Of a stretch of DNA of 64,000 nucleotides, positions 1 through 64,000 are shown one piece after another. Position 1 is the stretch's first letter. Each line of letters opens with the position of its first letter. Position numbers and translations under genes: made by a program. Location of the stretch: contig JAGTRJ010000025.1 in the NCBI GenBank assembly GCA_018261755.1, positions 1 to 64,000 of the forward strand, written 5' to 3'. Below the pieces are notes generated by a model. That model was given only the letters and a program-made list of their open reading frames with translations, was not told the origin of the DNA and did no database searches. This DNA is from Burkholderiaceae bacterium (GTDB lineage Bacteria; Pseudomonadota; Gammaproteobacteria; Burkholderiales; Burkholderiaceae_D).

Positions 1-1175
1 TGCGCCGCGCGCCGCGCCGGCATGTAGCCGAAAATCACGCCGATGGCGGCCGAAAAGAAGAACGCCAGCAGGTTGATGCCCGGATTGAACAGGAAAGGCA
101 TGCGCATCAGCGACGACAGCCCCAGACAGGCGAAGAACGCCAGCACGATGCCGATCAGTCCGCCCAGCGCCGACAGCACCACTGCCTCGATCAGGAATTG
201 CAGCAGCACTTCATGCTCCAGTGCGCCTATCGCCAGCCGGATGCCAATCTCGCGCGTGCGTTCGGTGACCGATACCAGCATGATGTTCATGATGCCGATG
301 CCGCCAACGACCAGGCTGACCGCCGCCACCGCGCCCAGCAGCCCGGTCATGGTGCGGATCGTGCCCGACAGGGTTTCCGCAATCTGCTTGGTATCCATCA
401 CGTTGAAGTTATCGACTTCGTTTTCAGCCAGCTTGCGCCGTTCGCGCAGCAGCGAGCGCATCTGCGGAATAACCGCCGACGCGCTCGTGCTGTCCTTGAG
501 CGACACCAGTATGGTCGAAATATCCAGATTGCCGGTCAGCCGCCGCTGCACGGTGTTAAGCGGCATCAGCAGGATGTCGTCCTGATCCATGCCCATAGCG
601 CCCTGCCCCTTCGAATCGAGCAGACCTACCACCTGACAGACGAAATTCTTGATGCGGATTTCATCGCCCAGCGGGTTGCGATTGCCGAAAAGTTGCTTGC
701 GGATGGTCGCGCCAATGATGCACACCGCCTTGCCGGCCAGTTCCTCGTCTTCAAGAAACGTCCGACCAGCCGCCAGTTTCCAGTTACCGGCCACAAGATA
801 GCCGTTGGTGGTGCCGTTGACCGTACTGGACCAGTTTTCATTGCCCGCCACCAGCGTGACCGAACGGCCGACGACCGGCGCCACTTCCTGCAGGCCGCCG
901 ATCTGCGTACGAATCGCATCGACATCGGCTTTCCTGAAATTTGGCGAACCAGCGCTGTCGCGCCCCGGCCCCATCCGCTGTCCGGGCCGCACCATCAGCA
1001 GGTTGCTGCCGAGGCTGGAAATCTGATCGGCCACCATCTTGGTGGCGCCATTGCCCAGCGTTACCATCGTGATCACCGCCGCCACGCCAATCACGATGCC
1101 CAGCACCGTCAGGAACGAACGCAGCAGGTTGCGCAAGATCTCGCGCATCGCCAGTATCAGTGCGCTCAGTATCAT
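1..1175 (-). CDS. MacB-type ABC exporter permease, 3' end cut by window edge
   Basis: Membrane subunit of a MacB-like exporter that works with the ATPase and adaptor encoded just upstream. The start ATG overlaps the ATPase stop as ATGA, so the two are translationally coupled. A first membrane helix (LRSFLTVLGIVIGVAAV) begins near residue 15, followed by a long periplasmic region. The last visible residues, GYMPARRAA, match the usual end of the FtsX-type permease domain, so probably only a dozen or so residues lie outside the window. About 391 codons are present. In E. coli MacB the ATPase and permease are fused; here they are two genes, as in many YknY/YknZ-like systems. The substrate cannot be inferred. 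Confidence 0.88.
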   Translation of the reverse strand, partial: MILSALILAMREILRNLLRSFLTVLGIVIGVAAVITMVTLGNGATKMVADQISSLGSNLLMVRPGQRMGPGRDSAGSPNFRKADVDAIRTQIGGLQEVAPVVGRSVTLVAGNENWSSTVNGTTNGYLVAGNWKLAAGRTFLEDEELAGKAVCIIGATIRKQLFGNRNPLGDEIRIKNFVCQVVGLLDSKGQGAMGMDQDDILLMPLNTVQRRLTGNLDISTILVSLKDSTSASAVIPQMRSLLRERRKLAENEVDNFNVMDTKQIAETLSGTIRTMTGLLGAVAAVSLVVGGIGIMNIMLVSVTERTREIGIRLAIGALEHEVLLQFLIEAVVLSALGGLIGIVLAFFACLGLSSLMRMPFLFNPGINLLAFFFSAAIGVIFGYMPARRAA

Positions 1176-1897
1176 GCCAATGCCTCCTGCCGTTCATCCT
1201 TCTCCACCAGCCCATCGACAAAATGAATCACGCGCCCGGCATAAGCCGCCATTTCCGGCTCGTGCGTAACCATGATGATGGTGATGCCATGCTCGCGGTT
1301 CAGTTGCACCAGCAGCTCCATGATTTCGCGGCTGCGCTGCGTATCCAGATTGCCAGTCGGCTCATCGGCCAGCAGCACCATCGGGTTGGTCACGATCGCG
1401 CGCGCAATCGCCACCCGTTGCTGCTGCCCGCCGGACAGTTCGGCCGGCGTATGCGTCGCCCAGCCTTCCAGCCCCACCTTCGCCAGCGCAGCCAGCGCAG
1501 CTGCATGCCGGTCAGCCGCCGTCACACCGCGGTACAGCAGCGGCAGTTCGACGTTTTCCTGCGCCGATGTGCGCGCCAGCAGGTTGAATCCCTGAAACAC
1601 GAATCCCAGACACTGGCGCCGCAGCAGCGCGCGCTGGTTGCGCTGGAACTGCTCGACATGGATGCCGCTGAAAACGTATTCGCCGGTGGTGGGCGTATCC
1701 AGGCAGCCGAGAATGTTCATCACGGTCGATTTGCCGGAGCCGCTCGGCCCCATCACCGCGACAAATTCACCGGCATTGATGCTGACGTCGATACCGCGCA
1801 ACGCCTGAAACGCAGCCTGCCCGTCACCGTAGGTCTTGGTGATGCCGTGCAGTGCGATCAGCGGCGGCTCAGGCGTCTGGCTCTCCGTCAGGCTCAT
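1172..1897 (-). CDS. MacB/LolD-type ABC transporter ATPase
   Basis: Cytoplasmic ATPase of 241 residues powering the exporter permease encoded next. Visible motifs in order: Walker A GPSGSGKS near residue 50, a Q-loop in VFQGFNLL, signature LSGGQQQR, Walker [13 protein letters not shown] and the H-loop THEPE. The length and the DEPTGNLD form of Walker B are typical of the MacB/LolD/FtsE subfamily. The start overlaps the stop of the adaptor gene as ATGA, and its own stop overlaps the permease start in the same way, so four genes form one tightly coupled operon with the outer-membrane channel first. Confidence 0.93.
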
Positions 1898-3192
1898 TTT
1901 TTGGCTTCCTGATAATCGGTGATCACCTGCATTCCGGCCTTCAGTTCGCCGCCGGTAATTTCAGTGGTCTTGCCATTCGAAACGCCCGCCTGCACCGATA
2001 CCGCTTTCGGCTTGCCCTGCTCCAGCACCCAGACCTGCTGCTGGCTGTCCGCACCAGCGGCCTGCGTCACCACTTTTTGCGCTGGCCCAGCCGGCGGCCG
2101 GGGCAGCAAGCCGGAAACGAAACTGCCCTTCTGCGCCGCCGTCTTCGCTGGCGGCGTAAAGCGCAACGCGGAATTCGGCACCAGCAGCACGTTCTCGCGA
2201 TTCGCAGTCACAATCGAAGCGGTCGCCGTCATCCCCGGACGCAGCGCCAGATCATCGTTGCCCACCGTCAGAACGGTTTTGTAAGTCACCACGTTGTCGG
2301 TAATGGTCGAACCGATACCGACACGCTGAATCGTAGCCGGGAAGTTGCGACCGGGCCATGCCGCCACCGTGAAGGTCGATGGCTGCCCCAGCTTTACCGT
2401 GCCGACATCGGCTTCATCCACCTTGACCTGCAATTCCATCTTGGTCAAATCCTCGGCGATGGTGAACAGCACCGGCGTAGTCATCGCCGCCGCCACCGTC
2501 TGCCCCGGCTCAACCTTGCGCGTCAGCACCACGCCATCGACCGGCGAACGGATCGTGCCCTTGGCCAGATTGGTTTCATCGGTTTTCAGGGTTGCATCGG
2601 CCTGCGCCACCGAAGCGCGCGCGCTGGCTTCATTCGCGATGGCTCGCTTGAGCGATGCCTCGGCCGTTTCCAGTTCGGTTTTCGACGGCACCTTGCCGCC
2701 GGAAAGTTCAGCCACATGACGCATCCGCGCCAGCGATGCCTTCGATTCCGCCAGTGTCGCCTGCGCCTGCGCCACCGTCGCCCTAGCCGCCGCCAGCGCC
2801 GCCCTCGACTTGGTTACCGCATCCTTGAGCTTGTCCAGATCGAGTTGCGCCAGCAACTGCCCCTTCTTCACCTGATCGTTTTCTTCCACCAGCACCTTCG
2901 CCAGCGTGCCCGACAATTCGCTGCCGACATCGACTGACTTGGTCGGCTGCAGCGTGCCGGAAGCCGAAACCGTCACCACCAGATTGCCCGCTACCGCTTC
3001 TTCGGTCACATACTGCCCTTCGCCGCTTTTGCCGCCGGGGAAAATGAAAAACAGCACCACCAGCGCCAGAATCGCCGCGCCGCTCATCATCAGATAACGG
3101 CGCCGCTTGCCGCCCGCCAGCATGCCTTGCGGCACCTTCTCCAGCATCGCCTGCAGCGCCTCGCGCGCGTTGTCAGCATTTTCCTGTGTCAT
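1894..3192 (-). CDS. MacA-like periplasmic adaptor (HlyD/RND family)
   Basis: Membrane fusion protein of 432 residues linking the inner-membrane MacB-type exporter to the outer-membrane channel. There is a short cytoplasmic N-terminus with a basic KRRR stretch, one membrane anchor near residues 34-52, then a split lipoyl/biotinyl-like half (VGSELSGTLAKVLVEENDQV), an Ala-rich alpha-helical hairpin around residues 110-200, the second lipoyl half (IRSPVDGVVLTRKVEPGQTV) and beta-barrel and membrane-proximal domains. The C-terminal insertion rich in Pro and Gln near residues 335-370 is longer than in MacA of E. coli. ATGA overlaps join it to both neighbours. Confidence 0.9.
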   Translation of the reverse strand: MTQENADNAREALQAMLEKVPQGMLAGGKRRRYLMMSGAAILALVVLFFIFPGGKSGEGQYVTEEAVAGNLVVTVSASGTLQPTKSVDVGSELSGTLAKVLVEENDQVKKGQLLAQLDLDKLKDAVTKSRAALAAARATVAQAQATLAESKASLARMRHVAELSGGKVPSKTELETAEASLKRAIANEASARASVAQADATLKTDETNLAKGTIRSPVDGVVLTRKVEPGQTVAAAMTTPVLFTIAEDLTKMELQVKVDEADVGTVKLGQPSTFTVAAWPGRNFPATIQRVGIGSTITDNVVTYKTVLTVGNDDLALRPGMTATASIVTANRENVLLVPNSALRFTPPAKTAAQKGSFVSGLLPRPPAGPAQKVVTQAAGADSQQQVWVLEQGKPKAVSVQAGVSNGKTTEITGGELKAGMQVITDYQEAKK

Positions 3193-4676
3193 GATTTGTC
3201 ATTCCGTGATTGACTGCCGCCGGCACCGGATTGCGATTCCCAGCCACCGCCCAGCGCCTTGTAAAGTTTGACCAGACTGGTGCGCATTCCTGCTTCGGCC
3301 ACCGCCAGATTGTCTTCGGCGCTCAACAGCGTGCGCTCGGTTTCCAGCACCTTCTGGAAATCCGCCAGACCGGACTGGTACAGGTTGCGCGTCAGTTGCG
3401 CCGCATTGCGCGCCGCTTCGGCCGCTCCGCGGCGCGCATCGACCCTCTCGCGCCCAACCGCATACGATTTCAATCCATTCTCGACTTCTTCCAGCGCCAG
3501 CAAGACGCTTTTCTGGTATGAAATCAGCGCCTGTTCCTGCACCGCGTTCTGGATTTCAACCGCGCTGCGCAGGTTGCCGCCATCGAACAGCGTCGCCGCC
3601 AGCGTGCCAGTCACCGTGCGCGCCAGCGTGCCGGCGGCTCCGATCGCACCGAGGCTGTATGCCTGCCAGCCGAACGATTCGCCCAGTTTCAGGCTCGGAA
3701 AACGTTTCGCCAGTTTTTGCCCGACACGCGCCGTCTCGGCCGCCAATGTCCGTTCAGCCACGATCAGGTCGGGCCGCTGGCGCAGCACGTCCGATGGAAT
3801 GCCACTGGCAACGGATGGGGGCAAATCCGGCAGCGGTTTGGCCGCCTGCAATTGCTGCCGCAGGCTGCCGGGATTTTTTCCCAGCAGCACCGCCAGCCGG
3901 TTTTCAGCCGCGCTCAGGCTGACTTCGAGATCGGGAATAACGGCCCTTGTCTGTTCACGGTTGGTGCGCGCCTGTTCGACATCGCTGCCTCCGACCAGGC
4001 CAGCCTGATTGCGCCATTCGGTGATTTGCAGCGTTTCCGTCTGGCTGGCGAGGTTGCGCCGTGCGATTTCCAGCCGCTGCTGGTAGGCGCGCAGTTCGAT
4101 GTAATTCTGAGCCACTTCCGCCACCAGAGAAACGCGCGCATGGTTCAGGCTGGCTTCGCTCGCCTGCTGATCGGCCGTCGTCGCTTCAATCCCGCGCCGA
4201 GTGCCGCCGAAGATATCGATCTCCCACGCGGCATCGAATCCGGCATCGTACATCGTGCGCACTGGCGTTGGCGTAATCACTTCGGCCGTCTTGCTGCGCG
4301 TGGCGGCACCGGATGCGGTAACGGTCGGGAACAGACCGCTGATCGCCTGGTCGCGGCCGGCTCGCGCCTGACGCAGGCGCGCCTGCGCCAGCTTCACATC
4401 CAGACTGCCTGCCAACGCCTCCTCGATCAGCTGGTCGAGTTGCGGATCATTGAACTGCCGCCACCACTGTGCCATGACCGCTGACGCCGCCGTCGATGGT
4501 TGCGATGCGCCTGTGGCAGCGCCGGTAGCGTTACCGGCGAGCGGCACCGTCCACGCCGACGGCAGCGAAAGCTCAGGCACCTGGTAATCGGGCCCGACCG
4601 CCGGCAGCGCACAGCCGCTCAACATGGCCGCCGCCAGTGCCGTCAGCCAGAAAGAAGTTGTTATTTTCATGTTCAT
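3189..4676 (-). CDS. NodT/OprM-type outer-membrane efflux lipoprotein
   Basis: Outer-membrane channel of the tripartite efflux system, first gene of the operon. From the chosen start (MNMKITTSF) there is a lipoprotein signal with lipobox LSGC, followed by VGPDYQVP, the hallmark of NodT-family factors, and two OEP repeats with long Ala/Gln-rich helices. Predicted length is 495 residues, usual for the family. An upstream in-frame ATG would add 30 residues in front of the signal peptide, so I prefer the internal start, although neither has a strong Shine-Dalgarno. The stop overlaps the adaptor start as ATGA. Confidence 0.9.
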   Translation of the reverse strand: MNMKITTSFWLTALAAAMLSGCALPAVGPDYQVPELSLPSAWTVPLAGNATGAATGASQPSTAASAVMAQWWRQFNDPQLDQLIEEALAGSLDVKLAQARLRQARAGRDQAISGLFPTVTASGAATRSKTAEVITPTPVRTMYDAGFDAAWEIDIFGGTRRGIEATTADQQASEASLNHARVSLVAEVAQNYIELRAYQQRLEIARRNLASQTETLQITEWRNQAGLVGGSDVEQARTNREQTRAVIPDLEVSLSAAENRLAVLLGKNPGSLRQQLQAAKPLPDLPPSVASGIPSDVLRQRPDLIVAERTLAAETARVGQKLAKRFPSLKLGESFGWQAYSLGAIGAAGTLARTVTGTLAATLFDGGNLRSAVEIQNAVQEQALISYQKSVLLALEEVENGLKSYAVGRERVDARRGAAEAARNAAQLTRNLYQSGLADFQKVLETERTLLSAEDNLAVAEAGMRTSLVKLYKALGGGWESQSGAGGSQSRNDKS

Positions 4677-4730
4677 CGAATCGGACTGCATGACAGCCGG
4701 ATGGCCTGCCTTGACGATAGCATCTTGCCA

Positions 4731-4748
4731 GCCAAATAAGGAGAAATT
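4731..4748 (-). promoter_or_regulatory. BaeR-box-like operator upstream of the efflux operon
   Basis: On the minus strand the site reads AATTTCTCCTTATTTGGC. Compared with the E. coli BaeR box as I remember it (TTTTTCTCCATDATTGGC), 14 of 18 positions agree, including the TTTCTCC and TTGGC cores. It sits 55 bp upstream of the channel gene start and in front of the divergent BaeS/BaeR-like pair, so it is well placed to let the response regulator control the efflux operon. The match to the remembered consensus needs checking against curated sites. Confidence 0.55.
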
Positions 4749-4791
4749 TTGAAGATTCGCTGCCAAGTGATTTTCATCGCGGACGCGCTCC

Positions 4792-4797
4792 TATAAT
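4792..4797 (+). promoter_or_regulatory. -10 hexamer for the two-component operon
   Basis: A perfect TATAAT lies 30 bp before the kinase start. No convincing -35 is found at 16-18 bp upstream (around GATTTT), which would fit a promoter needing an activator. Confidence 0.45.
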
Positions 4798-4827
4798 GTA
4801 GCGTCGTCAATCATCATCCTGTTTCAC

Positions 4828-6240
4828 ATGCGCCTCGGTATCACCGCCAAACTGTTTCTGGCCATTTTGCTGACCTGCGTCATCGCCTCGTTCGCGATGC
4901 TGGGCGCAATGCGCTACAGTTTTCATCATGGCTTCCTCGGCTATCTGAATGAACAGGAAGCGCAACGGGTCGAATCGGTGCTGCCCAAGCTCGCTGCCGC
5001 CTACCGCCAGCATGGCAACTGGGATTTCGTGCGCGACAAGCCGCGACTGTGGTTTTCACTCATCCGTCCTGAAGGCATGCCGGATTTCAAGCATCACCGA
5101 CCCAGCCTGCCACCGCCACCGCTGCCCGATTCCGAATTCACCGGCCTGATGATGCGTTTCAGTCTGCTCGATGCGCAAAAACAGCTCGTAATCGGCAATC
5201 ATAAGCTGTTCACGCACACGCCGATGCGGCCAATTGAAGTCAATGGCCAGGTGGTCGGATGGATTGCATGGATGCCGCTGGAACGCGCCATCACCAATGT
5301 TGCGGTCCGATTCCATGAGCGGCAGGCCCAGTCCGGCTGGATCATCGTCGTAATCGCGATCGTGCTCGCCGCCTTAGTCGCCTGGCTGCTGGCCAGAATT
5401 TTCCTGGCGCCGCTCAAGCGCATCACCGCCTCGACCCACAGCCTCGCGGCAGGCGATTACGCCGCTCGCGTGCCGGTTTCTTCCGGCGACGAACTGGGGC
5501 AACTGGGCGAAGATTTCAACCGACTGGCGCTGACGCTGGAAAAAAATGAAAACCTGCGGCGCAATTTCATGGCCGACATTTCGCACGAACTGCGCACGCC
5601 GCTGGCGGTGCTCAAGGGCGAACTGGAAGCGGTCGAAGACGGCATCCGGCCGATGTCGCTGGCCAGCATCCGCTCGCTGCAGACTGAAGTCGGCACACTG
5701 GGCAAGCTGGTGGACGATCTGTACCAGTTGTCGCTGTCCGACGTCGGCGCGCTTGCCTACCGCAAGAACCGGGTCGATGTGCTGGCGATTTTGATGCAAA
5801 CCATTGCGTCGTTCGAAGAACGTTTTGCCGACAAGGCGATCCGCGTCGATCTGCGGTTCGACACCACGCAGGCCGCGCACTGCAATGCCGATCCGCTGCG
5901 GCTGCAGCAAATGTTCAGCAACCTGCTGGAAAACGCCCATCGCTACACCGATGCCGGTGGCGTGCTGGAAATCTGCTGCACGCACGATGACGAACTCGTC
6001 CGCATTGATTTCCAGGATAGCGCGCCTGGCGTTCCTGCAGACAAGCTGCCGCATCTGTTTGAACGCTTCTACCGCGCCGATCATTCGCGCAGCCGCGCCA
6101 CCGGCGGCAGCGGGCTGGGGCTGGCGATCAGCCGCAACATCGCCGAAGCGCATCAGGGCGGCATGCGCGCGCAGGCATCGCCGCTGGGCGGGCTGTGGAT
6201 TTCAGTCGCCTTGCCGCTGGCCGGAAAGGAAACCGCATGA
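4828..6240 (+). CDS. baeS: BaeS-like envelope-stress sensor histidine kinase
   Basis: Membrane histidine kinase of 470 residues. An N-terminal helix (residues 6-26), a periplasmic region of about 140 residues with a Pro-rich patch ([10 protein letters not shown]), a second helix near 170-192, HAMP, then the dimerisation H-box [17 protein letters not shown], an N-box ([11 protein letters not shown]), G1 (DSAPGVP), F (LFERFYRAD) and G2 ([10 protein letters not shown]). The H-box sequence is very close to BaeS. The G1 box reads DSAPG instead of the usual DxGxG, a small deviation also found in some BaeS proteins. It overlaps the regulator gene as ATGA, and a BaeR-like box lies just upstream, so a role in efflux control is likely. 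Confidence 0.8.
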
Positions 6241-6917
6241 CGGATACACAGCCGGCCATGATCCTGATCGTCGAGGATGAACCGAAGCTTGCCGCGCTGC
6301 TGGCCGATTATCTGGCGCAATCGAATTTTCTCAGCATGCACATTGCCAACGGCCTGGACGTGATCCCGGCCGTGCGTGCAGCAATGCCGGATCTGATCCT
6401 GCTCGATCTGATGCTGCCCGGGCGCGACGGCATTGACCTGTGCCGCGAACTGCGCACCTTCAGTGATGTACCGATCGTAATGGTGACCGCCAAGGTGGAA
6501 GAAATCGACCGGCTGCTGGGGCTGCAACTGGGCGCCGACGACTACATCTGCAAGCCGTTCAGCCCGCGCGAAGTAGTGGCGCGCGTGCAAGCCATCCTGC
6601 GGCGCGCCGGGCGGCAGCGCGCACCTGCCGGGAACGGCCTGGTCTTCGATGATGAATTGCACACCGCCAGCTATCACGACCAGCGGTTCGACCTGACGCC
6701 GGTCGAATTCCGGCTGCTGAAAACGCTGTCCGCCAGCCCGGGGCGCGTGTTCTCGCGCGACCAGCTGATGAACAACCTGTACGAGGATTACCGCGTGGTC
6801 ACCGACCGCACGGTGGACAGCCACATCAAGAACCTGCGGCGCAAGCTTGATGCGGCGTCACCGGACAAGGAACTGATCAAATCAGTCTATGGCGTAGGCT
6901 ACAAATTCGAGTCGTGA
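6237..6917 (+). CDS. baeR: BaeR-like OmpR-family response regulator
   Basis: Response regulator of 226 residues: receiver domain ([18 protein letters not shown], phospho-acceptor in [10 protein letters not shown], conserved Lys in [13 protein letters not shown]) and a C-terminal winged-helix domain ([14 protein letters not shown] ... [15 protein letters not shown]). The start was placed at the ATG overlapping the kinase stop (ATGA); a longer frame beginning 42 bp earlier lies inside the kinase gene. Together with the preceding kinase it forms a complete phosphorelay, and it probably activates the divergent efflux operon through the BaeR-like site. Confidence 0.85.
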
Positions 6918-6929
6918 ACGGCCAGGCGT

Positions 6930-7607
6930 TCAGTTGACCACCACTTCGCCGCACGCATTTCTTGCTTTGGATTCGGAAACCGCCGCGCGGTAATGTTCCT
7001 TCAGGTAATCGAGCGTCATCGTGGCCCTGATTTCATCCTGCTGACGCGATTTTTTCAGCGTTGCCGCCATCGTCGTCATGAAATTGCGCAAAGGCTCGGA
7101 CAGTGCCAGTTCCTCGATCCGGCCCGACTTCCAGTCGCCAATCCCCGGCACTGCTGCCACCCCGGCCTCATCGGAACGAATCATGTTGTAAAACCAGTCG
7201 CCATTGATGCAGGCCAGCATCATGATGGCGCGGCCCGGATCGCTCGCTGAAGCAGTCTGCCCCGCCAACCTGTCTTCAGCCAGATGCATCGCCATGCCAA
7301 ACCGGGTTGCGCCCATGAATCCGCTCAAGGCATTGATCGGCGCCGTGAAAGCATATTCGCCAAAATCGACCAGCGCCGCCGGAATGCTCAGGCCATAAAC
7401 GCCAGATTCGCGGCCCAAATTGCCGTCGAAAAAAAACTGATGCGAGCCTCTCGCCGGCTTGGCGCTACCCGCCTTTTCAGCACATGCCATCCGTGCTTCA
7501 TGTTCCACCATTTCCTGCATCGCCAGCACGAACGGCTGCGCCACAGGCGGCAACTTGCCCATGCCATACATTTCCCTCATTGCCTTGCGCCGTTTGGCTT
7601 CGCCCAT
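6930..7607 (-). CDS. hypothetical protein with MGEAKRRK N-terminus
   Basis: A 225-residue soluble protein of unknown function. It begins with MGEAKRRKAMREMYG, an N-terminal signature that recurs in otherwise unrelated hypothetical proteins of proteobacteria and phages. No membrane helix, signal peptide or catalytic motif is evident. Codon use resembles the neighbours, and it is convergent with the response regulator gene (12 bp between stops). A Shine-Dalgarno-like GGAGCGGAGA precedes the ATG. I do not recognise a function. Confidence 0.75.
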   Translation of the reverse strand: MGEAKRRKAMREMYGMGKLPPVAQPFVLAMQEMVEHEARMACAEKAGSAKPARGSHQFFFDGNLGRESGVYGLSIPAALVDFGEYAFTAPINALSGFMGATRFGMAMHLAEDRLAGQTASASDPGRAIMMLACINGDWFYNMIRSDEAGVAAVPGIGDWKSGRIEELALSEPLRNFMTTMAATLKKSRQQDEIRATMTLDYLKEHYRAAVSESKARNACGEVVVN

Positions 7608-7710
7608 TCTCCGCTCCTGATTAAGATTTATGCCGCGTCTGTCGCAGCTTGCGTGCGAAGATTAACCGAAAAGCAGGAAACAATGTGCTGCCGTTTCCGA
7701 TTGAGGCAAT

Positions 7711-8259
7711 TCATCCGTTCATGCAATCATGCCGGCACAGTTCTTCGGCAAAGGCGTCCACCCTCGTCCAGTCGGTGAATTCGGTCGTGCTGGTCGGGTC
7801 GGTCGGGCCGCCGGTAATCCGCATGATGAAGCGGATAATCGCCCGATCCAGCCAGCCGTAGCGCGGGTAATCGAGCTTGCCGGCGAACACCGCCGCCTGC
7901 TTGGGCTGCCAGCGCACGCGGCGCAGGAACTTTTTCAGGTACGGATTGGTTTGCGGCGTGTTCTTTTCCGGCTTGCGCGCCACCAGATTGACAGAGAAAA
8001 ACGCATTCGGCTTGCGTTCCAGCAGCGCGCGATGGCGCTGGATGAATTCCGCCACCGGCTTGCCATGCCGGCCATAACGGATGCTGGCGCCAATGACGAT
8101 CCGGTCAAACGCTTCCAGTCCGGCGGAGCTGGCTGGCGCATCTGCCAGCGGCAGCAGCGTGACTTGATGGCCGCCGGCTTCGATCCGCTGCCGCAGGCGG
8201 CGGCAGATCTCGACCGTGTGGCCGTCGGTGGTTGAATACAGCATCAGAAAACTGGCCAT
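7711..8259 (-). CDS. hemG: menaquinone/quinone-dependent protoporphyrinogen IX dehydrogenase HemG
   Basis: Flavodoxin-fold FMN enzyme of 182 residues that oxidises protoporphyrinogen IX to protoporphyrin IX in heme synthesis, passing electrons to the quinone pool. The N-terminus YSTTDGHTVEI is the FMN phosphate loop, and the blocks IVIGASIRYGRHG, FFSVNLVARKPEKNTPQTNP, VFAGKLDYPRYGW and IMRITGGPTD are characteristic of HemG rather than of general flavodoxins. Length matches E. coli HemG (181). The stop lies over 100 bp from the upstream hypothetical gene, and ispF lies 12 bp upstream on the same strand. Confidence 0.92.
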   Translation of the reverse strand: MASFLMLYSTTDGHTVEICRRLRQRIEAGGHQVTLLPLADAPASSAGLEAFDRIVIGASIRYGRHGKPVAEFIQRHRALLERKPNAFFSVNLVARKPEKNTPQTNPYLKKFLRRVRWQPKQAAVFAGKLDYPRYGWLDRAIIRFIMRITGGPTDPTSTTEFTDWTRVDAFAEELCRHDCMNG

Positions 8260-8271
8260 CGCGCTGCCCTG

Positions 8272-8784
8272 CTACTCGCCGCGCCGCACGATCAGCGCCA
8301 CTGCCTCGGCCGCGATCCCTTCCTCGCGCCCGACAAAGCCCATTTTTTCATTCGTCTTGGCCTTGACGTTGACACAAGCCGCATCGACGCCCAGATCGGC
8401 CGCGATATTGGCCACCATCTGCGCAATGTGCGGCGCCATCTTCGGCGCCTGCGCGATGATGGTCGCATCCAGATTGCCGACCGCGTAGCCGGTGGCCGCC
8501 ACGCGCCGCGCCGCCTCGCGCAGCAGCAGGCGCGAATCCGCGCCCTTGAACTGCGGCTCGGTGTCGGGGAAATGCCGGCCGATGTCGCCCAGCCCGGCCG
8601 CGCCCAGCAAGGCATCGGTGATCGCGTGCAGCAGCACGTCCGCGTCCGAATGGCCCAGCAGACCGAGCGGATGCGCGATTTCGACCCCACCAATGATCAG
8701 CTTGCGCCCCTGGGCCAACGCGTGACAGTCGTAACCCTGGCCGATGCGCCACGGCAAGGCAGGCACTGAGGTCGTCTGAGTCAT
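8272..8784 (-). CDS. ispF: 2-C-methyl-D-erythritol 2,4-cyclodiphosphate synthase IspF
   Basis: Converts CDP-ME 2-phosphate to MEcPP in the non-mevalonate isoprenoid pathway. Metal ligands are visible in GYDCHAL (Asp and His) and in [19 protein letters not shown]. The C-terminal [17 protein letters not shown] is typical. The chosen ATG (MTQTTS) has GGAAGGTGG upstream; an in-frame start 24 bp earlier would place the Shine-Dalgarno inside the gene. It follows ispD on the same strand, but a dispersed repeat has been inserted between them, so the usual close ispD-ispF coupling is interrupted. Confidence 0.95.
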
Positions 8785-8815
8785 CGTTCCACCTTCCATT
8801 TTCATCATTATTTAA

Positions 8816-8892
8816 GGGGTATATAGCAAAAACATGCCGCCGGGCCACATATTACGCGGCTATTTTCAAATACTGGCACCAGTATATTTTTC
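8816..8892 (+). repeat. dispersed repeat, copy A (short form)
   Basis: Short-form copy reading GGGGTATATAGC, then GGGCCACATATT and the palindrome ATACTGG-CA-CCAGTAT followed by ATTTTT. It fills the ispD-ispF gap. The ispD stop codon (TGA on the minus strand) abuts and slightly overlaps its right end. The 3' TGACC...GTCAG module is absent. Confidence 0.8.
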
Positions 8893-9583
8893 ACGTGTGT
8901 TGGCTCAAAAACAGTTCCGCCAGCGCGATATCAGCCGCCAGCGTGACCTTGCTGTTGCGCTGATGCCCTTCAACCAGCTTCGGCGACAGCCCCAGCACCT
9001 CGATCGCGCTCGCTTCATCGGTCACGTTCGCATTCTGCCGCAGCGCCCTCAACAACAGCGCGTGGCGGAACATCTGCGGCGTTTGCGCCAGCCACAGGCC
9101 GTCGCGCGGCACGGTCGTCACCTTGCCGTCGGCCACGCGCTTGACCGTATCGACCACTGGCAATGCCAGCAGGCCGCCGACCGCGTCGTCGCCAACCTCG
9201 GCCATCAGCTTGTCGATCAACTGCGGCGTGATGCCGGGCCGGGCCGCATCGTGCACCAGCACCCAGTCGTCATCCCGCACCGTCACGTCAGCCTGCCGCA
9301 TTGCCTGCAAGCCGTTGAGCACCGAATCGCGCCGGGTCGCGCCGCCGCAGCGCAGCAGCGTCACGCCCGCCGTGCCGGCCGGAAACGCACTGTCGATCCA
9401 GCCATCGCCCTCGCTGACAACGATGAAGGTGTGCGCAACCGCAGCACAGGAGAGAAAAGCCTGCGCCGCATGACGCAGCATCAGCTTTCCCGCCAGCGGC
9501 AGGTATTGCTTCGGCACTTCGGCACCGAGACGCGTGCCGACGCCGGCGGCTGGGATCAGGGCAAAATATCGTGGCTGGCTCAT
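8891..9583 (-). CDS. ispD: 2-C-methyl-D-erythritol 4-phosphate cytidylyltransferase IspD
   Basis: Transfers CMP from CTP to MEP in isoprenoid synthesis. The nucleotide-binding signature AAGVGTRLGAEVPKQYLPL is at the N-terminus. RRDSVLNGL, the VHDAARP signature and TDEASAIEVLG complete the family pattern. From MSQPRYFAL it has 230 residues, as expected; an in-frame ATG 48 bp earlier would add a non-conserved extension. It is divergent from mfd. Confidence 0.95.
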   Translation of the reverse strand: MSQPRYFALIPAAGVGTRLGAEVPKQYLPLAGKLMLRHAAQAFLSCAAVAHTFIVVSEGDGWIDSAFPAGTAGVTLLRCGGATRRDSVLNGLQAMRQADVTVRDDDWVLVHDAARPGITPQLIDKLMAEVGDDAVGGLLALPVVDTVKRVADGKVTTVPRDGLWLAQTPQMFRHALLLRALRQNANVTDEASAIEVLGLSPKLVEGHQRNSKVTLAADIALAELFLSQHT

Positions 9584-9662
9584 CGGTTGATGCAGGAGAA
9601 AGTTCCGGTTTCCGGACGTTGACGCTGGCATTGCTGCGGCCTGCGCGTTGGCGGCGCAGGGG

Positions 9663-9668
9663 TATAAT
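9663..9668 (+). promoter_or_regulatory. -10 hexamer for mfd
   Basis: TATAAT lies 48 bp before the mfd start. No good -35 at the right spacing is visible, so this is a partial promoter call. Confidence 0.4.
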
Positions 9669-9716
9669 GTTCGGTTTTATTCAACCGGAATTTTAACCGC
9701 CGGCAGTCGTTTGGTC

Positions 9717-12700
9717 ATGTCCTTCAATCTGAAAAAGTCGCTGCCGAAGCCCGGCCACCGTTTTGCGCTGCCCGTACTGCACGGTTCGGCCGATGCGTTC
9801 GTGCTGGCGCAGGCGGCGCGCGAACTGAAGGCGCAACAGCAGATGCTGGTGGTGCTGGTGGCGCAGGCGACCGATGCGCAACGGCTGCTGGAGGAAATCC
9901 CGTGGTTCGCGCAGGCGGGTGCAGAGGCGGAAGACGAGCCGTTACGCTGCTGCCTGCTGCCGGACTGGGAAACGCTGCCATACGATTCGTTTTCACCGCA
10001 TCAGGATCTGGTGTCGAAACGGCTGGCAGCGCTGTACGAAGTGCAGAACGGCCGCTGCGACCTGCTGCTGGTGCCTGCCACCACCGCGCTGCTGCGGATG
10101 GCGCCGCCGTCGTTCCTGGCCGCGCACACGTTCTGGTTCAAGCAGGGCGAATCGCTGAACGAAGCGCAACTGCGCACGCAACTGACGCTGGCGGGCTACA
10201 ACCACGTCACGCAAGTGATGTCGCCGGGCGAATACGCGGTGCGCGGCGGGCTGATCGACCTGTTCCCGATGGGTTCGGCCCTGCCCTACCGGCTCGACCT
10301 GCTGGGCGACACGATTGAAACCATCCGCACGTTCGACGTCGATTCGCAGCGTTCGCTCTATCCTGTGGCCGAAGTGCGGCTGCTGCCCGGGCACGAATTC
10401 CCGATGGATGAAGCATCGCGTGCCGCATTCCGCAGCCGCTGGCGCGAAGCGATCGAGGGCGACCCGTCGCGCTCGGTGATTTACCGCGACATCGCATCCG
10501 GCATCGCCTCGGCCGGCATCGAATACTATCTGCCGCTGTTCTTTGAACAAACCGCGACCCTGTTCCAGTACCTGCCCGAGAACGCGATGCTGGCGCTGGT
10601 GGGTGAGATCGAAGAAGCAATCAAGCGCTTCTGGGCCGATACCAACAGCCGCTACCAATTCCTGAAATCCGACGCGGAACGGCCGGTGCTGCCGCCGGAC
10701 AGGCTGTTCCTCGACGACGAGGATTTCTTTTCGTTCGCCAAGGTTTATGGCCGCTGGGTGATCCGTCAGGGCGAAGGGCAAGCCGATCTGTCGGCGCCAA
10801 TTCCCGACATCGCGGTCAGCCGCCGCGCCGACGACCCGCTGACCAAATTGCGCGCGTATCTGGCCAAACCAGGCCGGCGCGTGATGATTTGCGCCGAATC
10901 GAACGGCCGGCGCGAAACGATGCAGCAGTATTTCGACGAATACGAACTGAAGGTTGCGCCGTGCAACGGTTTCGCCGAGTTCGCCGCCGGCAAGGCCACG
11001 CCGATGTTTGGAGTCTCGCCGCTGCACGCCGGTTTCGCGCTGGGCGAGGAATTCGGTCATCTCGCCTTCATCACCGAAACCGAGCTGTATGCCAATTCCG
11101 GCAAGCGCAGCAGCCAACGCAAGCAGGAAGGCGTAACGCAGATCGACACCATGCTGCGCGACCTGTCGGAGCTGAAAATCGGCGATCCGGTGGTGCACAG
11201 CCAGCATGGCATCGGTCGCTACAACGGGCTGGTCAGCATGGACATCGGCGAAGGCGAAACCGAGTTCCTGCATCTCCTCTACGCGAAGGACACGCAACTG
11301 TACGTGCCAGTATCGCAACTGCATGTGATCACGCGCTATTCCGGCGCCTCACCGGAAGATGCGCCGCTGCACATGCTCGGCTCCGGCCAGTGGGAAAAGG
11401 CGAAACAGAAAGCGGCGCAACAGGCGCACGATACCGCGGCCGAACTGCTCGATCTGTACGCGCGCCGCGCCGCGCGCCAGGGGCACGCATTCCGCTTCTC
11501 GCTGCGCGATTACGAATCGTTCGCCGACAGCTTCGGCTTTGAGGAAACACCGGATCAGGCGGAAGCGATCAACGCCGTCATTCGCGACATGACCTCGGGC
11601 CAGCCAATGGACCGGCTGGTGTGCGGTGATGTCGGCTTCGGCAAGACCGAAGTCGCGCTGCGCGCGGCTTATGTCGCCGTCATGGGCGGCAAGCAGGTGG
11701 CCATTCTCGCGCCGACCACGCTCTTGGCAGAACAGCACGCGCAAACCTTCGCCGACCGCTTTGCCGACTGGCCGGTACGCATCGCCGAACTGTCGCGTTT
11801 CCGTACCGGCAAGGAAGTAACGAAAGCGATCGCCGGGCTGGCCGACGGCACGGTCGACATCGTGATCGGCACGCACAAACTGCTGTCGCCAGACGTGAAA
11901 TTCCAGCGGCTCGGGCTGGTGGTGATCGACGAGGAACACCGCTTCGGCGTGCGGCAGAAGGAAGCGCTGAAGTCGCTGCGCGCCGACGTTGACGTGCTGA
12001 CGCTGACCGCGACGCCGATCCCGCGCACGCTCGGCATGGCGCTCGAAGGCTTGCGCGGCTTCTCTATCATCGCCACCGCACCACAAAAACGGCTCGCGAT
12101 TAAGACCTTCGTCCGCAACGAAAACGATTCGGTGATCCGCGAAGCGTGCCAGCGCGAACTGAAACGCGGCGGCCAGGTCTACTTCCTGCACAATGAAGTC
12201 GAAACGATCGAAAACCGCCGCCAGATGTTGCAGGAGCTGCTGCCGGAAGCGCGCATCGGCGTCGCCCACGGCCAGATGCACGAACGCGATCTGGAAAAGG
12301 TGATGCGCGATTTCGTCGCCAAGCGGTTCAACCTGCTGCTATGCACCACCATCATCGAAACCGGCATCGACGTGCCGAGCGCGAACACGATGATCATGCA
12401 CCGCGCGGACAAGTTCGGGCTGGCGCAACTGCACCAGCTGCGCGGCCGCATCGGGCGCTCGCACCATCAGGCGTATGCGTACCTGCTGGTGAACGACGTG
12501 GCCGGCCTGTCGAAGCAGGCGCAGCGGCGGCTGGATGCAATCCGGCAGATGGAAGAACTTGGCAGCGGCTTTTTCCTTGCGATGCACGATCTGGAAATCC
12601 GCGGCGCGGGCGAAATCCTGGGCGAAAACCAGTCCGGCGAAATGCAGGAAATCGGCTTTCAGATGTACACCGACATGCTGAAGGAAGCGGTGCGCGCGCT

Positions 12701-13175
12701 GAGGGCTGGCGAGGAACCGGATTACGATGCGCCGCTGCGCAGCACGACCGAAATCAGCCTGCACGCACCGGCGCTGCTGCCGACCGATTTCTGTCCGGAC
12801 GTGAACGAACGACTGTCGATCTACAAGCGCTTCGCCAACTGCGACACGCAGGACGAAATCGACCACCTGCAGGAAGAACTGGTCGACCGCTTCGGCGACC
12901 TGCCGGAACAGGTGCGCGCACTGGCCGAAACGCACCGGCTGCGCGTGCTGGCAAAAACCGTCGGCATCGTCAAGATCGATGCCCACACCGAAAGCGCAGT
13001 GCTGCAGTTCATGCCCAACCCGCCGATCGACGCGCTGCGCATCATCGACCTGATCCAGAAGAACCGCCACATCAAGCTGCACGGGCAAGACAAGCTGAAG
13101 ATCAGCGCCAACATGCCGGACCTGTCGGCGCGGGTGTCGCAACTGAAAGCGACCATCAAGCTTCTGGCGGGTTAA
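9717..13175 (+). CDS. mfd: transcription-repair coupling factor Mfd
   Basis: ATP-dependent translocase that removes stalled RNA polymerase and recruits UvrA/UvrB, 1152 residues. The N-terminal UvrB-homology part is followed by the RNA-polymerase-interacting domain (DPVVHSQHGIGRYNGL near residue 490) and the RecG-like motor: Walker A in CGDVGFGKTEVALRAA, DEEHRFG box, LTATPIPRTLGMAL, then GRIGRSHHQAYAYLL. The C-terminal TRCF domain follows. The start MSFNLKKSLPKPG matches the usual N-terminus; an upstream in-frame ATG overlaps the -10 region. It is convergent with the amidase gene. Confidence 0.97.
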   Translation: MSFNLKKSLPKPGHRFALPVLHGSADAFVLAQAARELKAQQQMLVVLVAQATDAQRLLEEIPWFAQAGAEAEDEPLRCCLLPDWETLPYDSFSPHQDLVSKRLAALYEVQNGRCDLLLVPATTALLRMAPPSFLAAHTFWFKQGESLNEAQLRTQLTLAGYNHVTQVMSPGEYAVRGGLIDLFPMGSALPYRLDLLGDTIETIRTFDVDSQRSLYPVAEVRLLPGHEFPMDEASRAAFRSRWREAIEGDPSRSVIYRDIASGIASAGIEYYLPLFFEQTATLFQYLPENAMLALVGEIEEAIKRFWADTNSRYQFLKSDAERPVLPPDRLFLDDEDFFSFAKVYGRWVIRQGEGQADLSAPIPDIAVSRRADDPLTKLRAYLAKPGRRVMICAESNGRRETMQQYFDEYELKVAPCNGFAEFAAGKATPMFGVSPLHAGFALGEEFGHLAFITETELYANSGKRSSQRKQEGVTQIDTMLRDLSELKIGDPVVHSQHGIGRYNGLVSMDIGEGETEFLHLLYAKDTQLYVPVSQLHVITRYSGASPEDAPLHMLGSGQWEKAKQKAAQQAHDTAAELLDLYARRAARQGHAFRFSLRDYESFADSFGFEETPDQAEAINAVIRDMTSGQPMDRLVCGDVGFGKTEVALRAAYVAVMGGKQVAILAPTTLLAEQHAQTFADRFADWPVRIAELSRFRTGKEVTKAIAGLADGTVDIVIGTHKLLSPDVKFQRLGLVVIDEEHRFGVRQKEALKSLRADVDVLTLTATPIPRTLGMALEGLRGFSIIATAPQKRLAIKTFVRNENDSVIREACQRELKRGGQVYFLHNEVETIENRRQMLQELLPEARIGVAHGQMHERDLEKVMRDFVAKRFNLLLCTTIIETGIDVPSANTMIMHRADKFGLAQLHQLRGRIGRSHHQAYAYLLVNDVAGLSKQAQRRLDAIRQMEELGSGFFLAMHDLEIRGAGEILGENQSGEMQEIGFQMYTDMLKEAVRALRAGEEPDYDAPLRSTTEISLHAPALLPTDFCPDVNERLSIYKRFANCDTQDEIDHLQEELVDRFGDLPEQVRALAETHRLRVLAKTVGIVKIDAHTESAVLQFMPNPPIDALRIIDLIQKNRHIKLHGQDKLKISANMPDLSARVSQLKATIKLLAG

Positions 13176-13199
13176 CGAACCCAACCCGCTCTCGCGCCA

Positions 13200-13892
13200 T
13201 CAATAAACCTTTCGAGTCAGCGTCATTCCTGTTTTCTGCGCGACACACCCGTCAATCCCGTCAGCAACCGCCGCCGCCGCACGTTCGATGAATTTCGGTG
13301 ATCGCAGCCGCGTTTCCTCGTACGGATTCGCGATCACGCCCACCTCCAGCAAAATCGCCGGATTGTTCGCCGTGCGCAACACGACCAGATCGTCGTAACG
13401 GTGCACGCCCGTTGCATCATCCAGAATCGGCCGGTGCTCGCCCGGAATCGGTGTGGCGTGATAAAGGCTGGGCTTTTCGCCAATCGCCACCAGCGCCGCG
13501 CCAACCCGCTTTGCACATGCAAAACCGGGAAATGCGTTCTTGTGCGATACGAAAATGGAAAAACCGCTGTACTGCCGCGCAAGGCCGGCATCTATCCATG
13601 CCTGCGGCATCGAGTCGTGATGGATGGAAACGAACAGGTCGGCTTTGGCGCTTGCACGCATCTGCAAGGTCCGATCGAGCCCGCGCCGCTTGAGGTCGAT
13701 GACCTGATGTCCGCGCCGGTCCAGCTCGGCCTTGAGCGCCAGCACGAACGTCCGATTGTAGTCATGCTCGCGGTAACCGGATGGGCTGGTTACGCCAGTA
13801 GCACCGTCGTTGTGCCCAGTATCGAGCGCAATCGTGGCTGCCGTGGCCGATGTTGTCAATGAAAAGACAATGATAGCGAGGATGGTTTTCAT
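13200..13892 (-). CDS. N-acetylmuramoyl-L-alanine amidase (Amidase_3), secreted
   Basis: Zinc peptidoglycan amidase of about 230 residues. It has a cleavable signal peptide (MKTILAIIVFSLTTSATA) followed directly by the catalytic domain: the zinc ligand region IALDTGHNDGATG, SIHHDSMP containing the second His, and the catalytic Glu in NPAILLEVGVIANPYEE. No AMIN or LysM domain is present, unlike AmiC, so localisation is probably free periplasmic. The ATG is preceded by GAGGAG at good spacing; the frame opens one codon earlier at a TTG. Confidence 0.88.
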   Translation of the reverse strand: MKTILAIIVFSLTTSATAATIALDTGHNDGATGVTSPSGYREHDYNRTFVLALKAELDRRGHQVIDLKRRGLDRTLQMRASAKADLFVSIHHDSMPQAWIDAGLARQYSGFSIFVSHKNAFPGFACAKRVGAALVAIGEKPSLYHATPIPGEHRPILDDATGVHRYDDLVVLRTANNPAILLEVGVIANPYEETRLRSPKFIERAAAAVADGIDGCVAQKTGMTLTRKVY

Positions 13893-14081
13893 CAAGTGCT
13901 CCTCGCATCAGAGTGACATGAATCTCGGCTGACGTAAACGAATAATCGTCAGCGAAGATGCAAACGGAAAAGACGACGGCTACCCGCGCCGCAAACGGCG
14001 CGACAGCCCGTCACCAGTATGGGGGAAAAGGATTTTGGGAAAAGAAACACGGCTTGCCGGACTCAGCCGGTCAAAATACCG

Positions 14082-14106
14082 TTGCAGCGGCATACGGCCG
14101 CTGCAA
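14082..14106. other. 10-bp perfect stem-loop between convergent/tandem genes
   Basis: TTGCAGCGGC and GCCGCTGCAA form a perfect 10-bp stem around a 5-nt loop, 26 bp past the stop of the small membrane protein gene. No strong U-tract follows on either strand, so it may protect a 3' end or terminate weakly. Confidence 0.5.
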
Positions 14107-14131
14107 AACAGTCACCGTGTCAGCTTTAAGC

Positions 14132-14410
14132 TCAAACGATATCGTTCTGATTAATCCCCGAATCGTAAGCCGGGTCAGCAAGGACCATTCCAATGCCGAC
14201 ACCTGTCATGGCAGCAATGAACATCAACGGCAACGCCAGAAAAATGAACCAATCACCTGTCTGGGAGCCAAGCTTCATGTAATACATCGCCAGCGTTTGT
14301 CCGCTTAACATCATGGCAACCATTACGCTGAAGAAGAAACTGCCTGACACAAAGGCAGCAACCATCCCGGCGATGAAAGCACAACCAACAACCAAAATCA
14401 GAGTAGTCAT
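14132..14410 (-). CDS. small hydrophobic membrane protein
   Basis: A 92-residue protein with probable membrane helices near residues 3-35 and 49-72 and a short polar tail (DPAYDSGINQNDIV). The chosen ATG (MTTLILVVGC) is preceded by AAGGGGACAG; a longer frame would add 17 polar residues in front. I do not recognise the family. An FNR-type palindrome lies 60 bp upstream, suggesting oxygen-dependent expression, which is inference only. Confidence 0.65.
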   Translation of the reverse strand: MTTLILVVGCAFIAGMVAAFVSGSFFFSVMVAMMLSGQTLAMYYMKLGSQTGDWFIFLALPLMFIAAMTGVGIGMVLADPAYDSGINQNDIV

Positions 14411-14469
14411 TTCTGTCCCCTTTTTGTTGCTTGCTGGAGATAGACTGCACGTAGCTATCATTTGATCGC

Positions 14470-14483
14470 TTGATCTGCGTCAA
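14470..14483 (-). promoter_or_regulatory. FNR/ANR-like box upstream of small membrane protein
   Basis: TTGATCTGCGTCAA matches the FNR consensus TTGAT-N4-ATCAA at 9 of 10 defined positions. Its position about 60 bp before the start codon fits a class II activator site with a transcription start roughly 25 bp before the gene. The corresponding -10 is weak (CAGTCT/TCTATC). Confidence 0.4.
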
Positions 14484-14945
14484 AATTCGGATTTTTTGTT
14501 TCCCAGTTGGAGTTTACCCGCCATGAACGAGTTCATTATGTTGTAATAATCCATCATCTCACACCAACATGATGAGTACATACCGTAATTAACGCCTTCT
14601 CACAACTTCATTAATTAGCTACCAAATGACTGAACTGTCAGTCTGCATGGCTGGCAATGGTCGGCCCCGGCGAAAAAAGTGCTATCACATGCTTAATACG
14701 TCATCAATTTGAATGCCAAATAGCGATGCGGTAAAACTATCCTTGGACCTTACAGCACCTTTCCTCATGCAGAATTTAACAATAATCAAGATGAGGCGCC
14801 GTCACTCCCCAACCGCTCATCATTGCCGCTAGAATCGGGCAGATTTTATGCCAGAACAATATTCTGGCCATCGCCATAACGGTTCAATTCAGTCCGCGTG
14901 AAATACGGCACCAATTCTACGGGGTGATGCATGAGAAGGGCCGCA
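14484..14945. other. AT-rich intergenic region before the TonB receptor
   Basis: This 460-bp stretch is visibly richer in A and T than its surroundings and holds no credible ORF. I see no cobalamin-box or other riboswitch signature and no clear Fur box. The one structured element is the inverted repeat GCCAGAA-CAATA-TTCTGGC at 14850-14868, about 78 bp before the receptor start, which could be an operator. Confidence 0.5.
14850..14868. promoter_or_regulatory. operator-like inverted repeat upstream of TonB receptor
   Basis: GCCAGAA and TTCTGGC form perfect 7-bp arms around CAATA. Placement in the promoter-proximal region of the receptor gene suggests a repressor or activator site; I cannot assign the protein. 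Confidence 0.35.
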
Positions 14946-16991
14946 ATGAACAGATTCCTGCGTTCAGTGACAATGCTGTCAGTAACGCTGGCATCTGCTT
15001 CCATGGCTGTTGCGGAGCCGGTCGATCCCACCACCCTCAGTCTGGAAGAGCTACTGCAAACTCCTGTCATCACTGCTTCGCGCAAACAGCAGCGTTTGCA
15101 GGACGTGGCCGCAGCAGTATTCGTCATCAACCGCGAAGACATCCAGCGCTCCGGCGCTGTCAGCATTCCGGAACTACTGCGCATGGTGCCAGGCTTGCAA
15201 GTGGCACGCATTACCAACTCCACCTGGGCTGTCAGCGCGCGCGGGTTCAACGGTCGTTTCGCCAACAAACTGCAAGTGCTGATGGACGGACGCAGCATCT
15301 ATTCACCACTGTACTCTGGCGCCATCTGGGAAGTGGAAGATATCCTGTTGGAAGATATCGAACGCATCGAGGTCATGCGCGGACCGGGCGCAGCCATGTG
15401 GGGCGCAAATGCGGTCAATGGCGTAATCAACATCATCACCCGCCACACGTCTTTAACGAAGGGCAATCTGCTGGTCGCTGGTGCGGGTACCGAAGAGCGA
15501 GCCTTCTCGGCCTTCCGTCATGGCGGCGACCTGGATAGCGGGCATTATCGCATCTGGGGTAAGGCTTATTCGCGCGATGGCTCGAGCAACATGAATGGTC
15601 AACAGGCAAACGATCATTCGCGCTCCAGCATGGCTGGCTTCCGTAGCGACTGGACATTGGCTGGCGGCAACCGCTTCATGCTGAATGGCGCCGCGCATGA
15701 TATTTCAGGCAGCGACCTGGTTTATGCCCCCAATGTGGCCGCAGCGCAAGGCTTCACTCCAACGAGTTACAAGCAGTCAAGCAAAGGCGCCTATCTGCAG
15801 GCACGACACGAATGGTTGCTGGCGGATGGCTCGGAAGCCATCTTGCAAGGTTATGTGAACAATACCGATGTGCGTTTCGGCCCGCTCGTGCATGAGAAAC
15901 GCACCACGCTTGACCTCGATTTCCAGCATCGGCTGAAACCTATTGCCAACCATGAGCTGATCTGGGGCCTGGGCTACCGTTATTCGCACGACGACACCAC
16001 ATCACAGGGAATGGTGAACATATCCCCGAACCAGCGCAACATCACCCTTGCTAGCGCCTTCCTGCACGACGAAATGACCATCGTTCCTGAACGGCTGCGA
16101 TTCATCGCCGGCGCAAAACTGGAACGCAGCACTTATTCCGGCACCGACTTTCAGCCCAATGCGCGCCTGATCTGGACGCCAACAGCCACGCAAACCATCT
16201 GGGGAGCCATTTCGCGTGCAGCCAGAACTCCATCGCGGCTGAGAATGGATGGCGCGTTCGATATCGGCGTGATTCCAGCCGGACAAGCCGCACCGCTGCC
16301 GCTGTTGCTGCACAATCTGGCCACGCTGGAGAAAAGCACCACGTCCGAAAAAATGACTGCGCTCGACATCGGCTACCGGCACCAGTTGAGCAGCAACTTT
16401 TCAGTGGATGTGGCCGCTTTTTACAACCGGTACGATAACCTGACCCTGATCGCTCCGAATGGCGTACCGACCTTGCTGTACTCGCCGTACAACCAGCCCT
16501 ACCTGCGTCAGGATCTGGTGTTCAATTCGAACATGAAAGCGAATACGCGCGGCGTGGAACTGGTGGCCGACTGGCTACCCACCAGTTCCTGGCGGCTACA
16601 GCCGGCATACACCTATCTGCGCGTCAACACCTCGACCCCGATAGCCAATGCCACCTCCCAGTCCTATGCGGAGGGCGTGGCACACTCGTCGCCGCAGCAC
16701 CAGTTCTCGCTAAGGGCATCACACAACCTTGCCAATGGCGACAAGTTCGACCTGTGGCTGCGCCATGTCAGCTCACTGCGGCATTACACCGTCAGCGGCA
16801 TGATGAAAATTCCGTCATACACGACACTTGATGCACGCTATGCATGGCGCATTTCTTCGAAACTGGAACTGTCGCTGGTGGCTCAAAATCTGCTGCAGCG
16901 CCGTCATCAGGAATTCATTTCCGATCATCTTCCAGTACAGCAACTGCAAGTCGATCGCGGCATTTACCTGAAAGCGGTGTACAAATTCTAG
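14946..16991 (+). CDS. TonB-dependent outer-membrane receptor
   Basis: Outer-membrane active transporter of 681 residues for a large or scarce ligand. Signal peptide MNRFLRSVTMLSVTLASASMA, then a plug domain starting SLEELLQTPVITASRKQQ, with DIQRSGAVSIPELLRMVPGL, the LMDGRSIYSP segment and RIEVMRGPGAAMWGANAVNG, followed by a 22-strand-type barrel ending in ...YLKAVYKF with terminal Phe. The ATG with AAGGG upstream is preferred over one 15 bp earlier. No linked uptake ABC genes are present, so the ligand is unknown; the plug resembles siderophore/vitamin B12-type receptors. Confidence 0.9.
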   Translation: MNRFLRSVTMLSVTLASASMAVAEPVDPTTLSLEELLQTPVITASRKQQRLQDVAAAVFVINREDIQRSGAVSIPELLRMVPGLQVARITNSTWAVSARGFNGRFANKLQVLMDGRSIYSPLYSGAIWEVEDILLEDIERIEVMRGPGAAMWGANAVNGVINIITRHTSLTKGNLLVAGAGTEERAFSAFRHGGDLDSGHYRIWGKAYSRDGSSNMNGQQANDHSRSSMAGFRSDWTLAGGNRFMLNGAAHDISGSDLVYAPNVAAAQGFTPTSYKQSSKGAYLQARHEWLLADGSEAILQGYVNNTDVRFGPLVHEKRTTLDLDFQHRLKPIANHELIWGLGYRYSHDDTTSQGMVNISPNQRNITLASAFLHDEMTIVPERLRFIAGAKLERSTYSGTDFQPNARLIWTPTATQTIWGAISRAARTPSRLRMDGAFDIGVIPAGQAAPLPLLLHNLATLEKSTTSEKMTALDIGYRHQLSSNFSVDVAAFYNRYDNLTLIAPNGVPTLLYSPYNQPYLRQDLVFNSNMKANTRGVELVADWLPTSSWRLQPAYTYLRVNTSTPIANATSQSYAEGVAHSSPQHQFSLRASHNLANGDKFDLWLRHVSSLRHYTVSGMMKIPSYTTLDARYAWRISSKLELSLVAQNLLQRRHQEFISDHLPVQQLQVDRGIYLKAVYKF

Positions 16992-17000
16992 AAACGATGC

Positions 17001-17411
17001 TCAAACAGCCTTGAGCATCTTGCGTGCGACATCCTTGCGTTTGATGGTTTTGAACGTGCCCATAGCCTTTGCAACCAGGCGGTTACCGTTCCAGATTTCA
17101 CCCTCGCAGTAGTACATCGTGGTCGATTGATGTAAGACCCGTCCGCGAGCAATCATGCGATCGCTGGCCTTGCCGCCAGGCTGGAAAAAACTGACTTTCA
17201 ATTCGACCGTGGCAGCACCGGTCGATTCCGGGTCAAGCGAACGCGCGGCACGCGCCATGCAGACGTCGAGCAGCGTCATCGTTACGCCGCCATGCATCAC
17301 TTTCCAGCTATTGGTGTGACGCAATGCCAGATCAAGCGCGACCTCGGACTCGCCGCCTTCCATGCGGATGACTTCAAGTCCGATTTCCTGCAGAAACGGT
17401 ATGTCCGACAT
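17001..17411 (-). CDS. PaaI-type hotdog-fold thioesterase
   Basis: Acyl-CoA thioesterase-like protein of 136 residues with the hotdog signature HTNSWKVMHGGVTMTLLDVCMARAA, in which HGG and the following Asp form the usual active-site region, and ATVELKVSFFQPG. Substrate unknown. It is convergent with the TonB receptor (9 bp between stops), and GATGCTCAA/TTGAGCATC at the overlap forms a 9-bp stem. The gene follows ppiD by 11 bp and is probably cotranscribed with it. Confidence 0.85.
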   Translation of the reverse strand: MSDIPFLQEIGLEVIRMEGGESEVALDLALRHTNSWKVMHGGVTMTLLDVCMARAARSLDPESTGAATVELKVSFFQPGGKASDRMIARGRVLHQSTTMYYCEGEIWNGNRLVAKAMGTFKTIKRKDVARKMLKAV

Positions 17412-17422
17412 CGCAACTCCGA

Positions 17423-19336
17423 TTATTTCTTCGCGTCGCCCACCGCTGCTGGCTTCAGCACCTTGGCCTTGCCTTTTTGTTTCAGCGCGTTCAGGTAAGC
17501 CAGCAATTCCTGCTGCGATAGCATGTTGCCAATCTGCTGTGCCTCGGCATTCCGGCGCGCCTCGTCAGGCTTGGGCGTGCTGACCTTGGTAATGCGATAG
17601 ATGCCGTACCCCTGCTGCGGATATTCGAGACCGACGTACGCCGGCAGCTTGCTTGCATCCGCCTTCATCAACGTGGCCAGCAGCTTCGGATCGAGTCCCT
17701 GCGATTTGGCGCGGGAAACCGTTTTCGCTTCGCCAAAACCGGCCGCATTGCCACCTTCCTTGAATTTCGCAATCCGCGCCTCGCCTTCCTGTTTCGCCAA
17801 TGCGGTTGCTTCCGTCAACGTCACACGTTGCTTGATCGCGGCCTTGACCTCGTCGAACGGCCGCTTTGCCGCCGGTTTGTATTCGACCACGCGGCCTGCA
17901 ATCAGCACATTGGGCGCGATCTCCACAGCTTCCGTGTTGCGCTTGTTCTTGATGGCATCGTCAGCAAACAATGCATGCAGGAATTTCTCATTGTTGTATG
18001 GCACATCCTTGCCAACCTGCGGATTAAGCTCGCGCTTGATACCGGAAACCGTTTCGACCTTCAGCTTGAGTTTGTCCGCCACCGGCTTCAGGCTGTCGGC
18101 CTGCTCATAAACCGTGTTGGTGAATGCTTCCGCCACTTCCGCGAACTTCTTCGCCATCAGCTGTTTTTTGATTTCCTGCGTGATTTCAGCCTTGACGTCG
18201 TTCAGCGACTTGACCGCTGCCGCCTTGATGCCAGTCACCATGATGATGTGATAGCCGAAGTCGGATTGCACCAGATCGCTGATCTCGCCTTGCTTGAGCT
18301 TGAATGCCGTTTCCTCGAACGGCTTGACCATCATCCCCTTGCCAAAGAAACTCAGATCACCGCCCTTGGCCGCAGAACCTGGATCCTGCGAATTTTCCTT
18401 CGCCAGCTTGGCAAAATCGCCCGGATTCTTGCGCACTTGCGCCAGCAGGGTTTCCGCTTTGTTCTTCGCAGCTGCCTTGTCGGCATCAGATGCATCCTTC
18501 TTGACTGAAATCAGGATGTGGCTTGCCCGACGCTGTTCGTCTGTCGAATACCGTTTCGCGTTCTGTTCGTAATACGATTTGATGTCCGCATCCGAAACGG
18601 TAATGCCTGCCGCCACGTTCGCCGCCGTCAGCACGACATACTCTGCCCTCATCTGTTCCGGAATCTCGAATTCGGCGCCATGCTGCGCGTAGTAATCCTG
18701 CAGCATCTGGTCAGTCACCGTGACTTTCGAAACGTAATCGCTGGCCTTGATCAGCATTGGCTGCACTTCTCGTTCCTGCGAACCGATGTCGGAAATACGG
18801 CTTGCAATCGCTTTCGGCGCAAAAGCAGAAGCCTGCACCGCAGAACGGATTTGCTGCAACGCGAGATCATGCCGCAGGCTGGCCTCGTATGCGGCCGGAG
18901 TCAATCCCTGCGAAGCAAGAATCGACTTGTAGCGTTCGGAATCAAATTTGCCATCGGCCATCGTCAGGCCGGGAATCGACAGGATCGTTTGCTGCAACAC
19001 TTGATCGGTTACCGTCATGTTGCGACGACCAACCTCGGCTGCCAGCGCACGCTGGACAATCATGCCATCAAGCACGTCGTTCTTGAATTCCGGCGACTCA
19101 AACATCTTGGCATCGAACTGCGGCCCAAGCATCTGGCGCATCCGGTTCATTTGCTCTCGAAGTGCGTCATCCCATTCCTGCTGGGTAATTTTCTGACCGG
19201 CCACTTTGGCGACGGTGTTTTCCGAATCGCCCATGCGGCTGTAGCCCTCGATGCCAACGAACACAAACGAAGGTACGATGAATATCAGCAGAATGATTTG
19301 GGCAATGCGCTGGTGGGTGCGGATGTAATCAAGCAT
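17423..19336 (-). CDS. ppiD: periplasmic folding chaperone / peptidyl-prolyl isomerase PpiD
   Basis: SurA-like protein of 637 residues, anchored in the inner membrane by one helix near the N-terminus ([21 protein letters not shown]) after [10 protein letters not shown]. SurA_N-type helices follow, then a parvulin domain around residues 265-375 ([12 protein letters not shown] ... [21 protein letters not shown] ... [10 protein letters not shown]) and a second degenerate PPIase-like region. It helps outer-membrane and periplasmic proteins leaving the Sec translocon. The start MLDYIRTH matches the family; an ATG 60 bp upstream gives a non-conserved extension. Confidence 0.94.
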
Positions 19337-19379
19337 GACGGTCAACCTGTATGGTGGGTTGCGTTCTGGAAGTGAATGC

Positions 19380-19410
19380 GAAAAAGGCGAACTCACGGTT
19401 CGCCTTTTTC
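19380..19410 (-). terminator. intrinsic terminator after tRNA-Asp
   Basis: AAAAAGGCGAAC and GGTTCGCCTTTTT form a perfect GC-rich stem with a short loop and a T5 run on the minus strand. It ends the tRNA-Val/tRNA-Asp transcript before ppiD and looks bidirectional. Confidence 0.85.
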
Positions 19411-19420
19411 CTCTTAATTC

Positions 19421-19497
19421 TGGCGGAGCGGACGGGGCTCGAACCCGCGACCCCCGGCGTGACAGGCCGGTATTCTAACCAACTGAACTACCGCTCC
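19421..19497 (-). tRNA. tRNA-Asp (GTC)
   Basis: 77-nt cloverleaf with encoded CCA. Acceptor GGAGCGG/CCGCTCC, D-arm TTCAGTTGGTTAGAA, anticodon loop CTGTCAC with GTC, and T-arm GGGTTCGAGCCC are all present. It lies 38 bp downstream of tRNA-Val on the same strand. Confidence 0.97.
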
Positions 19498-19535
19498 AAT
19501 TTTGTACTGCTTACTACTTGTCTGGCCAAAACTGC

Positions 19536-19611
19536 TGGTGGGTGCTGAGAGCCTCGAACTCCCGACCTACGCCTTGTAAGGGCGCCGCTCTACCAACTGA
19601 GCTAAGCACCC
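19536..19611 (-). tRNA. tRNA-Val (TAC)
   Basis: 76-nt cloverleaf with encoded CCA. Acceptor GGGTGCT/AGCACCC, D-arm AGCTCAGTTGGTAGAGC, anticodon stem GCGCC/GGCGT around CTTACAA with TAC, and T-arm GGGAGTTCGAGGCTC. Probably cotranscribed with tRNA-Asp. Confidence 0.97.
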
Positions 19612-19701
19612 GCATGTGCTAGCCATTTACTAGCACTTCTTACTAGTCGTAAATTATGGTCTTTACTGTCTCGATTCGTTCGTCACTGCAACGAAAGAAC
19701 G

Positions 19702-19974
19702 CTAGTTTACGGCATCTTTCAAAGATTTACCAGCCCTAAATTTAGGAATTTTTGCTGCCTTGATGCGAATTTCTGCACCAGTGCGCGGATTGCGGCCCGT
19801 ACGTGCCGCGCGCTGGCCTACGCTGAATGAGCCAAAGCCAGCAATTGCAACGCTGCCGTTGCTTTTCAGCGTCGTTTTTACGGCCGAGACAACCGCTTCC
19901 AGAGCGCGCGCTGCGGCCGCCTTGGAAATATCGGCCGTTGTGGCGATGTGCTCAATGAGTTCGGTTTTATTCAC
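19702..19974 (-). CDS. hupB: DNA-binding protein HU
   Basis: Nucleoid-associated HU/IHF-family protein of 90 residues starting [19 protein letters not shown], with the DNA-binding arm [21 protein letters not shown] and ending [16 protein letters not shown]. The pattern is HU rather than IHF. The start is a GTG with an excellent GGGAGGG Shine-Dalgarno 6 bp upstream. A strong promoter lies about 100 bp upstream, and an intrinsic-terminator-like hairpin lies between the two, inside the leader. lon, the usual neighbour, is not adjacent. Confidence 0.95.
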
Positions 19975-20003
19975 TCTGTACCCTCCCAACAAAGGTTGAA
20001 TTT

Positions 20004-20032
20004 TATAAAAAGGCAGGCATATTTTTCCTGCC
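20004..20032 (-). terminator. terminator-like hairpin in the hupB leader
   Basis: On the minus strand GGCAGG-AAAAATATG-CCTGCC is followed directly by TTTTTAT. It lies downstream of the apparent hupB promoter and 17-20 bp upstream of the Shine-Dalgarno, so it could attenuate hupB rather than end the upstream eamA-type transcript. Confidence 0.6.
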
Positions 20033-20073
20033 GACAGTACACATGCTGCGCGCACGGAAACATCCAGAATCGC

Positions 20074-20102
20074 ATTAAACTCGCGGCTTAACGCGCTGTC
20101 AA
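20074..20102 (-). promoter_or_regulatory. sigma70 promoter of hupB
   Basis: TTGACA and TTTAAT are separated by exactly 17 bp on the minus strand. The expected start point near 20067 gives a leader of about 93 nt. This is one of the best -35/-10 matches in the window. Confidence 0.7.
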
Positions 20103-20334
20103 TGCGCCCGGCGGTTTTTGGCGTTTCGCCCAAATACCCGCCCGAATTTGTTGCCAAATTGCGGCACCGCGCCAAATTCTGCCATGCTGAAACGGCGAAT
20201 GCCTGCATACCGGGGGCGCGATTTAACCGGGGTTTCGGAAATACGTCAAGAAAAATGCCTGCGCCAACTGTGGCGTTTTTGCATCACTACCGCCAGACAA
20301 CGTAAAAAGCGCCACGCCTAAACTGAAAAAATAT

Positions 20335-21225
20335 CTAGCGGCCAAGCCGCCGCACCTGCCGCAGCATGGCCAATTCATTCAGCGCGAGTGCCACCAGCAC
20401 GAATGCGCCGCCAATCAGCGTAGCAGTTGATGGCACCTCGCCCGCTCCCATCCATGCCCACAGCGGGCCAAGTACGATTTCGAGCATCGCCAGCAATGAT
20501 ATTTCCGGCGCGGACAGCGTCTGCGCTGCGCGCACCAGCAGCATGCAGGGCAAACCGAGCTGGAACACACCAAGCAACGCCATGATGCCGATGTCGTGCA
20601 ACGACGCCTGCAACGGCAGTGCCAGCGGCAGCGTCAGACAGATGGACACCAGCGCGCCAAGCATCACCGTTGGAATCAAATCAGCGCTTTGCCCTGCCTT
20701 CTTGAAAATGACGAAATTGCTGGCGGCGGCAATCGGCACGATCAGGGCGACCGCCATGCCGGCCAAATGGGTCGTGCCGAATTCCGCCATGCTGCCGGCG
20801 AACATCCATAGTATGCCAACCGATGCGAGCGAAATCGCCAGCCAGGTGCGCAACGGTGTGCGCTGGCCAAGAAACAGCCATGCGAAAATCACGGTCAGGA
20901 ATGGGGCGATACTGTCCACCACCAGCGTATTGGCCACCGTAGTCATCGTCAGCGCCATCATGAAGGCGCTGTACATGATGCCCCACATGAAGGCAGACAG
21001 GATGCCGATCCGCCCAACCTTGCACACGTTCGAAACAAAATTGCTGCGCTGCTGGAAAACTAGGGTAAGGCCAACGAACAGCGCCGTGAACAGGCTGCGC
21101 CAGAACGTGATTTCAAAACCGCGCACTTCGTCCAGATGGCGGGTAAACACCCCGGCGATGCTCCACAGCGTGGCGGCGCATATCATCAAAAGCAGCGCGC
21201 GACGGTGTGAGAGCGGAGTGGACAT
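20335..21225 (-). CDS. EamA/DMT-family membrane transporter
   Basis: Inner-membrane protein of 296 residues with about ten hydrophobic helices arranged as two EamA repeats (for example ALLLMICAATLWSIAGVFTR and ALIVPIAAASNFVIFKKAG). Such proteins usually export amino acids or other metabolites; the substrate cannot be read from the sequence. The gap of 360 bp to hupB downstream holds only the hupB promoter, leader hairpin and a weaker CGCCA-ACTG-TGGCG-TTTTT hairpin near 20266-20285. Confidence 0.85.
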   Translation of the reverse strand: MSTPLSHRRALLLMICAATLWSIAGVFTRHLDEVRGFEITFWRSLFTALFVGLTLVFQQRSNFVSNVCKVGRIGILSAFMWGIMYSAFMMALTMTTVANTLVVDSIAPFLTVIFAWLFLGQRTPLRTWLAISLASVGILWMFAGSMAEFGTTHLAGMAVALIVPIAAASNFVIFKKAGQSADLIPTVMLGALVSICLTLPLALPLQASLHDIGIMALLGVFQLGLPCMLLVRAAQTLSAPEISLLAMLEIVLGPLWAWMGAGEVPSTATLIGGAFVLVALALNELAMLRQVRRLGR

Positions 21226-21391
21226 GTTCAGGCGATGATGGTCGTGATGAGTGTATGCAAATCCAGCACGCCGCGTTCTCAGCGTGCGCCGAACAGCCGG
21301 ATTCCGGCATCGCCCAAATCAGCAGCTATCGCATGATGCTAGCAAGATTTGCTTCTCATGCGAAGCCGCTTCCGGTCAGAAAACAACGTCT

Positions 21392-23227
21392 TCAGGCAAT
21401 TTCACGGCTGGCGCGCTTGCGCTCGTGCTCTTTCAGGTAGCGCTTGCGCAGACGGATGCTTTTCGGCGTGATTTCGACCAGTTCATCATCCTCGATGAAT
21501 TCGACCGCGTATTCGAGCGAGAGCGCAACCGGCGGCACCAGGCGCACCGCTTCATCCGTGCCCGAAGCGCGAACGTTGGTCAGCTGCTTGCCCTTGATCG
21601 GATTCACCGTCAGGTCGTTGTCGCGTGAGTGGATGCCGATGATCATTCCTTCGTACACCGGATCGTTGTGATTGACGAACATCCGGCCACGCTCCTGCAG
21701 CTTCCACAACGCATATGCCACGGCTGCGCCATCGTCCTGCGAGATCAGCACGCCGTTACGACGGCCTGCCAGTTCCCCCTTCTCAGCGTCCACCGGATAA
21801 TAATCATCGAAGATATGGCTCATCAAACCGGTACCACGGGTCAGCGTCATGAACTCGCTCTGGAAACCGATCAGGCCGCGCGCCGGAATCCGGTATTCGA
21901 GCCGCACACGTCCCTTGCCGTCCGGCTGCATGTCCTGCAGTTCGCCGCGGCGGCGGCCAAGCTCTTCCATCACGCCGCCCTGGTTAACTTCCTCGACATC
22001 AACCGTCAGCATTTCATACGGCTCGTGCCGGACGCCATCGATGGTTTTGTACACCACGCGCGGGCGCGACACCGCCAGTTCGTAGCCTTCACGTCGCATG
22101 TTTTCCAGCAGAATCGTCAGATGCAGTTCACCACGGCCGGACACTTCGAACACGGTGTCGTCGTCGGTCGGCAGCACGCGCAGCGCAACATTCGATTTCA
22201 GTTCGCGCTCAAGCCGCTCGCGCAGCTGGCGGCTGGTGACGAATTTGCCTTCCCGCCCCGCCATCGGCGAGGTGTTGACCATGAAGTTCATCGTCAGCGT
22301 CGGCTCGTCCACCGTCAGCATCGGCAACGCATCCGGCGCATCCGGTGCACAAATCGTCGAGCCAATTCCGATTTCCTCGATGCCGTTGATCAGCACGATA
22401 TCGCCTGCCTGTGCTTCATCAACCAGTGTGCGTTCCAGCCCCTTGAAATTCAGCACCTGATTGATGCGCGCCTTGATCGGAGTTGAATCGGGACCATTCA
22501 GGATGATCACATCCTGCAGCGTGCGGATGCGGCCACGGCTGATGCGACCGATACCAATCTTGCCGACATACGACGAATAATCAAGCGACGAAATCTGCAT
22601 TTGCAGCGGACCATCCGGATCGTCATCGCGCACCGGCACATGTTTCAGAATAGAATCGAACAGCGGCTGCATCGTGCCTTCGCGCACTTCCGGGTCGAGG
22701 CTGGCATAGCCGTTCAGCGCCGACGCATACACCACCGGGAAATCAAGCTGTTCCTCGGTTGCGCCGAGCTTGTCGAACAGTTCGAACGTGGCGTTCACGA
22801 CCCAGTCCGGCCGTGCGCCCGGACGGTCGATCTTGTTGATCACGACGATCGGCTTCAGCCCCAACGCCAGCGCCTTCCTGGTCACGAAGCGCGTCTGCGG
22901 CATCGGCCCTTCGACCGCATCAACCAGCAGCAGCACGCTATCGACCATCGACAGCACGCGTTCGACTTCGCCGCCGAAGTCCGCATGGCCCGGCGTATCG
23001 ACGATATTGATGTGAGTGCCGTTGTATTCGACCGCGCAGTTTTTCGCCAGAATGGTGATGCCGCGTTCGCGCTCCAGATCGTTTGAATCCATGACGCGGG
23101 TTTCGACCTGCTGGTTGTCGCGGAAAGTACCGGACTGGCGCAGCAATTGATCGACCAGTGTGGTTTTGCCGTGGTCAACGTGGGCAATGATGGCAATGTT
23201 GCGCAAGGCGCGCTTGGCTTGAGTCAT
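21392..23227 (-). CDS. typA: ribosome-associated GTPase TypA/BipA
   Basis: Translational GTPase of 611 residues that acts on the ribosome in stress and 50S assembly. G1 [16 protein letters not shown]2 [10 protein letters not shown]3 [15 protein letters not shown]4 [12 protein letters not shown], then beta-barrel, EF-G-like domains III and V and the BipA-specific C-terminus ([18 protein letters not shown] ... [13 protein letters not shown]). The length is usual. A dispersed repeat copy lies between its start region and the end of truB. Confidence 0.97.
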
Positions 23228-23360
23228 ATGGTTACTGAAGGTTGAAAGCCCGGAATTTTATCAGGGCGAAATGTCTGCTGCATGACGCCCGCCATCTGCT
23301 GGCAAACGTTCTGTAACAGCGCCAATGCCGTCAAAACGACGCATCAGCCGGAAAATAGGC

Positions 23361-23437
23361 GAAAAATATACTCCACCGTGTATTTATAAAGTACCTCGGA
23401 ATATGTGGCCCAGCCCATGCTTTTATACATATACCCT
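23361..23437 (-). repeat. dispersed repeat, copy B (short form)
   Basis: On the minus strand it reads AGGGTATATGTATAAAAG, then GGGCCACATATTC and AAATACACGGTGGAGTATAT followed by TTTTC. It begins 24 bp past the truB stop. The 3' module is missing. Confidence 0.75.
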
Positions 23438-23461
23438 GCCATTTAATCCGATTCATGGGCG

Positions 23462-24397
23462 CTAGCCGTCCTTGACTGCAATCAGGCGCTCAGGCGCCAG
23501 CAGGCCGAATTCGCTCAGCAGCGCCGTGCCAAGCAGCGCGCGATCAACAGCGCGATAGACCCGCACGCGTCCGGGTGATGCCGGCAATGCCACACCTTCG
23601 CGTCGCAGCGGCAGGCGCTGACCGTGCAAAAAACGCTGCGCCAGTTCCGGCGCCAGCATCACCGCAGGAAAACTCGACAGCAGGCTATCCATAGAAGCCA
23701 GCGCCTGGCCGCGTTCCGTTTGCGGCAATGCTTCCAGCGCTGCCAGCGTTTGCGCGCCAACCAGCGTCAGCGCGCCAACTTCGGTCCGGCGCAATGCGTT
23801 CAAATGCGCGCCACAACCGAGCGCCGCACCAATGTCCTCGCCCAGCACACGAATGTAGGTACCCTTGCTGCATTTGACGCGCAATGTCAGATACGGTTCC
23901 CGGTAGTCGAGCAATTCCAGCGCATGGATCGTCACCTGGCGCGCCTCGCGTTCCAGCGTAATGCCGGCGCGCGCATATTCATACAGCGGCTTGCCGTCGC
24001 GCTTCAGCGCCGAGTACATCGGCGGCACCTGCGCAATCTCGCCCGTGAAACGGCGCAGCACCTCGCCGATCTGCGACGGAGTCACATTCACCGGCCGCAC
24101 ACCGGTAATTTCGCCTTCGGTGTCGCCTGTCGCAGTGGTCGTCCCCAGATGCACCACCGTTTCATAAGTCTTGTCGGCTTCGAGCAAATCCTGCGAAAAC
24201 TTGGTCGCCTCGCCAAAACACAGTGGCAGCAGGCCGGTCGCAAACGGATCGAGCGTGCCGGTATGCCCGGCCTTTTTCGCATTCAGCAACCACTTGGCCT
24301 TACCCAGCGCATCGTTGCTCGACAGGCCAACCGGCTTGTCCAGCAGCAGCACGCCATCAATGGCAATGCGTTGTTTTTTCGGCGCTTGGTTCGACAT
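23462..24397 (-). CDS. truB: tRNA pseudouridine-55 synthase TruB
   Basis: Makes pseudouridine 55 in the T-loop of tRNAs; 311 residues. The catalytic Asp is in GHTGTLDPFATGLLPLCFG. KTYETVVHLGTTTATGD, the Y/R motif KCSKGTYIRVLGEDIG and the C-terminal PUA-like part follow. It lies 94 bp after rbfA, in the conserved rimP-nusA-infB-rbfA-truB order. Confidence 0.96.
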   Translation of the reverse strand: MSNQAPKKQRIAIDGVLLLDKPVGLSSNDALGKAKWLLNAKKAGHTGTLDPFATGLLPLCFGEATKFSQDLLEADKTYETVVHLGTTTATGDTEGEITGVRPVNVTPSQIGEVLRRFTGEIAQVPPMYSALKRDGKPLYEYARAGITLEREARQVTIHALELLDYREPYLTLRVKCSKGTYIRVLGEDIGAALGCGAHLNALRRTEVGALTLVGAQTLAALEALPQTERGQALASMDSLLSSFPAVMLAPELAQRFLHGQRLPLRREGVALPASPGRVRVYRAVDRALLGTALLSEFGLLAPERLIAVKDG

Positions 24398-24491
24398 GCC
24401 GGGTATGGGTTTGAATCAAAACAATCGGTAACGGAAATGCATGCCATCGACATGGCGCAGCAGGCGCTGCCGGTTACCGGGAACGGGAAAA

Positions 24492-24881
24492 TCAGGTTTC
24501 GTCCGCGTCTTTCGCGCGGCTGGCATTGGCCTGATCGATCAGGCTGGAGATCGCCATGCCGCGCACGGTCGACATATCGTGCACGAAGGTCAGCTGCGGC
24601 AGCGTGTGGATATGCAGCCGCTTGCCGAGCTGGTTGCGCAAAAATCCGGCCGAACGCGACAAGCCTTCCAACGTGGCTTTCACCGCTTCCGGCGCATCGG
24701 CCAGCGTGGTGAAAAACACTTTCGCGTGCGCGTAATCGGGCGTCAACTGAACTTCAGTCAGCGTGACCATGCCCACCCGCGGGTCCTTCAGTTCGAACGT
24801 GATGATTTCCGACAGATCGCGCTGGATCTGATCGGCCACGCGCAAGCCGCGCCCGGGGATGGATTTGCCGTGTTTCGTCAT
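24492..24881 (-). CDS. rbfA: 30S ribosome-binding factor RbfA
   Basis: KH-fold protein of 129 residues that matures 16S rRNA in 30S subunits. Family blocks [30 protein letters not shown] (shown here in two parts: VADQIQRDL and [12 protein letters not shown]), DYAHAKVFF and [22 protein letters not shown] are visible. It starts 2 bp after the infB stop. The frame extends further upstream inside infB, but [12 protein letters not shown] is the natural start. Confidence 0.94.
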
Positions 24882-24883
24882 GA

Positions 24884-27529
24884 TCACAGGGTACGTGCGA
24901 TTTCCTGCACTTCGTAAACTTCCAGCTGGTCGCCTTCCTTGATATCGTTGTAACCCTTCAAGGTCAGGCCGCACTCGAAGCCGGACTTAACTTCGCGCAC
25001 GTCATCCTTGAAGCGCTTCAACGTATCGATTTCGCCCGACCAGATGACCACATGGTCGCGCAGCAAACGCACCTGCGCGCCACGACGCACCAGACCTTCT
25101 AGCACCTGGCAACCTGCGATCTTCACATCGTCAATCGCATCGTAGATGATGTTGTAGTAGCGAATGTCGATGCCATTATTTTCGGCCTGTGCGCGAGCCA
25201 GCGCATCAGCGCGCGTGTTGAAGCCGATGATGACCGCCTTCGACGCCACAGCCAGGTTGACGTCCGATTCGGAAATGCCGCCGACTGCCGCATGCACGAC
25301 CTGCACCCGCACCTCGTCCGTGGACAGTTTCTGCATCGCATGCACCAGCGCTTCCTGCGAACCCTGCACGTCGGTCTTGATGATCATCGGCAAGTTCTTG
25401 ACTTCGCCTTCGGCAATGTTCTCGAACAGGTTTTCCAGCTTCGCCGCGTGCTGCTTCGCCAGCTTCACGTCGCGGTACTTGCCCTGACGGAACAGGCTGA
25501 TTTCACGCGCCTTGCGCTCGTCTGCCAGCACCATCACTTCTTCACCAGCCGCCGGCACGCCGGTCAAACCCTGAATCTCGACCGGAATGCACGGGCCAGC
25601 CTCGGCGATCGCCTTGCCGGTTTCATCCAGCATCGCGCGCACGCGGCCATATTCCGCCCCGGCCAGCACCACGTCGCCACGCTTCAAGGTACCGGACTGC
25701 ACCAGCACCGTGGCGACCGGGCCCTTGCCCTTGTCCAGACGCGCCTCGATCACCAGCCCTTTCGCCGGTGCATCAACCGGTGCCGTCAGTTCCAGCACCT
25801 CGGCTTGCAGCAATACGTTTTCCAGCAGCGAATCGATGCCCATGCCGCTCTTGGCCGATACCGGCACGAATGGCGAATCACCACCGTATTCTTCCGGGAT
25901 GACTTGTTCGTTGATCAGTTCCTGCGTTACCCGTTCCTGGTTCGCGCCCTGTTTGTCCATCTTGTTGATGGCCACCACCAGCGGCACGCCTGCGGCTTTC
26001 GCGTGCGCAATCGCTTCCTTGGTCTGCGGCATCACACCATCGTCACCAGCAACCACCAGAATAACAATGTCGGTAGCCTGCGCACCACGCGCACGCATCG
26101 CGGTAAAGGCTTCATGGCCCGGCGTATCGAGGAAAGTGATCATGCCGCGCGGGGTACGCACGTGATAGGCGCCGATATGCTGCGTAATGCCGCCCGCTTC
26201 ACCAGAGGCCACCTTGGTGCGGCGGATATAATCCAGCAGCGAAGTCTTGCCGTGGTCAACGTGCCCCATCACGGTCACCACCGGCGCGCGCGGCGCTGCT
26301 TCGTGCTCGGCACCAGCACCAACATCTGCCAGCATCGCCTCGATGTCATTGATTTTCGCTGCATGGGCGCGATGCCCCATTTCCTCGACCAGAATCATTG
26401 CCGTTTCCTGATCGAGCACCTGGTTGATGGTCACCATCTGGCCCAGTTTCATCAGATGCTTGATCACTTCCGATGCCTTGATCGCCATGTTGTGCGCCAG
26501 CTCGGCCACAGTAATCGTTTCCGGCACATGCACATCCCTGACAATCGCTTCGGTCGGCATCTGGAAATTCGAATTACGTTCTTCGGCCTGCGCCGCGCGG
26601 CGACCTTTCGGACCGCCACTGCGCCAACCATCACGGCCACCTGAAGTACCACCTGCCGGGCCGCGAGTTTTCAAGCCGCCCGGGCGTTTCTTGTTGGCAT
26701 CATCCTGCCAAGTCGAGGAAACGTTGGCCGACTTGATCGATTTCTTGTCGCCGACAACCGGCTTTTTCTCTTCCTTTTTCTCGCCCGGTTTTTTCTCCGC
26801 CGGCTTGCGCAGCGTTCCTTCGGAAGCTTTCGCCGCAGGCTCGGCAGGTGCCGGCGGCGGCGGTGCCTTGACCACCTTGCGCGTGGCGCTCATCATCGCC
26901 TTGATCTGCGCCACTTCGTCTTCGACCGCCTTGCGCGCCAGTTCGGTCGCAGCCGCCTTTTCCGCTTGGCTGATGGCTGCTTGCTCCGCTGCCTTTTTCG
27001 CTTCCTCTGCGACGACAGTCTTGACTTCCTCTGCCACAGGTTCGCCCGCCGGTTCACCCGCGGGTTCTGCCTTCACCTCCTCAGCCTGACGCGCCTTCGC
27101 CTCGGCTTCCTCTTTTGCCTTTTGCGCCGCCTGAGCCTGCGCTTCCTTTTCTGCTTCCAGTTTGGCCAGTTGCGCCTTTTTCTCGCGCAACTCCGCTTCC
27201 TGGCGCGCAAACAACTCGGCCTGACGCTTCGCTTCCTCTGCACGGCGAGCACGCTCGGCCTCGTCAATCACCGGTGCAGCCGCAACGGCAGCCGGCGTGG
27301 ACGGCACGACGGGAGCTTCTGTCTCATCTCGCTGCACGAAAGTGCGCTTCTTGCGCACTTCGACCTGAATCGTGCGTGACTTGCCGGATGCATCCGCCTG
27401 CTTGATTTCGCTCGTTTCCTTGCGGGTCAGCGTAATTTTCTTTTTCTCGCCTTCCGGCGTGGTGCCATGCGCACGGCGCAGATGTCCCAGGAGCTTGTCC
27501 TTGTCCTCTTTGACGTTGTTGCTCGCCAT
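24884..27529 (-). CDS. infB: translation initiation factor IF-2
   Basis: Initiator-tRNA GTPase of 881 residues. An N-terminal IF2_N module (LLGHLRRAH), a long, low-complexity Ala/Glu/Lys/Gln region (about residues 90-270), a basic/Gly-rich linker, a second IF2_N module ([22 protein letters not shown] in two halves), then the G domain from about residue 420 ([33 protein letters not shown]) and the C-terminal fMet-tRNA-binding domain ending [10 protein letters not shown]. The size is typical of betaproteobacteria. Confidence 0.97.
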
Positions 27530-27590
27530 TCAGTCCTCTTTTCTCCGTGGCACGCAGCGGATTTCAATCCGCCCGTACCGTCGCAGGCAA

Positions 27591-29150
27591 TCAGTTTGCC
27601 TCAGCCAGGTTCCAGGCTTTTTCCTGCAATGCCTTTGCCTGTGCGTCATACTTCGCATCAATCAGTTTCGTTTCTTCGTCGCTGACATCCTCGAATCCGT
27701 TCGCAATCAACTGACGCGCACGCTCGATCGGCAGCGCCAGAATCGCGCCGAACTCGTCATATGCCAGCCCGACAAAGTCCTTGACGGTCTTGATGCCAGC
27801 CATGCCCAGCTTGACCGCAACAGAGCGCTCCATGCCATCAAGTTCGAGCAGCGCCTCTTCCATGCCGTCCAGCCCTTCCTCGGACGCAATCGCATCGGTC
27901 ACCAGCGCATCGCGCGCACGGTTGCGCAACTCGTTGACCGTGTCTTCGTCAAATGCGTCGATTTCCAGCATCTCGGTAAGCGGCACGTAAGCCACTTCCT
28001 CCAGACTGGTGAATCCCTCTTCCACCAGAATGTCAGCCACTTCCTGATCGACATCCAGTTTCTCCATGAACAGCGTACGCACCACGGCCATTTCAGCCGC
28101 CGACTTGTCCTTCGACTCCTCGACCGTCATGATGTTGATTTTCCAGCCGGTCAGCTCGGACGCCAGACGCACGTTCTGACCGCTGCGGCCGATTGCAATC
28201 GCCAGATTTTCCTCATCTACGACCACATCCATCGCGTGCTTGTCTTCATCGACCAGAATCGACTGGACATTGGCCGGCGCCAGCGCGCCAATCACGAACT
28301 GCGCCGGATCGTCCGACCACAGCACAATATCGACCCGCTCGCCACCAAGCTCGCCAGTCACGGCCTGCACGCGCGAACCGCGCATGCCGACGCAGGTGCC
28401 GATCGGATCGATGCGGCGATCGCTGGTATAAACCGCAATCTTGGCACGCACACCCGGATCGCGCGCCGCCGACTTGATTTCCAGCGAACCCTGCTCGATT
28501 TCCGGCACTTCCAGTTCGAACAGCTTCGCGATGAATTCCGGCGCCGTGCGCGACAGGATCACCTGCGGCCCGCGCATGCCGCGATCGACACGCAGGATAT
28601 ATGCACGAACGCGATCGCCAATGCGCAGATTTTCCTTCGGGATCATCTGGTCGCGCGGCAGGCGCGCCTCGATCTTGCCGGATTCGACAATCGCATCGCC
28701 GCGCTCCATGCGCTTGATTGTGCCGGTTACCAGCACATCGCCACGATCGAGAAAATCGTTCAGGATCTGTTCGCGCTCGGCATCGCGGATGCGCTGCAAA
28801 ACAACCTGTTTCGTATCCTGCGCAAAACGACGACCGAAAGCGACCGACTCGATCTCTTCCTCGATGTATTCGTCCAGCTCGATATCCGGATATTCTTCCT
28901 TTGCTTCGAAGAACAGGATTTCCTGATCGGGCAATTGCAACCCCGCTTCGTCTGGCACGACATGCCAGCGACGGTAGGATTTCGATTCGCCCGTCTGGCG
29001 GTCGATCGCCACGCGAATGTCGGCATCGCCTTCATAGCGTTTCTTGGTTGCCAATGCCAGCGCATGCTCCAGCGCACCGAACACGACTTCCTTGTCAACG
29101 TTCTTTTCACGCGCCAGCGCATCAACCAGCTGCAGAATTTCGAGACTCAT
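27591..29150 (-). CDS. nusA: transcription termination/antitermination factor NusA
   Basis: RNA-polymerase-binding factor of 519 residues. N-terminal domain ([20 protein letters not shown]), S1 ([16 protein letters not shown]), KH1 and KH2 ([42 protein letters not shown]), and two C-terminal acidic HhH repeats ([37 protein letters not shown]). The start overlaps the rimP stop as ATGA. In other proteobacteria NusA regulates its own operon; the terminator-like hairpin in the rimP leader is a candidate site. Confidence 0.97.
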
Positions 29151-29632
29151 GCTTTGCGGCTCCTAAAATCGACCTGCGGCACCAGCCGCGCCTTGTCCAC
29201 ATCGGCCAGCGCGAACTCCAGCATCGCCGGCCCTTCTTTCGCTTCAAATTCCAGTTTCAACTTTTCACCTTCCGGGGCATGCAATATCCCCTGATACGAT
29301 TTGCGATTCGACGTGCCCGGGATCGCCATGCGCAGCTTGATGACCACCTCGCACCCCGCAAAACGTTCAAAATCAGACAGCTTTTTCAGCGGACGATCCA
29401 ACCCCGGCGACGATATTTCAAGCCGCTCGTAATCGACATTCTCGACCGTCAGCACATGCGACAGCTGATGACTGACTTTTTCGCAATCGGATACCGAAAT
29501 CGCTCCCTTGCCTGCATCCTGCGGCAGGAAATCGATGTATACACGCAGCAGGCCGCCCCCGGCCCTCTCGAAATCAACCAGATCGTAGCCAAGCCCGGCA
29601 ACGGTTTTTTCAATCAAATCCAGCAACTGCAA
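29147..29632 (-). CDS. rimP: ribosome maturation factor RimP, TTG start
   Basis: 30S maturation factor of 161 residues: [39 protein letters not shown] and the C-terminal SH3-like part are typical. I place the start at a TTG with GGAG 7 bp upstream. The only upstream ATG in frame would put a 10-residue run of terminator hairpin and A/T tract inside the protein ([11 protein letters not shown]), which is not plausible. It leads the rimP-nusA-infB operon. Confidence 0.88.
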
Positions 29633-29665
29633 CGCTTTTCTCCATTCGGACTGCACATCCGGCGC

Positions 29666-29693
29666 AAGAAAAAAAAAATGGGCAACCGCCCAT
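29666..29693 (-). terminator. strong terminator-like hairpin in the rimP leader
   Basis: On the minus strand ATGGGC-GGTT-GCCCAT is followed by nine or ten T residues. No gene lies upstream on this strand within the 400-bp gap, and a good promoter precedes it, so it is inside the leader of rimP-nusA-infB and may attenuate the operon. Confidence 0.75.
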
Positions 29694-29755
29694 CTCGTCA
29701 TTATCCGTCAACCATAAATAATTTATGGGCCAACTTCATACTCTTTAATCGAAAA

Positions 29756-29784
29756 ATTATAATCGAAATTTCCCGCTCTGGCAA
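29756..29784 (-). promoter_or_regulatory. sigma70 promoter of rimP-nusA-infB
   Basis: TTGCCA and TATAAT with a 17-bp spacer on the minus strand. Expected transcription start near 29749, giving a leader of about 115 nt that contains the hairpin with the long T-tract. Confidence 0.65.
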
Positions 29785-30125
29785 CGATTGGCCGTGGAGC
29801 AGCCTGACTGACCCCATGTGCAACATAATATGCACCAAACAGAAGCAATACCCTGCCGCATGCAGCGCCGGCACTGGCGTGCCGTAAAATACCCGCCAGC
29901 GCCGCGCTCGAACTCGCTTATACTCACGCCTCGACAAGCATTGCATGCGCAGCCGGCTTCGCCCGCAAGACAACAGATAACGCCGGGAAATATTGCCTGC
30001 AAAACAATTTTCCACTGCTCATTTGTTGAGCAACTCGACACAGGCCTTGAAAAACCTCGTTTTTTTGATCACCATCAAACCTTTATCCACAAAACCTGTG
30101 GGTAACTCGGAACTTATTTTGTTTC
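29785..30125. promoter_or_regulatory. parE upstream region with FNR-like palindrome and paired DnaA boxes
   Basis: Contains TTGATCACCATCAA (30065-30078), a perfect TTGAT-N4-ATCAA palindrome, followed by a consensus DnaA box TTATCCACA (30083-30091) and an inverted near-consensus box TGTGGGTAA (30097-30105) 5 bp apart. A TATACT near 29919 has no -35. No gene is seen in this stretch. Confidence 0.45.
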
Positions 30126-32105
30126 ATGGCAACAAGAACTTCTGATTACAGCGAATCCTCCATCCGCGTGCTCAAAGGGCTAGAACCGGTGCGACAACGC
30201 CCCGGCATGTACACCCGTACCGAAAATCCACTGCACATCGTGCAGGAAGTAATCGACAATGCATCGGACGAAGCACTCGGCGGCCACTGCTCACACATCA
30301 TCGTCACCCAGCGCGCCGATGGCGGCATAAGCGTCGAGGACAACGGGCGCGGCATCCCGACGGGATTACACCCGGATGAAAATATTCCGACGGTCGAAAT
30401 CGTTTTTACCCGGCTGCATGCCGGCGGCAAGTTCGACAAGGGCGCGAACGGCGCGTATGCGTTTTCCGGCGGCCTGCACGGCGTCGGCGTGTCGGTCACG
30501 AATGCGCTGTCGTCTCGACTGGAAGTCATCGTCTGGCGCGAAGGCCAGGTGCATGGCATCGTATTTGCCGACGGCGACGTTATCGAGCCGCTGCAGTCAC
30601 GTCCGCTGACCCGGGGCGAAAAAAAATCCGGCACCTGCGTCACCGTCTGGCCCGACCCGGCGTATTTCGACTCACCCGCCATCCCGCAAGCCGAATTGCA
30701 GCATCTGTTGCGCTCGAAAGCGATTCTCTTGCCCGGAGTGAAAATCACGCTGGTGAACGAGAAAAAAGGCGAAAGCCAAACCTGGCAATACGAACACGGC
30801 TTGCGCGGCTATCTAACCGAAACGCTGGCGCAAACATCTGGCAGCGAACTGCTGATCCCGCTGTTCGAAGGCGAACATTACGCCGAAGCCGAGCACGAAG
30901 GCTTTGCCGAAGGCGAAGGCGCGGCCTGGGTGGTGGCCTGGACCGAGGACGGCGCGCTGGTACGCGAATCGTATGTGAACCTAATTCCGACGCCAGCCGG
31001 CGGCACGCATGAATCCGGCCTGCGCGACGGGCTGTTCGGCGCGGTCAAGAACTTCGTCGAACTGCACTCGCTGCTGCCGAAAGGCGTCAAGCTGCTGGCC
31101 GAAGACGTATTCGCGCGGGTATCGTTCGTGCTGTCCGCGCGCGTGCTAGACCCGCAATTCCAGGGACAGATCAAGGAACGGCTGAATTCGCGCGATGCGG
31201 TACGGCTGGTGTCAAGCTGCGTGCGCGCGCCGCTGGAACTGTGGCTGAACCAGAACGTCGAACATGGCCGCGCACTGGCCGAACTGGTGATCCGCCAGGC
31301 GCAGGCTCGGGTGCGCTCGGCGCAAAAAGTGGTGAAGAAAAAATCGTCCGGCGTGGCGGTGCTGCCCGGCAAGCTGACCGATTGCGAATCGACCGACATC
31401 ACCCGCAACGAGCTGTTTCTGGTCGAGGGCGATTCCGCCGGCGGCTCGGCCAAGCTCGGCCGCAACAAGGAATTCCAGGCGATTCTGCCGTTGCGCGGCA
31501 AAGTGCTGAATTCGTGGGAAACCGAACGCGACCGGCTGTTCGCCAACAACGAGATTCACGACATCTCGGTTGCAATCGGGGTCGATCCGCACGGCCCGAA
31601 CGACAACCCCGACCTGAGCGGGCTGCGCTACGGCAAGATCTGCATCCTGTCCGATGCCGACGTCGATGGCTCGCACATTCAGGTGCTGCTGCTGACGCTG
31701 TTCCTGCGCCATTTCCCGCGGCTGATCGAACACGGCCACATCTGTGTTGCCCGACCGCCGCTATACCGCGTCGATGCGCCGGCACGTGGCAAAAAACCGC
31801 TGCAAAAACTGTATGCGCTGGACGATGCCGAACTGACGTCGATCGAAGACAAGCTGAAAAAGGATGGCGTGAAGGATGGCGCATGGTCGATTTCCCGCTT
31901 CAAGGGGCTGGGCGAAATGAACGCCGAGCAATTGTGGGAAACGACGATGAACCCGGACACGCGCCGGCTGCAGCCGGTCGCGTTCGGCGAACTGGGACGG
32001 AACACATCCGAAGAACGCTTCAACATGCTGATGGGCAAAGGCGAAGCCGCTGCGCGGCGCGCGTGGATGGAGGAACACGGCAACGATGTCGAGGCCGATA
32101 TTTAA
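30126..32105 (+). CDS. parE: DNA topoisomerase IV subunit B
   Basis: ATPase subunit of the type IIA topoisomerase that decatenates daughter chromosomes; 659 residues. GHKL ATPase motifs EVIDNASDEALGG, VEDNGRGIPTGLHP and GGLHGVGVSVTNAL, then the TOPRIM domain with Glu434 in FLVEGDSAGGSAKLGR, the DxD in LSDADVDGSHIQ and the C-terminal RFKGLGEMNAEQLWETTM. PLRGKVLN is intact. TOPRIM and C-terminal patterns, and adjacency to parC, separate it from GyrB. Followed by parC after 121 bp. Confidence 0.95.
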   Translation: MATRTSDYSESSIRVLKGLEPVRQRPGMYTRTENPLHIVQEVIDNASDEALGGHCSHIIVTQRADGGISVEDNGRGIPTGLHPDENIPTVEIVFTRLHAGGKFDKGANGAYAFSGGLHGVGVSVTNALSSRLEVIVWREGQVHGIVFADGDVIEPLQSRPLTRGEKKSGTCVTVWPDPAYFDSPAIPQAELQHLLRSKAILLPGVKITLVNEKKGESQTWQYEHGLRGYLTETLAQTSGSELLIPLFEGEHYAEAEHEGFAEGEGAAWVVAWTEDGALVRESYVNLIPTPAGGTHESGLRDGLFGAVKNFVELHSLLPKGVKLLAEDVFARVSFVLSARVLDPQFQGQIKERLNSRDAVRLVSSCVRAPLELWLNQNVEHGRALAELVIRQAQARVRSAQKVVKKKSSGVAVLPGKLTDCESTDITRNELFLVEGDSAGGSAKLGRNKEFQAILPLRGKVLNSWETERDRLFANNEIHDISVAIGVDPHGPNDNPDLSGLRYGKICILSDADVDGSHIQVLLLTLFLRHFPRLIEHGHICVARPPLYRVDAPARGKKPLQKLYALDDAELTSIEDKLKKDGVKDGAWSISRFKGLGEMNAEQLWETTMNPDTRRLQPVAFGELGRNTSEERFNMLMGKGEAAARRAWMEEHGNDVEADI

Positions 32106-32226
32106 CCAGTTTGAAACCGATAGCACCCGCGCGACCTTGCCGTACTGCCAGAACTGCCTGCGACCGCGCGCCTTGCTCCCGGTTCCAAACAACACGGAAA
32201 CACGATACAGGTTTCAGTAAACAACC

Positions 32227-34542
<2,316 letters not shown>

Positions 34543-34625
34543 GCGCGAGGTCTGCCCGGTATTGTGCGAATCGAACCGGCAGTCATTCCCTTATCATCGC
34601 GCAAAGCTAACCCTTTCCGGCTGCC

Positions 34626-35435
34626 ATGTCCGTCGATCATTACGAAAATTTTCCGGTGGCGTCGTTTCTGCTGCCCAAGCATCTGCGTCCGGCGGTGCAG
34701 ACGATCTACGCCTTTGCGCGCAGCGCCGACGACATTGCCGACGAAGGCCATGCGCCAACCAGCATCCGGCTCGAACTGCTGACCGAATACGAAGACGGAC
34801 TGGATCGGATCGAGCACAACCTGACGGCCAAATCCGAACTGTTTCAATCGCTGGAAGACGTGATCCGCGATTACCGGCTGCCGCTACTGCCGTTTCGCGA
34901 TCTGCTGTCGGCGTTCAAGCAGGACGTGGTCAAGACGCGCTATGCCAGCTTTCAGGAAGTGCTGGACTATTGCCGCCGCTCGGCCAATCCGGTGGGCGAA
35001 CTGATGCTGTACCTGTACGACGCGGTCGATGTGAAAAACCTGAACGAATCGGACGCCATCTGTTCCGCGCTGCAGTTGATCAATTTCTGGCAGGACGTGG
35101 CCATCGACTGGCAAAAAGATCGCGTCTACCTGCCGCAAAATGAAATGCGCGCCTTCGGCGTCAGCGAAAATCATCTGGCACAGCAGATTGCCGACGATGC
35201 CTGGCGCAGCCTGATGCGCTTTCAGGTCGACCGCGCCCGCACCATCATGCGCGCCGGCGCGCCGCTCGCATCCCGCCTGCCGGGGCGCATCGGCTGGGAA
35301 CTGCGGATGGTGGTGCAAGGCGGCCTGCGCATTCTGGAAAAGATCGAATCGGCCGATTACGACGTCTTCCGCCAGCGGCCCAAACTCGGCAAGCTCGACT
35401 GGCTGCGAATGGCGTGGAATGCGCTTGATGGCTAA
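34626..35435 (+). CDS. hpnC: squalene-synthase-like HpnC (hopanoid/squalene synthesis)
   Basis: Trans-isoprenyl diphosphate synthase family protein of 269 residues. It starts HYENFPVASFLLPKHLRP, a pattern of HpnC, and carries both Asp-rich motifs (ARSADDIADEG and NFWQDVAID) plus PVGELMLYLYD. In the HpnCDE route HpnC turns presqualene diphosphate into hydroxysqualene; HpnD and HpnE are not next to it here, so they must be encoded elsewhere if the pathway is complete. A MITE-like element begins 22 bp after the stop. Confidence 0.85.
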   Translation: MSVDHYENFPVASFLLPKHLRPAVQTIYAFARSADDIADEGHAPTSIRLELLTEYEDGLDRIEHNLTAKSELFQSLEDVIRDYRLPLLPFRDLLSAFKQDVVKTRYASFQEVLDYCRRSANPVGELMLYLYDAVDVKNLNESDAICSALQLINFWQDVAIDWQKDRVYLPQNEMRAFGVSENHLAQQIADDAWRSLMRFQVDRARTIMRAGAPLASRLPGRIGWELRMVVQGGLRILEKIESADYDVFRQRPKLGKLDWLRMAWNALDG

Positions 35436-35456
35436 TGGCTAATAATGCCGCAAATC

Positions 35457-35602
35457 AACAGGCTGCTGAAAAACGTCGCGAGGATGGTTAGATGCAAGGC
35501 GCACGGAGCGCAGGAACCGGAATGTACAAGATGTACATGAGGATTCCGAGCACCGCGCAACGCCGCAGATGACCCACCACAGTAGTTTTTCAGCAGGCTG
35601 TT
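35457..35602. mobile_element. MITE-like element, copy 1, 146 bp
   Basis: Bounded by 18-bp terminal inverted repeats AACAGGCTGCTGAAAAAC and GTTTTTCAGCAGGCTGTT with one mismatch. The interior has TGTACA twice, nested in a CGGAAT...ATTCCG hairpin. It has no coding capacity, lies between two genes, and its right end supplies the stop codon (TAA) of the flavin reductase gene. Confidence 0.8.
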
Positions 35603-36149
35603 AAACACCCGCCGGAATTTTCGACCGCATCAGCTTCTTCCGCTCAAGCCTGCGCCCGTCCACAATGAAAGTGCCATCGCCAACGGCATGGATCGTGCGC
35701 TGCTCCTTGCGCGCAGCATCGACGTAAGCCGCCACGCCTTCGAGCAGCACGATGTTGTGCTTCTTGACGATATCGACCACCCGGCACTCGATATTCGCCA
35801 GGCATTCCTTAATCAGCGGCGCGACCACCTGCCTGCCCTGCACCGGCGTGAGCGAAAACCGTTCGAACTTGTCGCCATCCTTGCCACAACAGGTGCCGAT
35901 GCCGACCACCTTGTCCAGCAGATCGACGCCCGGAATCGCCAGCACGCACTCCTTCGTTTTCTTTAGCGCGGCAAACGAATGGTTCCACGGCCCGGTGGTG
36001 AGCGCGAAAACCGGCGTGAAATCGTTCACCATGGTCCACGAAATCGTCATCACGTTGCTTTGCTTGCCGTCGTTCGTCGTCACCAGCACCACCGGCCCGG
36101 ACTCCATCAGCGTGAAAGCCCTGCCGAGCCGAATTTTCCTCATTGCCAT
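35601..36149 (-). CDS. flavin reductase-like domain protein
   Basis: FMN-binding split-barrel protein of 182 residues. Blocks SGPVVLVTTNDGKQSNVMTISW, PWNHSFAALKKTKECVLAIPG (both shortened from longer matches) and VGIGTCCGKDGDKFERF fit the flavin reductase/DIM6-NTAB family. GGGAGG 5 bp before the ATG fixes the start; the open frame extends 49 codons further without support. Its stop TAA is formed by the end of a MITE-like element, so the extreme C-terminus (KIPAGV) may have been altered by insertion. Confidence 0.85.
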   Translation of the reverse strand: MAMRKIRLGRAFTLMESGPVVLVTTNDGKQSNVMTISWTMVNDFTPVFALTTGPWNHSFAALKKTKECVLAIPGVDLLDKVVGIGTCCGKDGDKFERFSLTPVQGRQVVAPLIKECLANIECRVVDIVKKHNIVLLEGVAAYVDAARKEQRTIHAVGDGTFIVDGRRLERKKLMRSKIPAGV

Positions 36150-36332
36150 CTCAACCTCCCGTTGCCCATATTTCCGTGTTGGACCATGACGGCACGGGCC
36201 AAGTTCAGCCGCAGGCCGGCGATGTGCAATGTTACCCCGTCCTGCCGGTGCGAAGGCAGCCGAAACGCACGCGATGCAACCAGAAAATCCTCGCACACGT
36301 TCTGATCGCGGCAGAAAAAAACCAGATTAGCA
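36150..36332. other. intergenic region upstream of flavin reductase
   Basis: GC-rich spacer with no recognisable gene or regulatory motif. Confidence 0.4.
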
Positions 36333-36450
36333 GGGGTATATGCTTAAAAACAAGCTCAGGGCCACATTTTTGCTGGCTGTTTAAAAATACACCACCCAGT
36401 ATATTTTTCAGCCTTATTGACCAAAAATGCGTTTTGAGTCAGTTATTTTG
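36333..36450 (+). repeat. dispersed repeat, copy C (long form)
   Basis: 118-bp copy: GGGGTATATGCTTAAAAA, GGGCCACATTTTT, GCTGGCTGTTTAAAAATAC, then AGTATATTTTTCAGCC, then a 3' module with TGACC and GTCAGTTATTTTG. It aligns without gaps to copy D with about 16 mismatches in 118 positions and has the same orientation. Confidence 0.85.
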
Positions 36451-36620
36451 GTGTGAAGCATGAGAACTGGACGGGACAACAGACCGTTGATGGTGCCAGC
36501 GCACAGCCATTCAGGATGAATAATGGTGGGCTGTTCCCCATTATCTCTCTTGCGCAAGGGTGGCCTACGCTGCAAGCGAGAGTGTCGCTTGGTCGAACAG
36601 TTCGAGTGCAGTTGGCATAT
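36451..36620. other. low-GC spacer between repeat C and hypothetical gene
   Basis: No convincing gene. A frame on the plus strand from 36516 encodes 48 residues ending ENCCK, but it has no similarity I recognise and overlaps the end of the neighbouring gene. Confidence 0.35.
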
Positions 36621-37160
36621 TCATCTCTGCATGTTTTGATTTATGAAAATTGCTGCAAATAGCGCCTCTTCATTTGTTGTTTGAATGTCTGGGCAAGTAA
36701 AAGCTGTCGGTTTCCAAGGTCCCGGCATATCACCACCAGCCCTTATGTAAAGAACCATTTCACCTAGTAATTTCATGTCCGTGCGACGGTTCACTTGGAC
36801 AAATGTTCTTTTCACAGAAATTTCGCCGGGGTTGAGCGCTGGTGCGCCCTGAGCGTAGTATTCGACTTTGCGGGTGTACAGATATTCCGCACCAAGCGAG
36901 TTTTCTCCTTGAGTTGGTTCATAGAAATTCACCTGCCCCCACTGGTTAAATTTCTCCGGTGGCAGTACCACCTGTTCATAAACCCTGATTCCGCCATCCT
37001 TAGCGCACAAATTCCTCACCTTGGCATCTTGAAATGCTTTGTAGATTTCGAAGCTGATGAACAATCCAATAGTGATGACGAAAATCGCAACCAGTGGAAA
37101 CAAGCAACCAGTTAAACAGCCTGAGCGAGTTGTCTGTTTTTTATTCTGGTCTTCATCCAT
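36621..37160 (-). CDS. membrane-anchored hypothetical protein in low-GC patch
   Basis: A 179-residue protein: short charged, cytoplasmic N-terminus (MDEDQNKKQTTRSG), one membrane helix (CLFPLVAIFVITIGLFISFEI region, residues 18-40), then a periplasmic domain beginning LCAKDGGIRVYEQVVLP. The LCAKDGG-x-VYE motif recurs in uncharacterised betaproteobacterial envelope proteins. AGGAG 5 bp before the ATG sets the start. Base composition is clearly lower in GC than the neighbours, and the gene is flanked by directly repeated copies C and D, suggesting it came as a unit. Function unknown. Confidence 0.7.
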   Translation of the reverse strand: MDEDQNKKQTTRSGCLTGCLFPLVAIFVITIGLFISFEIYKAFQDAKVRNLCAKDGGIRVYEQVVLPPEKFNQWGQVNFYEPTQGENSLGAEYLYTRKVEYYAQGAPALNPGEISVKRTFVQVNRRTDMKLLGEMVLYIRAGGDMPGPWKPTAFTCPDIQTTNEEALFAAIFINQNMQR

Positions 37161-37339
37161 ACAAACTCCTATCAATGTCCTGTGCCATGTATGGGTTAAA
37201 CCCATTTTTCAGAAAGAAAACACAAGAAAACAGGGGACAGACCACAATTAGCCAACTACCGCAATTCCCTTTTCCTACACCCCGCTCTCCTTACGCCCTG
37301 CCCTTATGCGTACAAATTGACCATAAAGCAAGTTATGAC
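37161..37339. other. AT-rich spacer upstream of the low-GC gene
   Basis: No gene. It includes CAGGGGACAGACCAC near 37231-37245, a motif I associate with ends of REP/IS200-like elements, but no transposase is nearby. Confidence 0.35.
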
Positions 37340-37457
37340 GGAGTATATGGCTAAAACCCAGCACCGGACCACGGTTTTACTGGCTGTTTAAAAATACACC
37401 CACCAGTATATTTTTCAGCCTTAATGACCAAAAATGCGTTCCGAGTCAGTTATTTTG
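37340..37457 (+). repeat. dispersed repeat, copy D (long form)
   Basis: 118-bp copy beginning GGAGTATATGGC and sharing CTGGCTGTTTAAAAATAC, AGTATATTTTTCAGCC and the TGACC...GTCAGTTATTTTG module with copy C. It lies 87 bp beyond the nadC stop. Confidence 0.85.
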
Positions 37458-37543
37458 ACTGGCGTAGGCACACCGCTGCCCGGCGCGAGCGCAGTCCAGC
37501 GCGCAGATGCACGCCTAGTCGTTTTGCAGCAGCCTGCTTGCCG

Positions 37544-38410
37544 CTAACCAAAGATGCGCAGCGAGTAGTCGGTCGCGTGCAGGTCTTTGGTCAACGAGCC
37601 GACCGAGATCCGATCGACACCGGTTTCGGCGATTGAACGCACGCTGTAGAAATTGACGCCGCCGGAGACTTCCAGCACCGCCCGGCCCGCGTTCAGTTTC
37701 ACCGCAGCGCGGATGTCTTCCAGCCGGAAGTTGTCGAGCATGACCGATTTCGCGCCGCCGTCGAGTGCTTCCTGCAATTGCGCCAGCGATTCGACTTCAA
37801 TCTGCACCGGCACGCCGGCATTCAGCCCCTGCGCGGTTTGCAGCGCGGCCGTGATGCCGCCGGCGGCCGCGATGTGGTTTTCCTTGATCAGGATGCCGTC
37901 ATACAGCGCCATCCGCTGGTTCGCGCCGCCGCCGACGCGCACCGCGTATTTCTGCGCCAGCCGCAAGCCGGGCAGCGTTTTGCGCGTGTCCAGGATTTCG
38001 GCTTTCGTGCCGGCCACCAGTTGCACGAACTTGCGCGTGGCCGTGGCGACGCCGGACATCATTTGCAGGAAATTGAGCGCGGTGCGCTCGGCCGTCAGCA
38101 GCGAACGCGCCGGGCCGGTAATCCAGCAGACTTGCATTTTGGCCTGCAGGTCATCGCCCTCGGCATAGCGCCAGTCGAGCGTCAGGCGTGGATCGACCTG
38201 CTTCATCACTGCTTCGAACCACGGCGCGCCGCACAGCACCGCCGGCTCGCGCACGATCACGCAGGCTTTCACTTCCTTGTCGCCCGACACCAGTCGGCCG
38301 GTGACGTCGCCGCTGCCGATGTCCTCGGCCAATGCGGCCGCCACATTCGCTTCCAGCGCCGCCGCCAGTTGGTCGTCAAACGGCGCGAATCGGTTGTTCA
38401 GGTTGCTCAT
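37544..38410 (-). CDS. nadC: nicotinate-nucleotide pyrophosphorylase NadC
   Basis: Quinolinate phosphoribosyltransferase, final enzyme of de novo nicotinate mononucleotide synthesis; 288 residues. [52 protein letters not shown] (seen as DTRKTLPG and KYAVRVGGG), HR-like NQRMALYD and [11 protein letters not shown], plus VEVESL-like [10 protein letters not shown] match the family; the barrel ends ISVGSLTKD. The start overlaps the nadA stop as ATGA, so the two NAD genes form a coupled pair. Confidence 0.95.
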
Positions 38411-39522
38411 GCCGGCCCCATTCCGCTAGAAAAGGCCGAGGCTTGCTTCGCCTTTTGCTCGGCCGCGAATGCCAGCATGCGGTCGATGCAGACGATCGCC
38501 TTTTTGCCGATGGCGGGATCGACGTGGATTTCATTCGCGCCGGATTCGAGCACCGCCGCCAGATTCGCCAGCCCGTTCATCGCCATCCACGGACAGTGGG
38601 TGCAGCTCTTGCAGGTGGCGCTGTTGCCGGAAGTGGGCGCTTCGATGAAACGCTTGTTCGGCGCGGCCTGCTTCATCTTGTGGAACAGTCCGCTTTCGGT
38701 GGCTACGATGAATTCTTCCGCGTCCAGCGTTTGCGCCGCCGTCACCATCTGCGAGGTCGAGCCGACCACGTCCGCCAGCGCAATCACGCCCGCCGGCGAT
38801 TCCGGATGCACCAGCACTTTCGCCTTCGGATGCTCTTTCATCAGCAGTTCGAGTTCGAGCGCCTTGAATTCGTCATGCACCAGACAGGAGCCTTGCCACA
38901 GCAGCATGTCAGCCCCGGTTTCCTGCTGGATGTAGCTGCCCAGATGCTTGTCCGGCGCCCACAGGATTTTCTTGCCCTGCGCGTGCAGGTGGCGCACGAT
39001 TTCCAGCCCGATGGATGACGTTACCATCCAGTCGGCGCGTGCCTTCACCGCAGCGCTGGTGTTGGCATACACCACCACCGTGCGATCCGGGTGCGCGTCG
39101 CAAAAGGCGGCAAACTGATCGGCCGGGCAGCCGAGGTCGAGCGAACAGGTGGCGTCCAGATCCGGCATCAGCACCGTCTTGTCCGGGCTGAGAATCTTGG
39201 CCGTTTCGCCCATGAAGCGCACGCCGGCCACCACCAGCGTCTTGGCTGCATGGTCGCGCCCGAAACGCGCCATTTCGAGCGAATCCGACACGCAGCCGCC
39301 GGTTTCCTCGGCCAGATCCTGCACGTCCGGATCGACGTAATAGTGCGCCACCAGCACCGCGCCGCGTTCCTTCAGCAGGCGCTTGATGCGTTCCTTCAGC
39401 GCCGCCTTTTCTTCCGGCGATGGCGCGGCCGGCACGCGCGCCCAGGCTTCGGCGGTGCAGCTGGAACCGGTTTCCATCTGCGGTGATTCGTATTCGATGG
39501 TCTTGATATCTGATGTTGGCAT
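38407..39522 (-). CDS. nadA: quinolinate synthase NadA
   Basis: [4Fe-4S] enzyme that condenses iminoaspartate with DHAP to quinolinate; 371 residues. [17 protein letters not shown], and cluster Cys residues in [22 protein letters not shown] and the C-terminal [16 protein letters not shown] are visible, as is HPESP. The internal ATG ([12 protein letters not shown]) fits the family better than the open frame beginning 108 bp upstream. nadB is not in the window. Confidence 0.94.
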
Positions 39523-39711
39523 GGCGATGAATCCTGTAAAAACGCTAGTATGGTGACTCTGCGGAGCACATGCAATACCCGACCATGAAACCGGCTGCGC
39601 CCGCAGCGATGTTTCATTCTGCGACAACATTTTGATGTGAGCTTGATCTATTTCATGACATCAGGATGCCCACCTCCGGCAAACTCGCTGTTGTTGGCAG
39701 ACAACTAGCAA

Positions 39712-39741
39712 TTGTCGCGCCGGATGATGCTGCTCTATACT
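39712..39741 (+). promoter_or_regulatory. sigma70-like promoter for the small 39.8-kb gene
   Basis: TTGTCG and TATACT are separated by 18 bp. The expected start point is about 20 bp before the ATG of the 74-residue protein. Confidence 0.5.
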
Positions 39742-39768
39742 GAATTTCGATTTCGTTCCAGGGATGCC

Positions 39769-39993
39769 ATGCAGAACTCCGTTTTTGAAAAAACCGACAA
39801 GGGCCGAGAGGAAATCGCCACGCGCAAGCACCAGCTGCCGCCGCGTCTGCGCAGCCTGCTGGTGATGGTGGACGGCAAGCAGACCAAAGCTCAGTTGCTG
39901 AAAAATATCACGGCGCTGGGCATGGATGAACGAAGCATCACCGAACTGCTGGACAAGCAATTCATCCGCGAAACCACCAGCCCGTCGTCATGA
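39769..39993 (+). CDS. conserved small protein (MQNSVFEKTDKGREEI type)
   Basis: A 74-residue soluble protein with the pattern KTDKGREEIATR ... RLRSLLVMVDGKQTKAQLL ... LLDKQFI. I recall this as a conserved betaproteobacterial family of unknown function, looking like a short winged-helix-like domain, sometimes found as the N-terminus of longer signalling proteins. AGGGA 5 bp before the ATG supports the start. Expressed from its own probable promoter, divergent from nadA. Confidence 0.75.
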   Translation: MQNSVFEKTDKGREEIATRKHQLPPRLRSLLVMVDGKQTKAQLLKNITALGMDERSITELLDKQFIRETTSPSS

Positions 39994-40027
39994 TACGTCC
40001 AGCCCTCATTTCTTTATGGACACAGCC

Positions 40028-40552
40028 ATGAAACACGTGCGTTTGCTCTCCATCCCTGCCATCGCGACAGGCATCCTCGGCATTTTCCTCGCACTGCCCG
40101 CCAGCGCGCAATACATCTGGCTCGACAAGAACAACGTCAAGAATTATTCGGACAAACCGCCGCCGGCATCGATTCCTGCCAGCCGCATTCTAAAAACACC
40201 ACGCAACAAGACCGCTGCACCTGCACCTGCACCTGCGGCAGCGCAAGCCTCAGCCAGCGCCGCGGCGAATGGCGCGCCAGCGTCAGCAGCGCAGAAAAAA
40301 CCGCCAGCAGCCAAGTCCGAAGCCGATAAGAAGAAAGAACAGGCGGAAAAGGACAAGAAGGCGGCCGAACAGGCAAAGCAGGCGGAAGCCAAGGCGAAAA
40401 ATTGCGAACGTGCGCGCGAACACCAGCGCACGCTCAGTTCCGGCCAGCGGCTCATGCGTACCAACGAACAGGGTGAACGTGTAGTGCTGAGCGATGAACA
40501 GCGGGCGCAGGAACAACAGGAAGCGCAGCGGGTCTTGAGCGAGTGCCAGTAA
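40028..40552 (+). CDS. secreted DUF4124-type protein with Ala/Lys-rich tail
   Basis: 174-residue exported protein. Signal peptide with cleavage likely after LALPASA, then the DUF4124 core QYIWLDKNNVKNYSDKPPP and SIPASRIL, then a low-complexity Ala/Pro and Lys/Glu-rich stretch (residues 60-125) that is probably helical or disordered, and a conserved-looking C-terminus (CERAREHQRTLSSGQRLMR). Such proteins are common in betaproteobacterial envelopes; function unknown. The Shine-Dalgarno is poor. It precedes MITE-like copy 2. Confidence 0.75.
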   Translation: MKHVRLLSIPAIATGILGIFLALPASAQYIWLDKNNVKNYSDKPPPASIPASRILKTPRNKTAAPAPAPAAAQASASAAANGAPASAAQKKPPAAKSEADKKKEQAEKDKKAAEQAKQAEAKAKNCERAREHQRTLSSGQRLMRTNEQGERVVLSDEQRAQEQQEAQRVLSECQ

Positions 40553-40597
40553 TCGAGGTCCACTGACGCGACAAACTGAAAGTTGCAAACAGCAAAC

Positions 40598-40735
40598 ATG
40601 CGGCTAAAAAACGTAGCGAGGATGGTTAGAGGCAAGGCGCACGAAGCGCAGGAACCGCAATGTACACGAGTACATGAGGATTTCGGGCAGCGCGCAACGC
40701 CGCAGATGACCACCGCAGTAGTGTTTCAGCCGCCG
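40598..40735. mobile_element. MITE-like element, copy 2
   Basis: Second copy with degraded ends: GCGGCTAAAAAAC on the left and GTGTTTCAGCCGC on the right. The interior is clearly homologous to copy 1 (AGCGAGGATGGTTAGA, AATGTACA, GCGCAACGCCGCAGATGA). It lies 45 bp after the DUF4124 gene and ends at the ftsB stop. Confidence 0.7.
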
Positions 40736-40736
40736 G

Positions 40737-41066
40737 TCAGGGTGTTGATGCTTTGGCAGGCTTGACGGACGGTGCCGCCGCCGCAGCGCTCTTGGCCGGG
40801 TCGACAATCTGCACGAACACCTCGCCATCCTTGATCATGCCGAGTTCAGCCCGCGCCCGTTCCTCGGTCGCGCCGGTGCCTTCCTTCAGATCGCGCACTT
40901 CGGATTCCAGCTTCGCATTGCGCGCCTTGGTTTCCTCGTTCTTCTGCTGCGCCGCAGTCACCTGCCGTTCCATTTCCCATACGCGCAGCCACCCCCCCTT
41001 GCCCAGCCACAGCGGATACTGGATCAGCAGCAGCAGGATGGCCAGGATGAGGGTAATCAGGCGCAT
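40737..41066 (-). CDS. ftsB: cell division protein FtsB
   Basis: Bitopic divisome protein of 109 residues, acting with FtsL and FtsQ. One N-terminal helix ([20 protein letters not shown]), then the short basic GKGGW, a coiled coil ([20 protein letters not shown]) and the E-R-A-R-x-E-L-G-M signature in [18 protein letters not shown]. An extra Ala/Lys-rich tail of about 20 residues follows. The stop touches a MITE-like copy. Position after eno is typical; a GCGGGTT-CGA-AACCCGC stem lies in the 46-bp gap. Confidence 0.9.
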
Positions 41067-41112
41067 GTGGGCAGCACAGCCGGACGCGGGTTCGAAACCC
41101 GCATCCTTGGCC

Positions 41113-42405
<1,293 letters not shown>

Positions 42406-42425
42406 CTAATTATGTTTGTTATTTT

Positions 42426-44992
<2,567 letters not shown>

Positions 44993-45016
44993 TCAGCCAG
45001 ACATGACACCGAAAAA

Positions 45017-47563
45017 TCATCTTTGCCAGAGTATCAATCCCGACTCCAGCGGAGTTGCAATACCGTCATCACGCGGCATCAGGCGGGCGGTAAAATCCGT
45101 TGCCGCACGACCGGCCGGCACACTGGCCTGATACGCATAGCCATTGACCGCGCCAACCAGCTGCCGCACGCACTGCATTTCCTGCCGCACCGGCTCGCCG
45201 CCATCAACGGCATCGGCATACAACTCGACCCGCACCATCGACGGTTCCAGTTCGCCCAGATAAACCTGCACCTCGAACAGGTGCCGTTCGGCATTCGTTT
45301 CCACGCTGGCCTGCCCGAAGCGCAACCCAGGCCAGGCCTGTCGCAGACGGTGCAGCCACGCGACCATTTCCTGCCCGTACGCGCTGCCATCGGCGGCGCG
45401 GCGGCGGTAACATTCTGCCGCCGGCAGGTAATACTGCTTCACGTATTCTCGCAGCGAACGGCAGGTTGAATACTGCGGCGTCAGGTGCGCCATGCTTTCG
45501 CGCATCCGCGCTACCCAGGCGGTGGGCAAACCCTGTTCGTTGCGCGCATAAAATTCCGGCACCACCTCGTGTTCCAGCAAATCATACAATTGTGCTGCAT
45601 CGTTCGCATCCCACAGCGTATGATCAGCGTGTTCGTTGCCATCGCCGAGCGCCCAGCCAACTTCGGGCGCATAGGCTTCGGCCCACCAACCATCCAGCAC
45701 CGACAGATTGATGCCGCCGTTGACCAGCACCTTCATGCCGCTGGTGCCGCATGCTTCCCACGGCCGGCGCGGCGTGTTGAGCCAGACATCGACTCCCTGC
45801 ACCAGATGCTCGCTCAGGTGCATGTCGTAATCGGACAGGAAAATGATCCGCTGCCGCGCCTCCGGCCGGCGAATGAAATCGATCCATTGCCGGATCAGCG
45901 CCTTGCCCGCCGCATCGTCCGGATGCGCCTTGCCGGCGATGATGATCTGCAGCGGTCGCTCCGGATCGTTGAGCAGCCTTAGCAGGCGCTCCGGATCGTG
46001 CAGCAGCAGGTTCGGTCGCTTGTAGGCAGCAAAACGGCGCGCGAAGCCGAGCGTGAGCACATTCGGATCGAACAGATGCTTCGCCGCCTCTACCATTTCC
46101 GGCGACGAGCCGGACGACGCGAGTTGCCGCGACAGCCGCTCGCGCGCATAAGCGACCAGCGACGCCCGCGAAGCGCAGCGAAAGCGCCAGAAGGCTTCGT
46201 CGGACACGCGCTGCATGTTCTGCTCCAGCGCCTCGGTCGTGCCGAGCCAGCGTTCCTTGCCGTTGACTTCGGTCCACAGCGTATCGGCCTCGGCCGAATC
46301 CCAGGTGGACATATGCACGCCATTGGTCACATGGCCAATCGGCATTTCGACCGCCGGCCAGCGCGGAAACAGGGGCGCGAACAGCTGGCGGCTGACCTGA
46401 CCATGCAGCCGGCTGACGCCATTGACCGCGCCGCTGCCGCGGATCGCCAGGTACGCCATGTTGAAATCTTCGGCCGGATCATCTGGATTGCGCCGCCCGA
46501 GCGCCAGCAGTTCATCGAGCGAAATGCCGAGATTGCGATGCGCATAACCGCCGAGGCAATGCGCAATCTGCAACGGCGAATAGCGATCGAAACCAGCCTC
46601 GACCGCGGTATGCGTGGTGAACACGTTGCCCGCGCGCGTGACTGTCAGCGCCACGTCGAACGGCTGGCCGGCCGCCTGCATGTAATTGCGCGCCCGCTCC
46701 AGCACCGCGAACGCCGCATGCCCTTCGTTCATATGGCACACTTCCGGCTCGATGCCGAGTTCCGCCAGCAATTGCCAGCCGCCAATGCCCAGCACCAGTT
46801 CCTGCATCAGCCGCATCGTCGGCCCGCCGCCATACAGTTCGCTGGTGATGCCGCGATACAGCGGGTAATTGGACGGGTCGTTGCTGTCGAGCAGATACAG
46901 TTTCCCCTTGCCGATCTGTGCCTGCCACGCGCGCAGCCAGATCGGATGCCCGGGCAAATTCAATTGCAGCCGCAGCCATTCGCCATCGCCATTGCGCACC
47001 GGCGTGATCGGCAGCAGCCCCGGCTCGTTGTACGGCATAATCGCCAGCTGTTCGCCACTGCGGTCAATTTGCTGATGGAAATAACCCTGCTGGTACAGCA
47101 GCCCGACGCCAACGATCGGCACGCCCATGTCACTGGCCGATTTCAGCAAATCGCCGGCGACATTGCCCAGCCCGCCGGAATAAATCGGCAAGGCCTCGCT
47201 CAGCATGAATTCCATGCAGAAATAAGCGACCGTCTTCAACTCCGCCTGCGGGCAAGCGTGCTGGAACCATGCCGGCGCTTCCGCCCTTCGCCGCCGCGCC
47301 TGCACCAGATCATCAACCAGATGGCAAAAATCGGCATCGACGAACAGTTGCGCCACCTGCTGCCGCGACGCGGCGTTCAGTACAATCCACGGATTCTTGG
47401 TTGCTTCCCACAATTCCGGATCAAGCTGCCGCCATACCTTGTCGGTTGCGTGGTTCCATGCCCAGCGCATATCCAGCGCCAGTTCGGCCAGAAACGCGAA
47501 CCCCTCCGGCTCGTCCGGCGACGAATCGTGCAACGCATGGCTCGTACGGACTTGCTCGCTCAC
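45017..47563 (-). CDS. alpha-glucan phosphorylase (GT35, DUF3417-containing)
   Basis: Releases glucose 1-phosphate from glycogen or maltodextrin; 848 residues. It belongs to the shorter bacterial/archaeal branch with an N-terminal DUF3417 region (LALDMRWAWNHATDKVWRQL). YFCMEFMLSEALPIYSGGLG, HMNEGHAAF, FTTHTAVEAGFDRYS, NGVHMSTW, FARRFAAYKRPNLLL and the PLP-site region PWEACGTSGMKVLVNGGIN with the Schiff-base Lys are present. It stands apart from other glycogen genes. A degenerate dispersed repeat lies directly upstream. Confidence 0.9.
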   Translation of the reverse strand: MSEQVRTSHALHDSSPDEPEGFAFLAELALDMRWAWNHATDKVWRQLDPELWEATKNPWIVLNAASRQQVAQLFVDADFCHLVDDLVQARRRRAEAPAWFQHACPQAELKTVAYFCMEFMLSEALPIYSGGLGNVAGDLLKSASDMGVPIVGVGLLYQQGYFHQQIDRSGEQLAIMPYNEPGLLPITPVRNGDGEWLRLQLNLPGHPIWLRAWQAQIGKGKLYLLDSNDPSNYPLYRGITSELYGGGPTMRLMQELVLGIGGWQLLAELGIEPEVCHMNEGHAAFAVLERARNYMQAAGQPFDVALTVTRAGNVFTTHTAVEAGFDRYSPLQIAHCLGGYAHRNLGISLDELLALGRRNPDDPAEDFNMAYLAIRGSGAVNGVSRLHGQVSRQLFAPLFPRWPAVEMPIGHVTNGVHMSTWDSAEADTLWTEVNGKERWLGTTEALEQNMQRVSDEAFWRFRCASRASLVAYARERLSRQLASSGSSPEMVEAAKHLFDPNVLTLGFARRFAAYKRPNLLLHDPERLLRLLNDPERPLQIIIAGKAHPDDAAGKALIRQWIDFIRRPEARQRIIFLSDYDMHLSEHLVQGVDVWLNTPRRPWEACGTSGMKVLVNGGINLSVLDGWWAEAYAPEVGWALGDGNEHADHTLWDANDAAQLYDLLEHEVVPEFYARNEQGLPTAWVARMRESMAHLTPQYSTCRSLREYVKQYYLPAAECYRRRAADGSAYGQEMVAWLHRLRQAWPGLRFGQASVETNAERHLFEVQVYLGELEPSMVRVELYADAVDGGEPVRQEMQCVRQLVGAVNGYAYQASVPAGRAATDFTARLMPRDDGIATPLESGLILWQR

Positions 47564-47601
47564 TGGAAATCTCCCGCGTTGTGCCGCAGCACTTGAAAAC
47601 A

Positions 47602-47677
47602 GGGGGTATGTCAGGAAAAACGCCCGTTAGGCCAGATAAAAAGACGCGCCTGAAAAATACCCCATGCAGTATTTCAA
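47602..47677 (+). repeat. dispersed repeat, copy E (degenerate short form)
   Basis: Reads GGGGGTATGTCAGG, then GGCCAGAT and AAAAATACCCCATGCAGTAT before TTCAACC. Box order and spacing agree with the family but several boxes have decayed. It lies 39 bp upstream of the phosphorylase start. Confidence 0.5.
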
Positions 47678-47891
47678 CCGGCTGCGCGACTGGCCTGCGC
47701 CGGTAAAACCGGCCCAAACGGCATTGTGCCCCCACTGCGCAACGCCGGCATGACATAACGCAGACATTCGCGCACGAACCGCGAAGCTAATGTTTTCCGG
47801 TGCGCACGGACAACGGCAAGCCACCATCGCCCTTGCCAGAATGAACGCAGCCAACAATAATCAGCCCATCGCTCACCTGCTGAATCCAACG
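47678..47891. other. spacer between divergent phosphorylase and methyltransferase genes
   Basis: No RNA gene or strong promoter recognised. An in-frame ATG at 47841 could extend the methyltransferase by 17 residues. Confidence 0.35.
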
Positions 47892-48530
47892 ATGAACAAC
47901 CCCGCCAGCGGCTTTGCCAATCCGGCCGAAACCTGGAACCAGCGTTTTGACCGCGCCGATTACCTGTTCGGCACCACGCCGAATGCCTATCTCGTCAGCA
48001 AGGCGGCGCTGCTGGCGCCCGGCCAGCGCGCGCTGTTGGTGGCCGATGGCGAAGGCAGGAACAGCGTCTGGTGCGCGCAGCAGGGATTGCAGGTCGATGC
48101 GTTCGATCTGTCGCCGGTCGCAGTTGAAAAGGCCCACAGTCTGGCGCGTGAATCCGGCGCCAGCGTGGATTTCACCGTCGCTGGCATCGAGGACTGGCCG
48201 TGGACACCTGACCGTTATGACGTGGTGATCGCGATTTTCATCCAGTTCGCTCCGCCCGCATTGCGCGCAAAGATTTTCGCCGGCTGCATCCGCACGCTCA
48301 AACCCGGCGGCCTGCTGCTGGTGCAAGGCTACACGCCGAAGCAACTGGAATTCAAGACTGGTGGACCGCCGCTGGCGGAACACCTGTACACCGAACAAAT
48401 GCTGCGCACAGCCTTTGCCGGGCTGGAAATACTCGAATGCAACGAATACGAAGCCGAGATTCACGAAGGCAGCGGACACGCCGGCATGTCGGCGCTGATC
48501 GGGCTGGTGGCCAGAAAGCCGGTACGCTGA
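47892..48530 (+). CDS. class I SAM-dependent methyltransferase
   Basis: Cytoplasmic methyltransferase of about 212 residues. ETWNQRFDRADYLFGTTPNAYL, the SAM-binding ALLVADGEGRNSVWCAQQG, DAFDLSPVAVEKA and the motif VVIAIFIQFAPP define a TehB-like Rossmann family seen in many proteobacteria. The substrate is not known. Two in-frame ATGs are possible and neither has a clear Shine-Dalgarno. Confidence 0.8.
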   Translation: MNNPASGFANPAETWNQRFDRADYLFGTTPNAYLVSKAALLAPGQRALLVADGEGRNSVWCAQQGLQVDAFDLSPVAVEKAHSLARESGASVDFTVAGIEDWPWTPDRYDVVIAIFIQFAPPALRAKIFAGCIRTLKPGGLLLVQGYTPKQLEFKTGGPPLAEHLYTEQMLRTAFAGLEILECNEYEAEIHEGSGHAGMSALIGLVARKPVR

Positions 48531-48562
48531 ACACCAACGAAGAACGCTAGCGGCACAGGCCC

Positions 48563-48679
48563 CAAATAACTGACTTAAATGGATTCCGGGTCAGTAAGCC
48601 CAAAAAATATACTCCAGCCAGTATTTAAAAACAGCCAGCAAATATGTGGCCCGGCGCATTGTTTTGACTATATACCCCC
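48563..48679 (-). repeat. dispersed repeat, copy F (long form)
   Basis: On the minus strand GGGGGTATATAGTC, GGGCCACATATTTG, CTGGCTGTTTTTAAATACT, GGAGTATATTTTTTGGG and the 3' module CTGACCCGG...GTCAGTTATTTG. It begins 33 bp after the methyltransferase stop. Confidence 0.85.
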
Positions 48680-48774
48680 ACCATTTTTCGACTCCCGGTG
48701 ATCCACAGTGGGTAATTGCCAGTTGGATGGTGCAAATCCAGCCTGCGGCCTGCCGCGTTATTGGTGGATGCCGG

Positions 48775-49233
48775 TCAGGCCAGTTCGGCGATCAGTTCGA
48801 TTTCGAGGCAGGAACCAAGCGGGATTTGCGCCACGCCGAAGGCCGAGCGCGCATGGCGGCCAGCTTCGCCAAACACTTCCGCCAGCAATTCGGACGCGCC
48901 ATTGGTCACCAGATGGTGTTCGGTGAAATCGCCAGTCGAATTCACCAGGCTGGTCAGTTTGACAATGCGTTTCACGCGCGTCAAATCACCGCCGCAAGCG
49001 GCCTGCAAGGTCGCCATCAGATCGATCGCCACGCCGCGCGCCGCCTGCCGTCCTTCTTCGACCGTGATGTTCCGGCCGAACTGCCCGACCCACGGCTGGC
49101 CATTCTTTTTCGCGATGTGACCGGACAGGTAAACGGTGTTGCCAGTCTGCACATACATCACGTAAGCCGCCACCGGCGCCGCCACGGTCGGCAGTTCAAT
49201 ATTCAGTTTTTTCAGGTTGTCATAAACGGCCAT
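48775..49233 (-). CDS. RidA/YjgF-family protein
   Basis: 152-residue YjgF-fold protein, longer than E. coli RidA (128). MAVYDNLKKLNIELPT start with GGAG 5 bp upstream; TGNTVYLSGHIAKKNG, EGRQAARGVAIDLMATLQAACG, VKRIVKLTSLVNS and GVAQIPLGSCLEIELIAELA match the family. The Arg that defines true imine deaminases (near the C-terminal third) does not appear in the expected CVEV-like position: ARSAFGVAQIPLG has Arg earlier, so it may belong to a non-deaminase Rid branch. Confidence 0.85.
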   Translation of the reverse strand: MAVYDNLKKLNIELPTVAAPVAAYVMYVQTGNTVYLSGHIAKKNGQPWVGQFGRNITVEEGRQAARGVAIDLMATLQAACGGDLTRVKRIVKLTSLVNSTGDFTEHHLVTNGASELLAEVFGEAGRHARSAFGVAQIPLGSCLEIELIAELA

Positions 49234-49344
49234 GATGGCTCCAGCAATTGAACAAAGGTCTATCGTAACCCATCGATGCAAACTAATCGACCAAATTGCC
49301 CCAACATCCAGTACAATCGCGCTTTTTTTCTCGAAAGATCAAGC

Positions 49345-49719
49345 ATGAGCAGTGACCAAGACATCCGTACTCCGATAGACGATCGCTTTTACCGCCTTGA
49401 CGGTCAGATGCCTGTGCGCTGCACATTTGTCGAGTATTCGCAGTCGATGAGAAATGATGCCAACCGCATCGTGGCGCAAGACAGTGTCGGCGAATTGCAG
49501 GTATCGACCGTTTTTACCGGCATCGACCGTAACTGGGGCGATGGCTCACCGATTCTGTTCGAAACCATGGTGCTTGGCCTGCCCGAAGATCTGCTGCCAC
49601 AATGGGGCTTTTCCACCTGGAACGACGCAATCACCGCCCACCTGCATCTGGTTGATTCGCTGACGGCACATGGCGTGGAGCCGCTGCTGTCGGAAATCCG
49701 GAAAAAGGCAGCCGCCTGA
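49345..49719 (+). CDS. hypothetical protein, 124 aa
   Basis: Soluble protein of unknown function with recognisable strings DDRFYRLDGQMPVRCTFVEY, VSTVFTGIDRNWGDGSPILF and TWNDAITAHLHLVDSL. The frame is intact, codon use is ordinary, and a strong terminator follows, so it is likely expressed. The start MSSDQDIRTPI is the most likely one; the frame runs 69 bp further upstream. No family recognised. Confidence 0.65.
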   Translation: MSSDQDIRTPIDDRFYRLDGQMPVRCTFVEYSQSMRNDANRIVAQDSVGELQVSTVFTGIDRNWGDGSPILFETMVLGLPEDLLPQWGFSTWNDAITAHLHLVDSLTAHGVEPLLSEIRKKAAA

Positions 49720-49751
49720 TTGGCCGCGCGCATCAAACGCCAGCCGGCATG

Positions 49752-49789
49752 AAAAAGCGCTGCACCCATTGACGGGCAGCGCTTTTTTT
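49752..49789. terminator. bidirectional intrinsic terminator
   Basis: AAAAAGCGCTGC and GCAGCGCTTTTTTT form a perfect 12-bp stem around a 13-nt loop, between convergent genes. Confidence 0.9.
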
Positions 49790-49824
49790 ATTGCCGGCGG
49801 CAACCAGCCCGCCGTCGGGGCAGC

Positions 49825-50346
49825 CTATTCAATCGAGCCGACGACCGGCAGCAGAATTGTGGTGGCCGCCAGAGGGAACAGCACCGCCAGGCCAATCTGC
49901 ACCCAGGTGACCGTCACGTATACCCCCTTGCCTTTATCCGCCAGCGTCATCCACCCGGTGTACGTGCCCAGGATTGCCGCCAACAGGGCTAACAACCCGG
50001 CCAGTCCCAGCCCGACCACCGGAATGGAGGTGACTGCGGCGCTGATACCGCCCAACACCGAGGCACTGATGGTGCCGCCGCCCTGAACGTATTTCATCGC
50101 CGGTTCCTTCAGCACCAGCACCACGCCATACTGGTTGGTCGTCAGTTCCAGCGCCTGTTTCACCGCTTCCGGAATATCCTCGTTCTGACCGCTGGCTGCA
50201 GCCAGTTTGTTCAAACCCTCCAGACTGAAATCCACTTGCCCGGACAGCTTGTTGAGCGCGTCCTTCAGTTGCGCATTGTCGCCCAGCAGCATTGCCTGCA
50301 ACTGTATGGCCAGTTCCTTTTGACCTGCCTCGTTCAAAATGCTCAT
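49825..50346 (-). CDS. hypothetical membrane protein, 173 aa
   Basis: Cytoplasmic N-terminal part with Leu/Gln-rich helices (LAIQLQAMLLGDNAQLKDAL), then two or three hydrophobic segments from about residue 100 (LGGISAAVTSIPVVGLGLAG, LLALLAAILGTYTGW, VTWVQIGLAVLFPLAATTIL). GGAGAGG 4 bp upstream of the ATG supports the start. I do not recognise the family; the layout suggests a small channel-like or membrane-anchored regulatory protein. Confidence 0.65.
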   Translation of the reverse strand: MSILNEAGQKELAIQLQAMLLGDNAQLKDALNKLSGQVDFSLEGLNKLAAASGQNEDIPEAVKQALELTTNQYGVVLVLKEPAMKYVQGGGTISASVLGGISAAVTSIPVVGLGLAGLLALLAAILGTYTGWMTLADKGKGVYVTVTWVQIGLAVLFPLAATTILLPVVGSIE

Positions 50347-50505
50347 GTTGCCTCTCCGATGTAATGCGGCATGCCCGGCGATGCCGCGACGCCTACTGCA
50401 AACAAACCATTAGCAGTTTAGCATTCAAGAGTGACAACATAATGAAAATTGCAACACGGAAATTTTCTTGCGCCAGCGGTTCACCCAGCGATGACCGTCA
50501 GCTCA

Positions 50506-51078
50506 TTACCACCAGCCATCGAACCGCACCAGCGTCAGAATGCCCAGAATGGCAAAAATGGCTGCCGCGATGGAATGCACCAGTTTCAGCGGTATCCGGT
50601 CGGCAAAACGATTGCCGACAAACACCGCCGGCACGTCAGCAATCAGCATGCCCAGCGTGGTGCCGGCCACAACTTCGAGCGGCGCCTGATAGCGGGCGGC
50701 CATTGCAATCGTTGCAATCTGCGTCTTGTCGCCCATTTCGGCCAGGAAAAAGGTCACGAGCGTCGCGCCGAACACGCCCAGATGCTGCGCGATCTTTGTC
50801 TCGTCATCCTCGATTTCGTCCGGAATCAGCGTCCACACCGCCATGCCAATGAACGACAGGCCAAGAATCCAGCGCAGCGCATCCGGCCCGACCAGCGACG
50901 TGATCCATGTGCCGAGCGCACCGGCCAGACCATGATTGACCACCGTTGCCAGCAGGATGCCGCCGATGATCGGCAGCGGCTTCTTGAACCGCGCGGCGAG
51001 AATGAAGGCCAGCAACTGTGTCTTGTCGCCGATTTCGGCCAACGCGACCACACCAGTTGAAACGAGCAAGGATTCCAT
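50506..51078 (-). CDS. GDT1/TMEM165-family (UPF0016) manganese transporter
   Basis: Inner-membrane protein of 190 residues with six helices in two repeats, each containing the E-x-G-D-K-T motif (LAEIGDKTQLLAF and LAEMGDKTQIATI). Homologues (MneA, Gdt1) export Mn2+ or exchange cations. The gene is preceded by a yybP-ykoY-type riboswitch, which strengthens a manganese-export role. The ATG chosen (MESLLVSTG) follows the switch hairpin; an alternative start 36 bp upstream is less likely. Confidence 0.92.
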   Translation of the reverse strand: MESLLVSTGVVALAEIGDKTQLLAFILAARFKKPLPIIGGILLATVVNHGLAGALGTWITSLVGPDALRWILGLSFIGMAVWTLIPDEIEDDETKIAQHLGVFGATLVTFFLAEMGDKTQIATIAMAARYQAPLEVVAGTTLGMLIADVPAVFVGNRFADRIPLKLVHSIAAAIFAILGILTLVRFDGWW

Positions 51079-51098
51079 CAAAGCTTTCAATGCCGGCG

Positions 51099-51147
51099 AA
51101 AAACCAATGACCACAGCGCCCCCGCCAGCCTGCGAGGCCTGTGGTCA
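51099..51147 (-). terminator. expression-platform hairpin of the riboswitch
   Basis: On the minus strand TGACCACAG and CTGTGGTCA form a perfect 9-bp stem around a 22-nt loop with its own GCCT/AGGC stem, followed by ATTGGTTTTT. The 5' arm overlaps the end of the aptamer (TTTTGACC), so aptamer and hairpin cannot form together. Confidence 0.65.
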
Positions 51148-51250
51148 AAAGTCTTGCCAAGCATATGCCGCCTGCGCCATGGCTATTTGTGCCAAGTATG
51201 TTGACGCAGGCCACTCCATTGCGGAGCGCGGCTACTCCCTGATGACGGGG
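51143..51250 (-). ncRNA. yybP-ykoY manganese riboswitch aptamer
   Basis: On the minus strand the RNA contains GGGAGTAGCCGCG, then GCGTCAACATACTTGG, then GCTTGGCAAGACTTTTGACC. These are the conserved L1 and L3 blocks of yybP-ykoY RNAs (GGGGAGTAGC; GTCAACATACT; GGCAAGAC). It precedes a GDT1-type gene, the classic partner. The exact 5' limit is uncertain by some tens of bases. Confidence 0.85.
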
Positions 51251-51253
51251 CGC

Positions 51254-51282
51254 ATTTTACCGGATTGAAAATTCAGGGTAAA
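51254..51282 (-). promoter_or_regulatory. promoter of the riboswitch-controlled transporter
   Basis: TTTACC and TAAAAT with a 17-bp spacer on the minus strand. The expected start point falls at the beginning of the aptamer. Confidence 0.5.
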
Positions 51283-51366
51283 GCCTGGCACCGGTCTTGA
51301 AAACCGCCGCGCCGCCCCCATTTGCCAAAAATCCGTTCAACCACGCTGCAAATTCAAGAGGGAAAA

Positions 51367-53224
51367 ATGGCTGCAACCGAAAAACAAACCCTGGGCTTTC
51401 AGGCTGAAGTCAAACAACTGCTGCAACTGATGATCCATTCGCTGTATTCGAACAAGGAAATCTTCCTGCGCGAGCTGATCTCGAACGCGTCCGACGCGGC
51501 CGACAAGCTGCGCTACGAAGCGATTGCCAAACCGGAACTGTTCGAATCCGATCCGGATCTGAAAATCGGCGTTGCCTACAACACCGAAGCGCGCACCGTC
51601 ACCATTTCCGACAACGGCATCGGCATGAGCCGCGACGAAGCGATTGCGCATCTGGGCACGATCGCCAAATCCGGCACGCGCGAATTCTTTTCCAAACTGA
51701 CCGGCGACCAGCAAAAGGATGCGGCGCTGATCGGCCAGTTCGGCGTCGGCTTCTATTCGGCCTTCATCGTCGCAGACCGAATCACCGTCAATAGCCGCCG
51801 CGCCGGCCTGCCAGCGAATGAAGGCGTGCGCTGGGAATCCGACGGCAGCGGCGAATTCTCGGTCGAAACCATCGACAAACCAACGCGCGGCACCGAAATC
51901 ATCCTGCACCTGCGCGAAGACGAGGACGAACTGCTCTCGATCTGGAAACTGCAGGCCATCATCCGCAAGTATTCGGACCACATCTCGCTGCCGATCCTGA
52001 TGCAGAAGGAAGAATGGGATAGCGAAGCGAAGAAGATGGTGACCAAGGATGAAACCGAAACCGTCAACCAGGCCAGCGCCCTGTGGACGCGCAGCAAGTC
52101 CGACATCACCGACGAGCAGTACAACGAGTTCTACAAGCATGTGTCGCACGACTTCGCCGAACCGCTGGCCTGGTCCGCAGCGCGCGCCGTTCGACCTGTG
52201 GGATCGCAACCAGCGCGGCGGCATCAAGCTCTACATCAAGCGCGTGTTCATCATGGATGACGCCGAACAACTGCTGCCGATTTACCTGCGCTTCGTCAAG
52301 GGCGTGATCGATTCGAACGACCTGCCGCTGAACGTTTCGCGCGAAATCCTGCAGGAGTCGCGCGATGTGAAACTCATCCGCGAAGGTTCGACCCGCCGCG
52401 TGCTGGGCATGCTGGAAGAACTGGCCAATGCCGAAGAACAGGAGAAGAAGGACAAGTACGCCAGCTTCTGGCAGGAATTCGGCCAGGTGCTGAAGGAAGG
52501 CATCGGCGAAGACCAGAGCAACCAGGAACGCATCGCCAAGCTGCTGCGCTTCGCTTCGACCCACAACGACAGCGATGCGCAAAACGTTTCGCTCGAAGAC
52601 TACGTCCAGCGGATGAAGGAAGGCCAGGACAAGATTTACTACGTCACGGCCGACAGCTACATCGCGGCGAAAAACAGCCCGCACCTCGAAATCTTCCGCA
52701 AAAAGAGCGTCGAAGTGCTGCTCCTGACCGACCGCGTGGATGAATGGATGCTGTCGTTCCTGCGCGAATTCGACGGCAAGCAGCTAGTGTCGGTCGCCAA
52801 GGGCGACCTCGATCTGGGCAAACTGGAAGACGAAACCGAAAAGAAACAGCACGAAGAAACCGAAACCAGCTACAAGGAACTGGTCGAAAAGATGAAGACC
52901 GCGCTGGTGGAAAAAGCCAAGGACGTGCGCGTCACCTTCCGCCTGACCGACTCGCCCGCCTGCCTGGTGGCCGACGAGCGCGACATTTCCGGCAATCTGC
53001 AGCGCCTGCTGAAAGCGGCCGGACAGAAAGCGCCGGATGCCAAGCCGATTCTCGAAATCAACCCCGAGCACCCGCTGGTGCAACGGCTGAAATACGAGGA
53101 CGCGAAGTTCGACGACTGGTCGCACCTGCTGTTCGATCAGGCGATGCTGGCCGAAGGCGGCTCGCTCGAAGATCCGGCGACATTCGTCAAGCGGATGAAC
53201 GAGATGCTGCTGGGCGCGAAGTGA
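51367..53224 (+). pseudogene. htpG: htpG (Hsp90) disrupted by a deletion and frameshift
   Basis: Two frames carry the two halves of HtpG. The first runs from [16 protein letters not shown] through the GHKL motifs ([32 protein letters not shown]) to FAEPLAWS and then ends after 24 nonsense residues. The second resumes at [12 protein letters not shown] (about 52175) and continues to the normal end [13 protein letters not shown]. The conserved segment that should connect LAWS to RAPFDLW (about 16-17 residues) is missing. A loss of 3n+2 bases, about 50 nt, explains both the gap and the shift and restores a length of about 635 residues. Either a true null allele or an assembly error. Confidence 0.88.
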
Positions 53225-53246
53225 TTGCTGCAAAACGGGCATGAGA

Positions 53247-53272
53247 AAGGGAGGCGCAGCCTCCCTTCTTTT
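53247..53272 (+). terminator. intrinsic terminator after htpG
   Basis: AAGGGAGGC-GCA-GCCTCCCTT followed by CTTTTC; stem of at least 7 GC-rich pairs. Confidence 0.75.
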
Positions 53273-53424
53273 CGGCTGGCAATTCTCGCGTCAGCACCTG
53301 AGCTTGCGCACACCGGCTACGTTGCGCATCCGTTCCTGACAACAGGAAGCAAGAAAGGTTATCATTTAAAGTTACATGCCGTCTTGTCTGAATCAGGCCG
53401 GCTCAACTTTGAACCTATCGGAAT

Positions 53425-53949
53425 ATGACCACCATTTATTTTGTTCGTCACGGCCAGAGTGAAGCCAACGTCGCCGGCTGCATCAACGATGACCCCAGCC
53501 GAATCGTCAAGCTAACAGCCATTGGGCGTCGGCAATGCGCATCCGTGGCCGAGCAATTGCATACCGTGCCACTGACGCGCGCGTATGCCTCCGAATTCCA
53601 TCGCACACAAGAAACATTGCAAATCCTGTTGCAGCATCGGCCTGATGTCACACAACATATCGATCCGCGCCTGAATGAATGGCAAACAGGACATGATGGC
53701 GTCTCGGTTGACTATTTCCATCGGCAGTTGGAGCACGGCTTCGTACCGGCCGAAGATTTTGACGATATCGTCGTGCGGATGAAACACTTTATCAACGACA
53801 TTCGACGCGCCCCGGCTGCGGGCGATTTGCTGGTGGTGTCGCACCAAATCACCATCATCGCCGGCTTGGTGGCTCTCGGAAGCATCACGCCGGAACAGGC
53901 CATGCGCTACAGCGTCGACAATGCCGAGATTATCTCGGAACCTTTATAA
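53425..53949 (+). CDS. histidine phosphatase family protein
   Basis: Phosphoglycerate-mutase-like phosphatase of 174 residues. The phospho-His site is in IYFVRHGQSEANVAG, the second His in LLVVSHQITIIAGLVALG, and Arg/Glu in SEFHRTQETLQILL. Substrate unknown. It stands alone after the htpG terminator; no Shine-Dalgarno stronger than ATCGGAAT is seen. Confidence 0.85.
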   Translation: MTTIYFVRHGQSEANVAGCINDDPSRIVKLTAIGRRQCASVAEQLHTVPLTRAYASEFHRTQETLQILLQHRPDVTQHIDPRLNEWQTGHDGVSVDYFHRQLEHGFVPAEDFDDIVVRMKHFINDIRRAPAAGDLLVVSHQITIIAGLVALGSITPEQAMRYSVDNAEIISEPL

Positions 53950-54112
53950 CCCGCGCAAGCCACATAGCGGAAATTTACCATTTTGATCGAAGACAAAGCG
54001 GGTTTGTGACTTAGCGTTAGGATCGGCGTTGCGGTGGGCTACGTACCCAACAATACCGCCACAGCATGAATGTTTTCCCTTCATCCCGTACTCATAGCTT
54101 GAGGAGGTTCCC

Positions 54113-54424
54113 ATGCAAAAGATCTCAATCGAAATGCCAGTGGTCTCGGATTGCTCCATCTCCGACTGCGGATATAACGCCGGCAACGCTTGTCATGCGC
54201 GCGCCATCACAGTCGGTCACAAGGTTCATCCCGACTGCGGCACTTATTTCAGCCTATCTGCGTCAGCCGCACATTCAAAAGGCAAACCGACACCAACCGG
54301 GGTTGGCGCATGTTCGGTTTCAAACTGCCGCCACAACGAGGATTATGAGTGCGTAGCCAATAAGATTTCCATTGGACAAGTGGTGGATCGGATTAATTGC
54401 CTGACTTACGCACAGCGCAGTTGA
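54113..54424 (+). CDS. tandem DUF1540-like Cys-rich protein
   Basis: 103-residue soluble protein made of two copies of a Cys module: CSISDCGYNAGNACHARAIT and CSVSNCRHNEDYECVANKIS, each with spacing C-x4-C-x7-C-x14/15-C and ending near CGTY or CLTY. This matches the DUF1540 pattern, which looks like a small metal-binding unit, duplicated here. GAGGAGG lies 5 bp before the ATG. No informative neighbour. Confidence 0.8.
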   Translation: MQKISIEMPVVSDCSISDCGYNAGNACHARAITVGHKVHPDCGTYFSLSASAAHSKGKPTPTGVGACSVSNCRHNEDYECVANKISIGQVVDRINCLTYAQRS

Positions 54425-54775
54425 AAACAGGCGGCTCGACAGCTTGTTTCAGCATTACGCCATTTTGTTCACGCTTGTTTGCGTCAGCATCATACCGCTA
54501 TGCCTACCGCTGCGACGCTACAGGCATAGCGGTATTTGTCCTCATCTGTAATAACCATGCCGCAATCAAGCTGGTAATCAAATGCAAGTCCGTTTCCAGC
54601 TTTAATTGTTCGCAGCGCATCAAAATACACACGCCCGTTTTTGATGGCCGCCGCGCAAAGCGACTGTCGAACCTCAAGATAAATTTTCCCATGGCTTGCC
54701 TGTCACTTACAATCCCAGGATCACCATGTAGCCGCCGCTAACATTCGCTAGACCCGCCGGTTTGGTACAGTGCAT
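54425..54775. other. gene-free interval with a long perfect hairpin
   Basis: Between convergent genes. The only strong structure is the inverted repeat listed separately; the rest has lower GC and no credible ORF. Confidence 0.5.
54492..54535. repeat. 14-bp perfect inverted repeat
   Basis: ATACCGCTATGCCT and AGGCATAGCGGTAT flank a 16-nt loop. A stem this long may terminate transcription or be the end of a lost element. Confidence 0.7.
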
Positions 54776-55630
54776 CTAACCTAGTTCGAACGTTGTAATA
54801 CCATAAGTGCGAGCAAGCGACAGCCCAGGTACCGCCTTGGTATACATCCTGGCAGTCTCGAACACCGGGTTCAGGCCAAATCGCTGCACGAGATCGATGG
54901 CTGCCGGACTGGTTTCTGGCACGTCAATGAAGACGGGTTCATTTTCCCGTGCCTGTGCCAGCATCACCATGAACAGCGTTTCCGCCAGTGGCGGCGTATC
55001 GGCAAACAGCGGCCCGATCTTGTGCCCGTCCCGGCATTTGCGCAGCACGCCAAAACCGGCAAGCCGGTCGCCTGTGCGAATGCCCAGCACGGTACTGTAT
55101 GGCATGGTCATCCATTTTTTCAGGAATTCGCGCCGTTCCTGCGGAAAGAACCCACGGTCATAGGCAATCACTTCGTCCAGAGATAAATCCGGCATTGACA
55201 CGATAGCAGTACACTGTGCCATCGGTGGCATTGGCCCGCCACCGTTGCCCTGATAGCGGATGCTGCGATGCGCGTACGAAAAGCCCGACTTGCGGTAATT
55301 TTCCTGCTGTGCCGGCACGCCATCCAGACCGATGTTGCGGCCAGCCAGACGCGCCATCGCGGCTTCCCATATCCTGCGGCCATACCCCTGACCGCGATAC
55401 TCCGGCTTGACGATGAAAAAGCCGATGAAACCGAAATCCTGCCCATACTGAACGGCTGAAATCTGCGCGATTTTTTCATCCCCCAGCATCCCGACCAGAA
55501 AACCGTCAGGGTCGGCGGCATGGAACGGATCGGCGTCGTAAATGCCGGGGTTCCATCCTTCGTCGGCGGCCCATTGCAGCGCATCATCCATTTCGTCGCG
55601 CGTCATGCTGCGTATGGTAAAGGTCGGCAT
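54776..55630 (-). CDS. GNAT acetyltransferase with C-terminal GNAT-like domain
   Basis: 284-residue protein with an N-terminal GNAT domain (MTRDEMDDALQWAADEGWNPG, acetyl-CoA loop VKPEYRGQGYGRRIWEAA) and a second domain from about residue 165 (RREFLKKWMTMPYSTVLGIR ... FVIDVPETSPAA-like FIDVPETSPAAIDL). This two-domain layout occurs in a family of bacterial acetyltransferases of unknown substrate. The internal ATG (MPTFTIRS) is favoured; another lies 18 bp upstream. Confidence 0.82.
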   Translation of the reverse strand: MPTFTIRSMTRDEMDDALQWAADEGWNPGIYDADPFHAADPDGFLVGMLGDEKIAQISAVQYGQDFGFIGFFIVKPEYRGQGYGRRIWEAAMARLAGRNIGLDGVPAQQENYRKSGFSYAHRSIRYQGNGGGPMPPMAQCTAIVSMPDLSLDEVIAYDRGFFPQERREFLKKWMTMPYSTVLGIRTGDRLAGFGVLRKCRDGHKIGPLFADTPPLAETLFMVMLAQARENEPVFIDVPETSPAAIDLVQRFGLNPVFETARMYTKAVPGLSLARTYGITTFELG

Positions 55631-55727
55631 CGGCACGGCTCCGTTCAAAAGGTCAGAATGCTATCGTCGGCGATTATGCAGCCGCTGGATGAAAAGTCAA
55701 TTCGGGCACAGCCTGTTAAGACAACCA

Positions 55728-56306
55728 TCAGGCGCGATGGCCGAACGCCCGCGCCTGTTCGAGCCATTTCTCGCGCTTGTCCACGCTCGATCCCCTGACA
55801 GGCGCGAAGTCGGTTATCTGCACCGGCTTGATGCCGCAAAATTCCAGTATCGTGCGCTTCATCAACTGATGCCCCGGCATGCGAAATATCCAGCGGTAAT
55901 ACCACGGCGGCGTATCCATCGTCACCAGCAGATGCGCCGAACGTCCGGCCAGCAGGCGCTCCCAGAATGGCGAATTTTCCTTGAACCTGAAAGCGAAACC
56001 GGATGTGAATACCCGGTCGATGAAGCCCTTGAGCAGCGCCGACGGCCCGCCCCACCAGACCGGATAGACCAACACGATATGCTGCGCCCATGCAATCGCT
56101 GTCTGCGCCGCCAGCAAATCCGGCTCGCGTATATCGTTCATGCACGTCACGTCGCGGATGACCGGATCGAACGCGAGTTCGCCCACGGCGATGCGTTTCA
56201 CTTCATGCCCGGCCAATACCGCGCCTTGCGCATAAGCATCCGCCAGCGCGCCGCACAAGCTGTCTTTCGTGTGATGCCCCAGGATGACAAGAATGCGTTT
56301 GCTCAT
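55728..56306 (-). CDS. NAD(P)H-dependent flavodoxin-fold oxidoreductase
   Basis: 192-residue NQO1/KefF-like quinone reductase. ILVILGHHTKDSLCGALADAY is the FMN phosphate region; VLVYPVWWGGPSALLKGFIDRVF (read as VYPVWWGGP and LKGFIDRVF) is the flavin-ring loop. It probably reduces quinones with NAD(P)H in two-electron steps. No linked potassium-efflux gene, so a KefF role is not supported. Lies close to tRNA-Lys, opposite strand. Confidence 0.85.
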   Translation of the reverse strand: MSKRILVILGHHTKDSLCGALADAYAQGAVLAGHEVKRIAVGELAFDPVIRDVTCMNDIREPDLLAAQTAIAWAQHIVLVYPVWWGGPSALLKGFIDRVFTSGFAFRFKENSPFWERLLAGRSAHLLVTMDTPPWYYRWIFRMPGHQLMKRTILEFCGIKPVQITDFAPVRGSSVDKREKWLEQARAFGHRA

Positions 56307-56363
56307 GATTCGTAAAATTTAAAATAATCCGCCCAAGCCCTACACAAACGCAGCCATGGTCTG

Positions 56364-56369
56364 TATAAT
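56364..56369 (+). promoter_or_regulatory. -10 hexamer for tRNA-Lys
   Basis: TATAAT starts 17 bp before the tRNA; -35 is poor. Confidence 0.5.
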
Positions 56370-56380
56370 TTTGCCTCTTC

Positions 56381-56456
56381 GGGTCGTTAGCTCAGTCGGT
56401 AGAGCAGCGGACTTTTAATCCGTTGGTCGTAGGTTCGAGCCCTACACGGCCTACCA
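56381..56456 (+). tRNA. tRNA-Lys (TTT)
   Basis: 76 nt with encoded CCA. D-arm AGCTCAGTCGGTAGAGC, anticodon loop CTTTTAA with TTT, T-arm GTAGGTTCGAGCCCTAC. The acceptor closes with G1-U72 wobble (GGGTCGT/ACGGCCT), where C72 is more usual. Confidence 0.97.
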
Positions 56457-56474
56457 GAATTCTAGAGGTATTTC

Positions 56475-56508
56475 AAAGGGTTACAGGTTTTCATGTAACC
56501 CTTTTTTA
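56475..56508 (+). terminator. intrinsic terminator after tRNA-Lys
   Basis: AAAGGGTTACA and TGTAACCCTTT form a perfect 11-bp stem followed by T residues (CTTTTTTATT). Confidence 0.85.
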
Positions 56509-56562
56509 TTGCTCATTTCCAGCTTGCGCCGAAATTGGGCGCGCCTGGAAAACAGCGTGCCA

Positions 56563-57534
56563 TCATCGGAAAAAACTCCCGCCGGCAAGCTCTTTTTCCA
56601 CATAAGTTCCGGCCGGGTTCACCCGAACGCAGACTTCAAACACATTTTCAACCGATGACTTGATCTTGTCCTCAAGATCGGAGGCAAGCCGATAGGCATC
56701 CTTGACCCTCAAGTTCGGATCCGTTTCCAGGGTAATGTCGACGGCAATAGCCCCGCCAAATGAGCGCAGACGCTGGTCGGAAATGAAATACACCTCTGAA
56801 GATTCTTCCGCGATTTTTTCGACCAGACTCAGCACTTCCAGTGAAGGGCTCACATCAACCAGTTCCTTTGCCGCCCGAACGGTCTCGTTCACGCTGCAAA
56901 CTATGAGCCCCAGTTCAACCAGGACGGTCAGTATGGTCTGAAGAATCAGGGCTGAAGGCGCGAAAATAAGAAAAATCCCGCTTAGCAGGAGAATGACGGC
57001 AGAGGCCATATCCAGCCGGATGATGGTGGAATCCAGCATCAGCAACCTGCTTTCAATCTTTTTGCCGACGTTCCACAAATGCCGACTGAGGAAAGCCAGC
57101 ACGGTAATGACTGCCAGTGACAAAATGACGGTCGCGCTACCGTATTCCAGGGGAAATTGTTCTGGCGCCTGGGTCAGTGTGCCATACAGGAAATAAAGCC
57201 CCGCCCCGGCCATGCTGAGCGAAAAAAACAGCAGGAAAAGCGTTTCTATGCGCCGGTAGCCATAATTCATTTTCCAGTCGGGTTTACGGCTGGAAATGCG
57301 AATCATAAAAAGGATCATCAGATCCGGCACCAGCCACGCAAGATTGGCGCCGCCCTCGATGAGGAACAGGTCATTGCGACTAAAAAACCAGAAAACGACA
57401 TCGACCGCGCCGATCACACTGGTCACAACCATTGAAAGCATCATGGTGCGCGAAGCAATATGCGAGCGCAGCGCTTCTGACATATGGCTGGCGGAGGTGC
57501 ATGAAACACCCTGGCCCTCTTCACCTGATAGCAT
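56563..57534 (-). CDS. divergent cation-diffusion-facilitator-like transporter
   Basis: 323 residues with six hydrophobic helices and a C-terminal cytoplasmic domain (VDITLETDPNLRVKDAYRLA) of CDF type. The usual metal site is changed: the TM2 region reads LIEGGANLAWLVPD instead of D-x3-D and the TM5 region reads TIIRLDMAS instead of H-x3-D. So the fold is CDF but zinc transport may be lost or altered. Either of two starts (here or 51 bp later at MSEALRSHIAS) is possible; neither has a clear Shine-Dalgarno. Confidence 0.75.
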   Translation of the reverse strand: MLSGEEGQGVSCTSASHMSEALRSHIASRTMMLSMVVTSVIGAVDVVFWFFSRNDLFLIEGGANLAWLVPDLMILFMIRISSRKPDWKMNYGYRRIETLFLLFFSLSMAGAGLYFLYGTLTQAPEQFPLEYGSATVILSLAVITVLAFLSRHLWNVGKKIESRLLMLDSTIIRLDMASAVILLLSGIFLIFAPSALILQTILTVLVELGLIVCSVNETVRAAKELVDVSPSLEVLSLVEKIAEESSEVYFISDQRLRSFGGAIAVDITLETDPNLRVKDAYRLASDLEDKIKSSVENVFEVCVRVNPAGTYVEKELAGGSFFR

Positions 57535-57646
57535 CGGCAGATACGCTTTCTAGTCAAACTGCAAATCTAACATGGCAATTTCCGCGACACAAGAAATCGT
57601 CGCCGGCATGGCCTGACAGCATGGTTAACCTACGGCGAAGTCAAAA

Positions 57647-59266
57647 CTACGACGCAGCCTCATCTGAAACCAGCTTGTCCAGCGCGCCCGTCATCTGGCC
57701 ATAGCGCCTGTCGCCGGGAGCCAGCTGGTTGGCTGATTCCAGGCTGGTGCGCGCTTCTTCGATCAATTGCTCGTCCACGCCATGCTGCTGCATCTTGGTC
57801 ACGATCACATGCACGAAATTGAACAGCACTCGCACATTCCTCGGCATCGCCTGACGCGCATTGCGCATCCATCCAACGGCTTCATCCAGCTTGCCGTCAC
57901 GCGCTAGCAGCACACCGCGATTCATCATTTCCAGCGCTTCCTTGCGCGATGCTTCGACAATGCGCTCGCCTTCCTCGGACATGTTGGCCGCATCAAACAC
58001 TTCCCGAATTTCAGCCAGCAGGGTTCGGTTTTCCGGATTGTTTTTCACTTCATCCAGCAGCATGGTGCGGGCGCTATCGAGATCGCCGGTGGACATCAAC
58101 AGCCGCGCGACTTCCATCGTGGTTTCACTGTCCGTCGCCACCACGCCGGCAGACATGCGCTCGCCCAGTTCCTGCGCGATTTTCTCCGCCTGCTCGACGT
58201 TGCCATTCTGGTGGTGAATCTGCCCTTCGACCGCCAGCGCCTTGAGCCGGACATCTTCCTGTTCGAAAGTCTTGCTCAGGTTGTTCAACACGCGCAATGC
58301 CTCGTCCGGACTCTGTTTGGCGGAACAGGTCTTGGCCAGCCCGAGATAGGCACTCGGCGTCTTGAGCACCGAATGCTCGCCTAGCGTGACGCTTTTGCGG
58401 AAAGCCTGTTCTGCGCTGTCGAACTTGCCCAGCTTGAATGCGACTTCGCCCAGCGTTTTCTGGCGCAGGACCGAATTGGGCGACAGCTTGGTCGCGCGTT
58501 CGAGCACCTGCGCGGCAGATTCGATATTGCCGCTGGCCTGATGCGTTTTAGCCAGCCAGTCGTATGCTTCCAGAAACGCCTTGTTTTCAGTCACAACTTC
58601 TTCCAGCAGCTTCCGGGCGCCGTTGAAATCCCCACTCTGGAATGCAACCTTGCCCATGCCCAGCTTGGCCCATGGCGTATCGCGCGCAGCCAGCACCGCA
58701 GCGTATTCCTTGCGCGCCAAATCCAGTTCGCCGATGTCGAGCAGCAACTGACATTTGAACCGCTTCAGTTCGGCCGCATTGGCTTTGTCCACCGCCAGTT
58801 TTTCATCGCACAGTTGCAATGCCTTGGCGTGATCCTTGCGCACCAGCGCGGCATCGATGGCGGAAAACGCAGCCTTCCTGTCCCAGATTCTGGCCAGTCG
58901 CATCCGCAGGGTCGCTTCTGTCAGCGGCTTGAGCAGATAGGCATCCGGCTGATATTCAGCCGTGCCGGTGACGGCATCGGTCGTTTTTTCGGCCGTGATC
59001 ATGATCCATGCGCAAGCCGGGCCAACCAGATCGCGGTATTTTGCTTCTTCAAGTACCTGCTGGCCGTTGCGGCCGGGGCCCAGATTAAAATCGCACAGCA
59101 CGACATCGAATTTTTCCCGCTGCAGCATCGCAATCGCCTGGCCGCCATTGGCCGCCATTTCGATATGCCTCGCGTTGGCGCCGCAATTGCGCAGGATGTC
59201 GCGCATCATGTTGCGCATCCCCTGGAAATCGTCGATAACGAGGAAGCTTTTATTGGAGAAATCCAT
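57647..59266 (-). CDS. response regulator with C-terminal TPR array
   Basis: 539 residues: N-terminal receiver domain (FLVIDDFQGMRNMMRDIL, phospho-Asp in VVLCDFNLGPG, Lys in LLKPLTEATLRMRL), then about ten TPR-like helical pairs (AWAKLGMGKVAFQSGDFNGARKL shortened; AYDWLAKTHQASGNIESAAQVL shortened) to the end. No DNA-binding or enzymatic output domain, so phosphorylation likely alters a protein-protein interaction. Start MDFSNKSFLVIDD has AAAGGG upstream. The kinase gene lies 84 bp upstream on the same strand. Confidence 0.88.
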   Translation of the reverse strand: MDFSNKSFLVIDDFQGMRNMMRDILRNCGANARHIEMAANGGQAIAMLQREKFDVVLCDFNLGPGRNGQQVLEEAKYRDLVGPACAWIMITAEKTTDAVTGTAEYQPDAYLLKPLTEATLRMRLARIWDRKAAFSAIDAALVRKDHAKALQLCDEKLAVDKANAAELKRFKCQLLLDIGELDLARKEYAAVLAARDTPWAKLGMGKVAFQSGDFNGARKLLEEVVTENKAFLEAYDWLAKTHQASGNIESAAQVLERATKLSPNSVLRQKTLGEVAFKLGKFDSAEQAFRKSVTLGEHSVLKTPSAYLGLAKTCSAKQSPDEALRVLNNLSKTFEQEDVRLKALAVEGQIHHQNGNVEQAEKIAQELGERMSAGVVATDSETTMEVARLLMSTGDLDSARTMLLDEVKNNPENRTLLAEIREVFDAANMSEEGERIVEASRKEALEMMNRGVLLARDGKLDEAVGWMRNARQAMPRNVRVLFNFVHVIVTKMQQHGVDEQLIEEARTSLESANQLAPGDRRYGQMTGALDKLVSDEAAS

Positions 59267-59350
59267 CTCCGCCCTTTGTTCTGCAATCATGTTTTTTCCG
59301 GGTTGTTCGTTCGTGATGTGCCGTTTGTCGCGCGCCGTGGCTGATGCGCC

Positions 59351-60043
59351 TTACGGCAACCTGAATATGAAGCAGCCGCCACCCCATGCGCCTCCGTTTT
59401 CCAGCCGGATTTCCCCCGTCTTGCCGCGGTTGCGATGCATTTTGGCCGACATGGCGGAGAAGTGCAGGCCCAGGCCGGTGCTGCCGCTGAGGAAGTTAAC
59501 GCCCCGCATCGCTTCCGCCCCCGCCTCCAGCATGTGCGGCGGATAGCCTTTGCCGTTATCCTCGATGCGGCATTCGAGAAAACCGTCGATTTCCCGCGCC
59601 ACCAAACGGACACGATCCAGGGTGTAATTGATCGCATTGTTAAGCGCATTGCCGATCACGCCGTTGAACAAGTCTTCGTCGAATTCCCAGTAGAGATCGT
59701 CGTCAACGGCATATTCGATGCTGATGCCGCGCGAGGACAGCAACGGGCCGTTCTGTTCGCCAATCACCCGCAACGCATCCGCCACCGGATGCATCTGCGG
59801 ATCGAACGGATACAGATCCTTGCCTGCCTTGAACAGTGTCAGCAGCTGGACCAGGTTGTTGTTGATCCGTCTGGTTTCATAAATCATGTGCGCCAGATCG
59901 GCATAAGCGGGAAACGCGACCGGATCTACCTGCGACAGGGTTTTTTCCAGTCCGCCCATCAGCATGCTGATGGAATTTTTCATGTCATGCACCGACGATG
60001 CCAGAAAGAATTCCATGCCGGGCTGCTGTTTGTGATCGCTCAT
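59351..60043 (-). CDS. soluble histidine kinase paired with the REC-TPR protein
   Basis: 230-residue cytoplasmic kinase with no membrane helix or sensory domain. H-box in FFLASSVHDMKNSISMLMGG, N-box NALNNAINYT, G1 EDNGKGYP and G2 SGSTGLGLHF. GGAG 6 bp before the ATG (MSDHKQQPG) fixes the start; the frame is open upstream. It is cotranscribed with the REC-TPR gene. Its input must come from a partner protein, since it has no visible sensor of its own. Confidence 0.85.
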   Translation of the reverse strand: MSDHKQQPGMEFFLASSVHDMKNSISMLMGGLEKTLSQVDPVAFPAYADLAHMIYETRRINNNLVQLLTLFKAGKDLYPFDPQMHPVADALRVIGEQNGPLLSSRGISIEYAVDDDLYWEFDEDLFNGVIGNALNNAINYTLDRVRLVAREIDGFLECRIEDNGKGYPPHMLEAGAEAMRGVNFLSGSTGLGLHFSAMSAKMHRNRGKTGEIRLENGGAWGGGCFIFRLP

Positions 60044-60369
60044 GTTTTTCTCCGCTGCAGATTTTGATCGGAAAACTGGAATCATGCATCCTTGCTTGCG
60101 CAGACGCGCAGCCAGCGCTCCCATGTTAACCACTACCCGCCGTCGTGCTTTGACTTAACTCGTGCTGACGCCAGTTTCCTGCCTCATCCGGGCACAACCT
60201 GCCCAAGGCCAGCCAATGCTGTTATCCGCTGCTGCACAGGCAAGGCATTATTCATGCGTAGGCAGCGATTATGCACAAATCGGCAAAGAATTTCCACACA
60301 GAAACAGTCGCATCTTCAGTGCCACCGAAGCAGAGCGAGAATGCAGCCATTCCACCGTTAAACCTTACA
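60044..60369. other. divergent intergenic region
   Basis: Separates the kinase and the glycosylase gene. TTGACT near 60159 has no -10 at the proper distance. I see no further structure. Confidence 0.35.
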
Positions 60370-60879
60370 ATGACGCTCATGGCTGCACCATCGAAACATA
60401 TCGCCCCGTCCCTCGCCTGCTTTCCGCCAGTCGTCGCGCCCGATACCCGAGTGCTGATTCTCGGCAGCTTCCCGGGCGAAGCCTCGCTAGTGGCGCAGCA
60501 GTATTACGCCCATCCGCGCAACCAGTTCTGGCGCCTGCTGGCCGCCGTGCTGGACGAAGACTGGAGCGGACTCGATTATCCGCAGCGGCTGCAACGGCTG
60601 ATGGCGCACCGCATCGGCCTGTGGGACGTGATCGCCGCCTGCGAGCGCAGCGGCAGTCTCGATGCCGCCATCCGCCAGCCGCAGTTCAACGATTTCGCGC
60701 CGCTGCATGCGCGCTGTCCGCAACTGCAGCGGGTGTGCTTCAACGGCCAGACTTCCGGCAAATTCGCGCCGAGCTTTGCCGCCGCCGGGTTCGAAACGCT
60801 GGTGCTGCCGTCGTCGTCGCCGGCGAATGCGCAACTGTCGTTCGAACAAAAGCTGGAACGCTGGCGCAAGCTGCTGTGA
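60370..60879 (+). CDS. DNA-deoxyinosine (hypoxanthine) glycosylase, UDG family 6
   Basis: Base-excision enzyme of 169 residues. VLILGSFPGEASL, QQYYAHPRNQFWRLL, GLWDVIAACERSGSLDAAI and VLPSSSPANAQLSFEQKL match the HDG family, which removes hypoxanthine from deaminated adenine. N-rich catalytic block HPRNQFW is intact. Starts at 60370 or 60379 are both possible. It is 65 bp upstream of the FAH-family gene. Confidence 0.85.
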   Translation: MTLMAAPSKHIAPSLACFPPVVAPDTRVLILGSFPGEASLVAQQYYAHPRNQFWRLLAAVLDEDWSGLDYPQRLQRLMAHRIGLWDVIAACERSGSLDAAIRQPQFNDFAPLHARCPQLQRVCFNGQTSGKFAPSFAAAGFETLVLPSSSPANAQLSFEQKLERWRKLL

Positions 60880-60944
60880 GTCGGCTACAATTTTGGGATT
60901 GATTCTAGATTGACCTCAAGCGGATTCACCAACAAGGAGAAAAT

Positions 60945-61799
60945 ATGAAACTGGCACGCTACGGCCAACCTGGCGCAGAAAAACCCGGCCTGATCGACCA
61001 CGATGGCCAACTGCGCGACCTGTCCGGCATCATCACCGATTTCACCGCCGATCAACTGGCCGACGAGGCGCTGGCGAAGCTGGCGAAAATCGATCCGGCC
61101 ACGCTGCCGCTGGTGCCGGGCAACCCGCGTCTGGGCGTGCCGGTGGCGTTCGTCAGCAAATACATCGCCATCGGCATCAACTACACCGACCACGCGGCCG
61201 AAGCGAAGATGCGCATTCCAAAGGAACCGATCGTGTTCATGAAGGCGGTGTCCTGCCTGTGCGGCCCGAACGACGACATCATCCTGCCGATCGACTCGAA
61301 AAAATCCGACTGGGAAATCGAACTCGGCATCATCATCGGCAAGAAAGCGCAGTACGTGAGCGAGGAAGAGGCGCTGGATTACGTCGCCGGCTATTGCGTG
61401 ACCAACGACCTGTCCGAGCGCGAATTCCAGATCGAGCGCGGCACGCAGTGGGACAAGGGCAAGGGCTGCGACACCTTCGGCCCGGTCGGCCCGTGGCTGG
61501 TGACGAGGGATGAAGTGCCCGATCCGCAAAACCTCGAACTGTATCTGGACGTAAACGGCGAACGAATGCAGAAAGGCAATACCAACACGATGATTTTCTC
61601 GTCGGCCAAGATCGTCAGCTATCTGAGCCACTTCATGACGCTGCTGCCTGGCGACGTGATCGCCACCGGCACGCCGCCGGGCGTCGGCCTCGCGCGCGAG
61701 CCGCAAGTGTTCCTCAAGCCGGGCGACGTGGTCGTGGCCGGCATCGAAAAACTGGGCGAGCAGCGCCAGCTGGTGAAGGCACACCCGAAGCAGAAGTAA
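60945..61799 (+). CDS. fumarylacetoacetate hydrolase family protein
   Basis: 284-residue FAH-fold enzyme. The metal ligands are in WEIELGIIIGKKA (two Glu) and VTNDLSEREFQIERG (Asp); KGKGCDTFGPVGPWL, QKGNTNTMIF and GDVIATGTPPGVGLAREP complete the signature. Such enzymes hydrolyse or decarboxylate 2-oxo acids or ureidoglycolate-like compounds; the substrate is not predictable. ACAAGGAG 7 bp before the ATG. Confidence 0.92.
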   Translation: MKLARYGQPGAEKPGLIDHDGQLRDLSGIITDFTADQLADEALAKLAKIDPATLPLVPGNPRLGVPVAFVSKYIAIGINYTDHAAEAKMRIPKEPIVFMKAVSCLCGPNDDIILPIDSKKSDWEIELGIIIGKKAQYVSEEEALDYVAGYCVTNDLSEREFQIERGTQWDKGKGCDTFGPVGPWLVTRDEVPDPQNLELYLDVNGERMQKGNTNTMIFSSAKIVSYLSHFMTLLPGDVIATGTPPGVGLAREPQVFLKPGDVVVAGIEKLGEQRQLVKAHPKQK

Positions 61800-61818
61800 T
61801 CAGGCCAGGCCTACCCCG

Positions 61819-61851
61819 AACGCGGCAGCAACCCTGCCGCGTTTTGTTTTT
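61819..61851 (+). terminator. intrinsic terminator after FAH-family gene
   Basis: AACGCGGCAG-CAACC-CTGCCGCGTT followed by TTGTTTTT. Repeat copy G begins 2 bp after it. Confidence 0.85.
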
Positions 61852-61853
61852 AT

Positions 61854-61971
61854 GGGGGTATATAGCAAAAATACGCCGCCGCGCCACAGTTTTGCTGGCT
61901 GTTTTAAAATACTGGGCGGAGTATATTTTTAGGCCTTACTGACCCGAAATTCATTTCGGTCAGTTATTTTT
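61854..61971 (+). repeat. dispersed repeat, copy G (long form)
   Basis: GGGGGTATATAGC, GCGCCACAGTTTTG, CTGGCTGTTTTAAAATACT, GGAGTATATTTTTAGGCC, and a near-perfect 3' stem CTGACCCGAAAT...ATTTCGGTCAG. A second copy of the terminal box (GGTCAGTTATTTTGAC) follows at 61999-62013. Confidence 0.87.
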
Positions 61972-62029
61972 GCCTTATTGAATGAGATTGCCAGCGCGGT
62001 CAGTTATTTTGACGGCACTGCCTGCCGCG

Positions 62030-63187
62030 CTACGAACGCCGCATCACCTGCAGCACCGCCTGCGCACTGGCTTCGGCGGTGTTGCGCAGCAGCGCGTGGT
62101 GCAGTTCGATGAAACGCTGGCGCAGTGCGGCGCGAGTGGATTCGTCGTTCAACTGCTGCCACACCGCTTCGGCCAGCGCGGCCGGCGTGACCTGCTCCTG
62201 CAGGAATTCCGGGACCAGCGTTTCCTGCGTCAGGATGTTCGGCAGCGCGCACCAGCGGGTGGTGACCATGCGGCGCACAATTTGCCAGGTGGCCCACATC
62301 AGCCGGTAGGCCACCACCATCGGTTTTTTGAACAGCGCCACTTCAAGCGTGGCCGTGCCGGAAGCGACCAGCACCGCATCGGCCGCGGCAATCGCCGCGT
62401 GCGACTGGCCGTCGATGACGCGCAGCGGCACATCCCGCAAGCCGTGTTTGGCCAGCAGTTCGGCAAAGTGCTGGCGCTGCCGCTCGCCCGCCATCGGCGC
62501 AATGAACACTATCGACGGATCGCGCTGCGCCAGGATGCCGGCTGCGCCGACGAATGGCGCCGCATGGTAATTCAGTTCGGACAGCCGACTGCCCGGCATG
62601 ATGGTGACGACCGTTGCCTCGGGCGCGATACCGAGTTGCAGCCGCGCTGCGGCGACATCCGGTTCCATCGGGATCACTTCCGCCAGCGGATGGCCGACAT
62701 AGGTCACCGGCACCCCTGCGTCACGGTACAGCTGTTCCTCGAACGGGAACACGACCAGCATGTGCGACACCGCCTCACGGATTTTCTTGATCCGCCCTGC
62801 CCGCCAGCCCCAGATCGACGGGCTGACGAAATGCACGGTCGGGATGCCGGCCTGCCGCAGTTGCAGTTCCAGTCCGAGGTTGAATTCGGGCGCATCCACG
62901 CCAACGAATACGGCTGGTTTTTCTGCCAGCAGCTGGTCGCGCAATGCATCGCGGATGCCCTTGATCTCGCGGTAGTGCCGCAGCACTTCGAACAGGCCGC
63001 GCACCGACAGCTTTTCCATCGGCCAGTCGCTGACGAAACCGTGCTGCATCATGTTCGGCCCGCCGATGCCGTGCATCAGCGCATCGGGCAATTGCGGCCG
63101 CAGCGCCGACAGCATCCGGCCGGCAAGGATGTCGCCGGACAGTTCGCCGGCGACCATCGCCACGGTCGGCTTATCTGACGATGCCAC
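62030..63187 (-). CDS. lpxB: lipid-A-disaccharide synthase
   Basis: GT19 enzyme of 385 residues joining UDP-2,3-diacylglucosamine and lipid X in lipid A synthesis. [46 protein letters not shown] (part), [10 protein letters not shown]-like [14 protein letters not shown], and [13 protein letters not shown] are present; [16 protein letters not shown] fits the C-terminal domain. The GTG start overlaps lpxA by 17 bp; an ATG ten codons later would also work. Confidence 0.94.
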
Positions 63188-63959
63188 GCGTCACACCGTC
63201 GAGGAAGGTGCGCATCTGGTTGATGTGAGGGGCGGAATCGCCCGCTTCCGCTGCCGATTTGGCCAGTTCGGCCTTGGCCTCTTCCAGCGACAGGCCGGAA
63301 CGGTACAGAGTCTTGTAGGCGTTGCGCAAATCGGCGATCTGTTCCGGCGTGAAACCGCGACGGCGCAGCCCTTCGCTGTTGATGCCATGCGGCGCCGGGG
63401 GCGCGCCAGTAATCATCAGAAATGGCGGCACATCCTGCGTCAGGACGGTGCCGCCGCCTGCCATCACATGCGCGCCAATCTGGCAGAACTGGTGCACCAG
63501 CGTCGCGCCACCGAGGATCGCCCAGTCGCCGATGTGCACATGCCCGCCCAGCGTCGTGCTGTTGGCGAAAATCGTGTTGCTGCCAACCACGCAGTCGTGC
63601 GCAATGTGGACGTAGGCCATCATCCAGTTGTCATTCCCCAGGATGGTCACGCCCTGATCCTGAATGCTGCCGGTATTGAAGGTGCAGAATTCGCGAATCG
63701 TGTTGCGATCGCCGATTTCCAGCCGCGTCGGTTCACCCGCGTATTTCTTGTCCTGCGGCATGCCGCCGAGCGACGCAAACTGGAAGATGTTGTTGTCGCG
63801 TCCGATGGTCGTATGGCCTTCGATCACGACGTGCGGACCGATTCTCGTGCCGGCACCAATTCTGACATTCGGCCCGATGACGGAATAGGCACCGACCGTG
63901 ACGGAACTGTCGAGTTCTGCCTGCGGATCGATCAGTGCTGTCGGGTGGATGTTCGCCAT
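63171..63959 (-). CDS. lpxA: UDP-N-acetylglucosamine O-acyltransferase LpxA
   Basis: First enzyme of lipid A synthesis, 262 residues. Left-handed beta-helix hexapeptide repeats from residue 1 ([19 protein letters not shown]) onwards, the catalytic His in [10 protein letters not shown], and the C-terminal helical domain ([20 protein letters not shown]). It overlaps lpxB and starts 2 bp after the stop of the preceding frame, matching the fabZ-lpxA-lpxB order. Confidence 0.96.
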
Positions 63960-63961
63960 GA

Positions 63962-64000
63962 CTAGTCTGCCTTTTTCGCTGTCTCGCCCACGGTGCGGAC
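63962..64000 (-). CDS. fabZ: 3' end of probable fabZ
   Basis: Only 12 codons and a TAG are visible ([12 protein letters not shown]). Position directly upstream of lpxA and the VRTV ending fit (3R)-hydroxyacyl-ACP dehydratase FabZ, but sequence alone is too short to prove it. Confidence 0.55.

Follow-up and report, generated by a model that had tools for sequence, protein, structure and literature searches.

The 64-kb window of DNA analysed here, from the Burkholderiaceae genome G000, contains two copies of a 118-nt repeat, C (36333–36450) and D (37340–37457), both on the plus strand. Their left neighbour is a flavin reductase-like gene (PF01613; 35601–36149, minus strand, with its ATG at 36149) and their right neighbour is nadC, encoding quinolinate phosphoribosyltransferase (37544–38410, minus strand). 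The initial annotation described C and D as direct repeats with about 16 mismatches in 118 positions, and the ungapped alignment contains exactly 16 (86.4% identity; blastn E 1.5e-36 within the window). It also placed a single low-GC gene of unrecognised function between them, and this was borne out: on rough ORF calls the interval holds one ORF of 194 aa (36621–37205, minus strand) with a GC content of 0.448 (44.8%, against 59.1% for the window) and no Pfam match. The C–D interval as a whole has a GC content of 0.465, and only 0.9% of 888-bp windows over 475 kb of G000 are equally low. To the right of C lies a stretch denoted the R-arm (36451–36545, plus strand), which contains a RAYT/REP-type motif, M (AATGGTGGGCTGTTCCC, 36522–36538, plus strand). 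The left flank of D, denoted the L-arm (37228–37339, plus strand), contains the same motif reversed (GGGGACAGACCACAATT, 37233–37249, plus strand, 0 mismatches) at the right edge of the cargo. The cargo thus has AANNGTGGTCTGTCCCC at one edge and its reverse at the other, both pointing inward.

The product of the cargo gene has one transmembrane stretch, judged by eye, and a soluble part akin to lipoproteins encoded elsewhere in both G000 and its sister species, G001; the gene itself has only distant relatives elsewhere in these two genomes. A phage or plasmid origin was considered and rejected, the cargo having no match in plasmids, phages or viral contigs, and the pattern of repeat and R-arm was likewise unmatched in viral contigs. 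Elsewhere in the window, a second repeat type is present in two copies 5.1 kb apart and 89–93% identical (35457–35602 and 40595–40711), starting with AACAGGCTGCTGAAAAACG and ending near 35602 in the inverse CAGCAGGCTGTT, and a manganese riboswitch (yybP-ykoY, 88 bits) lies at 51081–51252.

C and D belong to a large family, of which the window holds at least six copies, C and D included; among them are copies at 61855–61970 (plus strand) and 48561–48678 (minus strand), a diverged copy at 8814–8934 (plus strand) and a short one of about 80 nt at 23350–23439 (minus strand). Covariance-model searches returned at least 150 matches in G000 and 148 in G001, and no family match in G002, the third genome of the genus. 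The density, 48 matches in 475 kb of G000 and 60 in 540 kb of G001, corresponds to about 10 per 100 kb. In an alignment of 21 copies the ends are sharp, from GGGGTATAT to GTCAGTTATTTT, and most copies share no similarity in their flanks. The 3′ end, which folds better than shuffled sequences (mean −7.6 vs −3.8 kcal/mol), can adopt a hairpin with a T-rich stretch after it, resembling an intrinsic terminator and weak in D; a consensus RNA fold of 68 copies retained almost no conserved structure overall. Neither C nor D matched a known RNA family at the Rfam gathering thresholds, and at E ≤ 5 the single match was at chance level and fell outside both. A LexA-like reading of the inner palindrome was abandoned, as only a half-site was recognised by eye. 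Several copies (e.g. L206:8601–8719 and L195:15496–15613) extend 6–11 nt into the end of the right-hand gene, which may thus take its stop codon from a TAA within the repeat; on rough ORF calls the right-hand gene points at the repeat in 48 of 66 copies. The short version, about 80 nt and lacking the 3′ hairpin, was seen in the window copy at 23350–23439 and at L003:1471–1549 in G014, a distant copy that sits in another genus of the family.

With a length of around 100 nt, hundreds of copies, sharp bounds and an intergenic location, the family resembles MITEs and ERIC/Correia-type repeats, but terminal inverted repeats are absent (5′ GGGGTATAT vs AAAATAACTGAC, the reverse complement of the 3′ end). 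All seven full-length copies with both flanks recognisable in the sister species are occupied there too; hence no empty site was seen among them, and none is available for recognising a target-site duplication. Three short copies are also present in the sister, and a further short copy, itself weak, gave an ambiguous result. Since all seven testable full-length copies are common to the two species, the family is old and vertically inherited, with no visible mobility now. The initial annotation proposed that the repeats can bracket and move cargo; as a general property of the family this is unsupported: these seven copies have stayed put since the split, and among 108 family matches (about 1 Mb of G000 and G001 combined) a direct pair around low-GC cargo occurs only at this locus in each species. 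No relevant literature on comparable repeats or cargo was found, and the 118-nt repeat is apparently a very abundant and undescribed intergenic repeat of an uncultured Oxalobacteraceae-like lineage.

The locus is known from two genomes, the second being G001, a fragmented soil metagenome-assembled Burkholderiaceae genome. Its nadC is 94% identical to that of the window, and contig G001:C19 carries, in order, C (L021:658–776), the R-arm (G001:C19:774–869), two low-GC membrane ORFs, D (L021:2199–2316) and nadC. Both repeats therefore predate the split between the species. Between the arms the sister carries DNA unrelated to that of the window, and since the same C and D enclose unrelated genes, the cargo is exchangeable: the repeats are fixed and the genes between them turn over. 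The colinearity also bears on an assembly artefact, in which contigs would have been misjoined at the repeat. Both genomes are multi-contig and the element is repetitive, but an independently assembled sister with the same order on one contig makes such an explanation barely credible. The flavin reductase gene of the sister is broken; two contigs (L021:1–467 and L070:1–98) start with an identical 97-nt sequence beside its two parts, probably the terminus of an insertion element.

The limits of the exchanged DNA can be drawn from the arms, all of which are short. The R-arm of the window is 88% identical to that of the sister and 81% to a third occurrence described below (C41), and the L-arm is 84% identical to C41, but its identity to the sister is near the shuffled level, and left of D the two species can be aligned for only about 20 nt adjoining the repeat. 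As the R-arm is kept in the sister and the left flank of D is not, the replaced DNA extends from motif M (36522–36538) to about 20 nt before D; the tract thus reaches across the left arm almost to D, and its left edge is the REP-type motif 71–87 nt past the right end of C rather than C itself. Following the check suggested in the initial annotation, the flavin reductase–nadC interval was compared in relatives. The state predicted there, a single repeat and no gene, was not found: the sister keeps both repeats around other genes, and none of the relatives examined has a single-repeat, cargo-free allele. The separating pattern named in the same place, the gene without the repeats or the reverse, did not appear either, the 79 other nadC loci compared, mostly from Oxalobacteraceae, having no repeat, no cargo and no neighbouring flavin reductase, and the sister having the repeats with different cargo.

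A tree of 68 family copies unites C, D, their two counterparts in the sister and one further copy (G000:C41:28782, referred to as the C41 copy) in an exact five-member clade (support 0.92). With at least 150 copies in the genome, the closeness of C and D alone would be unremarkable, but the shared exact clade is remarkable, and it identifies C and D as duplicates of a single repeat. The same clade speaks against two independent insertions of neighbouring family members with an unrelated gene gained between them. At about 10 copies per 100 kb, chance pairs within 1 kb are expected somewhere in the genome, yet random insertions would be unlikely to yield this clade, and we consider this origin very improbable. 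At the C41 copy, the left flank of D and the right flank of C are contiguous with the repeat. Among 40 genomes the arms occur only at the present locus, at C41 and, for the R-arm, at the sister orthologue; an R-arm match in G011, which belongs to another genus, was dismissed as a 25-nt coincidence that lacks motif M. In topology, the C41 arrangement equals the junction expected from recombination between C and D, or a donor that could give rise to both by one crossover. The C41 block measures 315 bp, is bounded by reversed M and M, and sits in a 2.87-kb segment with diguanylate cyclase and hydrolase genes that is missing from the orthologous site of the sister. Comparing the left and right halves of C and D separately with the C41 copy gave no clean crossover point inside the repeat. 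A phage or plasmid source of the C41 unit was also rejected, with no match among plasmids or phages.

In combination, these observations would fit a cargo-turnover spot formed when copies of a common intergenic repeat recombined, with a donor crossover and later inner replacement, an interpretation to which we give about an even chance. It would start from a single repeat with the flavin reductase gene on its left and nadC on its right. A donor, possibly a DNA circle, would have carried a cargo gene beside a repeat with arms of the C41 type (L-arm, repeat, R-arm), and ordinary homologous recombination with the resident repeat, Campbell style, would have produced the order repeat, R-arm, cargo, L-arm, repeat. 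Once the two species had separated, the stretch from M to about 20 nt before D, comprising cargo and left arm, would have been replaced in at least one lineage, either through insertion of a module bounded by the motif or by a double crossover in homologous flanks, namely C with the R-arm to the left and D with nadC to the right. The capture by repeat recombination put forward in the initial annotation thus stands in part: the cargo swap in the sister, the C41 junction and the duplicate nature of C and D argue for it, but the left edge of the exchanged DNA lies at M and not at C. Three further points tell against the crossover: the missing single-repeat, cargo-free relative, the want of a clean crossover point within the repeat, and the RAYT-type motifs at the ends of the C41 arms, for which homologous recombination alone has no need.

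The position of M lends itself to a different explanation, in which a REP-bounded module (M, cargo, reversed M) is placed by a RAYT-type transposase acting in trans and the 118-nt repeats are bystanders. Homology in the R-arm stops at M in all three sequences (window, sister and C41), and the geometry of M, cargo and reversed M recurs around other low-GC genes (G000:C19:91039/91956 and G002:C9:115328/116357). Exact M is present in 16 of 185 genomes of the class, with zero control matches, and inverted copies flank Y1 transposase genes in G122:C14 (PF01797 match, E 7e-14) and G060:C60. Inverted REPs flanking RAYT genes are a described hallmark (PMC2817692), and to this extent M, as the inverted terminal REP of Y1 genes in other genomes, resembles the RAYT/REP systems (REPIN, BIME; PMC2817692, PMC3116915), as does the presence of high-copy short repeats in intergenic DNA. 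Moreover, G000 and G001 encode one Y1 transposase each (G000:C19:31644 and G001:C136:6707). However, both of these genes are flanked by inverted motifs of a different type, GGGGTCGGAGT, and M does not flank the gene in G000. At the Y1 genes that do carry it, M runs the other way (reversed M, gene, M), whereas here it encloses an unrelated gene and points inward. Nor would the module explain the duplication of C and D or the C41 junction, and we rate it as possible but rather unlikely. The 118-nt repeat departs from RAYT/REP elements in flanking no Y1 gene in G000 or G001 and in not being a short palindrome; its assignment as the REP of the resident transposase was rejected, since the nearest copy is one-sided and beyond another gene, and the flanking motif is GGGGTCGGAGT.

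A literature search on M returned nothing relevant; M may be either an active boundary for insertion or an edge at which recombination is frequent. A second turnover spot was observed behind a DUF6933 gene common to G000 (C19:91039–91956, L066) and G001 (C142:17073–18658, L067): in both species M comes directly after its stop codon, and the DNA beyond M differs between the two, with low-GC lipoprotein genes in G000 and other genes in G001. In G122, which has 23 exact copies of M in 2.4 Mb, reversed M and M often stand 10–30 nt apart near stop codons (contigs C10, C14 and C22; L083–L085); these copies are probably a REPIN population with its Y1 transposase at C14:8597–9286.

As in genomic hotspots, sister species carry different accessory genes at this locus while the conserved genes on either side are the same, but the locus differs from them in that its frame is a member of a dispersed repeat family present here in duplicate. 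As an ordinary hotspot, it would have arisen by local duplication of the repeat, illegitimate entry of cargo and later allele exchange via core genes, the repeats and motifs remaining passive. The core genes on the nadC side are 92–94% identical between the species, enough for homologous exchange, and the repeats elsewhere are static and unlinked to cargo. Conversely, the coincidence of the breakpoints with M and the edge of D, and the joining of both arms at C41, are left unexplained, and we regard this origin as unlikely. Finally, the arm-bearing repeat subtype (C, D and C41) might constitute a dedicated cassette site, at which circles with one repeat would insert or exchange cargo in an attC-like manner without an integron integrase. 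Repeats of about 118 nt around a low-GC gene of unknown function, and variable cargo, recall integron cassettes. The repeat ends, GGGGTATAT and GTCAGTTATTTT in the 21-copy alignment, nevertheless contain no GTTRRRY/RYYYAAC cores, there is no array, and most copies of the repeat are solitary and old; such a site appears quite improbable.

Repeat recombination with later inner replacement, at about even odds, remains our preferred reading of the flavin reductase–nadC interval. The locus itself provides a two-species example of accessory genes being replaced within a frame of duplicated dispersed repeats that stay fixed, and a third locus, C41, carries the reciprocal junction. In several genomes a RAYT-type motif borders single genes that are lineage-specific, and the placement of M raises the testable question of whether RAYT-type motifs mark the points at which cargo enters.
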